This document shows, in pieces, positions 1 through 64,000 of a stretch of 64,000 bases of DNA (positions are counted from its first letter, which is position 1; each line of letters begins with the position of its first letter). The DNA lies in the NCBI GenBank assembly GCA_027605045.1, contig JAQFWX010000044.1, positions 82,111 through 146,110 of the forward strand. Reading direction: 5' to 3'. Made by a program: the position numbers and the translations under genes. The stretch comes from Phallus indusiatus (Eukaryota; Basidiomycota; Agaricomycetes; Phallales; Phallaceae). The notes under the pieces were generated by a model. The model was not told the origin of the DNA, ran no database searches, and saw only the letters and a program-made list of their open reading frames with translations.

Positions 1-245
1 AATACCGACCAATTGCAAACTCATGGGAGAAGGGTGCTATTTTTTTCAACAAATTTGGTAAGGAATGTCATCGCAGTTGATTTTCTGAATATTTTAAGAA
101 TGATGAGAGTCGACAAGAAACATTAGAGAGACACAAGCTGACGCGAGGGCAGCATCTAAAAGTTCGGATACTAAACTTATCTGTTAAGCAATTATACAGT
201 CCTCTTTAAAACTTAAATTATACATGGTCTTATCTACCGTCTTTT
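1..245. other. Intergenic / 3' flank of the recyclin-like gene
   Basis: AT-rich sequence downstream of the stop codon of the minus-strand recyclin-1-like gene. No open frame, repeat or RNA gene was recognised. It probably holds that gene's 3' UTR and polyadenylation region. Confidence 0.5.
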
Positions 246-3200
246 CTATCTTCTTCCAATCACTTCGTCGTTGAATAAATTCATAAATATCCTAAGACCA
301 TAGTCTATCAGGAACTGGAAAGAAGACAAAGGAATGTGGCACATACTTCTGGCTTAAATGACCCTCCATAACGGGCAACATCTCTAACAATCTGCGCTAA
401 ATCTTTAGCATCCGAAACAATAAATACATGTCCAAGCATCTTCAGGTTGGAAAAGTCGGAGGTAAGCTGAGGAACCTTCAGTGTGGACACGAAATTATAA
501 TATGCGTTCAAGTCGGCGATGACTTGAAATCCGCCTTCTAACGATATAATTTGTCGTTTGATATGCTTCTGTATTATCCTATACAACATTGTGAGACAAA
601 CTAAAAGGGAGAAAAAAGGATATACTAACGCGTGTAATCGTATTCCGACTTCGTAGTAAAATACCTCTAGAACATCCTTGCTTGTACTACCTCGCATCAA
701 TTTACAGTGTTTGTCAAGACAAGAAATCGCTTCCTGGCAGCCTTGGGTAGGCCGTAAGTCGAGAATCGTCCCATCTTGGGGGTAATATTCGCGAGGGCCC
801 GTCCGAGTTTGCACTATATGTTCAACCTAAGAGCAGCTATCAGAATTTTTTTGTTCGGACAAGAGATAAAATAGCAATCACTTGACTCATTAAAACCTCG
901 GTTCCTGCATTTAAACCTGCAGCCACAGCATCATCTAAAGCGTTTTCAAAGCGCTTCTTTTCCCGGACAACATTATTTAGGAAGTCGGTGCGATCGATGT
1001 GTGGAGCCTGGTAAAAGAAAACTTATCAGTATTCATTTAGTCAATGTGTCGGTAAATTCACCATTTCTTTATCAAAATACACTTGAATCATGGATTGGAT
1101 GGTATCACCAATATGTACCAATTCGAAGAACTGCAACAAAGGAGCCACACTTGTGTTTCCTTCATGTTCAGCGGGTTGATAGGTGCGCATCTGCTCTGTG
1201 GCTCTAATGCATCGCTGTAAATGCTGGTTTTCTTTGAAAAGATAGAGAGCGTTCATACCTTGAGAACCCAGGGGATATATGACGTTCACCAAGTGCTTGC
1301 AGCAAGAGTATAAATAGTTCTTCAATGGACTCGGTAACTTTCTGGCCGTAGTGTCCTGGATAGTGCTGAAAGGTCTCGACTCGTTTCAGGGCCTCGCGTT
1401 CTACCTGAATTAATTCAAGAACCACATCGAGCGAAAGGAGTAATTCAAGGCTGTCAAAAGTGACAACTGAAGCACCATCGGCCGAGGTTGTAGTAGTCAC
1501 GGTGGTTGAGGCGACAGATTCAGCAACAGATGCTGCACGAGGAGTTGATCATGATTTCCGACCGCCTAAATATTTTTACGTACCAGGCCTGACTTTCTTT
1601 GCAACGTTGTCTTCCTGATCTTGCTCATCCAGATAAAAATCGTTGTTCTGGGTATCTAGCTGTGTTGAATACCCATTTGCGGCTTGCGCTCCCCAACGCT
1701 GAGGGTTTAGCATGGCGATACCGTTAACAGCAGCAGTAGAACCTGTCACTAGTGCACCGACAGTGCGGGGAACAATTGTCACTGGGAGGAGTAAAACGTT
1801 GGTAAAGGATGCCAGAACATTGCGCTTTAACAAGGCAGGATTTTGTGAGCCGAGAAATCGTGCAGCTCCCTCAGCAGAATGACTTTCTGTTTGACTTGAA
1901 AGCTAAACGTAACAAATGAGCCCTAATAATAAACATGGTTTCGGAAGAAAAAAATCTAACCTTACGGTCCCAGCTTTTGCAGATTACGTCTAGCTGGGCT
2001 TTTAGACACTCAATTTCTTCGTCTAGATAATCATCCATATGTTCTTCAAACATTCTGTATCTGTTAACAATTAGGAATCTGCATGTTAATCGAGGCAAAA
2101 AAATTTACATTACGTCCTCAATCTCGACGGGTAACACGGATTCACCAGCACTCGTTGCAAAAGTACTAATTACTTTCAGGGACTGGGAGAAGCTTGCCGC
2201 TGTTGCCTTCAAAAATACTTCATTTGATATTTGCCGTGCTTGAGCCAATAAAGCTGCTATGTATTCGGAAATCTTGCACATTTGAGGTCAGAAAAAAAAG
2301 AGTTTGTATAAAACCAAAGCAACATACCACCTCCGTCGATAATTTTTCGGCAAAAAGCAGTGAGACATAAGCTACTGATGGGAAGACTCGTTCAATTATG
2401 GAGGTTTGCTCCTTGATAATTTGGACTAGACGGTTTACAAATCCATCCATGGCTTCAAAATTGAGGGTGTTTTCCTGACTGAGAATAAGTTAATCCTAGC
2501 GTCTTTAGGGATATAAGATATTACATACGTAAAGTTTTTCAAAGGATCCCATCTGCCTGTTTCGTAAAATACCTCTTGTTTCTCAATCCAGAAACGAGCT
2601 ATTTCCCATTCATTTTGACCATCCCGAACCTCCCAACTTGACCAAGCTGCCTCTTTCATCCGCATCTCGTCTTTAGAAGCGTCTCCAGCCTCAAAAGCCG
2701 TGAGGAGACCGGCATCAAATCGGTCAATGACAGTTTTGAGGGAATTGCGTAGATTTGACCAATTTCGATATGGTTGAATATTAGGGGAGAGATATAATAA
2801 TAGTATATGGAGAATCTGAGATTGAAGGCGCAGAGAAGCTACGGAGGGAAACATATTGGAGAGGACGAGATGCGGAGCGAAGCTGAAACTTGAGAGTAAA
2901 GTCTTTAAGAGGGCGTGCATTCTCTTGTATCGCTGACGAAACACATTTTGAGGTGGCGCGGTGGTTTCAGAGGTGACCGGGAGCGTGGAGGTATTATCGA
3001 AGCCGCCGACGAAATCTCCCATGTCTTCAAACTGCGATGAAACCACAGGGACTGAAGCAAAATCGCCGAATTCATCCTCGCCATCTAAATTCAGTGTTGG
3101 AGGAGCCATAGCACGCGCAGCGGCCGCTTTCTCGCTAACCCATCCCTCCAGCTCATCCAAAGCCTCTGCCAGCTTTTCGCGTCCAGCAAAAATATCGTTC

Positions 3201-3433
3201 CATCGGATCTCCCACAGTTTGTCGTCCAGATTCAGTTTAGAAAGCGCACGATTCCCAAGGGTATAAGCTGGTATTTCGTAAAGCGGTAAATAGGTAAATA
3301 TGAGCAGATGGATATCCCTAGGAAGGCGGCCAATGTATGATGTCAGGTCCGGTTTCGCTGAAGCTCGTGCACGAAAGCCTGAGGCTGTTGAGGCGTACAG
3401 TCTAACTGGCTCTAGAATTGTCCATTTATCCAT
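246..3433 (-). CDS. rcy1: Recyclin-1-like F-box / Sec10-like protein
   Basis: Multi-exon gene read from an ATG at 3433 to a TAG at 246-248. The first exon (3433-2529) carries an F-box about 20 residues in (IGRLPRDIHLLIFTYLPLYE) and then a spacer rich in acidic and Gly/Phe residues. Later exons resemble the exocyst Sec10 helical-rod family. Exons are joined by short GT-AG introns near 2528-2479, 2328-2280, 2098-2046 and 329-301. The C-terminal part (YYEVGIRLHALVYPF; KHIKRQIISLEGGFQ; FLIDYGLRIFMNLF) is the usual Sec10/Rcy1 ending. Yeast Rcy1 combines F-box and Sec10-like regions and acts in endosome-to-Golgi recycling, probably with Skp1. That role is inferred here from domain order. It shares a short intergenic region with the divergent F-box gene starting at 4018. 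Small internal exon borders are approximate. Confidence 0.85.
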
Positions 3434-4017
3434 GCTATGTCGCAAGGAGGAGATGTGTCGACAGTTTAGCTGTGCATGAAGAATGCAGGATGTGACGTGG
3501 TAACGCTGACGTGTGACCACAATATGCTTTCTATTTTGATCTCTACCTCATCATTCTCAAACGGCGTTCGTCCAGGAACTTCATGTATTTCGGCGAAGAA
3601 ACGCGTTTTCATGCTCGATACCCGCCTATGCATAAATTAAGGGTGCCTTTCGTGCCAACTTCACATAGCCATTCTCTCTCTACGTCATCTGAGTCAGGGT
3701 CCATCACAGCGACCAGGTGTCAATACGCGCAAGTGAAATAGTCTCATTCCTGGAATCGTCGGTCGCGCTATCAGCTGAAACGAAGATGTTCTCTTGTTTG
3801 TTTCACATATTTGTGATATCTATCCAGCTCTAGGTCTTTTTCTGTTTGTCTTAAATCAAGGCTGCCTGCGACGTTCTCAGGTCTTTGGCTTCTAGCGCTC
3901 ACCGTCTGGAATTTCTGGGTCCAGGGAGTCCTCTGCATAAGCGACCTCGGCGTATATATATATACCCTACACGGCGCCGCCATCGTTGTCAAAGCACTCG
4001 CCAGTCTCCTCCGTCCG
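3434..4017. promoter_or_regulatory. Divergent promoter region between two F-box genes
   Basis: About 584 bp between the ATGs of the recyclin-like gene (minus) and the F-box gene (plus). It contains a TATA-like run (GTATATATATATACCC) at about 3952-3967, some 55 bp upstream of the plus-strand ATG. The short frames here are not coding-like. That it serves both genes is inferred from their head-to-head arrangement. Confidence 0.5.
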
Positions 4018-5998
4018 ATGAACCGCTATTCCTACTGTTATCCCTACCCATCACAGCCACCAGTATGGCCCAAGCGAAACAAGACTTATATCATTCCTCT
4101 TAACCAACGCGTCCCAATTCCAGATGAAGACCGTGTGGGCGATTGGCTGATATCGATGCGTCATCTCCCAACCTTCGATCACCTCCCAGACGTTATCATC
4201 GAGCAAATCGGCTGTTTCTGTCTAGAACCAGCATCTCTCCTCAATCTTTCATCGACTTCTCGAAGGACGGCGCGCCTTCTTCGGACGATTGATTGCTGGC
4301 TAGATCATCATGCTGCGCGTCATTATGATACTGTTGTATTAAAATATAAAGCAGAGCGTGCTTCGCGAAAACCTGGTTTGCCCTATGGCGCTAACGGTTG
4401 GGGAGTTCTCGTTAGATCAGCTTTCGACAAATTCGAGTTTCCTGACGATGAATGGCAGACGCAGTGTTTGAAAGGTAAACGTACACCTCACGTTAAAATC
4501 CCTGAGCCAGACGCTATAACAAAATATCAACCGAGAGGAGAGTATTACATGAGGGTTATGTATGACCTAATTACAGAACACGGTATCTCCATTCTTTCTA
4601 CCACTAGTTCTCAAACTGAATATCACAAGAGTTCTGGAACCTTCAAAGACGTATGTGTTAACTTTTATACCCTTTCTAATCCAGACTAAAGTCCTTTTTG
4701 TTAGACAAATATCTAGCGGATGAAGCTATGTGTGTCCGAGTAAAAAGTAAACAAGGTCGCCTTTTCCAGGCCTTGATATGCGCTTCGCACTTTATAATAG
4801 GTATGTGGCAACATTTTGGGTTACTATCGTCCACACCTATATGCATCTGACGCGTATATCAAGGCCTATGGATAGCCCCCAGTCTAGTGATGAGTACAGT
4901 GCATGTCAACGTATACGTGCAGGAATCTATAAGACAGACTTTAGAAATCATTGGTGCTCGGTATACGTTGTCAACAAAAGAATCATTAACATACTCACTA
5001 CTTTGCTTGGTGAAATGCCTGGTTAACCATGTGTGATCCTTTTCCATTTTTGTAAATACTTTGTTTTATTGATTCATTTCATCCAGTCCTCCCAAGACCG
5101 TCTGAAATTATATCCATTCCCCCCTATGGGTCCTGAAATATGGCGTCAAGATGACGGTGACGTCCATCCAGAAGGCTTGGGTTGGGTCCCGCGTGTGCGG
5201 AAAATTTGGCAGGGGGAGGTGTTTGCCATGGGAACCTTCGTCAAAATAACGAAGGATCCCCATCCACAGGCGCAGACAAGCACCCCTGCCGAACCTTTAC
5301 GTACGTTGGGAACCAGCTAATTCAGTACAGAAACTGTACACTGATCACTGGATCTCAGGCTTGTATCTAAATTTCCGACCTGACGGCGTCATAGAAGGCA
5401 GAGGGGGATTACGGCGGATTTTTTACAATAACGTACGTTGACGCTTCTTGTTCTTCAAAGCACAAGGACTGATATAGTTGCGTTTTAGAGGTCACTATAA
5501 GAAATTATATGTTAGTATGGTGAAAGAATATAACGATGAAGAGGCGGATATGTATTATGTTACGGGTCATATGCTTCCGTGGGGCATCGCAGGACGCTGG
5601 GCGAATTCAGATGACGAGGACTTGACGATAGGGTATTGGTACATATGGATTTATGAGGTAGGCTTTTTATATAAACAAAACACCGTCAACCGTTGTGATG
5701 ACACATCCGCTTTGAGGGTGCACCAAAGATTCCTTGGCGATTTCTCACCAAATTTGAGGGAGTCGGGGAGGTACTTCACCCTGTTGAACCCTATTCGAAA
5801 AACCCAAATTGGTTTTTTGAGTACGAAGAAGCCGTTCGTAATCAGCTACATCGGGAGCGTTATCAAGGTGTGCTATCGGCTTCTGCCCTCAATCTTTTGA
5901 CTTCAACGTGACTCACCCGCTGTCAAGGCTGGTTTATCGATAAACCTGCTCTTCCGGAAAATACTCCTCTTCCGCCCGTTGACGCATTTGGTCTGTGA
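4018..5998 (+). CDS. F-box domain protein of unknown target
   Basis: Multi-exon gene from ATG 4018 to TGA 5996-5998. An F-box-like segment lies near residues 50-95 (FDHLPDVIIEQIGCFCLEPA, then a Ser-rich helix and an RTIDCWLDH ending). Likely exons are 4018-4652, about 4705-4800, a segment from about 5087 to 5300, about 5331-5433, 5477-5656, about 5719-5866 and about 5927-5998. The last exons read FRGHYKKLYVSMVKEYND, GYWYIWIYE, PNWFFEYEEAVRNQLHRE and ending PPVDAFGL. The region 4800-5086 has several possible splices and is not resolved. F-box proteins normally bind Skp1 and choose substrates for SCF ubiquitin ligases. The part after the F-box matches no repeat class I know, so the target is unknown. 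An in-frame Met at 4156 is an alternative start. Confidence 0.7.
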
Positions 5999-8300
5999 AA
6001 GATGCTTGGTTCCTAATTGACTAGTAAAAAATAAAGATAAAAAATTTTTATCCATCAATTGTCCGAGGGGCGAAATTTGAGTCGCTTATTAATTCGTGGC
6101 GTGTACATTGTGGTTGCTTCATCAGTTATATCCACGAAATTCATCTCAGTCCTCGGATCCGATGCGATTATCATTGTCGTTTTGGGATTATTAAAAAAGG
6201 GGTGCGAACTCGACGTAAGCTATGGCGCGAATTTGCGGTATTACCAGCGAATTCCGAATCGCTAGCATCAGGACAAAGACCCTGATTCTGTGTTTTTGAG
6301 AAAGGAACAAAAAAATTGACGGTCCGGAAATTACCGTCTTTTTCTCGATGTTAACCTCCTTATTGTGCATCATGTGGTGAGTGCCCGATGTTTAGAAGTC
6401 AGGGTTTCGCAAAAAGCCTGTTAGGGATAACTCCACGCTCCCTTCAAAGAAAATTCTGGCTTATTTCAACGGAAAAATTCGACAACAGCATTGGCGCGTC
6501 ATCATAAAGTCGCTCGAAATACCGAATCGGTCTTCATGTATGCCAGTCAAGGTTATTTCTGAAATAATAGTAGTATTATTGAACGAAATGCAGTGGATTC
6601 AGCGGAACAAGTGGACCTGGCTGGACAAAAAAATGGAACTAGCAGTGAAACAAACAAGGCCTGAAGAAATGCCTGACCGCCTCGTACTATAATAGCGGAT
6701 GTTGAATCTCTGACACGCTTTCGATAAGATTGCTAGGCAGGTGTGCCCGCAGGTGTCAAAATCAGAGAAGCCTACGCCACATATAGGCCCCGATAAAATG
6801 AGTCTTCCTTGCCTGAATCGGATGCAAAACAATAATAATGGAAAAAGCTATCCCGCGATCGGCCCTCAATACCGTTGGTGGAATAAACTCCGTTTCGAAT
6901 TGTGGACCTTGTAGGACCGTCCAATGAGTCTGGATAAACAGATTCCCCAAACAATCCGAGTTAAATGGTGAATTCAAATGTGAACAATAGTGAGTCGAGT
7001 TAGTTGGCGAAGTATATGCATTGATTTCATAAATTAAACCGGAAATGGCTCGGAACAGATCTACTCCTTGAGTAATTTGCGGCCCCATCTGACGCTTTTG
7101 AGGACAATTGACTAAAATTTTCCGAGTAATCGTATGATGCGCGAATTTATTAGAGAACGTTGACTGCGAAGATCTTTGCTAAAAGAAAACAACGCTTGCT
7201 TCTTTGGATCTGAGGAACTTAATTACCGCTGTCGATGACAACCTGACGTCAAGAAGAGTTTTCCCAATTGGTCAGTGATGTATTACATCACAGAACTAGC
7301 ACAGAGACTCGAACCAAACTGCTGACAACCGATTACGACAGCACCTGAGGAGCAACGTGTTGGACGCATGTTTTGAGAAAAAATCGAGGACGGAACTACT
7401 CAGGCTGAAACCTCCCGCCACAAAGTTCGGCCATCGATTATTCGGCATTCGGTGTTTTATGTTATGTTATGTTATTTTTATTTATATTTTTGACTTCATT
7501 GGCGAATTTCCTAAATTCAATCAAGGTCAGTAGATATACGACGAGGAACTGGAATGGAGGAAAAGGCGGCACACCCGGCGCCTAATCAAACGCTGGGCCC
7601 ACACGACCTTGTCCTCTCCAACATCCAAAAAAAAAAGGACTGCAATTCCCAAACGATGCAGGCTTCATCTGATCCATTTAATCATTCGAGAAAGCATGAC
7701 TTGTCGAAATTACATTGACCCTGCAATTCTAATTAAAGGTACTCCTATAATAGTTTCACTGAATTCGCCGCTGGGCCAGCCAGTTTCTGAACGGTTTTTC
7801 TGTTGATCCTAATATGATGTTCTGCGTCCAGTATGCATGAATTCTTTTGTTTTTCTCTTGAAATTCAATACTCGAATCCTTGTTATAGCCCACCACACGT
7901 CCATTCCTCTTGTTCCGGTGATCTTTTCCACGTCTAAAGGTGGAAATTAGAAAAGAAATGGCCACGCTGATCATTGCTAAGTCTCGGACCTGGTCTTTCG
8001 TGCCCGCCAGAATGATATTGGATATTTCACGACTCCCTGCTATCCTTGTTCCGAACAACAAGTAGATTTCGATCGTGGTCCACCTGGCTTAATGTTAGCG
8101 TCCCAACGGTTGTGGACTATGGACACGTTGCTCAGCTATGGAAACTTTAAAAGGCTCATTTTTCTACAAGTATTGGCAGCCTTGTTTTGAGTCATCAAAA
8201 GGGATCTCTACTTCTCATCTAGACCCGTGTATAACATCTTATACACAAACTCAATCGTCATTCTACAAAACCCACTCTTCAAAACATTATATCGCGCACC
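5999..8300. other. 2.3 kb gene-poor spacer
   Basis: Only short, low-quality frames in both directions, with many stops and no splice-compatible chain of conserved-looking exons. The 6.6-7.1 kb minus-strand frames (up to 108 aa) match no family I know. A small TTATG microsatellite lies at 7455-7478. It may contain decayed transposon sequence, but no terminal repeats were found. Confidence 0.5.
7455..7478. repeat. TTATG microsatellite
   Basis: About four imperfect copies of the pentamer TTATG followed by a T/A-rich run in the gene-poor spacer. A simple sequence repeat with no evident function. Confidence 0.7.
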
Positions 8301-8710
8301 ATGTGTTACCGCGTAATTTACGTTGCTGGATATGCTTGCGGTCATACTGTACCCCTTGGACGCTTCAACGAGGTAATTGACAACTTTCATCATTTTCATA
8401 GTGAAAAGCCTTTCTCATATTGTATTAATAGCGGGACTGTGGCATGCCAAACTGTCGACTTTCCGTCGTACACCCCCAGGGTGATTGCAATCCCAACTGC
8501 CGTTCAACTTGCACTTCAATGTGTGTTTTTGTTCGTGTTCAGCTGCTCGGGTTTTAACCTTTAATTTAATTTACTAGTCGGAGTCCTCATCAAGAGAACA
8601 CCAATGGTAACGCCGGTCCTCTTTGTCCTACATGCGTTCATCAAGTCGAGAGTGCCCAGCGTAATCGTGGCAATAATAATCCGGGTAATTTTACTTTGCA
8701 CCAGTCGTAA
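8301..8710 (+). CDS. Small cysteine-rich protein (97 aa)
   Basis: Three exons (8301-8372, 8432-8520, 8578-8710) joined by consensus GT-AG introns of 59 and 57 bp give an uninterrupted 97-residue protein ending at TAA 8708-8710. Cys and His recur in a metal-binding-like pattern: CGH near residue 13, RDCGMPNCRLSVVHP, CNPNCRSTC and LCPTCVHQ. The N-terminus (MCYRVIYVAGYACGH) is not an obvious signal peptide, so it is probably intracellular and may bind zinc. The tail is Asn-rich. Short proteins of this look are common in Agaricomycete genomes but have no assigned role. The long unspliced frame reading through both introns loses the cysteine pattern, which favours the spliced model. Confidence 0.65.
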
Positions 8711-8927
8711 AATGGGTACTGCTGTGAGGCCCTAAACCAGTTTGCTCCCGATATGACACTTGCCTTCCTTTTTCTTCTTTGTATTTATGCACTTTACTGT
8801 TTGATTCTTTGTACTGGCTAGAGGATGCTTCTTCTGGCTATTTAGTGGCTGTTATAAATAATACTAGTGTCAGACATATATGCATTTTCATTTCGTTCTC
8901 CGCCGCCGATCCTATTTAATCTTCATC

Positions 8928-10569
8928 ATGAACCAACATCTCGCATTTACGTCTACTCCCCAGGGCGCAACGGCGTATCTAAGAACATTGCCGGCTATTC
9001 GTGAGCGTTGCAGCAAAGTGTATGACCTTGCTACCCAGGGCAAGCTCGAGTACTTCGAGTACGATCCAGACAAGGAAGACGAAGTGGTGGAATACTGCGT
9101 AGGTATAATCAAAGTGAGGCATTTGACTCTAATCACGTCAAGTATCTTTCTTATCACCAAGGTTTATTAGCGGGATTTCGGCTCTAATTATCAATCGGTG
9201 CGCATCTGAACAGCTGATCATCTTGTTAAGGACCCGTTGCAGGCCTTGCGCTCTAATACTTGAAAACAGATACGTTCTCATGGCCGGTGGCGTCATTTTG
9301 ACGTGGATAAGCCTAGGATGAGCGAACTTATGGGCGAATGGTCCCATAACAATGTTTCCGAGCCTGAGATCTGCAAGCGGGTTATCGACTTGTGCCTTGT
9401 TTCTGTTTTGCTGGACGCCGGGGCTGGAAACTCTTGGACCTACCGCGAGGAAGGCGGGAACGTTTATAGTCGATCTGAAGGTTTGGCTATCGCTAGTTTG
9501 GATATGTTTAAACGAGGGATGTTCTCGTCGGACAGAAGCCAACCATGTCGGGTTGATGGTGATTATTGTGCTTTATCGTCCGATAGCTCAAAAAGTTTGC
9601 TGATTCGCTCCAATTTAGCGGAAGGTTTGAGCAAGTTGTCTGGACAAGATATCGCAGTCGCAATGCAAGTGAATGAATCGAATCCGATGGCGGGAATCGA
9701 CGGTCGTGCAGCAATAATATTAAATCTATCACAGGCTTTGCGTACAAATACTACCTTCTTCGGATCGGATGCACGTCCCGGGAATCTCATCGGTTAGAGC
9801 TTATCTATTCTTGTCAAACTTAATCGAGATCTTATGTTATATTTCTATTGTTTTCATAGATTATCTCAAGTCGCAATCACTGTCCGCAGATTCATCAGAG
9901 TTCAAAGCACGCGTTGATGTGTCCAGCTTATGGACCGTTTTGATTGAAGGCCTAGCTCCTATCTGGCCTAGATCTCGCACGCAAATTGAGGGAGTTTCGC
10001 TCGGAGATGTTTGGCCCTGCAGCGCCTTAAAGAATAACCCGTACGGCAAAATTCAAGATGACGTCCAGAAAGAACTGGCTTCTCTCGTCCCGTTCCATAA
10101 ATTATCTCAGTGGTTGGCGTACAGTCTTGTCGAACCACTTGAGACAATTTTGAAGTGGAAAATAGACGGGCTAGATTTGTTGACCGGTCTTCCGGAGTAT
10201 CGTAATGGTGGCCTTCTTGTTGATTTCGGTGTCCTAAAATTACGGCCTGGCTCCATTGTCAACCTTCCCTCTAATCAGATTCCTAAACTGTCACCCTCCC
10301 ATCCAGCGATCATTGAGTGGCGAGCCATGACTGTTATAGAACTGTAGGCCACCCTTTTCGTCATTTAACTGAAGCGTCTGTGATTCAGCTTTTATATTAG
10401 AGACCGCATTGCAAATTTAATCCGGAAGAAACTTAATTCATATGATCTTACTCTTCTTCAAATTCTGGAAAGTGCTACATGGAAAGGAGGTCGAGAAATC
10501 GCCAAAGCTAAACGACCAGCAACCGGTGGTCCTCCAATTGACATTGAATCCGATGGCACTGTATTCTGA
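8928..10569 (+). CDS. urc4: Urc4/Urg3 family uracil-catabolism protein (DUF1688)
   Basis: Five exons (8928-9113, 9171-9197, 9270-9792, 9860-10343, 10401-10569) splice in frame to a 462-residue protein, a normal length for the family. Family hallmarks visible: RDFGSNYQSIRSHGRWRHFD near residues 63-82, ICKRVIDLCLVSVLLDAGAG with WTYREE after it, SEGLAIASLDMF, a DVWPCSAL stretch, and the closing GGPPIDIESDGTVF. URC4 is required in Lachancea kluyveri for the uracil degradation (URC) pathway with the GTP-cyclohydrolase-II-like Urc1; its fission-yeast homologue is urg3, induced by uracil. The biochemical step is not settled. The other URC genes are not in the window, so there is no URC cluster here. 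It converges on the sugar transporter with only about 156 bp between stop codons. Confidence 0.9.
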
Positions 10570-10725
10570 AGGGAGCACACTGAAATCCTTGAAAAGGGTA
10601 TAATTACAGATGTACACTAATAAATCAACAAGGTCCGTATGCCAGTGCAGAAAAATTCTACAGCTTTTGAATGCAAAATATTCATGACTTGAGGCCGTCA
10701 TCCATACCTTGGTGAAAATCTCTCT

Positions 10726-13674
10726 TCAACGCGCCCGTTTCAATTCTCGAGAAAGTCGAATAGCCAATATACAAGCAATACCTGCGCTTATACCTCCCAG
10801 CCTAAAGAACAGATTAGTTTATGAGGTAAGATCATCCCGGTCATCGGGTCCTTAGGCAAAGTGATACTCACCGGAAAATTATTGCGACTGAGTCGGCATT
10901 CCTCGTGGGACCCTCCCCTCCGACGCGAGGCATAAGGACATTCGTTGCCAACGTAGTAATGTTCGTGGCAGTGCTATTACTTATTGGTACCGACGGCAGT
11001 CCTCCTGGATGGGCCGGGCGACCATGAGAATCCAACACAGACTTTGAAGGATCCAAAATCGCAAATATGATGGAAGATAAACCCGTGATGATGAATTGGG
11101 GTATTACAACAAAAACATTATGGATACCCTATTGCAAAGTCACAGAAGAGAAGTGCATTAGCATTTTATACGCAAGATATTGTAAAAATAGGGATAAAAA
11201 GTCTGATTGGCGGTTCCCTCGTCCGATTTCTCAAAATAGTGCAAATGAGAAGCCAATAATGACGAGAAAAGGAAGTAATTTATATCCTGGTAATAGAATT
11301 AACTCACCAAAATAATTCCAGCCTTGTCTTCTAATGTTCTCCTTCCGTCGCATGGGCTATCTTCCTCGTGAATATATCCCACGTTGTCAACACTTCGCTG
11401 TGCTATAGCATTGATTCCCAACATTGACGTCGTGGCAGTTGGCGTCTCATCAGAGTCTTTACTTGTTGGCGAAAAGGAATTGTCTGGACCAGGCGTCTCG
11501 TCTGCAAATCGCACTCGTTTCCCACCCGGGGCTTCTCCATTAAGAAGTCGAGCGTTCTCAGATTTTATTTCCAAGCTATCACGGCTAAGTTCGTGGCCAT
11601 TCATTTCCAAACTGTCACGTCGAATTTCCTCGAAGCTTTCTCGACGCGTTCTAGAGTCTCGAAGAGGAATAGTATCACCGACGTCACTAGAATCATCTTC
11701 CTCTCCTATCAGGAAACGGGGTGATTCATTCAAATGTATGGCCTCAGCAATCTGTAGACGCACGCCAAACAAGTTGCGTAAAATGAACTCGGACGGTAGC
11801 GGATTAATATTAACGCCGACTCACCAAGGCAAAGGGCGCCCATTGTGTGATGGCCCAGCTAAACCCAGATATAGTTAAAACAAGCAACGCAGTTCGTACC
11901 GTTTTGATAAAACTGATCAAAAAAATGATGATGACGAATACTCGCAAAATATTTGAAAGAAGAGCTCACAAAGTGCTAAGCATGCACGCGGCGAATATAC
12001 CATGTGAAGCGCTCCAAAGTAATGCTAGATGACATGTAGGCCGATTGTCCCATATCTTACACAAGGCGGCCTTCCAGCCAAATTTCACATTGGTGGCATT
12101 GCCGTAGTCACCATAAGCGCGTCGCACTCCGGAGACAAAGAAAGGACAGATGATACTCGCGACAAGGCTGACAATGGCGTTGTACAACAACGCGCGAGAT
12201 CCAAGCCTCGTGGCTTCGTTTTCTAGTATTTGTTCCTCGGCCTCAGTCGATGGAATGGGTGAATTCCTAAAAAGAAAATTAACCGAGTCAGGCGATCTTT
12301 TCGTTTTGTGGGCAACCGGTGTATATTCCTCACTGTTTATATAATCCACCAATATATAAACTAGACCAAAACAATACGGGAAACCATCCTATCCAAGCAC
12401 TTTGGGGTCTGAGTGAGGATCGATTGGTCAAATAATATGAATGGCCCACAATAATTGGATAAGGCACTGAAAAGAAGAAATGGTAAGTTACTTGGCGTTA
12501 GGAACCAGAGAAACTTACAATTTGTTTTATAGAACTCGGTAACCAAAGAAAATTACGCCAAATATCTCTTATAATTTCAAGAATGCTCATTTTTGGTTTG
12601 GATCTACGGTTAATTAGTTTGAAGAGGGGAAAGCATAACCGTGGATTATACCCGGAGTTTGATTGGTGCAGCACTCGTTCTGACACATTAAGTACTGTGA
12701 TACAATGCGAGGCTAAAAGTAAGGCAGATGTTATAACACAGAGGATTTCAAGCTGTGTTGATCCAAAGAAGGGCAAGGACACGGTTAGATCAACATTTCC
12801 TCTAGAACAACAATTAAACGATGCGTAGGGTAGAAAAAAATTATTATACACAAAAAATCCAATAACGCTTCCAAGTCCAAACATCCTACCAGCCCAAGCG
12901 TTGCCTTCCTCTTGCTCAGAAGCAGATAGTAGGTCCACCAATAATGCACGATCCATGGCTTGGACTAATATGAAGGTCACTTGAATAATTACGATAAGAA
13001 GGTTTCGAACATTCACACTTACTTGCGTTGATAGAAAAATCAATAAGGTATATCGAGAAAACAGCCAGGATTATGGTTAAAGTATTATGCTATTTCCATT
13101 TATGAATGTTGGCATTGATCATTTAAAACGAGAGATTATATACTTGCCAATGTAGTACCAGAACGCGCAAAGATATCGGCAAAGTTGCGAGTAAAGCCAA
13201 AGAGATACATGGCAAAAAATGCAACCAAAATTCCCAGAAATATATAAGGCCGCCGACGCCCAAAACGGGAGTGTGTATGATCAGAAAAAACACCTATGGG
13301 ATGATTGACCCGGATGTGAGGATACCACCTTTCCCTCAGGATGAAAAGAGCGCACCTATTAATGGCTGTACGATTAATCCTGAAAATGGCCCAGCAAGAA
13401 ATACTATGGACATAAGACTTCGCGATAGTCCTAATGATACCAGATATGGCGAGGCTGACGAAATAGTCAGACGGACAAGGAAGCAAATGAACTATGATGA
13501 GCACGCACCGTAACTCATTTCCACTGACCATATAATTTGCAGACCAAACATTCCAATTGTCAACAATGGCATTTTCAAAAATTTCGGACCAGATACTTTG
13601 GCATTTCCTAGCCACTGTCTATCGTCGTTTGCTTCATGGTCCTCTCTATCAGGTAAGGCCGAAAAGCCGGTCAT
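10726..13674 (-). CDS. SUC/GPH-type sugar-proton symporter (MFS)
   Basis: Multi-exon gene from ATG 13674 to TGA 10726-10728. N-terminal exons read LLTIGMFGLQIIWSVEMSYA, then a frame giving SPYLVSLGLSRSLM, FLAGPFSGLIVQPLIGVFSD, HTHSRFGRRRPYIFLGIL. The RxGRRRP loop after helix 2 is the signature of plant and fungal sucrose/alpha-glucoside symporters. Downstream frames carry several more hydrophobic helices and end LGGISAGIACILAIRLSREL. A long hydrophilic Ser/Glu/Arg-rich cytosolic loop lies at about 11330-11760, with phosphorylatable repeats (SFEEIRRDSLEM, HELSRDSLEIKSE). It should import sucrose, maltose or related alpha-glucosides across the plasma membrane with H+. The exact sugar cannot be read from sequence. 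Introns are numerous and small; internal borders are approximate. Confidence 0.82.
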
Positions 13675-16600
13675 TTATTTCAGCTAAGAAACCTTATTAC
13701 GGACAGACAGAGCGTCGTCCAGATGAATAGATTATCTGCAAATATTAGAAATCTAAAGCAAGAAAGACGAATAGCGGAAGTGTTTAAGACGAAAACGCCT
13801 CTGACGTTTCAACGAACTGGTTTATGTAATCGCGGTCACGTCATGTTGTTCCTCAAGGGTCTTCTCAACCTCTGAAATCTATCCACGGGGCCTGCTTCTA
13901 AGTCGTCAAGAGTGCTCGAGTTCTAATTTCTTTCAGGCTGATATTTATTTTCACAACGACACACGGACTATGCCAGCGGGGATCGACAATCGCGGAACCA
14001 AACATTCTGTCACGTTGATCGCACGTCACCGTGGCACTAGTTTACCATTCTCCTAAACACTCGTTTTTCTCAAACAAATGGTTGACACGACAATCCAAAG
14101 GTTATACATCAATAAACACGTGCAAATTAACTTAGACTTGGAAGTACTCTCAAGCATCTGGAAATGGATAATCCGCTTTTTGCGCTGTCCCGATAGGCCT
14201 CGCGCGGGTGGTCGTGAGTTCATGTATCTAAAGCTGTTCATTCTTTGTTTTGAAGACGAGAACCAAAATTCCTGCTCCGAAGACTATTGTTAATTTGAAG
14301 AAGGACCTTAGAAGAACTCGCGGGAGTGAACGGTAGTCAAGAATGAAAAGCAAAAGCTGCTTACGGCCGTTACGCTAGATCCTCATAATGTGGAATGTGC
14401 CGATTTTGTCTCGCTTGTACCAGGAACTGAAACACGGAAATCTTTTATTGAATGAACACCAACTGCGGCAGTATATCGATTGTTATCCGACACGGAAAGT
14501 GACCAGCTACCTGACAGTCGGATAAAAACATTGGGTGCCGATTGAAGTGATATCCACTGTGAAAAGGGTGATCTGAGAAATTTCTCAAATGTGTGTAAAT
14601 TTTATCATGATTTTTCATTTGCGAGACATGGGTGGATTAATTTACTTTCGAAAGGTTGTTCAGGATTGGAAGCAGAGAAAGGACAACAAGTCATGGAGAA
14701 TTATTGTCTTGCAGTGTAGCTATATGTAAGTCATAATATTATGGTTGATTTATTGGAGATACGGTCTTGATAAGCATAATTGAGCAGGATTTTGCGGACG
14801 ATTTTATTCTTCTAGTTTTGTTTTCCGACTGCGGTCACGAGAAAAGTTTTGAATTCAAGTGCCTTTATCTATCTGGACCGCCTTCTACTCTAGACCATTG
14901 ACATATAATTATCAAATCCGCCTTTTCCGTTGGACGTAGCGTTCTCCGCTCATATGTTTGCACCAGTCATCTCTTTCCTTCAACGGTCTTTCTGGAAATA
15001 TGCCATCAAGAGTTTTCCGAAAGACCTGTCATACAGTAACGTCACCACTTTGAAAAATCGTCCTTATCTCTATCTTGCTCCACTTTGATCATTGAATGGA
15101 AGGTGACTAGGTGTTTGTCTTCATATACTCCGCTTTTCTTCTAGGGGACGGGATTGTGCCGTTACTGTAGTCGCCTCGTGGTTCGATGTATGGTCAAAAG
15201 CGAATTTTATATGAACGAAAACGTCGTAAATAGAACAGAAGTCGCTTCCGTTCATCATGATCACCTACCTCCTTCCATTTTCGCCATTTGGTTATTTCCG
15301 ATGCCCGGATATTGCGTTGTGTTTTGTGAGTTGTTCTAGCTTTGGTTTTTTCATAACATTCTTTCATATCAAAACTGGCTTGTGATATTCGTACGGTTCA
15401 TTTGATTCATCTCTTTGAAAACAATCTCTCGTATTTTTTTTTTTCAAATTAGGCATTCTCGAAGTTGGCTTTATTCTCGCCTTTTTTTGCGGAGAGGTTC
15501 ACTAACGGAAGCATCAGATGAAATTCTCAAAAGGTGGATGGCGCTCTTTGAAATCAGCGTATCAAATAATGTGATTTTACGCTCTTGTGTTCTTTTTCGT
15601 CGGCTGTCAAGACATCAGGTTGAGTAAAAGTCTCGGGTTTGAGTCGAAACCGTCACTAGCACTAGTTAAATGCATGTTATTATATCGCAAGTGAGGTCGC
15701 CCCTCGCTATAGCTGTCGAATATTCCAAATTGTTTTAAATCCGTTGTAGCCCGGATTGACAAAACTGTCAAGCCAACTTTATCTTCTCTCGCAGTCCCTT
15801 TAGGTTTACGCGTCTAACCTGAGGTAACTCCTCTCATGTTGTCGGGGTAGTCTACCCCCCGATTAGTAGCTCTTAAAAATAAAACGCTGACGCTCCAGTG
15901 GGATTTCCCATTAAAGTAGTTGATTTCCCAACTTTTGAAGGGGCTAACTCTCCAACCAGAGAATCTAACCCCCCCCCCCTCGATAATTATCATTCGGCAC
16001 TTGAGTCGCCCATCGGGAGTTTTAAGCTTGTTAAAAGCCTTCTCTCGGTAATTTCATTCAATCTTTGGGGTCCATTACTAGGATCTCGCAAACTGTCACG
16101 CTTTCAATTTTTGTCTCCGAATCTATAGGATCTCATCGGAATTTAAACGTTTGTATTTACCTCGTGATTGATTACAGGGACGCAACTGAATGCTTAAAGT
16201 CGGCTCTAATGCGCACGGCCCATCCCTACTACATAACGCGCACATGTACAATCTCTACAACTGAAAACCTATGTTCGAAGAAAGAAGAAGATCAGGTGGG
16301 CTTTATTGTAGACCCATAAAGATAGATCATCTCACTTTTTTTTCGCCAATTATTATTAATGAGCGCTGCCAGGCAGACGACACCCAAAAGTGAACAAGGC
16401 CCCAAAGAAACTAGTGCTGCTTACCCGGGGCTGAATTGTTCCGGTAATGTATATAATGCTAGTAGCCAGACATGCGCATAGATACCAGCTCACGAAAGAA
16501 TCCTGGACTGTTGCCGTTTAGTCAACTTGCGCCGTTGTTGCGTTGGAAGGAAATCACAATTCAAATGTTGCACTGGTCGCAATGTCATTTATGTAAAAAT

Positions 16601-18707
16601 GTCTCCGACAACGCCAGACAGCTAGGCTTTCTCCAAGCCCTCAAAGATGTCGTCAATAATACATAGAATTGCCACTGTTAAGCTGGACCCTAACGACTGC
16701 CATTGTTGCACATATCGACGACAGCGACAAGCCTATAATGAGAATGATTCTCTTGACGTTTTTTCAGCCAGCGCTGGTGAAACACATGCGAAAAACCCCC
16801 AAAAGAAGAATAAACGAGAGTTCTTTTTCAGTAATTTCAATAGCCCGGAATAGCCACATCTGGTTCTTGAATGAATGGATGTGCCTTAACTGTTTGAAAA
16901 AATCAAGAATCCTGAGCGGTTTCAAGCGACGGCTGGAATTAAAAAGAGTTCTAGAAGTCCGAGAAGCTGTTTCTTTAGCACGCGACGAGGAAGGACGAGG
17001 ATAGTATCGCTTAATCTCGCGTAGAATTAATCTCATTCTTTTGAATGTATTCACTACGTAGTCGTCATTCAATATCGATAAAAAGGGTGATCGTTGCGCA
17101 AGACCATGGTGCCTTTCTTTGGTGTTGCCATATGAAATATATGCATTATCAATATGTAAGTAGTATGTGAGCTAGAAGTCCGTTTGGAGACTGAAAAAAA
17201 AGCTTTAGTAGTTATAGGGTGTGATTAAATACAAATTTATGTATATCACTGGTATGATTATGATAGAACAGAAATAGCACATCAATAGAAGCCTGTTATG
17301 GAGCTTGTGCGCATGTCATTCGGCACAAACGCAAACGTGGGAGGGAGACATGAGGCCTATATCAGACGAAAAAGAACCAGGGGGCCTCGGTCACATACGC
17401 TACAAAACCAGGAAAACATGGTCATATTTTGAAAATCTTGCTCAAGAGTGCATGTGACGAGTGATTTAGACCCATGGTTCTTTGTGTAATTTCGAGTTAG
17501 CGAGTTTCTCTCAATAATGACAGCCGTCGAAGCAACTCTTTAATAATGCGCCCAAACAAAAGCCCGTTGTCTTTGAGACAAAAGAAACAGAAAAGGCAAA
17601 GCTGATTATAAAGGAGAACAAGAATTTGAGATGGAGAGAAGCCCTTTTCAAAACCGTAGGGCGCACATCCCGGGAGGATACATACTGTGCGCTTCTAATT
17701 GGATACTGATGATGCCTTGACTACCAAATTGACGAAGAACACGCTGGATGTGGTCTATAAGGGGAAAGATATATTTGATTGCCAGGATGACATAGATCTC
17801 GTTTGAATGAGATCGAACCGTCTCCAACACGCAAGAACAGGAGGGCCAGGAGAATTAGATGGATCTTGGGGGTGAGCGCGGCAAGCTACTGAACAGATGA
17901 CAGATAGGACCACCGATTACTGAGCGGTGAGCACGGTGCTGCAGCTCTCAGATGCTGCTAAGAGGAAGAGATGCTAGGATTGAAAGAGACATTCGGTCCC
18001 GCTGATGAGAAGGAATAGGAAAAAAGGGACAATTTAAGAAAGAAAATCTGAAATGGAGACGTATTCAATCTTCCCACGCGGGGAAGGTTTGCATGGCAGG
18101 ACACGTGAAGAGGGCCAGAATAAGGTCAACGCCGGATTTGAATCCGTGTTGTTCCGCGAAAATTAGAGAGATGGAGATGGAACCTGGCGAAATAGGAATG
18201 TGTTTTAGAGTTTTGCAGCTGAACAGATAACGCGGAATACTAAATATCAAGAAAAGATATATATTTATTTCCTGATATTATAATATAAAACGGGGACTCG
18301 GCCAAAAACGACGGCATGAATGTATATTTATAGTCTTTCAAGCTGGAGACTGACGAAGGTGGAGACCGCGCTCACCGTTTAGTGCTTAGTGCTAATTCGG
18401 TCTCCAGAGTCCAGACATCGGGTGTGTGCAAATGTTACATAAATCAATTAAATTGTTTTGAAATAAAAAAGACCAAAGCGAAAGGAAGTCTGCGACAACC
18501 AAGTGGATCAAATTTGTGTATATTTTTGGGAAGAAAGAGAAAAAAAGAGTAAAAAAGAGGGAGGAGATGGATTTGTTTTACATTGTTAGTAATTGATTGG
18601 CAATGGGATCCTTCTAAACCGTCGAAACACGTGACTGTCACGCATCCACATACACCACGGCATTAGTAATAGTTTATGGAGGGTCTGTCTCTAATCACCC
18701 TTTGCCT
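13675..18707. other. 5 kb region without a recognisable gene
   Basis: Only short frames (up to about 110 aa) with poor coding character on either strand. Visible items: a run of ten C at about 15971-15980, an AT-rich imperfect inverted repeat near 18243-18280, and a palindrome GAGAAATTTCTC at 14575-14586. The 3' part is the upstream region of the Zn2Cys6 regulator starting at 18708. Large fungal regulators often have long upstream regions, so some of this may be promoter or 5' UTR. No transposase, terminal repeats or RNA gene was recognised. Confidence 0.5.
18243..18280. repeat. AT-rich imperfect inverted repeat
   Basis: Arms AATATCAAGAAAAGATATA and the complement of TATTTATTTCCTGATATT pair with a few mismatches around an AT core. 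It could form a hairpin upstream of the transcription factor gene. It could equally be chance in AT-rich DNA. Confidence 0.35.
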
Positions 18708-21700
18708 ATGGACCATCTCTTCGTCAACATACCGTCCTCGATACAGGCTCCCCCGCAGACACCACTGCCCCTCCTAGACCAGCAGAACCCATCCTGGAGC
18801 ACCGTCATCGACCGTGACGACTACGACGACGACTTCCCGGACACCCCCGGTCTTTCGGCTGGCCCAAAGAAAGCAAGACAGATAAGGAGACGAAGTTCCA
18901 AAGGTGTGTGGTTCCGTGGAAATACATTCTAGCTGTTGTGCCGGGCTCACAGTCATTTTAGCCTGTGATCAATGTCGTAAATCCAAGTGTAAATGCGAAC
19001 GGCACGAATCTCGCGATGAGCCTTGCAAAAATTGCGTCCTCCTGGGGACTCCCTGCACATTCTTGGGGCCCTCCAGAAAGCGAGGGCCTCCCAAGGGATA
19101 TATCGACGCAATAGAGAGCCGTTTGCATCAAATGGAGGCTCTGATGGGCACTCTACTCACCACCGAAGACAGAAGGGTGAGGTCAATCATTGCAGATTTG
19201 GCCGGCGACCCACTTGCCAGGGAAATTCTCGATCGTGTCGACGAAAGTCCCTTTGGCACTAGAGGAAAAGAAGGAGAAGATCGTGCTAGCCGCATATTGC
19301 GTACAACTCTCAACGTTTCAAACCCATTACCTTACTCAACACCCAGCGTCGAATGGCAAGAACATCTCAGAGAAAGGCTCAAAAAGGGGGAAATGGTTTC
19401 ATTCTCAGACAAAACTTCAGAATATGCGCCAAATTCAAGTATATTCGGACCTCCTCGTCTATTCCTCGATACTTCCGGAATTCCTCGCACGCCTTCCGGT
19501 GAGTCTCCAGCGCAGCGCCGGCGAATAAACTCCAACAGCTCTCCTCAACGTACGGCTCTCATTCAAGTCCAAGCTCGCACTCCATCTCTTTCACCAAGCC
19601 CGTCTGATGGACTCACTTCAACATCAGAAGACGACCTTCATAGCGCCATTGGCCAGTTATCACTCAACGAGGAGTCCCAAGTTCGTTATCACGGCGAAGC
19701 CTCGGGATTACATATTCTCGGTATGAGCGATCGTCTTGACAAACGCAATGAAGGCGGTCTTTGGAGGTTTCCGCGAGCCGGCGTCTGGCCTCGCGCTTCT
19801 AGAAGCGTTCTTAAAGTCGGTGTCGAGGATGTGGAAAATATTCTAGGTCCCGGAATCAACAATCTAGGTGATAGCGAAAAATCTATCAGGCTGCCAAGTA
19901 GAGAAGAGCAGGAGGAATTATTGGAAATGTATTTTGCATATGTCCACCCTGTTTTACCCGTCTTGATCGAAAAAGAATTCTGGAGAGAGTACAGAGGAGA
20001 GTAAGTCCAATATTATCTCCCTCACATGGTCTTTTTTCACGTGCAAGGCAACAAATGACATATTTTGATTTAGACCTGATCCGGAAATAAACAACAAACC
20101 ATCCCCTGCTCCTTCGTCTCATTCTGGCTCCTCCAGTTCTGGCTATAATTCGAAACAACCAACCAATCCTCACGTCAATAAAAACACCAATAATGTACCG
20201 AATCTCCTTTTATTAGCAATGTTTGCTATTGCCGCTCGCTATAAAACCGAGCCGGAGGATCCCTTACCCCTTAATGAAGGAGATATGTGGAATGCGGGAG
20301 ACGAGTATCTCGAAGATGCCAAGAACCTTCTGAGTGAGTTCTCTAATCTATCGCAAATCCAATCACCGTTTAACCTTTAAACGTTCTGATAGATTCGACT
20401 TATGCTCTTTCTCGTCCGACTACATGTCAAGCTCTCTTATTGCTCAGTTATCGCGAAATTGGTATAGGTGCCATGGCGCAGGCCTGGTTGTATGTCGGCA
20501 TGGCGGTCAGAATGGTAATTATCCACTTTGAAACTACGCAACTTTGATTTTTTTTTAAAAAATTACAAGGCGCAAGATTTGGGCATGCACCGGGCCGCAG
20601 ATAAATGGCAACGTACCGGAGCAGAGCTGTTTACCGAAATTGAAAAGCAGGTCCGTAGGCGGATTTGGTATTCGTGTGTCATTATGGATAAGTATTTGAG
20701 TACATATATCGGTAAGACAAATTTTTTAATGAAGATATTATCTTGGGTTTTTAATTCATTTTTAAAAAGGCCGTCCTTTGGCTATCTTTGAACGAGATTT
20801 TGACACGCATTTACCTCTTGAGGATCATGTATGTCTTTCATTTTTTCCTTGGAAGCTGAATAATTAAACCGTTTTATCAGAATGAAGAGATACAGTTGTG
20901 GTTGCGTCATAATTCGCCGTGTGCTGGGGAAGCTATACCCGATACCGAGCTTCCTTCGTCTTACGTGCCAGTTCCATCCCGACTCATCTCATGCTTCAAC
21001 GCCGCTTCAAGACTATGTGCGTATTTTTACATGTTTCTCATATGATAAATATCTGACGTGCTCGTTTCTATGAAGCTGGTATCCTTTCTAACATTGTCGA
21101 AACGATTTACGCAGTTCAGCCTCCAAAAACCCAGAATCGGCTAGCAGAATTAGCAATCTTCGAAAAGAGATTGGACAGATGGTATATGGACCTTCCGAAA
21201 CACCTCGAGTTGCCGGCTTCTACCACTCCCGCTGAACTAAGCTCCCGACCTCTTCCTCCTCCACATGTTCTTACTCTACATATGCAATATTGGTGTTCAG
21301 TTCTCCTGGCTCATCGTCCTTTGTGAGTATCATTCAACAACAAAATTTTTTACTTCCAACTAAATGGCGTTCATTCAATTAAATAGTATGAGAAGAAAAC
21401 TCCAGTAAGTAATGCAAAAAATAGACGTGAAAGAAGCACACTGATAGTGATACCTATCATCCGTGTAGACCCGGTCAAGATGTAGCAGCTCAATGCCCGA
21501 TTGAGAGTGACACTCCTGATCATGCTAAGTGCACTAGAGCTTTCGAACTATGTGCCACAGCCGCGAATAAAATTAGCAGCATCGGTGAGTCCAAAAAAAG
21601 CTGCCCTGACAGTACTATCATTGTTTGCTCATCGTGTCATATAGTTGGTATCTACAAGCAAAACTTTTGTCTGCGTCGTGCGCCGGCGTTCCTCACATAC

Positions 21701-22839
21701 TACGTCTTCAGTGCTGGTATCATGCATATGACGACGTTGTTTGTTCGCTCGGGAGACGTTCAGGCTGGCATGGGTTTACAGCTTTGCATGGATGCTCTAC
21801 AAACAATGAGCGTAAGTTATCTCTGTTGACGTGGGAAAATCAAAGAAAACGCTTCTTAATGTTTTCCTTTTTTTGGGTCTTTGATAACAACAGATTTTGT
21901 GGCCAAGTGCCGGACGTGCCTGGGAATTACTACATGGCTCCAAGATTGATCTTCGAGCCGTTGAACAATCAAGATTACTAGCCGGTGAAAGTCGAGACAA
22001 AAGAAAACGGGAAGATGCAATTAAATCTGAGTTTGCCGATTATACATCGGCGGCGGCGGTGCAATCCCAAATGAACGGCGGTAAATCGCGATCGAGAGGC
22101 GGTGTTAATGGTATCCGGTCCAATAGCATTAGTGGAGCGTCGTCATCTGCTGTTGGTATTGATATTATTACGAGTAAACCTCGCTCACCTCCTCAGTATC
22201 ATCCCCCAAGGACGATTCAACTAGGCGGTCTGTCTTCTTCGCATTCATCAGCATCTCCTACTCAACGCCCTACTTCACTGTACACCCAAGCTTTGACATC
22301 AAATGCAGCGGGAGGTGGTGGAGGCAATGGAGGCGTAAGCCCCGTATCTGCAACCAGCACTAGTGGGATAAACGCTTTCCCCAATTGGCATAATCCTCCA
22401 ACACCGCCATCATCGTCTTCTTCGGCACCTGGGAATGGGTCTAGCCACCACTCGCCTTCGACGATGTCGGATAATAATTACGCCTATCCTTCCTTCGGTG
22501 TCAACTCTACCAACGGATATGATACCAAAGCGAACGTCAATCTTGGTAATACTGGCCCGGCGGGGCATAGTAACAGCGGTGCTGTCGCTTCTGATGTATG
22601 GAAGGACCTTCCTGAAGGATTTGGGGATCCAACGTTGATCACCTCTTCCCTTTACGGATTACCCGTCATGCAAGGTTCCCAAGCGACGGGTTTTATGAAT
22701 GAGTTTAATACTATGTATAGTGAGTTTTTCCTAGTATCTTATCAACATCACCTTTTTTTGTTGTGAATTTCCTTCGATTCTCAAACTTACTTCCTTTTGA
22801 TTAGACATGCAAACGGCTCCAGAAACAAACCCTCATTGA
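18708..22839 (+). CDS. Zn2Cys6 transcription factor with fungal-specific domain
   Basis: Starts at ATG 18708. The first intron (about 18904-18960) is removed inside the DNA-binding domain, giving ACDQCRKSKCKCER, then CKNCVLLGTPC: the six cysteines of a Gal4-type binuclear cluster at about residues 67-97. The linker continues GPPKGYIDAIESRLHQMEAL, a short coiled-coil-like helix. Exon 18961-20000 carries a Ser/Pro-rich region and the start of the fungal-specific regulatory domain (PF04082-like): YFAYVHPVLPVLIEKEFW, LLLAMFAIAARYK, GAMAQAWLYVGMAVRMAQDL, then GMHRAADKW, RRRIWYSCVIMDKYLS and GRPLAIFERDFD. The tail has low-complexity Ser/Gly/Pro sequence and ends TAPETNPH at TGA 22837-22839. It resembles the group often labelled XlnR-like in Basidiomycetes. 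Target genes cannot be inferred. Many small introns in 20000-21900. Confidence 0.88.
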
Positions 22840-23203
22840 AACATCAAAGGCTGTTCTTATCACATTTTGATTCGTCTCCACCCCCCTCGTTGTATTTGTT
22901 TCTATTCTAATCATATCTCTCATGTTTGATCTATTTCCAAATTTACCATATTTTTCTTTCCCTACTCATCTTGACTTTCAAATGCTTTGTTTCGTCTGTA
23001 CTATAGCGCGTTATTATACAATACATGTATTTGCGGAAACCAAACTGCACAAAGGGCTTAGTATGCTCCTGGATGTCTCAGGAGTTATATTAGGCGGAAC
23101 GTCGTTGCAACATTCTCCGCGGTAAACCGAACGCTTTGTGCTTTGGACCTTTGTGACTACGAAACACTGCAGTACGACATTCAAGAGTGAAGATCGCTTG
23201 TAT
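22840..23203. terminator. Shared 3' region of two convergent genes
   Basis: 364 bp between the stop codons of the transcription factor (plus) and the PCI protein (minus). T-rich on the plus strand after 22860. It should contain both polyadenylation regions. No gene seen. Confidence 0.4.
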
Positions 23204-25100
23204 TCATACTTCTAGATCACCGCGTACGACGGATGAAATCGGAGGAAATCCTAAAGTAGGCCCTTTTTGCAAAACCACGCAAGAGCGAGAGTGGAGGATA
23301 TAACCATGAATATAGCCCTATGATAGATGTAAGTAAGAACTGAGCGATAGAAGACTCTGAAGGAACATGGAAGTTACCTGGTCAATCAGGCTAGCGCAAA
23401 TCGCTTCCATATCTACTTTATCCCATGAAGATAAATCCATATCACCCAAGGCAGAGTATCGGTAAGCGAAAAGAACAGCAATCAGAAGATGTTCGAATTG
23501 AAGTGTCGGTGGTAAATTTGAGTTATTAGGAGGCCACAGTTGTCGAGATATAAGAAGACTGTCGAGTAAAATGCGCTTTATATGAATGACGGTGCTTCTA
23601 AGAAGTTGTTTGAGCTTACGTTCTTCGGAATAAACTTCGTAACACCAATGGTTCGGCCTTGGATCTCAAGATGATATATATATACTTCTTCCTAAACCAT
23701 TCCATGTTGTCATCGAGATGTTGGCGGAATAACGACCTGTCTCCAGATCGAATAGCTAGGATTAGAGGAAGAAAGCGCGCTGTAAGACCAAATGCTGAAA
23801 GAAGCTGACGGCTGGGAAAAATCCCCAAGAGAATGGAGACTGTTACAAGATTGATGAAGATAAGTCTGTTTTAACGTGAGATGCTTTGGAATAAGTGCCT
23901 CGGAAAAGACTTGACATACCGCTTGTTACGGAAGCTCCTGTTTGTGCATAGGTTAAAAGCAATGTGAAGGTGTTCTCGAGCCTACATCTATTGTTGAGAG
24001 CGCGAGGATGGAGAACAAACAGACTGAAACCTACGTCAAGGAGCTCTTCTTTCGCTAAAGCGACGCATCCAGCATAGTATCGAAACGTGACTTGTTCGGC
24101 TCTTGTAAACAGATGCAAATTCTCCATTTGAGGGGCCAAAAATGTCAGAATAGGTTCTGCAGAAGCCAATGTATCTCTCAGCTACGATGATATGAGCATG
24201 TGGACATTGTCAAAAAAGAGTCTCCTAACCTCAAAAGACCTCTTCAAAAGGACATTTGCTAGCCAAAATGTGACGTTCCGAGGCCGTGGCGCAAGTTGGT
24301 GAAAAGGGCCCAGTTGTCTAGAGCGCAATATATTAGGTACTCAACTGAAAAGAATGATGATTAGAGTTCACTTAGTATCTGCTGCAGCGGTTTTTAAAGG
24401 ACCGTTTGTTACGGTAGTAACGGCTGCCACGAGGCGATCCCGACTGCTATCTTGACGAGCTGTATCGGCCTATTAGCAATGAAGTGTGTACTTTGAAGAA
24501 TTGACAACTCAATGAGACCTCATCAGCCACTTGCAGAAACCATAATGTGAGTTGTTGAATACAAAGGTTGAACCAGCCGGCATCGCGAAGTGCAAACATC
24601 TTCACAGCAGATCTAAGCTACGTTAAAGCAAGCGAGAAAACACGATGAATCTGACATACTCGTATATCTTAGACACCCTTAATGACCGAAGTAGAGCCAA
24701 CTGTTCGTGTCCTAGGACAGTGTCACGGAGGTACTGCAGAATAGTCCCCATAAGATCAGCCAGTCGTGACTGATCATCATTAGGTATATATTTCAAGACC
24801 AAAGAGCGTATGTTTACGGAATCCTGTGAGAGAATAAGACGCGAGTTCATATTTTGTTTTATTATTGCTTTCATGTTATCACGAGTTTGAGCGTACCGGC
24901 AGAATTTCGTTGGCAATGATTTTCACATCGGGGTCTTGTTCAATAAAGATTATCTGAGATAAAAGACCGCCATCCTTGTTGGTATAAGCAGCTGAAGCTC
25001 TGGTGAGATACCGAGCCGTCGCACTCATTGGAGGGACAGTGGAAGCTGATTCATTATGTAAGCTCGGTGTTCTGGGCCGCTTTTTGTACTTCCGAGGCAT
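23204..25100 (-). CDS. csn12: Csn12/Thp1-like PCI-domain protein
   Basis: Multi-exon gene from ATG 25100 to TGA 23204-23206. Order of recognisable parts: basic N-terminus (MPRKYKKRPRTP), helical region (SRLADLMGTILQYLRDTVLG; SAVKMFALRDAGWFN), a TPR-like block (AEQVTFRYYAGCVALAKEEL; ENTFTLLLTYAQTGAS) and the PCI part: GIFPSRQLLSAFGL, LILAIRSGDRSLFRQHLDD, then LRSLFRRT, MDLSSWDKVDMEAICASLID, and after an intron GYIHGYILHSRSCVVLQKG. This is the layout of the Csn12/PCID2/Thp1 family. Such proteins sit in TREX-2-type mRNA export complexes or associate with the COP9 signalosome and splicing factors. The choice between those roles is inference. Some middle exons around 24180-24620 are uncertain. Confidence 0.78.
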
Positions 25101-28004
25101 GGTGAGTAGAGCAAAGTAAAAGGTGGACGAGAAGATTTTAGATAGAAACTTGAATAGATAAAAGTACTTTCTGAAAAAAAATTAACTGAAAACCAATGAA
25201 TGGAAAAGGTGGAGCTGAATTATTTAAATCGACATTATTAAAAGAAACCAATGTTATATACAAGAGGCTCAGAAGTCCTTGTTTTCGGTCTGGTCCAGAT
25301 ATGCTGCTCAAGTATCCTTGCGTCCACCTCTGTATATCATGTCCAATTTCGTTGTGAGCGCAATAGAACGGACGTGTCCCGGGTCAGTCCGACTCAGACG
25401 TTAAAGGTTCGCTTGTCCTAAGTATTCGCCGTCCATTGATTTGAGACTTAGACTAATTTACCTCTCCTATACTATATTAAACAATGAAGATAAATGTAAA
25501 AGGGCCTGCATATATGCATATATAAATCAAGGAAACCGAAAGCAAGGCGTATAAAGGCTGTAACCAAGTATAGTTAGTAAAGTTATAATTTCTAATCGGC
25601 AATAAAACCAAATATGAAAGAATAATAACATATGCATGATGATAGATCATGTCCTCAGGTTTAGTGGGAGCCCTACAACTTTGAAATCATGGCTGCCAAA
25701 GGGACGCAATACTGTATCCGGTTGAACAATCAATTCATTCTAGTCTGTCGATTCTATACTTTCCATGTCGATAAAACACTTTTCCTCCGGACATCCGATC
25801 TTCATCAGCGAAATTAATGCTTAGTTAAAAATATGATTCAACTAAGTCTTTTTGTTTATAAAGGCACAAGCCCGGCGTCTCATGAGGAGAATCGTTTTCA
25901 AATAATCGAAATCAGAGCTTGCAATGGCCTAGTGTCGGGCTGTCCGATTCCGCGGTGCGCCCGTCCTATAATTTTCTTGTTGAGCGCGATCTTGACGCGA
26001 TCGGGGAAAGTAGAACTTGTTAAGGAACTCTTTGGAAATGGTATGGGGGGCGTCTTTAGGAGTATTCCTGTCATCAACTGAAAATCATGATGCGTTGTAA
26101 GCTGACAGTTCCTATCTCCTAGTAACGACGTCGTTAAGGATTTTGTTTTGAATTGAGAGTGTTGAAAAATCGGTTAGTTGACTATTCTTTGAAAAGGCAG
26201 GTTCTCCTAATTTAAACTGATCCACTGAAGACAAATTCTCCATTTAAGGCCGTCAGACCTGAGGGCCGCATATACTGGCATACTTCTAGAGTGTGATTTG
26301 CGGCCTTTGACAAGAATTTGGATGGGTAACATTCGCTTTGATAATTTAATCAATGTTCTATGAAGTGGATTAAGCAATCCAAATACAAAATACGAAGTAT
26401 GCTTAACTTGTTCAAGAGCAAGTATAATTTCTTGTGGCAGTCATTGAGCATGATTAATCGCAGCATCTTGTCTGTCCTTTTACCAACATTGGTGGAGCGG
26501 CTAGTAAATTATCCCGCAAGCTCTCCATACTGATCGTCTTGAGAGCCGGAGATAGGCTTTGGCTCGAAGGTCTTTAGCGCAGACGAAATCAGGAGATTCT
26601 ACGGGATTCTACCACCAAAACGGCAATAACGCACCGAGCTCAGGGTTCAAGGGTCGGGCCTCGTGTCCTTTGATGCGACCCTTTGGGAGAAAATTAATAA
26701 TCTCAAATGCGGGAAACATACATACATAACACATACATGTGTCATGAACGGTAATCCGATGGCAAAAACCAGAAGATATTTAAGACTTTCATTTAAGTGC
26801 CCTTGCGCATGGTTGGGTGCTTACAAACCTACCGTAGCCTGCAGTCTCTACATGATACCTTGACTTCTATCTTTTTCTCCAAGAAAAGACCGTGATGAAC
26901 GTTAGATAGGGCTGGTACGTCATTAAAGGGGATGAGCTGAGTCAAGGGATGCCATCATTATTGCGTGAGTAGGAAAACTTGTCCCGTAAATCAGCGTAAA
27001 CCTAATGACCTCTTGCTTATTATGTGGAAAAAATGAGCGATCAGGACATAACGTTCTTAGCTTGCGCTTTCGTTCCTGACTATCGTGTGCCTGCTAGACT
27101 CACTCACGACCAAGCACATGAGGGCAATCCTATTTAGAGTTCAAAGCTAACATAATTGCAATGCGTAAGAACTCACTCATCTCTCAAGACGCTTCATGCA
27201 ACAAGCGATTGGTTTGTGTAAGGGCCAGGCCCAAGACGAGAGTCAAGACTCAAGTACTCGAGACCGTTACAATTGTTTCCACGTGATTATTATGTAAATA
27301 AGAAATGTAACGCTTCACGTGCATCACGCGTCACATTCGGACGTGTCCTTTAAATTGAGATGCGCCAGCAATTTGAAAATCGTCTACGTACAAGACCACC
27401 TGCGCATTGTTTCCTACATAATATCGTTTCTTCTTCCAAGAGAATTACACCCTCCAACGGACTCAGATCTACATACAAATTACATAATTGATGGCCATGA
27501 TTCCCCGGTCATTCCGTTTACGACTTGGCCGACAAATTGATGCAGTGCCAGTCTTCGGTCAAAAGATATCATGCCAGGGATCTCCGATTTTATTTTACAT
27601 TTGAGCTTCCACTTCTGTGATCTATTGATGGCATTTTTCGCTATCCTGACCAAACGCACAGCCTGTCCGTTCTCCGCGTGTGTTTAGTACGTTTTAGTTC
27701 TCGTCACCGTATCCTACAAGAGAAAGCTATGCGTATATATAGGATACGCAGACCTGATGAAAATCGGATTTCCCCTCCTCTCCTTATGAACCCTTCAGAT
27801 CGACGGTCCTTCGACTCATTTTGTAACGCCCTTCAATACTTTCCGATCAGACTTGCTGAACGACCGTGTAGTCCCTTAGCAGGTGTTACATCTGACTTCA
27901 TTCCCTATAATCGACAAGGAAACACGCTTATCAACAAAAGGCAGGAAAACTTTTGGTCGATAGTGCACGTAGGTGTTCACGGTCCTTTCCCTAGAAGTCG
28001 CAAA
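25101..28004. other. 2.9 kb gene-poor spacer
   Basis: AT-rich, only short frames on both strands, none with a recognisable motif. The 5' end is the promoter side of the PCI gene. A TATA-like CGTATATATAGG at about 27730 lies upstream of the doubtful gene at 28005. No repeats with clear ends were found. Confidence 0.5.
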
Positions 28005-28358
28005 ATGTCTGGCAATGGCTTTCCTGGTAAGCAACCACGTTGCTACTCGAGTACGTATATAATAGCCGTCAAGGCAACTTACATTACTTTAGCACCATTT
28101 CAGAAGATGATCATCCATCGCTTTCAGCTTCGCTATGCAGATATTCCCATTGAGCCGATTATTGAAGTCCTTGAACCCTACCCCGATCTGCAATCTGAGT
28201 CCATCGATCCCAAAGCGTCGCAGAAGAATAAAATGTTCGATGACGTACAATGGTTCAACTCTCGCGTTGCCGATGCGGCAAGAGCTGTACTGGGACATCG
28301 CAGACATTCTTGGCCTCGGACCTCGTCCTCGTGGCTTCAGAATTTATATCTGACTTGA
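28005..28358 (+). CDS. Doubtful small hypothetical protein
   Basis: An ATG at 28005 opens MSGNGFP. Removing a good-looking intron (gtaagc...tttag, about 28027-28093) leads to a frame reading ADIPIEPIIEVLEPYPDLQ, SESIDPKASQKNKMFDD, which looks coding. Read straight on, it ends at a TGA at 28356-28358. If a 41 bp GT-AG intron after FDD is also removed, the frame switches to LYWDIADILGLGPRPRGFRI and stops at about 28356, which looks more natural. No family recognised. Support is composition and splice signals only. Confidence 0.35.
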   Translation: MSGNGFPGKQPRCYSSTYIIAVKATYITLAPFQKMIIHRFQLRYADIPIEPIIEVLEPYPDLQSESIDPKASQKNKMFDDVQWFNSRVADAARAVLGHRRHSWPRTSSSWLQNLYLT

Positions 28359-28786
28359 TTCGGGTGACTCAGATTTAAGCTCACAAAATCTATGTTGTGA
28401 GGAATGATTTGACTCTTCTAGTGGAAAAGTAACACCTAATGTGTTTCTATAGTTTCATAAGTTTTCAAGAGAATCTCGTTTTCCGGAATACTTTATGACG
28501 ACGCCTGATATGGACGTACTCCGCAGTTATATCTGAATTTACATATGCGGATTGGACGCTCTCGACGAACTACGGGTCGGGGTGCGTCTTGACTAGAGAA
28601 GTTATGCTGAACGGGTTGGTTGTTGTGCAATATGCATGTGATTAGTATTGGAGCTTCGTCTCCAGGTTATGGTTGAGAAAGCGCGTTTTATCTGATGGCT
28701 CTTCGCACTAAATTCTGCTATCAAGAATAATTCCGTTGTTTTTATCTTTTTCATACAATTGAAATGGGAACGAAAATTGTATCAGA
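28359..28786. other. Intergenic, 3' side of two convergent genes
   Basis: About 430 bp between the doubtful small gene and the stop codon of the acid phosphatase. No gene, repeat or RNA recognised. Confidence 0.45.
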
Positions 28787-30443
28787 TCATAGAGAATCAA
28801 TCGATAATGTCGTCGCCGCGCATTTAGCCTGTTCAGCAGCGATTTGAGCATCCACAGACGGATTCCATTGAACGCGCGGATCCTTTGAGAAGGCAACTTG
28901 TGGACATTGTCCGTCGTCAAATAGGTTAGGATTGACAGGAGGATTGTTGTTGACGAAAACTTTCCCTCGAGGGTTAGCACATTGCGCTCGGGTGTTTGGT
29001 GGTAAAAATGGTGTAACATCTCCATTGGGATTGAAAGGACCCGGGAATGTTCCAGTACCGTTCGTCAAAGGTATATTTGTAACGTCCTGATTCCTGAAAC
29101 CAACTTGCTCAGCGACAAACGAGAAGACGTTCGAGAGAGTTCTGACAAAAACAAAAGGATGTCAATAAATTTCAAAGAGAAAAAGAGATTGAATTGACTT
29201 GTTTGTATCGAAGCGACCTAGGCAGTCGAGACCCCAATTTACTTGAGGAGTAGTGAGCAAACTGAAGTGAGTGTAATAGGTACCGTCGGACGTTCCACGC
29301 AGTTTTTGAGGGACAGCATTGCCAAGAAGCAGAGTCAATACATTATTATTGAGCGGGCCCGTCTCGTTCTCATCGAAAGTCATGACAATCAATGTTCGTG
29401 GGTCGTTAAATCTCTCATCCTTCAAAAGTGGCACGAGGAAATAGTTCATCCACTGAGCAGCGAACTCGACACTAGTATCATGAGCGTCATTGTCGATATT
29501 TGGTGTGATGTAGAGGAATTGGGGTAAAGCATTAGCATTAATATCAGCTGCGAAGTCGTTCATGTTACGGAGCAAGGCGGCTCTTCGGGCTCGTTGTTTG
29601 ACGGAATTCCAAATTGCAAGCTGATGGTGCTTTCTTTGATAGAATTCATTTGGAGGAGCGGTCGGAGCGAGGTAATTAAATGAAGTGAAACTGAAGGATA
29701 AAATGAGGATTCAGATAATTATCAATCATAGAAGGAAATAAACCTACGTCATTCCGTTATAAGCATTACACGGCATGTTTTCTTGGTAACTAGCCCAACT
29801 AATACTCTTGTCTTCAAGAAGGTCGACAATGGTGGAAACACTAGTTGAAGTATTTAGTTGTGCAATAACTAAATTCTGTTATAACTCACTTCGCCGGTGC
29901 GTCGACAAAAGCATCGCTACCCAATCCAAAAGTGTCACCACCGGCCATGGCGACATAGTTCGGTTCTGACGGGTGGCCAACACCATGATAGTTAGTCAAT
30001 AAAATCCCGTCCTTGGCGAGTTGTTGGAACAACGGCTAAAAATGTATCATGAGTATTTGCTTTACTCCAAGAAGAGCCCAGAAAAAACTGCATACAGTGC
30101 TAGCAGCCACTGAAAAATCGGTGTTTTCCAAAAGGATCTACAAATTGACAAATAAACTTCGAGGAATACAATATATATTTATCATCACTCACAATGATTA
30201 TACGATCGAAAGCTGTACCGGGCACAGTAATCGCACGAGGGAGAGTGAAATTCGAGCTGCCAACATAGTTAGAGGAAGGCTCAGTCGGACTATTCGAAGG
30301 ATCCGAAAAGACAAGGGTCTGAATGAGAACTATTAGCGTAGTTTCATTGCTTATTGACTCGTCAAACGAACCTGAGCAGCTAAAACAAGGTGAACTGCAC
30401 CTAGAATAGAGACTAAGCTGCGAATAGAGCTAAAAGACACCAT
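28787..30443 (-). CDS. Secreted acid phosphatase (phosphoesterase family)
   Basis: Multi-exon gene from ATG 30443 to its stop at 28787. The first exon encodes a classic signal peptide (MVSFSSIRSLVSILGAVHLV then LAAQ), so the protein is secreted. Further exons contain LPRAITVPGTAFDRIIII, TNYHGVGHPSEPNYVAMAGG, SISWASYQENMPCNAY, then TPNIDNDAHDTSVEFAAQW, LIVMTFDENE and the C-terminal AQIAAEQAKCAATTLSIDSL. The HGVxHPSxPNY block and the DNDAHD/TFDEN acidic sites are typical of PF04185 phosphoesterases of the fungal PhoA acid phosphatase type. These release phosphate from organic esters outside the cell. Phosphate-starvation control is likely by family, but no PHO-box was verified. About 440 residues, a usual length. 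Confidence 0.87.
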
Positions 30444-31469
30444 GATCAACTTGAACTCTCAAGGTCCCCTCAAAGGTTCCAGTGGCTCGAGTCTTTATAT
30501 AGACATAACCTATCCCAGTAGCATATTACCATGCGAATGTCGGGGCAAAAGAAAAACACATACATTTAGAGTACCTTTTTATGAGAGAAGCACGTTCGTA
30601 AACTCCAACCAACCATTCACTTTATGGACCTGAGAATATGCCGGCAAAAAGAATACAAACCAAGACCCATTTCTGATAGGTTCCCGCTGTGCGCGGTTCA
30701 CGCTCCAGCTCCAAGTGTTATGATTTCCGACTTTTTGAATCTGATCCGTATCACGAGGACAAAGAATCGAGCTTTAAAACCTTTTCTGAGTTTCTGATCT
30801 TTACGTATCATATCCCTTGCTTATCTCTTTCTGTTTTGACTTTTGCTTTCTCGTTTTGTAGACCGTTCCCAGCGCATATTGATTTTGGAACCTGCTTTAT
30901 AAGTCCAATATCATTCTTTTGACGTTTAGCACTTCGCATTCCCTAGAACGCCATGATCCGAAGCGCCATATGGATTCGATGCACATGCAGAAAACAAGTA
31001 GAATTGAGGCGACATCGTGGGATTAAATTACTTGGCATGATCTACTCACTTAAGTCAGGAACAGTCCAATGTGAAAGAGACTCGTTAATAATGACAATAG
31101 TAGCCAAGCTCTTGCCTAAAACAAAAAACTTCACGTTAGAACCGTTGCTCGTAAGCCACCCGAAAACTGAAAACGTTGAATTCGTTTCGGCCCGCTCACG
31201 AGTATACTGAGTCAATTTTGCAAATATGCGCCCCTAATAATAGATATGGCTTTGTCAGATTGAAATTCTGTTCGCAGTTTTTGTTATAGAAACCCAAGGA
31301 AATGGAAACCAATTTGGGAAGTTGTTGTATCCGAAATGTTCACGTATTTTTAGCGTTCAGGAGAAAAATCAACCACGCTTATGAGGCGTCTATTATGAGA
31401 AAAACCAAAAGTATACATAACGAAACAGATGCAAGATATAATCAAAAAGAAAGGATACAAGTGGACACA
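30444..31469. other. 1 kb intergenic region
   Basis: Upstream region of the acid phosphatase and 3' flank of the SNF2 gene. TATA-like ATATA motif near 30500 within the phosphatase promoter. No gene recognised; the 125-aa plus-strand frame at 31302-31679 is mostly antisense to the SNF2 C-terminal exons. Confidence 0.5.
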
Positions 31470-34400
31470 CTAAGACGACGAAGACATAAACCCAATAAGT
31501 TCTCTGATGTCTTCCAGTCCGAGTCGCTGGTTCTTAATCTTGTCGCCGCTAAGAGACGCACGTGCCAATTCTCGCTTTTTATCTTGAAGCTAGAGTGGGA
31601 CGCGATGAGAATTGATTTGATATCCGGAGGAAGAGCAAATCATCATACCTCTAAAATACGTTGCTCAATTGTGTCATAAATGGTTAACTTGTATATCATC
31701 ACGTCACGTTCTTGTCCATATCGATGAACTCGGCCAAAAGCTTGTTCCTAATCAAAATACGTAAACAGATACCATTTGTACGATAGCATTTACTGACTTC
31801 CAATGCTGGATTCCACCATAAATCAACCAAAATGACGTTATTGCAAGCTGTCAAATTAAGACCAGCCCCGCCGGCTTTGAAAGAAATCAAGATAACTGGA
31901 ATAGAATCATCGGTTCTGATCTTTGTTAGGGAGAGTTCACGTTGTTTCTGATTCATTCTTCCATCATCTATAATTTCAGAAAATGAATGAACTTTGTTAA
32001 GGCGGAAAGAGAAATTTTTTTATTCTCACATCGGACATGCCGGAAACCAGCTTCGGTGAGAAAAGGTTCCAGTAGATCCAACATAGAAGTAAATTGTGAG
32101 AAAATGATTGTCTTCTCTTTATCATCCCGGTGGCTGATTTCCTCTAATATTTCTAGTATCTTGCGTACTTTTGCTGAGGAGGGCGGTAAATCACCGGTCT
32201 GAGCGCGCATTCTCTGATTTTGCAAAGTCAGTGTCTTATTGCAGTCATGGCATCTCTTAGTCCCAGAAGCAGTATTAGTCGCGTTGAGTCTATTAAAAGA
32301 TGTGAAATCAGATTGGCAAGAAGAAAACGAGTTCAAAAGTATTTCTTACTCTGCTTGGCACACTTCACAGCGCTTGACAATTCCTAAATTAGCGAACATA
32401 TCGGCTAAATCGTCTCCTTCATCTGCGTCTTGAGTCGATACAGGCACAGACTTGGATTCGATTGCGTCCACGTCCTTTGCAAAGTCTTTCGTAACCAAAC
32501 TAGGATGATTGCAAGCTGAACAGAATACAATCAGGATCACCCAGGCATTGAAACATTCATCGCATATCACCTTGTCGAAGCCTTAATAGCAGTAGCAGAA
32601 TGGTAGTATAATTCTTCATGATTGTATCAGCTTGTTCGAATTTCTTCATGGTTTCTGAAACTTTGGTTTCAATAGAATGATAAAATTCCCGCTCATCGTC
32701 GTCGAAGTTGCATTCGATAATCTCTAGAGTTTTGGGTGGTAACTTTATCAAAGCTTCGCCATTCTCTTCCATGTCTTTTAGACGTCGCAACATGACAGCC
32801 TTTAACACGACCTATGTAACATGAGCACTTGGACAGAATAAAAGGAACGCAGAATAGAACTCTACTTGAAGACATTTCATGGCTCGAGCTGTTTGACCGT
32901 TCTTGATTGGCTTCGCTATTGTGTTGCTAAAACGGCTCCACTCATGCAAAGGCTTAATCCGAAGGAATTTCAAAAGAGAATACAGATCCTCAACCGAATT
33001 CTGACGCAATATGAAGGTAGATAATATCTGACCAAGTGTGTAGACATACCTGTATAGGCGTTCCGGTTAATGCCCATCGATACTTCGCAGCAAGATCTGA
33101 GCAAGCCATTGCGGCTTTCGTTTTATGGTTCTTGATCGTATGAGCTTCGTCTGTAAGGGCAATCAATCCATGCAGATTAACGAGTTAAATTGAGTGAGAT
33201 AGTCACCTAAAACTATCCTCCACCACTTGACGTTGAATAACGCGTCTTGTTTCTTTTTCTTCTTCTGTTTCAGAGCCTTGCCAAAGTTCGACGAATCATC
33301 GCTGTCGGGCCCACTATCGCGCGATTCTTTTCCTTTCTTTTTGCTCTTGGTGGACGATTCATCCTTAGCTGTCCCTAGCCAGCTCCCGTGTTCTGAAGCT
33401 ACCGTGTTGTAAGACGTGACCTAATACAACAATCAGTACTCGCACTTTGAAACCAGTACTACAAACGCACGACAACGTCTGCACGGGATAACGTGTCTGG
33501 ATCTATAGGAAAAGAGTTGGAATCATGGATCGTTCACATTGACACAAGAAAACCGATTGTCATACCAACAGTTCGGGACGGACCATAATGCTGCACTACC
33601 GTGAACTTGGTTCCGGTGTATTTTTTAATTTCTTGAGCCCATTGTTCCATTAAAGCCACAGGACAAATGACACTATAACGAAAGTCAGTCAAATATCAAA
33701 AACAAAGAGATATGAAAGGTCGGTACAGCGTCGCATTTGCCCATCCAGCTTTGCGATCCTCTTTCGAGGGTCTCCCATCCACAATGCGGACAACAGTTTG
33801 GATTGTTTTCCCAAGTCTAATTTCATAAACTTAATCTCCGATTTATGAACTAACACGTCAAACGTACCCCATCTCATCACAAAGAAATCCCCCGGCGGCC
33901 TTTCCCGATTCCCGTTCTTTCATCCAGATCCTCGCTCTAACCTGAGAAGAGTAAATTAAAGAAACACCATCTCATAATCCATATCATGTATATCTACCTG
34001 ATGTGGTTTCAAAATCATACCATCTACAAAATCATCTACTATGGCTTCCTCGGGGAGCACTTCCTTTATGCCATCTTCAATAGCACCGGAAAACAAATCT
34101 TTCAGTTCTTTGTCCGTTTCTTCTGAGCTTTTACGCATCTCATAATGCGAGGGTTGAGACGCCATGGCTTCAAGTGTAGCTGTTATATCTATGTCCCTAT
34201 GTAAACTGAGTTGATCGATTTTTTGGGTGGTGTTGGTGGCTGCATAACCAGTATTCGTGTAAATAGGACGGTGGACATATGGCTCTGGGACTGGAAATTG
34301 AACAGGGGCTTGTTTGAACGGGGCGGTGGCCGTTATGGGCCGGTTTTGCTGGTTACTTGAAATGAAGGATCGTGAAAATAGGGAACAAAGAAAAGACAAT

Positions 34401-34957
34401 GAAACTTACGTAGGTGGTTTATCGAGTATTACAATCTCGCTGTTGTCGTCGTCGTCGTCATCGTCGTCATCAGATTGAACGGCCTTGCGGTTTTGCTGTT
34501 TGTGTTTTGACACCGGTAGACCATTGTTGTCGGCAGTCGTTTTGGGTGGTAATGCAGACTGAAGATGAGAGGAGTTATGTTAGAGACAATTTTGAAAAAG
34601 AACGAAGCAACTAGTAAACTAAACTTTAAAATGTTCAACTTCAGATGGTTTGTGCAACTCCAAAGCACCGGTGAATCGCGCTCGGCTAGATGGTACTGAA
34701 TAAGAATGTCGATTGTAGCAGGGTAGAGCAAATGACAGACATTTTTTCCATGAATATCGTGTCTTTCAATCCAGGAGGCCACGGTGTTTGTTTGGGTGTG
34801 TGGCGAACGGGTGATAGATGGGGGTGACGAACAAGTTGCGTTGGAATTTGGAACGCGACGGCGGCGGCGGACGCGGTATTAATCTGAATTGATCACGTGT
34901 CTGTATCGGAAGTGCCAGATGAAACACACAGAAATATATGCTCGCAAAAAAAATCAT
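31470..34957 (-). CDS. SNF2-family DNA-dependent ATPase (Rad5/Rad16-like)
   Basis: Many-exon gene ending at TAG 31470-31472. Helicase motifs in order: [15 protein letters not shown] (motif I), [19 protein letters not shown] (Ia), [12 protein letters not shown] (II), [20 protein letters not shown] (III), [27 protein letters not shown] (IV), [19 protein letters not shown] (V) and a final [12 protein letters not shown] block (VI) before [19 protein letters not shown]. An acidic Asp run (about 34440-34470) and a lysine-rich insert ([13 protein letters not shown]) precede motif II. CEVCQAE and CHDCNKT form a small possible zinc knuckle between the lobes instead of the full RING of Rad5/Rad16. The family remodels nucleosomes or aids DNA repair. 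The N-terminus is unsure: the ATG at 34957 needs an intron of about 86 bp (34780-34695) to skip a stop, joining to [20 protein letters not shown]. Confidence 0.82.
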
Positions 34958-35060
34958 TTACATAAATTTTTTCACTATGGATACATACAAAAGCGCAGCA
35001 GCGCAGTTACATAAAATACTAAAAACAGCGGTGAATCTTGCGGCGACGGGCTGTAGCCTG

Positions 35061-36469
35061 TCAGACACGTTTTCGCTCGCGGTCCAGTTTTGCCAAATAA
35101 GCACGTCCAGCGCGACTTTCATTTGGCCTATTGAGTTGCTGCGATATCCATGCTCCCGTTTCTGCCAGAAGCTTTATATCTATATTGGTTTCGTATCCTG
35201 CCCCAAGAAGCGCATGATGCACGTCCTGAAAATCGGTAAAATCAGAGAATCAAACAAAGGGAAGGGAAGACCAAGTTATACCTCAGTCGCTACATTTCCC
35301 GTCGCTCCGGGAGAATATGGGCATCCACCAAGTCCAGCAACTGACGGCAAAGTGAACATGACTGAACAAAGAGATAATAACAAGACTCACCGGAGCTGTC
35401 AATAACTCGAACTCCAGCCTGGTTTCATTAGTAAAGATCACATTTAGAATTGGATTGGCGTTTGATTTACCTTTACTGCGGTTAGCACATTGCTTACGCC
35501 CATGCCGAATGTATCATGGAACTAGAATGTCATGTTATCGTGACTAAACGGTGACAAAATCGAAGGGGAGATACATACATGGCCCTATAAAAACTCTTGA
35601 GTAAATAAGGTTTTAGCTCGTAAATCTACTTACAGCTAGTTGCGATATGTCAACACTCTTAGTGACTTCATTCAGCAAACGCTCCACCGTAAGAGGAACA
35701 GCAGATCCAACAGTATCTCCCAGACTAATCTCATAACAGCCCATTTGCTGCAGCTGGTGGGCAATGTCTTTCACTTTAACAGGGTCGACGCGGCCTTCAA
35801 ACGGACACGTATCCACAACACTGATATAGGCTCGCACGAGTAAGCCTGCGCGATCAATTAACCATCAGAACAGCTCCCCTTACAGACCAAATTTGCATAA
35901 AAGCTACATGCCTTTAGATATCGCCTTTTCAGCGACTTCAGCAAAAGCCGTTAAAGATTCTTCAATAGATTTGTTGGTGTTTGCTTTGCAAAACGAATCG
36001 GTTGCGGCCGTGAAAATTGCAATCTCGTTCGTAAGAGGTATCGTACGGGGATTCTTCTGTAGCAGCTCCAGCAGTATATCGAGATATTTCATATTGGGTA
36101 CTAGAACGGGATATCTAATAGAAGGCATCTGCTTTACACCAAGAAGCACTTCAGAAGTGCCCGCCATCTGAATTGACATGTAAATTCTCCGTTGTACTTT
36201 CTCGCAGCGTGGAAGTAACTTACTTGAGGAACCCATTTTGGAGAAACAAAACTCCCGCCTTCGATGATTTTCAGACCAGCCCTGCTGAGTCTTTCAATCA
36301 ACTCAACTTTCGTATGAACAGGTATTACGGCTTTCTCGTTCTGAAGCCCATCGCGAGGCCCCACTTCGACTATACGAACCAAATTCGTCTGAGATGCGAC
36401 CTGGGCGTATCGGCGAGTTGATCTAATTGGTACTCGTATTTGATTGGTGAGTATTCTGTTTCTGAACAT
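35061..36469 (-). CDS. Hydroxymethylglutaryl-CoA lyase, mitochondrial
   Basis: Multi-exon gene from ATG 36469 to TGA 35061-35063. The Arg/Ser-rich, acid-free N-terminus ([20 protein letters not shown]) is a likely mitochondrial presequence. Family motifs: [14 protein letters not shown] (catalytic Arg and first metal ligand region), [54 protein letters not shown] (metal-binding His pair) and the signature [17 protein letters not shown] with the active-site Cys, then [17 protein letters not shown]. It cleaves HMG-CoA to acetoacetate and acetyl-CoA, the last step of leucine breakdown and ketogenesis. All key residues appear intact. The stop lies only about 100 bp upstream of the first ATG of the SNF2 gene on the same strand. 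Confidence 0.93.
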
Positions 36470-36825
36470 ATTAAGACGTTTTGAGGTGGTGATTCGTGCT
36501 GGTAATGCCTGCTAGTGGTCCAGGATGGTCCGGTTGGTAGTTAAAATTGCGCTCCATGTCATGTGCAGCATAATGTGCTTGGCATAATACCGATGACGCA
36601 AACAGTCATTTCGTGTCATGTTCTTCTTCATTCAACAGCATACGGAGATATTTAAAAACAGTTTTGAATATGAAACAATAGAAAAATTAATATTAGTATA
36701 CTATCTGGCACGAATTAAAGCTGAGTAATGACGTCAGACAGAACCTGACAGAACTTGCTCCAATATGTCAACTGATGTTAACCTTCTCAGGCTAGAGCTG
36801 CGGATCTTGGAATCCTGAAAACAAC
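36470..36825. promoter_or_regulatory. Upstream region of HMG-CoA lyase
   Basis: About 350 bp between the lyase start and the MITE. No gene seen. Presumably contains the lyase promoter. Confidence 0.4.
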
Positions 36826-37313
36826 TACAGTCGGACCTCTAATAAGGCATACCCCTCCGTGGACACAAAAAACTATGCCTTATTGGAGGGTATGCCATAA
36901 GGGATGTCCGGCAATTTCCGAATCCTCGGCTATGCTCTAGACGCCGGCTTACATGATAGAAGTTAGCCTATCCTTTGCACAATCTGTCACGCGAGTCACG
37001 ACTCGTGACATGACGAAGCCAATATTTTCCAGTTCACGAGCCCTTTTTTTTGCCGAATTGTATTCATTATGATGCTTTTACTCTTTTTTGGGACATTTGA
37101 GCGCTACCTTTCACCAAATTCATGACCTGCATCTCCTTAATAGGATAATACTTATGCCTTTTTTTTCCCAAAAAGGTATGCCTTATGGGGTATTGGAGGA
37201 TTATGCCTTATGCCTTTCAAATCCCCGCCCACCGACTCGGGAGTCACAAAATTTTATGCCTTACGGGAGGTTATGCCTTTTCAGATGTATGTCTTATTAG
37301 AGGTCCGACTGTA
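36826..37313. mobile_element. Pogo/Tc1-like MITE with TA target duplication
   Basis: A 484 bp non-coding element (36828-37311) flanked by TA dinucleotides (36826-36827 and 37312-37313). The left end begins CAGTCGGACCTCTAATAAGG; the right end is its reverse complement with one mismatch over about 25 bp. The CAGT start, CGGACCTC-type terminus and TA duplication are what fungal pogo/Fot-like members of the Tc1/mariner superfamily leave. Inside, the motif TATGCCTTAT recurs many times in both orientations near the two ends, forming subterminal repeats. There is no transposase frame, so it would need an autonomous relative elsewhere in the genome. Confidence 0.85.
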
Positions 37314-37417
37314 CGATGAATAGGATTTACATGACAGGCTGCCAAGTAGAGAAGAATCGAGAAGTCTTTCTCAGCCGAGAATCATCCCACTCGGTGTCTA
37401 GACCACAGGCCCCACAA

Positions 37418-39926
37418 CTATAATAGCTGTCCCAATTCGGCGGGAGTTTCATTAGGCGTAACGTATTGGGACGTTGGTTCCGAAGGATTAGAAAGGAAAG
37501 TTTGATTGTCAAAATCTATCATCTCCTGCAGTAACATTTCTTGTAAAAAAAAAAGCGCTACTCAACTGAAAAATTGACCTACCAACACCTCTTTTGGATA
37601 ATCCAATGTGGAAGTTGGATCGATATTACTTGGTTTAGTATATAACAATAAGACAGGACCTCCACCGAGGTGAAGCCCAAAATGATCATTTAGAACGGTG
37701 TCTTCAGAGACCTATGCAAACATAATGAATGAGCTTCGCCGTCAAAGAAATCTTATAATGATGGAGAATCTACCTCAGAAACATGGTAATCGAGAATTTT
37801 CCACCACGCTCCACTAGGATTTTTGGTATAACTATATAAATGATTTCTACCAAATAAACCATCATGCATTAAGACTGCCGTTAAGTCGTACTAGGAAAAA
37901 CGCCACCATTTCATTCGTACAGTTGAATTGGGAAGAGACTAATGGGCTTACGGGGTATTTCTGGAACTCAGGCATGTCAAATAGGTTTTCGACATCATTG
38001 GTTATTTCTTTGATTCGAATATCCAAATCTGCGAAACACCTCAGCAATGAAATGGCGGTCAAGATCTAACCTACAATGAACATTCGCCTCCATTTCTGTG
38101 ATAATGCTGCGCAACTTGGTCTTCGCTTCTTCGTTCTTGGCTCTGCGAGCGAGATCTCCATTGTCGTTGACTAGATTCTCGAGATAATAAAGACTCGAGC
38201 GGAAAGCTTTTAAAGTGTCATTATTCTACAATAAAAGAAAATCACTGGGTTGATTAACGACCAGCAATGAAAGTAAATACCTGCCAATTTGTGATCTTAA
38301 GTCGATCCGTTTCTAGTTTCAGAATTTCATGCTGCGCGCCTTCTTGGTAAAGCATGAGTTTGTTGGCATGCTCGATATTGTCCTTGAAAAACCGATCCAT
38401 ATATATCCTTGACGGATATTTCAAAGGAGAAGCAGGATCGTCACGGCATATTAGAAACACGAAACACTCGGAAAGCCGGGATAAACAAACTCCGGCCTTA
38501 GAGAAAGAATGGGCGAGACAAGACATGAGATCGTTTCCATAAGGCGTCGGAATATTGACTTCAATATGAAAATCGTTTGTTTTCTCCGTTTCAAGTTCGG
38601 TCCCGCCTTGGAACTCGAGTAATCTTATAAATATAAAGTCAACGCAACAGGAAGAAAATTGTGAAACAGGCACGCACCGGTCATGATCAAGTCTTGGAGA
38701 ACCACAAGGAACTCTTTCGAGATGCCTTGCCAGGTACTGATAGTATTCTACAGAATCAATGAGAAAGATTGTTTAGAACTGAACTAAAATTCTACTCGCC
38801 TCTAATACTTCCTGCCAATGGTTGATGGTTCTTTGACACACGGAAGCTATCGAAGTGGGGATACTCAAGCAAAGAGTCGACAGGGATATAGGCTCTTGCA
38901 GATAGAGCCAGACAAGCACTGACACGTTGCAAATCTTTACAAATATCTGATAAAAGCGTAAAGAAAAACTCAAGATCTCTTTGAATGATGAAAGAAAAAA
39001 CAGTACTGTGATCAACTTCATCGTCTGAACTCATTCCGGGGTCGTACATCCTAATTCGTTCTTGAATCTTCGGGATACTGAGAAGACATTGCATCACAAC
39101 AGGAACATGAATGAGGCTTGGGTCTGTCGAACGTAGGGCCACAGGACTGATGACACGTCGATAAGCTGTTAGGAAAAAAAACAAAGCCAAGGCTCACAAG
39201 CCAGTCTTCCGCAAGCGTTCCTTCACATCGATTGGTTCTTCATAAGGTTCCTGACTTGCTACAAAGCTGGCATTCAAACTTGCCTCTAGGGCTTCGTTCA
39301 GTGCACGATCCTCTTGCGTCAAAACTGGCGGTCCCTGTCAGACCAGTTAATCATCGACCACGTGTCAATATCTTAGACCGTACGTTGGTTGGCACAAGAG
39401 CCCAGCTGGATTTATCCAAATTAGCAGGACCATAAGCCGGTGGTTGAGAATTGAGAGAAGCCTCTACAGCCCGTACTGTAGCTAGATCTTCATCTTCATC
39501 CATAGTCAGGTCGATGACAGAATTTGGCCTTGCAGCTATCAACGTATATGAGTAAAGGATTTCAATTCACGATTCACGTACGAGGAGGATTGGAGATGTT
39601 AGAAGTCCCACTTGCTACATAAGGATCCAACGTTGACTTGGGTGCTCTCGCCGCATTTTCCTAATGTCAAATGGGATTTCATTTGAATTTGTAAAGGAAT
39701 CCAAGGAAGTACTTACTGCAACAGCATCTAACAATGTTGTCGCGGCCTGATCGACATTCCAATTGCACTTTTCCAGAAGTTCTACACTTTCCATCAACAA
39801 TAATAGAAGAAAAAGAAACTAAGATTAACACTGACGTCGTGCATATGCCTCCGTACAATTTGGTTGGATTACTAGCAATGTTCGGATGATTTCTTCCTTT
39901 TCCTCTTCAGAAGTGTTGGGGACCAT
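37418..39926 (-). CDS. USP25/28-like protein lacking the catalytic Cys
   Basis: Multi-exon gene from ATG 39926 to TAG 37418-37420. Parts in order: UBA-like helix bundle (SEEEKEEIIRTLLVIQPN; VELLEKCNWNVDQAATTLLD), a SUMO-interaction motif followed by acids (SVIDLTMDEDED), two ubiquitin-interacting motifs (EDLATVRAVEASLNS and EDRALNEALEASLNA), then a USP fold. This order is that of animal USP25/USP28. Where the Cys box (GNTCW) should be, the spliced frame reads PVALRSTDPSLIHVPVVMQC, with no Cys at the active position. The His-box region is YDLTAVLMHDGLFGRNHLYS. Later text (NDNGDLARRAKNEEAKTKLR) is the helical insert. It is probably a ubiquitin/SUMO-binding pseudo-protease rather than a working deubiquitinase. 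The splice at the Cys box (39228-39138) was chosen because other acceptors run into stops. Confidence 0.78.
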
Positions 39927-40126
39927 CGATTGTATGTCTCCGAGAAGTTACTGGACTCTTCAGTTCAAGTTACAAAGAGACAACGTCATAACCCGGTCAC
40001 GTGTGAGATCGTTGTCAATGTATTTCTACCTGCTGCTAGCTGTTTTGTAAAATTGGGCTCTAATTTGTCTTGTATTCTTTTGTACTTCTCGCTTTTCAAT
40101 TAGAGTTCAACTTCGCTTACTGCCCG
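39927..40126. promoter_or_regulatory. 200 bp divergent promoter
   Basis: Short head-to-head spacer between the USP-like gene (minus) and Hikeshi (plus). Both must draw regulation from these 200 bp or from within neighbouring exons. A CACGTG E-box lies at about 39999-40004 within it; whether it is bound is unknown. Confidence 0.5.
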
Positions 40127-40912
40127 ATGTTTGGATGTGAGTAAATTCGTTTTATATAGCTACTTCCGCTTATAGAACGTACAACAGGTCTTTGCCCAGG
40201 ACGACCGGTACAAACCAATCTGCAGCAAATCGACGAAAGTCATGCTGTCTTTGCGCTTGATAATCCCACATCTCTGAACCATATATGTGTCTTCCTTCTT
40301 GGAACAGGTATTAGCTACGATACCAAGAAGCTTCAAGACAAGACGTGTTTACCCATGCTACAGTGCCTTTTCCCGATGGTTACGCGGCTACTGTACATCT
40401 CAATTGGCTTGGAAAAGGTTTTGAATTGTTAGGAATGTAAGTATCTCGTGCAATCGCGGTTTATTATCTCGCGTCAGTGTCTAAGTCCCAAGTCCATTCT
40501 CTCAAGGCTTTCTAACGAACGACCTTCGGCCATATTCCGACTTAGAGGCACCGTTATCCCGGCTGATGTATCCTCAGTACCTCATGCCGCGTTTTCAGCT
40601 ATAGATGAAACAGCGAACCTAGGGCCAGTAGCATTAATTGGGATCTCTGTTGAACCAATCGATGCCGTTCTCGCGCAATGTGCTACGCTAAATAGCTCCT
40701 CAGCTAAAACATCTGCAGTCTCAAAGCCTGTAGATGCTACTCTAATGGCTGAGCGTGTTGCGAAAAATCTTTTCAACTATTTGTCCTCTTTTGCTTCGGG
40801 TTCCGGACCCGATTCTACCGTGACTCTCGGTGCTATTACCAAATGGTACGAATATTTCATGTCCAAAGTAAAAACGACCGGTCTCGGTTTCCTGGAAACG
40901 AGTAACGAATAA
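40127..40912 (+). CDS. Hikeshi/Opi10 family Hsp70 nuclear import carrier
   Basis: Four or so exons from ATG 40127 to TAA 40910-40912, about 205 residues, the usual size. Spliced text: MFGCLCPGRPVQTNLQQIDE at the start, HAVFALDNPTSLNHICVFLL, a VPFPDGYAATVHLNWLG block, GFELLGMLSNERPSAIFRLR, GPVALIGISVEPID, then LMAERVAKNLFNYLSSFASG and VTLGAITKWYEYFMSKVK at the end. These are hallmarks of Hikeshi (DUF775): N-terminal Hsp70-contacting domain and C-terminal helices. In animals it carries Hsp70 into the nucleus during heat stress; yeast OPI10 affects inositol regulation. Which role applies here is inferred only. Confidence 0.92.
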
Positions 40913-41214
40913 CGAATAGGTATTGTAAGATAACACGTTTATCTCAGTTCGCCTTTTTATCTTTACTCAAGACTTCCCCGCTCATCCAGGTCGTTTCAAT
41001 TCTCTTGAAACGCTTGTTATCCGACGTTAGACAGTATAGCTATACTTTTTTGTTCTTTCGGGAATTCTTGCATGCATAAATTGTATCCTTCTGTTTCAAA
41101 TATAAAGTCTTCAAAGTCACTTTGACTAGATATGTTCACCGGCGCCAAAGCCTTGTCATTTGGCCCAATAATTGGAAGCCAGTCGGTCCCGTACTATGAG
41201 TATGCCAAGCGACC
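40913..41214. other. Intergenic with upstream ATGs before the SUZ gene
   Basis: About 300 bp between Hikeshi and the SUZ-domain gene. Two upstream ATGs at 41132 and 41196 open short frames that overlap the main start out of frame. No other feature seen. Confidence 0.5.
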
Positions 41215-41261
41215 ATGTCCACCGTCGATTCCAACGCAGGAGACGATTCATGGGGAAATGA
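41196..41261 (+). promoter_or_regulatory. Possible upstream ORF overlapping the SUZ gene start
   Basis: A 21-codon frame (ATG 41196, TGA 41259-41261) overlaps the main ATG at 41215 in another frame. A longer one starts at 41132. If the transcript begins upstream of them, they would lower translation of the main protein. The transcription start is not known. Confidence 0.3.
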
Positions 41262-41917
41262 ACGACCTGTAGGTGCTAGTATATTGTGCTAATAAAACTT
41301 GTAATTTATATTTCTAGCAGTCTACAATCACCATTATGCAACGTCCTAAGGCAAGTAAAGTGCCCGTTCGCGATTCTTGGGACGACGACGACGATGAGGA
41401 TGAGTCGGTCACTGATTCCAAACTCATGTGGGAACAAGCGTATGCCGAGACATTTCATTCTTAACCGGTACCTACTTTACATAACTTCCCAATCAATAGG
41501 AACGCTAGAGCTCCCATGCCTGGAGTACAGCTATCTACGACAACCACGGTTACCGGGATCTCGTTACCTCCGCCTGCAGCATTCAAAGAGCCGCTGAAGA
41601 TATTGAAACGACCAGGGAGTGAAACTAAATCGCCCTCGACGTCTCCGTCACCGTTGCTGAGTCCTCAATCCACGAAAACTCTTCAAGAACGAGAGAGTCA
41701 ATATAAGGCAGCACGAGAACGGATATTTGGTGATAAAGAAACAGACAAAGACAGAAATACCTCATCATCCACCACTCATTCGCATAGTGTTAATGAAGGA
41801 CAACGATCGTTCATAATTCGCGATCCCGTCGGACCCCCAGCTGGGAATCAAGGTAGCAACAACTTCCAGCAGCGGCGAAAGAAACAAGATTCCAAGGACA
41901 CTCTACATCCGGAATAG
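41215..41917 (+). CDS. SUZ-domain RNA-binding protein (SZRD1-like)
   Basis: Three exons from ATG 41215 to TAG 41915-41917. N-terminus MSTVDSNAGDDSWGNERPQS, then a conserved SKVPVRDSWDDDDDEDESV acidic patch. The SUZ core follows: LKILKRPGSE, a Ser/Pro spacer, STKTLQERESQYKAARERIF. A SUZ-C-like end reads FIIRDPVGPPAGNQGSNNFQ then QRRKKQ. Same layout as animal SZRD1, a small, mostly disordered RNA-binding protein. About 190 residues. Introns at 41269-41317 and about 41445-41500 restore the frame cleanly. Exact role in mRNA control is unknown. Confidence 0.85.
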
Positions 41918-42032
41918 ACTGACAAGCGGGTTGTCACAACGCAGACGAGATTCGATCCACATTTACTTTACAACGTTACTTTGCATACAATTTCGAATAT
42001 TTACATCTTCGATGTTACATACTTTCTTTGGT

Positions 42033-44127
42033 TTATTGTGCCGCTGCAATCTCATACAAGTATGTACCCAATAGCTTGGTCTAATTAATCAATTAGCAAT
42101 TATCCATAATAAATCAAAGTCAAAGTAGGCCTTCTGTACTTACACCTTCAATATAGTTGGACAAATCCAACTTCTCATTAGTGGAATGTGCTCCGTCATC
42201 TGCACGTCCAAGAGGCAATAGACAAACGTTTACGCCCAAAGCTTCGGCAATCGTAAGAACAACAGGAATACTACCTCCCTCACGAGTCATATCAGGTGTT
42301 CGGTTATAGATAATCTGACATGTGAATTAAGGATATAGTCGCGGGAGGTATTAAGCCGGATACTTACTTCGGTAGCCTTGATGGCAGCGCGGTAGTTGTA
42401 ATGATCCAAGGATGCTACCCACGGTTTTCCTCCATGAAGCATCTCGATATTCAAGGTATTTTTGCTTCCCAATTTAGCAAATTCCTTCGTTAAGTAATCT
42501 TTAACAAGGACTTCAATTGCTTCTGGCGTTTGGTCGGGTACCTAGAAATATTACCATGAGTACGGGAATGATGAAAATATACCGAATATACTAACCAATC
42601 GAATGGAGAATTTCCCGGATACACTTGCTGGAATGACCGTCTTCGACCCCGGAGCGGAAAAGGCACCTTCTATGCCATGGAGAGAAAGAGATGGGTACCT
42701 TTTGATGCGCTCAATAAGATACCTAAGAATGAATTTTCATGAAAAAAATACCTCATCCTGTTCATAAGAAGAGTTTCCTTGACGGAGGCAACGGCAATCT
42801 TTCCACCCGCAACATCTTCAACATCCTAAAGAGTGACCAGTATATTCCAATCTAACAATCCGACGAAAAAAGAAGCACGCACCTCGACGCCGTAATCAAG
42901 CCTCTCGTATAATTTTCTGAGACAAAAAGCGTGTTAGTTGGGAAGGAGTTAATAGGAATTGCTTACCTCTCAGATTCCGTAAGAGGAGCGACGAGTTCAT
43001 TAACCCCTGGAACAAGTATCTTCCCATGAGGGGTTACGAGTTTGGAAAGTAATAGAACTAGATCGGTCAAAGGTTCATGAACCATAGCACCGAAGACGCC
43101 AGAATGGAGATCTCGTGAAGGTCCAGACACATTAACTTTGAAGTAGGACAAGCCGCGCTGTGAAAACCGCTAAGAGCTATGGAGAAAAGGTTGACTGTCT
43201 GAACGTACCAAACCATATGTGATGCATGGCTAAATGACAAAGTTGATTTAGAAAAGTGGAAGCCGATAGAAAACAAGAAGAAAAAAAAATACAGTGCGGG
43301 TGTTTAACCAATAGTTATCGGACTGCAAACTGCGTCAGCTCAGATACTAGAAAATAGTAATGTTGATCATACAATGCATGCGCAATCAACGCCGTCGAAA
43401 AACTTTCCGGGACCTGTTTCAGCTAATATAAACTCATCAAGACCCTCAGAGCCGCTTTCTTCCATTCCTAGAATAAAGAAAAAAGGTTAGCCATGAAGCT
43501 AAACTGGCTACACGCTCAACAAACCCTCGAAAACTATTTTCAAGTTCACAGGAAGTTCTATTCCGAGTTCATGGTGAGCTTGGAGGACATTAATCCAAGC
43601 CAAAACGGGGCCTTTGTCATCAGTTGAACCCCGTCCATAAAGTCGGCCGGATTCCTTGTCCACGGTCAAAACAAACGGATCAGTATTCCATCCGTCTGAT
43701 AAAAGTGCCTAACGCCAAGTGAATTCAACTGTACATACTATAGCATGATCCTAAAAACATACGTACGGGCTGAACATCATAGTGTCCGTAAAGCACGACT
43801 GTCTTCTTGTTCTTGTCGTTTCCAATAGTCGCCAAAACCAAAGGCGGTAGCGAGATCTCTTGTCCGTCTAAAATCTGCTTTCCAAGTTGTACAAGTCGTG
43901 CACTAGCACCGACTGATTCTAATTCTTCTTTCAAAAAATCAGCCATCTTGAACACATGTTCGCGATAAGCTGCATCTCCGGATACACTGATTGGGAGATG
44001 GTGAGCATATTTTTATTTGAATTGAGTACACGGATTACCTCGGGATGCCAACCGCCTTTGATAATCGTTCTACGAAGATATCTGACTTCGCGTCAATGTA
44101 GTCTATGACAGCGCTGGGAGCAGGCAT
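42033..44127 (-). CDS. dug1: M20 metallodipeptidase (Dug1/CNDP-like)
   Basis: Multi-exon gene from ATG 44127 to TAA 42033-42035. N-terminus [20 protein letters not shown]. Metal and catalytic residues are present: [11 protein letters not shown] (His, Asp), [15 protein letters not shown] (Asp), [13 protein letters not shown] (Glu pair), [14 protein letters not shown] (Asp), and [20 protein letters not shown] (His, Glu) near the end. The dimerisation lid contains [19 protein letters not shown]. The C-terminus [15 protein letters not shown] is recovered with a gtaagt donor at about 42145. Family members are di-zinc or di-manganese cytosolic non-specific dipeptidases; yeast Dug1 hydrolyses Cys-Gly in glutathione turnover. 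About 470 residues, full length. The gene is intact by all motifs seen. Confidence 0.92.
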
Positions 44128-44665
44128 ATGTGTAGTTGATATTAATTAAACGGGATCGTAGGCTCACGTAATCTCAAAGTACTACTATGGCCCTTTTTGT
44201 GGTTTCGCTCGCGCGAGTAAACTGTTTTTCATTGAAAATAGAACTAAAATATGAACACGGCGTGCTCTAAAAATAAACCAGTTCGAGAAAGGTCAATAGT
44301 GTACCTAGGAAACATTCGGCCAGGCTGTGGGTGGCAGCCCTATTGCACTCAAACTGCACTTCCAGTATCACTAACTATCCTCCACCACCAACCCAGAGCA
44401 TATATGACTATCAGACCTACTGAGCAGAGTTAGAAACCACAAAATGCATGCGAAGGGTGAGTCTAGATCGTGGAGGTGGAGTCGACGCGAACAGTGGGCT
44501 ACATACACAATTCGCGGTTTGCAGGGAAAAGGCTAGCGCTGTGACTGTATCCCTATATTCTTTCATGGTTGAAGGATGGCAAAGGATGACGGACGAGTCC
44601 AGGAAATGATGGCAAGAGATTTGGAGACCAGGTGTTCTGGAACCCGCATGCTGCGCGCTGCCCCG

Positions 44666-44739
44666 GCAACAGGAGGTAGAAACAGAGTTGGTCCCAGGAT
44701 GGGGTTGGAGCAGGTCGTGTTGAACGAGTTGTGTTTGAA
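44666..44739 (+). repeat. Duplicated block a, copy 1
   Basis: Matches 51651-51725 in direct orientation: both read an AGGTAGA...CAGAGTTGG...GGATGGG pattern and end in GTTTTTGAA/GTGTTTGAA. Moderate similarity with small gaps. First of four collinear blocks. Confidence 0.6.
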
Positions 44740-44749
44740 ATAAACTGGA

Positions 44750-44924
44750 ATGGAAATCAATGTGAAAGGGGCGCACGTTTGTTTCACAGACTACCTGTTG
44801 CGAGATATGAGAGCATGCGGCCGTCAGGATACGGACGGGTGCGTTTCCGCCAGCAATTGGTAGAATATTCAATACCTACGGTCCGTAGATTGAAGCGGTG
44901 CGATAGTGTGTAGTGATGGTTCGC
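44750..44924 (+). repeat. Duplicated block b, copy 1
   Basis: Matches 52775-52930. Shared exact strings include GCGAGATATGAGAGCATGC, GGTCCGTAGATTGAAG and TGTAGTGATGGTT. Second collinear block. Confidence 0.8.
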
Positions 44925-44952
44925 CTTATTATAAAACAGAGCCGGTCTCAGG

Positions 44953-45119
44953 CTAGCAGGCTTCAAGCCAATACTCAGCGGAACCAGTAAACAGAGTTCG
45001 GGTGCTAAGAAAGCTTGTGAGTAGAACTTATCTTGAGGTGGCGAGAATATCTGCCTCCGTATACGTAGCCCTACCCAACTCACAGGGGCTCACCACGAAT
45101 TTCCCTAAGAGAAACGCAA
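44953..45119 (+). repeat. Duplicated block c, copy 1
   Basis: Matches 56258-56420. Shared strings include CTAGCAGGCTTCAAG, TGGCGAGAATAT and ACACGTAGCTC/ATACGTAGCCC. Third collinear block. Confidence 0.8.
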
Positions 45120-45789
45120 ACGAAGTAGAGTCTTCGTTTTTATTATCGTATCACGGCCACCTGACGTCACATAGTAGCGATACGCTTGCGCGTTAATTTC
45201 AAGTTCTAAGGGTCCATTTCAATAGCCGGAACCTTTCTTTCGAATCAGCACAGTATTTTATTACTTAGAGCGGGAAAACCTTCTTGGCGTACATGTCGCC
45301 ATGCTTTATGTTGATTTCTGACTCTAGGTAAGTTTCGGAGAATGATTTCATCTTTTTGTGGGGAGCTACTAGTCTTTAAACCTCCTTAAGACCTGGTTCA
45401 GGATTCGTAGACATCATCAGCTGATTTATCAATTCATTGTGTTAGGATTTCTGTTTCGAGGCAGCTTCATCGCACCATATGCGGAAACGTGCTATTGCGC
45501 ACCTTCGAACTCGAAGGACGGGATAGAAGGACGGGATAGAAGTTAGAATTCCTCATCGTGGATGCGAACTCTGAATCCGGAGCTTCTAGGCAGCGTCGAC
45601 GTTAATAGAAGTTCTGTCACACCAACTAGAGACGTGGAAATGAACACGAGGACATAACTAAACAGGCGACGTGTACTGAAATGAGAAACAAGGTTCAAAT
45701 TATGTTCATGGCGCTCAAGCACAGCTTTCACCTTCCCAAATCTCAATCGCAGGGCTCAGTGTTACAAGTCTTAACAATATCTTTTTTTC
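45119..45789 (+). repeat. Duplicated block d, copy 1 (NLR promoter)
   Basis: Matches 58760-59339, directly upstream of the second NLR gene. Shared strings include TTTTTATTATCGT, CTTGCGCGTTAAT, CATGCTTTATG, TTTCTGACTCTAG and TTCATGGCGCTCAAGC. As it abuts both start codons it should hold the shared promoter. Confidence 0.85.
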
Positions 45790-48700
45790 ATGGCTACTTC
45801 GACGGAAGGTATCATAATATCTGGTAATTCTGGAATTTTTCATTCAAGCTCCATTTTATCTCATCTGGCAATAAAGATGTTCGGTTGACAAAACCTTCAC
45901 CCCCATGGAAATGCAACCCAAAGGTTCAGATCGTGATCAGGTACGGCAGCCAGGCGAGGAAAAGCAAAAAAATTGCGTTCAAGAAAAGTGACCCTTGCAT
46001 AATCTGGGACGAGTCTTTCTTTCTGTATGTCGCAGACTCCAATCCTCTTGATGTCAACTTTTCAACTTACATCTTCAGCGTCGGTGAACTTACTGACGAC
46101 ACTCGCATCACATTAACCATTGTCCGGGTCTATCCATTTATAATACGAAACACCGCAATTGATTCGTGCGAACATCGGGTCATTGAGCTCCTCAAGATGC
46201 AAAGCAGCTCTGGTTAGTCCAATCATCAAAAGCATCGCCGTTAACCGTAGTACTTATACGATCGTAGGGTCATGTGAATTAGACATTGCTGGAAAGTGTC
46301 AATTGACATTCAAGATTGAGAAATCACCCGACGTTGTTGCGAGCCCGGTACAACAAGTAATAGCCGCATCAGAAATCCTAAGGAAAACAGGAGTCTTATC
46401 TGAGGTTTCAAATTCTATCACCTCCGCGGTGCAGGTGTATAATGATAATGAGGAGACGTGGTCGTCGTTCCTGGACAAATTTCAGGTTTTTATGGGGGTA
46501 GTAGATAAAATTTCCGAGGTAGTTCCGTTACCAAACATACTTTCGTCTTTTCTAAAGTTATTTTCCAGATAAGCCCGTATGTGAAGGTGGCTTGGAGTGT
46601 ACTGTCTGTTATTCCTAAGGTAGAACCATGTTATTTTTCTCGTTGACATACCAAGCCTCATATATTTTATTAGACAATCATTGCGAAAAAAAATCGCGAC
46701 GATAAGATTAAACAGTTATGTGACAAACTGGAGGACGTTTACAACTACATTACGGATGCGAAACGGCTACCTGAGCTTACCAAGACCCAGTCTAAGACAC
46801 TTTCCAAGGTGGTTCAGCAAACCACTGAATGCGCGTATTTTATACGAGCATACTGTACCGAAGATACAGGTTATTATTCTCTCGATATCTTATAATTGTG
46901 CAATCAAGTCTGATTTTGAGCCTTAGTCCAGAACACGTTGAAAGGAATCATGGGAAGTGCGGACCGCAAGATCCAAGACTTCAACGACACGTTTGACCGC
47001 CTTATGGGGACTATGAAAAATTCGGTTAATCTTGAAACGAGCATTGTGACACTTCGTGTGAAGAAGGATGTTAATGAATTAAGTATGTTTACATTAATCA
47101 AATACCATCATCACTTATTCAAAATCTTGTCATTTCGCTGCAAGTTAATTTGAATTTACTCAAGGAGATGCGCTATGACGGCAGTTCCCCTCAATCTGGA
47201 AAACGATGCTCACCTGGAACTCGCAAAATGTTGATCGAGGATATATTGAAACGCATCAACGATGACGCATCGCCACAGATTCTTGTCTTGAGTGGACAAG
47301 CGGGGGTTGGAAAGTCAACGATGGCGCATACCATCGCTGGAATGTTCAAAGAACAAAACCGACTCGGGTCCATGTTCTGTTTCGATAGGAGTACCCCGAA
47401 CAAGCGTAACTGTCTTTTCAGCACCATATCGCGTGACTTGGCAGATGGTGATGCATCATGGCGAAAGAAATTGGTGGAGATCATTGAATTGGACACCGCG
47501 GTTCGGGGGACTGGGGATCTCAAAACACAATTCGATCAATTTATCATCAAGCCTTCCGAAAACACGGCAACCATTGGACCGGTGATTATCGTTGTGGATG
47601 CACTGGACGAGAGCGGGAGCCGTGATGAGCGCAAGGAGATTCTGGAAATCCTCCTTGGCAGGTGGTCCGAGCTTCCGAAGAATTATCGTCTGATTGTTAC
47701 CACCCGCCCAGAACAGGACATCGAGGCTCAGCTTGCATGTCAAAAGCTTGGATGCAAACGGATGGAGGATGTCAATGCGGAGGAAACGCGTCGTGATATC
47801 GAAGCCTATGTCTCGGAGCGTCTGGATTCAATATCGTCAACTCTGGATAGCATAGACATAAACTGGAGCAGTATACTAGCCAAGCACGCGCAAGGTCTTT
47901 TCCAATGGGCTGAGACAGCTTGCAGGTTCATTGATCCTACCGTCACAGACCAAGAGCTCATACAGGAAAAATGGAAAACTTGTGTATCAAACTCTTCCTC
48001 GTCACTATATGAACTATATCATCAAATTATATTGAGTCAACCAGAATCTCGGCGCCCTAGCTTCAAAGAAAGGCTCAAGACGGTAGTAGGCGCTATTATA
48101 ACTGCGCAAGAGCCCCTCTCAATTCACGCGCTACAAAATATCTTTGGGAATATTAAAAATATCAAGTCGACACTCGCCCCATTCGGTTCATTGTTTTCTG
48201 GCGTTCATGACTCGTCTACTCTGGTACAACCTCTTCACACCTCGTTATTCGACTTTTTCAAGGCCGAAAAAATCTCTGAGAAAGACGAACAAGACGGTGA
48301 AAAAATAAATGAATACTACATCAACACGTCAGATCAAACCCAGATGACACTCGGTTGTCTCTCCATGATGAATAGGATGCTCTGCTTCAACATTTGTCAC
48401 CTTGAGACATCACACCAGTACAATTGGGATGTGCCCAATTTGGAATCGCGTGTCAAGAAAGCCATTCCGGTCCATTTGTCGTATTCGTGTCGTTTTTGGA
48501 CCTTTCATCTTCGGTCTTCGCCTGTTAGCGGAGAACTGATTCGTGCAGTCCGGACATTGATGGATGACAAACTGATGTATTATTTTGAGGCACTCAGTTT
48601 GTTGAGAGTGTTCCAGGTTCAAGTGTTCCAGGTTGATGATGAGCAATGTTCCGTAGCAATGCAGGATATAGTGAATTGGTGTAAAGTGAGTGATCCTCTA

Positions 48701-51220
48701 TCTGTTATATTTTTTATAGCTGAATGAGGTGGTAGGATGCAGATACTGACCTAGCTCAAGACGCAATGGACGCATGGGAGTTTGCATTTGATTTTAGAGA
48801 CATGATGAATGAGAGCACACCACATATCTATCTATCGGCCCTTCCCTTTACCCCTCGCAGTTCGTTTGTATCCAGAAAGTATCTTGAAAGGTTCCCTAGA
48901 CTGTTCACGTTCGATGTTGGTCAACCTATCGGCTCACGCAGAATCGGATTCATGCGAAGAAGTAACGGTAGAGTGTTTGTTTTATCTCCGAAAGGCGAAT
49001 ATATCGCAAGTGCAACCCGATCCAATCCTTGTGTATGGAACTACGTAACGGGGGAGGAGCATAATACGGCTCACGAACGTCACTCTTATTCCCATATTTG
49101 CAACATGGTATTTTCCCATGATGGTGAATTGGTGTACTGTTGTTTTAGAAACGGTGATATTCTAATATGGAATATGGGAACAAAAGAGGTGGAGATAGAG
49201 AGATATGCGAAGATAGTCGGTGACAAGTGTCATCATTGTGCCATCTCTTCGGACGGGGGCTTTATATTATGGTCCACAGAAGAGGGACTGCACCTACTAT
49301 TCGATCGAACAAGTCGTCAGGTGGTCAAACGCTTCGAAGAGGAGTGTTATGTTCCTCACCTTTCTCCCAACGGAAACTGGACTGCTTTCTATCGCCGCTC
49401 CGAAAAGCAACTGTACATACGGAATACTAGAAACGAGACGCAGCACGTCGTGCCCTGTCATAATTTATGGCGTCTGAAACTCACTAACAACTACATTACA
49501 TTCAGCCAAAGCAAAGGTTACGCCCCGATAGAGATCTGGGATCTACGGACAAGCACTAAAGTCACCGAAATTCAACACGGGCCGGGCGTCGTACACTTTT
49601 GTTTGTCCCCTGATGATCAATATATCCTATCTACCTCTGCCGAAATGTACTCAATTTGGAGCGTGTCTACGGGAAAACTAATCAGTCGATCCTATCCAGA
49701 CGATAACATTGGCTGTTTAGGGTTCTCACACGATTCAAAATCAATTGTGCTGTTGACAGGCAGTGCCACATCTTTGTACGCGACAATCCGCATTCATCCA
49801 TGGGATGAATTTATAGAACCGATCCATCCGCACAACAATGAAATTGAGGAAGTGCGTGCAATCTGGCTACGGGGTTCATATCTCATTCTTCAGTATATGA
49901 CAATTCTCGACGAGTATCGCCTCCGAATCTTAGATATGATGACAACAATCTTTGACACCGACCTGCGAGTCTATGGAGATGTTGATGTTTATCCTGAAGA
50001 AGAAAATGTCTGCGTGGCGTACATTAGCAGGCGGGGACTCTGTCTTTGGAAGGAAAAAGAAGGCGAGATTGTTATAGATGGATCAGGCCGTTCAAACATC
50101 AGCCTCGTGTGTTTGGACAACTATCTTATTTCCGGACGCGAAAAAACCATTTCAATATGGGATAGTCGTACCCACAAATTGGTTCGTGGTCCAATCGACT
50201 TGCCATATGAACCGGGAAGCCTTCTACCCGTGCGAGATACCCGCTTTGCTCTCGTATATGGCAGATATCGTGATAAAATGGAAATTCGGGAATGCGAATC
50301 AGGTGACAGAGTAGGGGAAATGGTTACATTCGAATCAAAGTCTATCGTTTCCCCGATTGTCGTTTCTGCCAACAGGGAACATATCATATACGTTTCAAAG
50401 GAGCGTGTCGATACACTAGATCTAACAGGAGCAATAGTGAGCTCAATTTCATTCTCAACCTTTCGTTCAGCCGCTTCAGTGCGACGATCTCTCAATGGAA
50501 AGTATATCGCATGGGTTGATGATGGCGAGATCAAACTCTTTGATGTGGACACCGAAACCTTGCTCACTGGCCCATCGCTTGATCGACGAGCCACCAACGT
50601 TTGGTTCTCCGATGACTCAAAACGTATTATAATAGGGTCTGGCGCAGATCGTTGGTCGAGGGTCGAGCTTCTGGATGTCTGGGACATACAATCCAAAAAC
50701 ATTGTCGCCGAAACAATTCGATGCTCGTTCGGAACAGGTGAACAGATAAAAACGCTAATTTTAAACAAAAAACATCTAATAGTTTTGGATAAATCGGCTG
50801 ATGTTTGTTATGTCTGGGACTTGGATGCATATGAGATAATGTCTCCTCTGTACAAGGCTCCTCCATTGCTCACCGCCGGTGGTTCCTATACCAAGGGGTA
50901 AGTATGGTATCATTTATATTCAACGTGATTCACTCAAGGAGATACTTAGAGCATCGGTATCCAACAAGACAGAGATATTGGATTACGCATTAATGGCCTG
51001 GAAAAAAGCCTCACTTCCTGCTTTCCCTAGTATAAATATTAGAGACGGATGGGTTCGGGGTTTGCAGGATGAACTTTTGTTTTGGCTCCCAAAAAAGATG
51101 AGAGACCGGCTTTGGTTTCCATGCATGACGTATATGTCGCATCGAAAGTTCACAAAACTAAATTTCACAAATTTTGTACATGGTACCAATTGGACAGAAT
51201 GTGGACCTAGAGACGACTAG
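45790..51220 (+). CDS. STAND/NLR protein: C2 - helical - NACHT - WD40 (copy 1)
   Basis: Nine exons: 45790-45808, 45877-46212, 46268-46518, 46569-46619, 46674-46869, 46927-47082, 47145-48685, 48736-50897, 50950-51220. They splice in frame to about 1,660 residues. N-terminal C2-like domain (VQIVIRYGSQARKSK; DPCIIWDESFFLYV). Helical region typical of Agaricomycete STANDs (YVKVAWSVLSVIPKT; ADRKIQDFNDTFDRLM). NACHT: P-loop SGQAGVGKSTMAHT near residue 390, Walker B IIVVDALDES near 483, sensor-like RLIVTTRPEQD. The C-terminal 700 residues form a degenerate WD40 propeller (NGDILIWNMG; EIWDLRTSTKV; TISIWDSRTHK), closed by a short conserved tail. Such proteins act as intracellular sensors, in immunity or non-self recognition; the ligand is unknown. 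A 15 bp duplication (VFQVQVFQV) near 48615 is absent from copy 2. Confidence 0.9.
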
Positions 51221-52429
51221 GGTCTAAACCGAATGAACATATGTAGTTTGTATAAAAAAAGACGCATGTACGTAGTCTCTACTACCAGACAACAAATACC
51301 ACCGACGATGAATGGTAATCCACTTTCCTCATGTCCGTACGTGTCCGTGTCGAACACGTCAACGTTCAACGTTCAACTTTCAAATTGTGAAGCATATAAT
51401 GACTCCGACTTCGAGCGTGCACGCGGTCAGAGGCCTGAAAGCAAACCTATGAACACACAAATTCAACCATAAAATCGATGATTTCAAAAATCGAGCCCAA
51501 CAATCGGGACGTTCAGAGTCGTCTCAAAAATACACTGTTGAAAATTCTCCCGCACTTGCATGTTGCCCCAGCCCCTTTAATCCGGAAGTTCATAATCCAG
51601 CGTGAGCCTGAGGCCTGAACCCTTCCGGTTTTCCCGCCTGAACTCGGAGCGCAACAACGGGAGGTAGAACAGAGTTGGCATCGGGATGGGATGGAGGAGG
51701 TCGCGTTCAACGAACCGTTTTTGAACAGTTTTGAACCCAATTGTCGCGTCGCCTGGAAGTATCCCACCAAGTTGTGCGCGATTGAGCACCCGCGAACGCT
51801 ATTGTCAGACTCTTTAGAAGTGCTTGGGCGTTATATTCCCATCCCCATTCACCAAATGACATTCATACGCCCACTTTTTCTTTCAGTTTGTCCAGACTCG
51901 TCGCCATTGTTTTGTGCAGACCTTCAAGTCATTAGACAATTTGCCAGAACTTACCGTGTTACCCGAATAGAACGGCCGGACCCGATATCCACAGTCGCGA
52001 ACGAACTTGAATAACGAGTTAGGAAACCCTATTCCTGGCTCACTTGGGCTTCTCTTTAATATGGTGCGTACCGAGCTCTCAGAGAAAAGCATAAATTTCT
52101 AATTCATTAGCATGTTCTTGCAGGTTGTACCCGATGTACATACATGCGCATGTATAACGGAATTTTGCAATGCCAAAACGTCCAAACTGAAAGTTCCTTA
52201 CGTCAGTTTGATGGGCCCGTCCGACGAGATGCCCTTGCTTATGCTTATAAAAAAATGAAGGGGTGAACGATAGTGCATCAATGAAAAGAGAAACGGCCGT
52301 ACCATTGAGGCCGTCCAACTCGGATCCATCGCCACATAAGTTTTCGAACGACTGGATTTAAGGCGCGAAATCCCTGCTGGCGTGTACATACAGCTGCTAA
52401 TCGTCACCAGCGAACAAGCCAACTCTTCG
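51221..52429. other. Spacer after NLR copy 1
   Basis: Contains duplicated block a' (51651-51725). A 107-aa plus-strand frame at 51691-52014 has no recognisable motif. Otherwise nothing identified. Confidence 0.45.
51651..51725 (+). repeat. Duplicated block a, copy 2
   Basis: Counterpart of 44666-44739. It is followed by about 1 kb of sequence missing from the copy-1 flank before block b resumes. Confidence 0.6.
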
Positions 52430-52722
52430 TGGCCGAGAAAAATCTTTGAGAAATTTCAACAAACTGGCAAAAAAAAATGAGTACGACATCGATATTTGTC
52501 TTCTTGAAACACCACACCTGCGCGATCGAGACGTGCCCGAGTTCAATTCGTGTGTCAAGAGATCTATCCCGTTCCATTTAAAGTACGAAGCATATAGGTG
52601 CATTCGTTCATCGCCAGTTTCGTGTCGGCGAGAGTTTTGGGATGCTCTGCATGTTCACGTCACCGGTTTGATCGAGATAGTCAGAACTTTGGCTTCTTCA
52701 TTAAAGTCCACGGTACAGTGAC
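52430..52722 (+). pseudogene. Relic of an NLR linker (NACHT-WD junction)
   Basis: A 90-residue frame reads KNEYDIDICLLETPHLRDRD, VPEFNSCVKRSIPFHLKYEA and IRSSPVSCRREFWDALH. This aligns with the post-NACHT linker of the two flanking NLRs (NICHLETSHLRNEDVPNLES; AIPVHLSYSCRF; LRSSPVSGELIHAVRTL). About 23 residues corresponding to SDQTQMTLGCLSVMNRML are missing, and neither NACHT nor WD40 sequence adjoins it. It stops in frame at about 52720. It is too diverged to come from the recent duplication, so it is an older family member reduced to a fragment. Confidence 0.75.
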
Positions 52723-52774
52723 ACGCCGAAGGTATAGGGATGTATGCACAGCAAAGACGGAATATATCAGAATT

Positions 52775-52930
52775 GGGATCAATATGGAAGAGACACGCGT
52801 TCGTTTCCCAAGCTACTTGTCGCGAGATATGAGAGCATGCCGCCGTCAACGATACGGACCAATGCATCTCCTTCAGCACTGGTAAGGTCCGTAGATTGAA
52901 GTGTGGTGATATAGTGTAGTGATGGTTTGC
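52775..52930 (+). repeat. Duplicated block b, copy 2
   Basis: Counterpart of 44750-44924, placed just after the NLR relic. Followed by about 3.3 kb not present in the copy-1 flank. Confidence 0.8.
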
Positions 52931-55900
52931 GATGACATTCGTGGTCAGGAAGGGGTTGGTTTCAGTGTAAGATAAAGCCGGGATAGTGGGACAATTCATT
53001 AAGTTTCATCGGATAGACAAAACCATGCCGAGATTGAAATAGGGTGGAATAAGAAATTGAGGATAACTCGGATTGCGCTTGGTGCAAATAAACGACGACC
53101 AATTACGGACAGGGGATTAGAGAGGATGGCTGCACGAGGTTGACGTTCATCGCAGACTTGAGTCGAACCCCAAAAAGTGCTATATCTCTTCCTGGTCATC
53201 CAAACATGGCCATGCTCGGATCCTTGCTAACTGTGTCCGATACATATTGGATCAATTGGTCTGATACCTAATAAAATAGAGTAATGAGCTACGTAATTAG
53301 GGACAAATAGCTAATTTTTTTCGGGGACTCACCGAATAAGAGGGCTGCTGCTGGACGTCTTGTTGGCGATGACGCTAGTTTAGTTAGTGCTGTTCAAGCT
53401 AAGTCGCGCTGTTCAAGTCGCGTTGAACATTTTCAAACCCAGCTAGCCCGGGTGTATCTCACATCGACAGTTTTCTTTTGTCTTATGTATATTAAACAGA
53501 ATTGCTACTTTTATCAACAGGGATTTTCATCGGGGGCTTGTCAGCTGATTTCTTTGACAAAAGCAAAATGACGCCATTGAAATCTCAGGTTTGTTTAGTA
53601 GCCGACGGCGCGACTTAGACTGGCAGTTTTCACCGTCTCCTAAGAAATCTCTGCCTCTGGGCACTGGGAGAGTGACTACCGGGCTTAATCTGTTGTCCTG
53701 GGTCTTTTGTGTACAAATATAGTGAGCTCAGCACACGAATGATGATTTTATTTGGCTCATTCACATTGCCAGTGCGCAAACAAGGCCATAAGGCGAGAAG
53801 AACGTTCAATCACGGAATAACATGTCTCATCTCTACAAGAAACATTATCAGTCGTCATTAACAACGTCCTCCAGGGGCACTCTCTCGTAAACGCGTCTTG
53901 GTAACTCGAAAGGTTTGTCGTTTAATTTCTCACCACACACCAGCCGTCACTGACGTATAACGCGCTGCCATCAATATACGGGCGTAGTGGGTGCATCAAG
54001 AATCACCTTTCAAACTTGCCATAATAGGCGGTGGCACCTTCAGCTTCAGGCTTTCACCATCACACCGCCCTCATTCCCCATTTTATACCCTGCCCCCTCG
54101 CTCGCGCCCCCAGCTTCCATTCTTCCAACACTAATATATCCCTATCCTAAGCATCGATTCGCCGGTATGCAAACCCTGCAGAAATGCGCTTCTTCTAACA
54201 TTCAGTACTAATAGACTACAGGACTGGGCTTTATGGGAAGTAGACTTAGAAAAGACTTGTCTCAGCTTCGTCGTCCCCAGGTAACCTTGCTTTACTGATT
54301 ATCCGCGTCACTCATCCACTTGGTAAGCACTTTCTGTGGACGGCCATATTGCGCAGAACGTATGTGAGCATTGTATATGCATCAGGATGAACACCACTTT
54401 ATAAAAACAGCGCTTTGTTTCAACTCGCGTCTGTTCGATGAGCACAAGCCATTTTCAAAGCATTGACTTTCATGGAGGGCACGCAAAGTAAATTGTAAAA
54501 ACTACCATTGTACGTTATTGTATATGTACGTGAATGGGATTAGCGAATAAAGTACCTAACCCGATTGAACCGAGCAAGGATAAGACTTATGTACTTTGAC
54601 AACTGAAGCACGGACATGGATATAAATGACGGAAAGCGATTGTACACATATGAGCTGGAACTTTACTTATGGAATGAATTCAAAATCTCGCGAAGTATGC
54701 CATTGCAGTAAAAGCCAGTTGGTACGATGATATTGTGTTCCAGGGGACACGAAAAGAGCGAGAGTATGTACAGGAGTGTATCGCATGCTTTGGTGTCCAG
54801 TCTCCGGACAGTTCGTTCAGTGCCCAACACGTTTTCCATGTCTCGTAGTTCCCAATTGAGCCTCTATGCTTTGTTGGTACAACGTGTGCAACTATCACGT
54901 ATTTATTATTCTAAGTCGCGTATCGTACAGATTGTTTTGTCGTCAGGATCCCACGAATCGAGGCTCTCCGACTAGGATTCATCACCACCAAGGCTTTTGA
55001 ACACCTGCGGAGGTGTGAATTGACGGTCCGGAATCCCTGGCCGCCAGCGAACAAGCCAACTCTTCAGGCTTTCTGGAAGAATAAATAACGACGCGCTTTT
55101 AGCAAACCGGGCTGCGTGTCGGATTAGGAGATACAAACGTTATCCTGTCCGGTCGTACTCTTCAGGCGACGGTTTCTAAGTTTGATCATGTTAAGAGAAC
55201 GAACTATGCACAGAACTACCGTAAGTACTAACAAAAATAGAGTCAATGTCACATTCATAAGGGAGCATCTCACCAAAGTTGTAAGCGTGCGCCCGCTGCA
55301 AACCATTATCAGTATCAAAATTCTGGTCTTCTGAAATCCAAGGGAGTGGCTATACTACCGTATACGCAGATCATACACGTATGTTGCAAGTTATGGCGAG
55401 AACGTGTTCCAAGAACGATGAAATCCGGCTCCACTGAGTTTGACTCAAAAGATTTTCGTATTCAAATTGCAGGGCGAAACAAACTCTGGCTGCCTCGACT
55501 GTGTTTTGTATAGTACGACAGACCAAAGACGGCGTTCAGCACTCGTAACCCTTTAAGTCTGACATTGTTGCAGTAGATGCCTTTAGAACAACTACGTTGG
55601 CGACATCTGTTGGTGAAGTCTGCCGTCTGGAGAGAATTCGTCACATAACTAAGATTATAATCAGGTTCATCATGCAATTGAAAAAGAAATGACAAGAGAT
55701 GGTAGTGCAATTGGGTACCTACGTTCGAGGTTTGTTCGCCGCTTGCTCACTTCGCACCTTTGCCCAGCTTTGCCCCCGTAATCTCTGACAATCACATACA
55801 GCAGGATCTTCGATTTTTGATTTTTCATCGGGGTCTTTCGCTTCCAAATCGTTAAAGCTCGACGACGCTGGCTGTAATGCTGCTGTTCGGAAAATGTTCC

Positions 55901-56257
55901 CCAGTGTCCTATTATAGCAGCTGAAGACGTTGGACTTCCTACCTTCAACAGTAAAAGCTTCCTCCTTCTAGAAACCCGAGTTCATTGACATTAACAATCA
56001 CTGTGTGGAGTATTTGTGAGGTATTAAACATGTCATTCATCAGTCTCCGCGTTACTCGTTGTCCACTCGCGGTCATAACACATAAGTAATTTGAAACTGA
56101 AAGCGATACGAAAAGCATTGTGGAAGAGAGCCGTAAGTACTGGTGACAACACAACATTCGAATATAGCTAGCTCAGCATCGTCGCATTGGTAGCCCATTG
56201 GCATAAGCTGCTCTTGATCGTTGGCCAATCTTATTTTTGCAGCAACTCAGACATCGT
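52931..56257. other. 3.3 kb anonymous insert between blocks b and c
   Basis: No gene recognised. Short minus-strand frames at 55124-55318 (a hydrophobic helix, LFLLVLTVVLCIV) and 55945-56157 could be decayed pieces of a membrane protein, but no family can be named. A 22 bp string near 55047 is shared with 52408-52429, just before the NLR relic. The origin of this stretch is unclear. Confidence 0.45.
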
Positions 56258-56420
56258 CTAGCAGGCTTCAAGTCAACAGCGGAACCAGTAGACGGAGTCC
56301 GGCTAGCAAGAAGTTTGTGAGTAGATAATTTGTCTTGAGATGGCGAGAATATTCACCTCTGTACACGTAGCTCTCCCCAACTCATAAGTGCCCACCATGG
56401 ATTTCCCAAGGAGGAACGCG
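56258..56420 (+). repeat. Duplicated block c, copy 2
   Basis: Counterpart of 44953-45119. Similarity stops at about 56420 within GGAACGCGATG and resumes at about 58760 in block d. Confidence 0.8.
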
Positions 56421-57290
56421 ATGTAAGGATCCGATGTATATAGCTTTGTGTATGGCGGCTATATGTGATCGGAATAACTACTAGATATTTGATTATAGAG
56501 GTCGTTAGTCTACCGTGGAGCGGGTCCTGGTGCTGATTTCGGGTAATGAGAGAATGAGTAATTGGGGAATGGGGATGTGTGGATGTATGCGCTGATATCG
56601 AAACCAACACAGACAAAACACCAACAACAACTGCAACGACTAGGGGAGATCGTATGCAAATGTGCAAGTGATATAATGAACAGGCGTCGGCAAAAGACTT
56701 GAGTTGCGACTTAGTATGGAGGATCTACAATCAATGATGACAGTTATCCTTCTGCGAGTTAGTGAAGCGACAATAAAATTGAAATGAAAATCGCTAGTTT
56801 ATACTCCGAGACCTCACTCAGAGTTAATCCAAAGATAAAGATGTGAGCGTAGAATTAGACTAGAGACGAAACTTGACTTGAACTTGAACTGAGCTTGACT
56901 TAAACTTGACTTGAACTAAACTGTGAGACAACTCGTCCGGTAGAATTGCTGCTGTTACAAGTATTTACATGCAGTATATATACTTTTCAGAGTGCATAGC
57001 ATTGGTGAGACGATCACTCATCGTTCACCGGGATAACAAACAAGAGGAAACAAAAAGAACAAAAGAAATATGGAGGATAGGAGAATCGCGAGAGATTGAT
57101 GGGGATACAATTACAACAAAAGGAATCATAAACATAGATAGGGGAAAATGATGAAGCCAAAACAAAAGAACAAAAGAAAACAAAAAGAGATCAAATAAGA
57201 TGAACAAAACCGGCTCAAGACACAGCCCTTGCCTGACTCAACACCTGGCACTTCCCGCGCTGCCTCCATCCTGTACCATACCATTCCATC
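56421..57290. other. 3' part of the 2.3 kb insert
   Basis: No gene recognised. Includes an ACTTGA-type simple repeat (56869-56925) and a purine-rich stretch (57030-57190). Probably holds the 3' UTR of the minus-strand gene ending at 57291. Confidence 0.45.
56869..56925. repeat. Imperfect ACTTGA simple repeat
   Basis: Repeated units of CTTGA(A/C)TTGA type, e.g. GACTTGAACTTGAACTGAGC and TTGACTTGAACT. A short degenerate microsatellite. Confidence 0.7.
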
Positions 57291-57881
57291 TTATTCTTCT
57301 GACTGATCTGGCTCCGGCTGCTGAGATCGGTTTCTCCGTGGCAGTGGAAGAATGATGATAGGATTAGGAATCGATGGTCGCCTCAGATCTTCGAATAGAT
57401 CGCTTTCCACTTCTTGATAAGTGGGTAAAGGGTGCGTACGAGCTTCAGAAAAGTCTGGGGGAGGTGGCATGGCGGAAAAAGGGGCATCAACAAATAAGAA
57501 CTGTACGTAACCATAGAACCAGTGACGAAAAACCAATCTCCATATGACTACTCCATCCCGTTGAGCAGTTAGGAACCCAACAAACTCATACGACTCGTGC
57601 ATGACATTGATGTTGGTTCGTTCGTATAGAGTTAAGGCTCGTGGGTATCCTAGTTCTAAATCGTCATATGGAACAGTTACTTCCATCGCAGGGGGTGGTG
57701 TCGTGGGGAGTACAGTATTAGGATCGATGTTGATTTCGGGGACAAGAGTGTTGTAAACGCGGATAATGGTGAGGAAGCCAGGATTTTGACCGGTTCTGAG
57801 AGAAGAACGGAACGTAAAGGGGAAGAAAGGAAGTTGTAAATATGGAATGGGATTTTGTGGGTTTTCGTTATTATTCGACAT
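57291..57881 (-). CDS. Hypothetical protein, tandem pair member 1 (196 aa)
   Basis: Single-exon gene from ATG 57881 to its stop at 57291. No signal peptide or transmembrane helix. An N-terminal beta-like domain (FLTIIRVYNTLVPEINIDPN; MEVTVPYDDLELGYPRALTL; HESYEFVGFLTAQRDG; YGYVQFLFVDAPFS) is followed by a Pro/Glu/Arg-rich tail (SDLFEDLRRPSIPNPIIILP). The domain resembles that of the neighbour at 57987-58643: both show IDxNTxLP or DxDTHLP, a DL..P segment, a V.FLT or VNIYLT strand and a closing FVDAPFS or VLDVPS. No known family. It lies in a block inserted between NLR flanking repeats. Lack of introns is unusual for this window. Confidence 0.6.
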   Translation of the reverse strand: MSNNNENPQNPIPYLQLPFFPFTFRSSLRTGQNPGFLTIIRVYNTLVPEINIDPNTVLPTTPPPAMEVTVPYDDLELGYPRALTLYERTNINVMHESYEFVGFLTAQRDGVVIWRLVFRHWFYGYVQFLFVDAPFSAMPPPPDFSEARTHPLPTYQEVESDLFEDLRRPSIPNPIIILPLPRRNRSQQPEPDQSEE

Positions 57882-57986
57882 AGTGGGAATACAAGAGGAA
57901 AGGAAGCGCTAAGGGAACTGTTCAAGAAGGAAGAAGAAAAGTAAGTGGATCTGATAGTTTTTGCCTCATATGCTATCTTTATTGTT

Positions 57987-58643
57987 CTAGGTTCGTCCAA
58001 AAATGTTGGAACAAACTCGTCGGATATTTCGGAAGGATCGTTTGGTGGGAGAAGAGGGGTTGGAACGATTAGGGAAAGACTGCATTGGAGAAGTGTCGAA
58101 TGATAAGGGGGAGAATCGCGATGGTGGGGTATCTTCTGGAATAGGATTCGTGGGTCTGGAAGGGCTAAGTTTTTGAGTACTCATGCCCTTCATGATTACC
58201 CATCGACTTGGCACGTCCAGGACTAAGAACGTAAACTTGAATCCTTCTTGAGTTGCTAACCATATTCGATACGAGTCTCGTTTTGCTGATTCTGGTGTCA
58301 AATATATGTTAACAACTGTAAACCAGTTTAATTGCTCCTCGATATAAACTTTCTCTCCAAACATGATCCCGGGGTGAACCAGATCCGAACTTCTGCACTG
58401 ACGGATAACGATAGGTGAAGGTTCCTTTGGTAAGTGCGTGTCCCGATCGAGGTCGAGGCTTGCATATTGGGAACTATAGATATACAAAGTTGTAAAAAGA
58501 TCCAAATCGTATGTCCTGGGACTGGAAGGCGAATAGCGAAAAGGAGATATAGACTCATTATCAGAAGGAATCGGTGATTCGGTGGAGGAATCTGGAATTG
58601 GCAAGGAGATTGATGAGGAGTAATGGAACGAAAACGTAGTCAT
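57987..58643 (-). CDS. Hypothetical protein, tandem pair member 2 (218 aa)
   Basis: Single-exon gene from ATG 58643 to its stop at 57987, same strand and 105 bp upstream of its partner. A Ser/Pro-rich N-terminus (SSTESPIPSDNESISPFRYS) leads to a domain of about 100 residues (YDLDLFTTLYIYSSQYASLD; IMFGEKVYIEEQLNWFTVV; GFKFTFLVLDVPSRWVIM), then a Ser/Pro/Arg tail ending in a basic RNIRRVCSNIF helix. Similar in outline to the 57291-57881 protein, suggesting an old tandem duplication. No known family; function unknown. Confidence 0.6.
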   Translation of the reverse strand: MTTFSFHYSSSISLPIPDSSTESPIPSDNESISPFRYSPSSPRTYDLDLFTTLYIYSSQYASLDLDRDTHLPKEPSPIVIRQCRSSDLVHPGIMFGEKVYIEEQLNWFTVVNIYLTPESAKRDSYRIWLATQEGFKFTFLVLDVPSRWVIMKGMSTQKLSPSRPTNPIPEDTPPSRFSPLSFDTSPMQSFPNRSNPSSPTKRSFRNIRRVCSNIFGRT

Positions 58644-59339
58644 TTTTATTGTTTTGAATTTTTGAGGTTGGTGTTGTCGATATGGGTTTTCTGGATGATT
58701 AGAACTCCGCTTTGAACAAAAAGAACCTTCCCTAATTAGGAAGATTTTGGTGCGCGACAGCGAATGAAGGTAGAGCTATTCATTTTTATTATCGTGTCAC
58801 AACGATGCCCTTGCGCGTTAATATCTAAGGGCCCAATTCAACGGCCGGAACCTTCCCGGCGTACATGCCGCCATGCTTTATGCTGATTTCTGACTCTAGA
58901 TAGGTTTCGGAGAATGGTTTGAGCTTTTGTGGAGCTAGTGGTCTTCAAACCTCCTTAAGACCTGGTTCATGATTCGTAGACATCGCCAGCTGATTTATCA
59001 ATTCATTATGTTAGGGTTTCTGTTTTGAGGCAGCTTCTTCGCACCATATTCGAGATCATCTATTGCACACCTTCGAGTTCGGAAGGGCTGCATTAGAACT
59101 CCTCGTAGTGAGTGGGAACTCTGAATCCAGTGGTTCTAGATGCGTCGACACTGATAGAAGTTATGTAGCGCCCCGGAATGGAGACGTAAAAGTGAACATG
59201 AGGATGCGACGAAACAACGAGGCGACGTGTACGAAGTGAGATAAGAATAGGGCTCAGATCACGTTCATGGCGCTCAAGCGCAGCTTTTCACTTTCTCGAA
59301 TCTCAATCGCGGTGCTCGGTGATTACAACCTTGAACAAT
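58644..59339 (+). promoter_or_regulatory. Promoter region of NLR copy 2 (block d, copy 2)
   Basis: From about 58760 the sequence is a diverged copy of 45119-45789 up to the start codon. The first 115 bp are the start-side flank of the minus-strand hypothetical gene, so this short segment also serves as a divergent promoter. Confidence 0.75.
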
Positions 59340-62300
59340 ATGGCAACTTCGACGGAGGGTATCATAATTTCTGGTAACTTCGTTCTTCACTCAAGCTCCG
59401 TTTTATCTCATCCGGGACTGAAGATGTTCGCTTGACTAAACCTTCACCCCCATGGAAATACAACACCAAGGTCCAGATAGTGATCACGTACGGCAGCGAG
59501 ACGAGGAAAAGCAAAAAAACTGCGTTCAAGGAACGTGACCCCTGTATAATCTGGGACGAGTCTTTCTTTTTGTATGTCAAAGACTACAATCCTTTTGATT
59601 CCAACTTTTCACTTTACATTCTCAGCGTTGGTGAACTTACTGACGACACTGTCATCACTTTTACCATTGTCCGGGTCTATCCATTTATAATACGAAACAC
59701 CGCAATTGACTCGTGCGAACATCGGGTCATTGACCTCCTTAAGATGCAAAACAGCTCTGGTTAGTTCAATCATCGAAAGCATTGCCGTTAATCTAACCCT
59801 TATACGATTGCAGGCTCATGTGAATTAGACGTTGTTGGAAAGTGTCAATTAACATTCAAGATTGAGAAATCACCCGACGTTGTTGCGAGCCCGATACAAC
59901 AAGTAATAGCCGCATCAGAAACCCTAAGGAAAACAGGAGTCTTATCTGAGGTTTCAAATTCTATCACCTCCGCGGTGCAGATGTATAATGATAATGAGGA
60001 GACGTGGTCGTCGTTCCTCGACAAATTCCAGGTTTTTATGAGGGCAATGGATGAAATTTCCGAGGTAGTTCCGTTAGCAAACATACCTTCGTCTTTTTTA
60101 AAGTTGTTTTTTCAGATAAGCCCGTATGTGAAGGTGGCTTGGAGTGTACTGTCTGTTATTCCCAAGGTAGAACCATGTTATTGTTCTCGTAGACATACCA
60201 AGCTACATATATTTTATTAGACAATCATTGCAAAAAAAAATCGCGATGACAAAATTAAACAGCTATGCGACAAACTGGAGGACGTTTACAACTACATTAC
60301 GGATGCGAAACGACTACCCGAGCTTACCAATACCCAGTCTAAGACACTTTCCAAGGTGGTTCAGCAAACCACTGAATGCGCGTATTTTATACGAGCATAT
60401 TGTGCAGAAGATGCAGGTTGTTGTTCTATGATGTCTTGTAATTGTGAAATCATGTCTGATTTTCGAGCGCTAGTTCATAACATACTGAAAGGAATCATGG
60501 GGGGTGCGGACCGCAAGATCCAAGACTTCAACGACACGTTTGACCGCCTTATGGAAAACATGAAAAATTCGGTCAATCTTGAAACGAGTATTGTGACACT
60601 TCGTGTGAAAGAAGGTGTTGATAAATTAGGTACGTTTACATTAATCAGATATCATTATCAGTTATTCAAAATCTCGCCGTTTCGCTATAAGACCTCAAGG
60701 ACATGCTCTATGGCGGCAGTTACCCTGAACCTGGGAAACAATGCCTACCGGGAACTCGCAAAACGTTGATCGAAGATATACTGAGAGATATTAACAACGA
60801 CGCATCGTCACAGATTCTCGTCGTGAGTGGACAAGCGGGAGTAGGAAAGTCAACGATGGCGCATACCATCGCTGGAATGTTCAAAGAACAAAACCGACTC
60901 GGGTCCATGTTCTGTTTCAACAGGAATTTCCCAAACAAGCGAAATTGTCTTTTCAGCAGCATATCGCTTGACTTGGCAGATAGCGATGCTTTGTGGCGAG
61001 AAGGATTGATCAGGATTGTCACTGATAACACTGCGATTCGGAAGACCGAGGATCCCGAAACGCAATTCAACGAATTTATTGTCAAGCCTTCTAAAAACGT
61101 GGCGACTATTGGGCCGGTAGTCATCGTTGTGGACGCGCTGGACGAAAGTGGAGACCGTAGCGAACGTGAAAAAACCTTGAGAATCCTCTTTTGCAGATGG
61201 ACGGAACTTCCGAAGAACTATCGTGTAATTGTGACCACGCGCCCTGAACAGGACATCGTGTATCAATGCGAAAAATTCGGTATTTCACGTAAACAGATGG
61301 GCGATATTGACTCGGATGAAACGTATCACGATATCAAAGCCTACGTCTCGAATCGTCTGGATTCGATATCATCAACTCTGGACGGTATAGACAAAAACTG
61401 GCGCAGTATACTGGCCAAGAACGCGCAAGGCCTTTTCCAATGGGCTCAGACAGCTTGCAGGTTTATTGATACTACCGTCACGCATCCAGAACTCATACGG
61501 GAAAACTGGAAAACTTGCGTGTCGAATTCTTCGTCGTCGCTATACAAGCTATATCATGAGATTATATTGAGCCAACCAGAATCCCGGTACCTCTGGTTTA
61601 AAGAACAGTTCAAGGTGATCGTAGGAGCAATTGTAACTGCGCGAGAGCCCCTCTCAATCCACGCGCTACAAAATATTTTGGGGGATGATATTAAAGATAT
61701 CAGGTCTATACTCAGGCCATTCGGTTCATTCTTTTCTGGCATTTATGACTCGTCTACTCTGGTGCAACCTCTTCACACCTCGTTATTCGATTTTTTCACG
61801 ACCGAAAAATTCTTTGGAAAAGACGAAGAAGACGGCGAAAAAATAAATGAATACTACATCAACACGTCAGATCAAACCCAGATGACACTTGGTTGTCTCT
61901 CCGTGATGAATAGGATGCTCTGCTTCAACATTTGTCACCTTGAGACATCACACCTGCGCAACGAGGATGTGCCCAATTTGGAATCACGTGTCAACGAAGC
62001 CATTCCGGTCCATTTGTCGTATTCGTGTCGTTTTTGGACCTTTCATCTTCGGTCTTCGCCTGTTAGTGGAGAACTGATTCATGCAGTCCGGACATTGATG
62101 GATGACAAACTGATGTATTATTTTGAGGCACTCAGTTTGTTGAAAGTGTTCCAGGTTCATGATGAGCAAGGTTCCTTAGCAATGCGGGATATAGTGAATT
62201 GGTGTAAAGTGAGTGATCCTCTATCTGTTATATTTTTTATAGCTGAATGAGGTGATAGGATGCAGATACTGACCTAGCTCAAGACGCAATGGACGCATGG

Positions 62301-64000
62301 GAGTTTGCATTTGATTTTGGAGACGTGATGAATGAGAGCACACCACATATCTATCTATCGGCCCTTCCCTTTACTCCTCGCAGTTCGTTTGTATCCAGAA
62401 AGTATCTGGAAAGGTTCCCTAGACTGTTCACGTTCGATGTTGGTCAACCTATCGGCTCACGCAGAATCGGATTCATACGAAGAGGTATCGGTACAAAGAT
62501 TGCTCTTTCTCTGAAAAGCGAATATATCGCAAGTACAACCATATCCAAACTTTATGTATGGGACTACGTAACGGGGGAGGAGCATAATACGGCTTACGGA
62601 CGTCACTCTGATTCGTATGTTTGCAACATGGTATTTTCCCATGATGGTGAATTGGTGTACTGTTGTTTTAGAAACGGTGATATTCTAATATGGAATATGG
62701 GAACAAAAGAGGCGGGAATAGAGAGATATGCGGAGATAGTCGGTACCAAGTGTCATCGTTGTGCCATCTCTTCGGACGGGGGCTTTATATTATGGTCCAC
62801 AGAAGGGAGACTGCACCTACTATTCGATCGAACAAGTCGTCAGGTGGTCAAACGCTTCGAAGAGGGGTATTCTGATCCTGCCATTTCTCCCAACGGAGAC
62901 TGGATTGCTTTCCGTCGCTACTCCGAAAACCAGCTGTACATATGGAATACTAGAAACGAGACGCAGCACGTCGTGCCCTGTCATAATTTATGGCATCTGC
63001 AACTCACTAACAACTACATTGCATTCAACCAAAGCGAAGGTTACGCCCCGATAGAGATCTGGGATCTACGGACAAGCACTAAAGTCACCGAGATTCAACA
63101 CGGGCCGGGGGTCGTACACTTTTGTTTGTCCCCTGATGATCAATATATCCTATCTACCTCCGCCGAAATGTACTCAATTTGGAGCGTGTCTACGGGAAAA
63201 CTAATCAGTAGATCCTATGCAGACGATAACATTTGCTGTTTGGGGTTCTCACACGATTCAAAATCAATTGTGCTGTTGACAGGCAGAGTCACATCTTTGT
63301 TCAAGACAATCCGCATTCATTCATGGGATGAATTTATAGAACCGATCCATCCGCACAACAATGAAATTGAGGAAGTGTGTGCAATCTGGCTGCGGGGTTC
63401 ATATCTCATTCTTCAGTATATAACAATTCTCGACGAGTATCGCCTCCGAATCTTAGATATGATGACAACAATCTTTGACACCGACCTGCGAGTCTATGTA
63501 GATGTTGATGTTTATCCTGAAGAAGAAAATGTCTGCGTGGGGTACATTAGCAGGCGGGGACTCTGTCTTTGGAAGGAAAAAGAAGGCGAGATTGTTATAG
63601 ATGGATCAGCCCGTTCAAACATCAGCGTCGTGTGTTTGGACAACTATCTTATTTCCGGACGCGAAAAAACCATTTCAATATGGGATAGTCGTACGCACAA
63701 ATTGGTTCGTGGACCAATCGACTTACCATATGAACTGAGAACCCTTCTACCCGTGCGAGGTACCCGCTTTGCTCTCGTATATGGCAGATATCATGATAAA
63801 ATGGAAATTCGGGAATGCGAATCAGGTGACAGAGTAGGGGAAATGGTTACATTCGAATCAGAGTCTATCTTTTCCTCGATTGCCGTTTCTGCCAACAGGG
63901 AACATATCATATGCGTTTCAAAGAATAGTGTCGATACACTAGATCTAACAGGAGCGAGAGTGAGCTCGATTCGATTAAGATACCTTCGTACAGACGCTCC
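59340..64000 (+). CDS. STAND/NLR protein: C2 - helical - NACHT - WD40 (copy 2, partial)
   Basis: Paralogue of the gene at 45790 with the same exon layout: short first exon 59340-59358, next exon from 59424, NACHT exon ending at about 62208, WD40 exon from about 62259 that stays open to the window end. C2 domain VQIVITYGSETRKSK and DPCIIWDESFFLYVKD; NACHT P-loop SGQAGVGKSTMAHT, Walker B IVVDALDESGD, RVIVTTRPEQD. The WD40 part is present to a point matching about residue 1430 of copy 1, so the 3' end lies outside the window. No frameshift or premature stop was found in the spliced frame. Differences from copy 1 are spread through NACHT but cluster in the WD40 part and there mostly change amino acids. 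Confidence 0.88.

Follow-up and report, generated by a model that had tools for sequence, protein, structure and literature searches.

Two tandem copies of a spliced gene lie within the 64,000-nucleotide window of Phallus indusiatus DNA analysed here (the whole stretch, JAQFWX010000044.1, C145:82111-146110). Both are NACHT-WD40 fungal NLRs, copy 1 having a tentative C2-like N-terminus, and the evidence supports positive selection on their WD40 exon. The data further support a concentration of this selection on the top side of the two propellers predicted for the exon, in the d-a loops, the b-c turns and the neighbouring strand ends, with constraint prevailing on the bottom side and in the NACHT exon. 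The copies also recombine, and both gene conversion and unequal crossing over fit the exchange observed. These genes belong to a large tandem NACHT-WD40 NLR family, in which positive selection on the top face, exchange between copies and a changing ligand probably maintain a germline repertoire of specificities.

Gene structure and tandem arrangement

The changes under study sit in the WD40 exon of copy 1, and copy 2 starts about 13.5 kb downstream. The parts of the two genes are listed below, the splice sites of copy 1 being predicted from sequence.

45882..46214, + strand: tentative C2-like N-terminal segment of copy 1; open frame, exon limits not fixed
47078-48724, + strand: NACHT ORF of copy 1
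47150..48686, + strand: NACHT exon of copy 1, with P-loop GQAGVGKST; NPHP3_N and NACHT matches; omega against copy 2 0.39
48687..48742, + strand: predicted intron between the NACHT and WD exons; ends GTGAGT..CAG; frame open after joining
48736-50898, + strand: WD ORF of copy 1
48743..50897, + strand: WD40 exon of copy 1; open frame; Beta-prop_NWD2_C match; dN/dS taken against copy 2
50950..51219, + strand: predicted C-terminal exon of copy 1; joined frame open up to the stop
60703..62250, + strand: NACHT ORF of copy 2, aligned with copy 1
62289..63998, + strand: WD40 exon of copy 2, running past the window end; complete in locus L004 (C145:142k)

Joined from the NACHT exon onward, copy 1 forms a 1320-residue open frame. 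Its NACHT exon possesses the P-loop of a NACHT domain and matches the Pfam families NPHP3_N (3.7e-21) and NACHT (5.4e-9), each above cut-off. A C-terminal repeat sensor, the other hallmark of a fungal NLR, is provided by the protein of the WD exon (P0002), which matches Beta-prop_NWD2_C above cut-off (37.2 bits, cut-off 33) and gives a double-propeller model with a fold match to Apaf-1. The N-terminus is less clearly defined: the Pfam C2 match (E 0.097, 13.3 bits) lies below the cut-off of 22, the joined N-terminal stretch, with guessed exon limits, gave weak DUF matches alone, and no HET domain was matched in the N-terminal pieces of copy 1 that were searched, where exon limits were likewise guessed. 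Protein searches returned few clear relatives (P0004, 39%; P0054, 31%).

A search of the organism's own assembly (67.2 Mb, 206 contigs) located the WD exon in at least 63 places (67 rows, with four split copies merged) and the NACHT exon in at least 82. On C145, cluster 1 has five WD copies (128-185 kb); on contig C24 it has ten WD places, fragments included (1036-1160 kb). Segments 9300-10400 and 18900-20000 of the window, both single-copy, are each present exactly twice at 99% identity, once on C145 and once, in inverted orientation, on C24. The assembly therefore very probably contains two haplotypes of the cluster-1 locus. A DUF1688 exon occupies 9769-10347 and a Zn(2)-Cys(6) cluster ORF 18904-20004; the surrounding DNA is present once each on C145 and C24. 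A search with the DUF1688 neighbour gave, among its named hits, the agaricomycetes Rhizoctonia solani (57%), Trametes maxima (56%), Tulasnella (55%) and Meripilus (55%). Elsewhere in the window, ORFs 2435-3520 and 4018-4689 have weak F-box-like matches below cut-off, the former also a marginal match to Sec10_HB.

The next two tandem copies, at C145:142160 (L004) and C145:153243 (L003), are nearly identical (WD dS 0.00, NACHT dS 0.01) and therefore derive from a very recent duplication. Copies 1 and 2 are separated by a repeat element running from about 56419 to at least 58700 (roughly 56.4-58.8 kb), which contains 63 of the 70 match rows from the genome search of this region, spread over many contigs; its ORFs at 57291-57881 and 57987-58643 have no Pfam match. 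The next tandem unit lacks the element and is 2.5 kb shorter (spacing 11.08 kb against 13.55 kb). Broken or truncated WD frames are found at C24:906k (L036), C24:851k (L039) and C24:1133k (L018), and the frame is open at C145:307k, the counterpart of C24:851k.

Selection in the WD40 exon and its position on the predicted propellers

In a codon alignment of copy 1 with copy 2, the latter completed from its locus beyond the window (C145:142k), replacement changes are gathered in patches. Three of these had been described in the earlier note, with estimates of about 16 replacement against 2 silent codons, 12 against 1 and 5 against 0, all of which are reproduced to within a single codon; the fourth is new.

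48972..49115, + strand: replacement patch 1; 17 replacement against 2 silent codons
49330..49430, + strand: replacement patch 2; 12 replacement against 1 silent codons
49470..49530, + strand: replacement patch 3; 5 replacement against 0 silent codons
50335..50478, + strand: replacement patch 4; 50-codon window with 19 replacement against 2 silent changes

The corresponding estimate for the P-loop region (47260-47320), about 3 against 4, also holds, with 3 replacement against 3 silent codons, the latter representing 4 silent changes by the Nei-Gojobori method. Across the whole WD exon there are 109 replacement against 20 silent changes (dN 0.070, dS 0.040), an omega of 1.76 for this pair, designated A-D among the copies below; the NACHT exon has a dN of 0.138 and a dS of 0.355. 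The 3' flank at 51.2-51.8 kb differs by 0.5-1.0%, less than the silent sites of the WD exon. The claim that stretches between the patches are nearly identical at silent sites requires some qualification, as silent divergence there is low but not nil (pS 0 to 0.088 across all 32 WD-exon windows). Similarly, low silent divergence around the patches holds for the WD exon and the extreme end of the NACHT exon, but not for the NACHT window from 47525, where pS reaches 0.70.

Site models were fitted to further paralogues with purpose-written code, the sole check of which is the null simulations given below. The fetched copies represent 30 of the 63 WD places, plus one (j) from outside that list. Cluster 1 contributed 11 of its 13 fetched copies, with the omission of C, which is almost the same as D, and of M, whose WD ORF is short; copies A, B, D, E and F form a close set that is a subset of cluster 1 and hence not independent of it. 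Cluster 2 contributed 8 of 10 copies, with g and j omitted for broken WD frames, although its pairwise tables include the open ORF of g and, from j, the NACHT exon alone. All eight copies of cluster 3, on contig C162, were used, two of them being near-identical. Cluster-1 copies I, J, K and M have one TAA within the aligned NACHT stretch and NACHT ORFs of 517-557 residues. Codons adjacent to gaps were masked, three per side in the close-set models and two per side in the cluster 1, cluster 2 and block-tree models; the face-wise maximum likelihood and C162 models used every ungapped column, with no gap-side masking.

In the close set, the WD exon has an M0 omega of 1.465 and an M1a/M2a LRT of 105, against 0.478 and 16 for the NACHT exon. 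The same order is seen in cluster 1 (WD omega 0.895, LRT 98; NACHT 0.449, LRT 37) and cluster 2 (WD 0.907, LRT 129; NACHT 0.369, LRT 9.9), and the WD exon of C162 has an omega of 0.78 with an LRT of 190. A small number of sites in the NACHT exon are thus selected too, with far weaker support than in the WD exon. Because recombination can mimic positive selection, separate trees were used for four blocks of the WD exon, and the summed LRT was then 138 for the close set, 115 for cluster 1 and 145 for cluster 2. In all 60 null simulations for the close set, run under M1a with block trees, the LRT did not exceed 10.2 and M0 omega ranged from 0.49 to 0.78. Positive selection in the propeller, as proposed in the earlier note, is therefore borne out by models with more paralogues (LRT 105 against a null maximum of 10.2), and the omega near or below 1 that would have spoken against it is not found for the close set or for pair A-D. 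In the wider sets the WD-exon averages do fall below 1 (0.895, 0.907 and 0.78), and the excess there belongs to a class of sites and, in two of the three sets, to the top face.

The distribution of the selected sites was examined on an AlphaFold2 model of P0002, built from 10 aligned sequences (P0002 and nine others), with a mean pLDDT of 71 and a pTM of 0.48. Its strand order corresponds to a 7-blade followed by an 8-blade propeller:

48943..49800, + strand: first of the two predicted propellers, with 7 blades (P0002 residues 60-345); AlphaFold2 strands, blades assigned in this analysis
49843..50847, + strand: second of the two predicted propellers, with 8 blades (P0002 residues 360-694); AlphaFold2 strands, blades assigned in this analysis, two a-strands placed by hand

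The best of many PDB matches to the model is Apaf-1 from the human apoptosome (5juy_A, E 5.4e-24, TMq 0.57), at an identity of 14%. The 15 blades are on average 21% identical to one another (maximum 37.5%), and a search for tandem repeats inside the WD exon found none, nor was there any sign of internal repeats being shuffled.

Sites were called selected at a FUBAR-like posterior above 0.9 or an M8 posterior above 0.95. Strand and loop labels were set before any face count and the assignment of half strands was chosen after the loop result had been seen; the loop-only test and cluster 3, for which the labels were frozen, are therefore the cleaner tests. Within loops alone, selected sites account for 6 of 62 top positions against 0 of 122 bottom positions in cluster 1 (p 0.0012), and for 10 of 83 against 2 of 112 in cluster 2 (p 0.0048). 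With half strands included, the counts become 17 of 193 against 3 of 289, with no sites outside the propellers, and 20 of 215 against 4 of 267, with two sites outside; in a label-shift control they were reached in 1 of 634 and 17 of 634 shifts, respectively. Scatter of the changed sites through the structure, which would have counted against a binding surface, is thus not what is found, as 17 of 20 and 20 of 26 selected sites are on the top side of the two modelled propellers. Nine selected positions are common to clusters 1 and 2, against 3.0 expected (p 0.0015), or four against 1.1 at a stricter threshold (p 0.02).

Mean omega of the top face is 2.21 in the close set, 1.64 in cluster 1 and 1.54 in cluster 2 (LRT against 1: 26.5, 34.4 and 19.2), compared with 0.95, 0.73 and 0.65 for the bottom face, the close-set value of 0.95 being indistinguishable from 1. 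In C162 the top-face mean of 1.10 is not significantly above 1 (LRT 1.2; bottom 0.60), but the M1a/M2a LRT is 120 for the top face and 2.8 for the bottom. In the three other sets the bottom-face M1a/M2a LRT is 8.2, 14.0 and 9.4, and this side is therefore not entirely free of selected sites. The pair of copies 1 and 2 alone has 81 replacement against 11 silent changes on the top and 22 against 6 on the bottom.

In the close set and clusters 1 and 2, the top face exceeds the bottom in silent divergence too (pS 0.086 against 0.047 in the close set, 0.180 against 0.148 and 0.223 against 0.183 in the other two). Selection on replacements alone fails to explain this rise (48766-50901). Hitchhiking alongside the selected sites would produce it, as would a local excess of mutation; neither would raise omega above 1.

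Exchange between copies and alternative explanations

Recombination among the copies has left cluster-1 genes with NACHT and WD exons whose nearest relatives differ: the WD tree is rejected by the NACHT data (AU p 2e-82), as is the NACHT tree by the WD data (5e-73). For cluster 2 the WD tree is again rejected by the NACHT data (9e-9), whereas the NACHT tree is not rejected by the WD data (0.11). The mosaic is visible in copy A, which is near N and B over most of the NACHT exon (0.5-7.5% difference, 47.0-47.8 kb) and near D from about 48.2 kb through the 3' flank. Blocks of the WD exon also conflict with one another, with 10 of 12 cross-tree tests rejecting at p < 0.05 in cluster 1 and 2 of 12 in cluster 2. 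Tree conflict, mosaic tracts and block tests together indicate that the exchange is exon-scale, with smaller events inside. The gene conversion invoked in the earlier note is upheld to the extent that copies do exchange sequence (tree conflict, mosaic divergence); unequal crossing over fits this evidence as well.

That recombination among the copies is real lends some substance to the proposal that no positive selection has occurred and that recombination of unlike histories, relaxed constraint or alignment error made the pattern, as does the lack of gap padding in the face-wise models, in which misalignment beside indels could add false top-loop changes. This proposal is nevertheless highly improbable. 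Relaxed constraint cannot produce an omega above 1, the signal survives block-wise trees, the simulated nulls stay far from the observed 105 and 1.465, the top and bottom of one and the same exon differ, and 301 of 309 top codons of the close set are ungapped. Relaxed constraint and recombination artefact were rejected as main causes on the block trees, the face contrast and the null simulations. A different source of the changes would be targeted mutation or hypermutation, by RIP or a deaminase, with selection filtering only weakly. The raised silent divergence of the top face in the close set is what a mutation hotspot, or hitchhiking, would leave, and A-G differences are frequent in the WD exon. 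However, transitions make up 0.62 of the differences in the WD exon, below the 0.73 of the NACHT exon, and top-face variation falls preferentially at the first and second codon positions (91, 84 and 55 variable sites for the three positions), unlike the outcome of mutation alone. Judged from the substitution spectrum alone, hypermutation is not favoured, and we consider it very unlikely.

A third explanation accepts the receptor and its selected surface but identifies the driver as conspecific non-self, in allorecognition (vegetative incompatibility) of the het-d/het-e kind, and not viruses, bacteria, mycoparasites or hosts. The nearest functional precedent is indeed allorecognition (PMC1805685, PMC12881547). 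Cluster 1 also differs strongly between the two contigs, five WD copies standing against ten places that include fragments; no C145 copy there has a close C24 partner (minimum dS 0.138 for the NACHT exon and 0.066 for the WD exon), yet the two single-copy flanks are 99% identical. In cluster 2, by contrast, two of the four fetched C145 copies have a close, allelic-looking C24 partner (NACHT dS 0.003 and 0.069), the other two having none (0.267 and 0.141). The sole allelic WD pair with open frames, c/e, has a dN of 0.008 and a dS of 0.027, with 13 replacement against 14 silent changes overall and 4 against 6 on the top face. As this pair lacks a replacement excess, the selection signal is one between paralogues, which suits a repertoire directed at outside ligands at least equally well, in data from one individual. 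Allorecognition is thus a serious candidate that we rate at somewhat below even, and the excess between paralogues leans slightly towards a repertoire against outside ligands.

Proposed role and comparison with known receptors

Under the favoured model of a germline repertoire, the top faces would bind a ligand of ever-changing identity, either a non-self molecule or a self protein altered by non-self. Binding would release the NACHT domain, with oligomerisation as in Apaf-1, and the oligomer would trigger defence or regulated cell death via the N-terminal domain. Exchange would distribute sensor exons among the copies, and selection would retain replacement variants on the binding face, giving rise to the repertoire. 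Propellers often bind partners on their top face, and fold and precedent suggest the same role for it here; Apaf-1 and het-e/het-d are the basis on which NACHT activation and cell death are proposed. The interpretation put forward in the earlier note is thus supported, apart from the ligand. A more specific formulation, to which we would give an even chance, is that recombination passes the unrepeated double propeller of 15 blades, as one whole, among tandem NLRs, at least 60 Apaf-1-like sensors in number, and that overlapping top-face positions of both propellers are selected anew in separate clusters, making the family a propeller counterpart of the plant NBS-LRR repertoires and setting it apart from het-e/het-d, where repeat units are shuffled.

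The result amounts to a residue map of the probable ligand site as modelled. It links fungal NLRs, in a testable way, with the Apaf-1 mode of ligand binding and suggests that some large basidiomycete NLR families, at least, are active recognition repertoires. In ascomycetes, WD-NLRs, selection on the propeller top and concerted evolution are already known from earlier reports (PMC4986451, PMC1805685, PMC2873952). In these reports, selection on fungal NLR sensors has been described for genes with near-identical repeat units, the shuffling of which supplies variants (PMC1805685, PMC2873952), and 21.6% of NLR WD repeats are of this near-identical type (PMC4986451). What differs here is the unrepeated 15-blade sensor, in which replacements on one face combine with exchange at the scale of exons to create diversity; no report of the same pattern in a basidiomycete was found among literature titles and abstracts, a coverage outside which most subscription journals lie.

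The closest parallel is the HNWD family of Podospora anserina (het-e, het-d and het-r), likewise NACHT-WD40 multigene NLRs with selection on the propeller top and exchange between members (PMC1805685, PMC2873952). In het-d and het-e, codons under selection map to the top side, within the d-a loop and b-c turn, and specificity is determined by the WD region (PMC1805685). The present family shares both a positively selected top face and recombination among its members. HNWD genes, however, have near-identical blade repeats that are shuffled and an N-terminal HET domain, whereas here there are 15 unlike blades, the N-terminus is tentatively C2-like and the tracts exchanged are of exon scale. Internal WD-repeat conservation, above 85% in HNWD, has a mean of 21% and a maximum of 37.5% here, and the N-terminal pieces searched, with guessed exon limits, contain no HET match. 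Among Basidiomycota, a C2 domain has been reported in the NLRs of a few species and WD repeats prevail (PMC4986451). Set against such C2-NACHT-WD NLRs, the C2 match described here lies below cut-off, and no selection analysis of genes of this kind was found in the literature consulted on them (PMC4986451).

Apaf-1, the best fold match, similarly carries tandem propellers behind a STAND ATPase. Its tandem propellers have 7 and 8 blades. The ATPase of Apaf-1 is an NB-ARC (PMC12881547), in contrast to the NACHT present here, and a direct contact between HET-C and the WD domain of het-e/het-d has been suggested on the model of Apaf-1 and cytochrome c (PMC12881547). Apaf-1 has a single conserved ligand, whereas the face described here is diversified. 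Plant NBS-LRR genes also form tandem clusters, although their sensor is an LRR and not a propeller, and the sensors are not homologous. The sensor domains of plant NBS-LRR genes exhibit positive selection, concerted evolution and recombination, as do those described here (PMC2873952).
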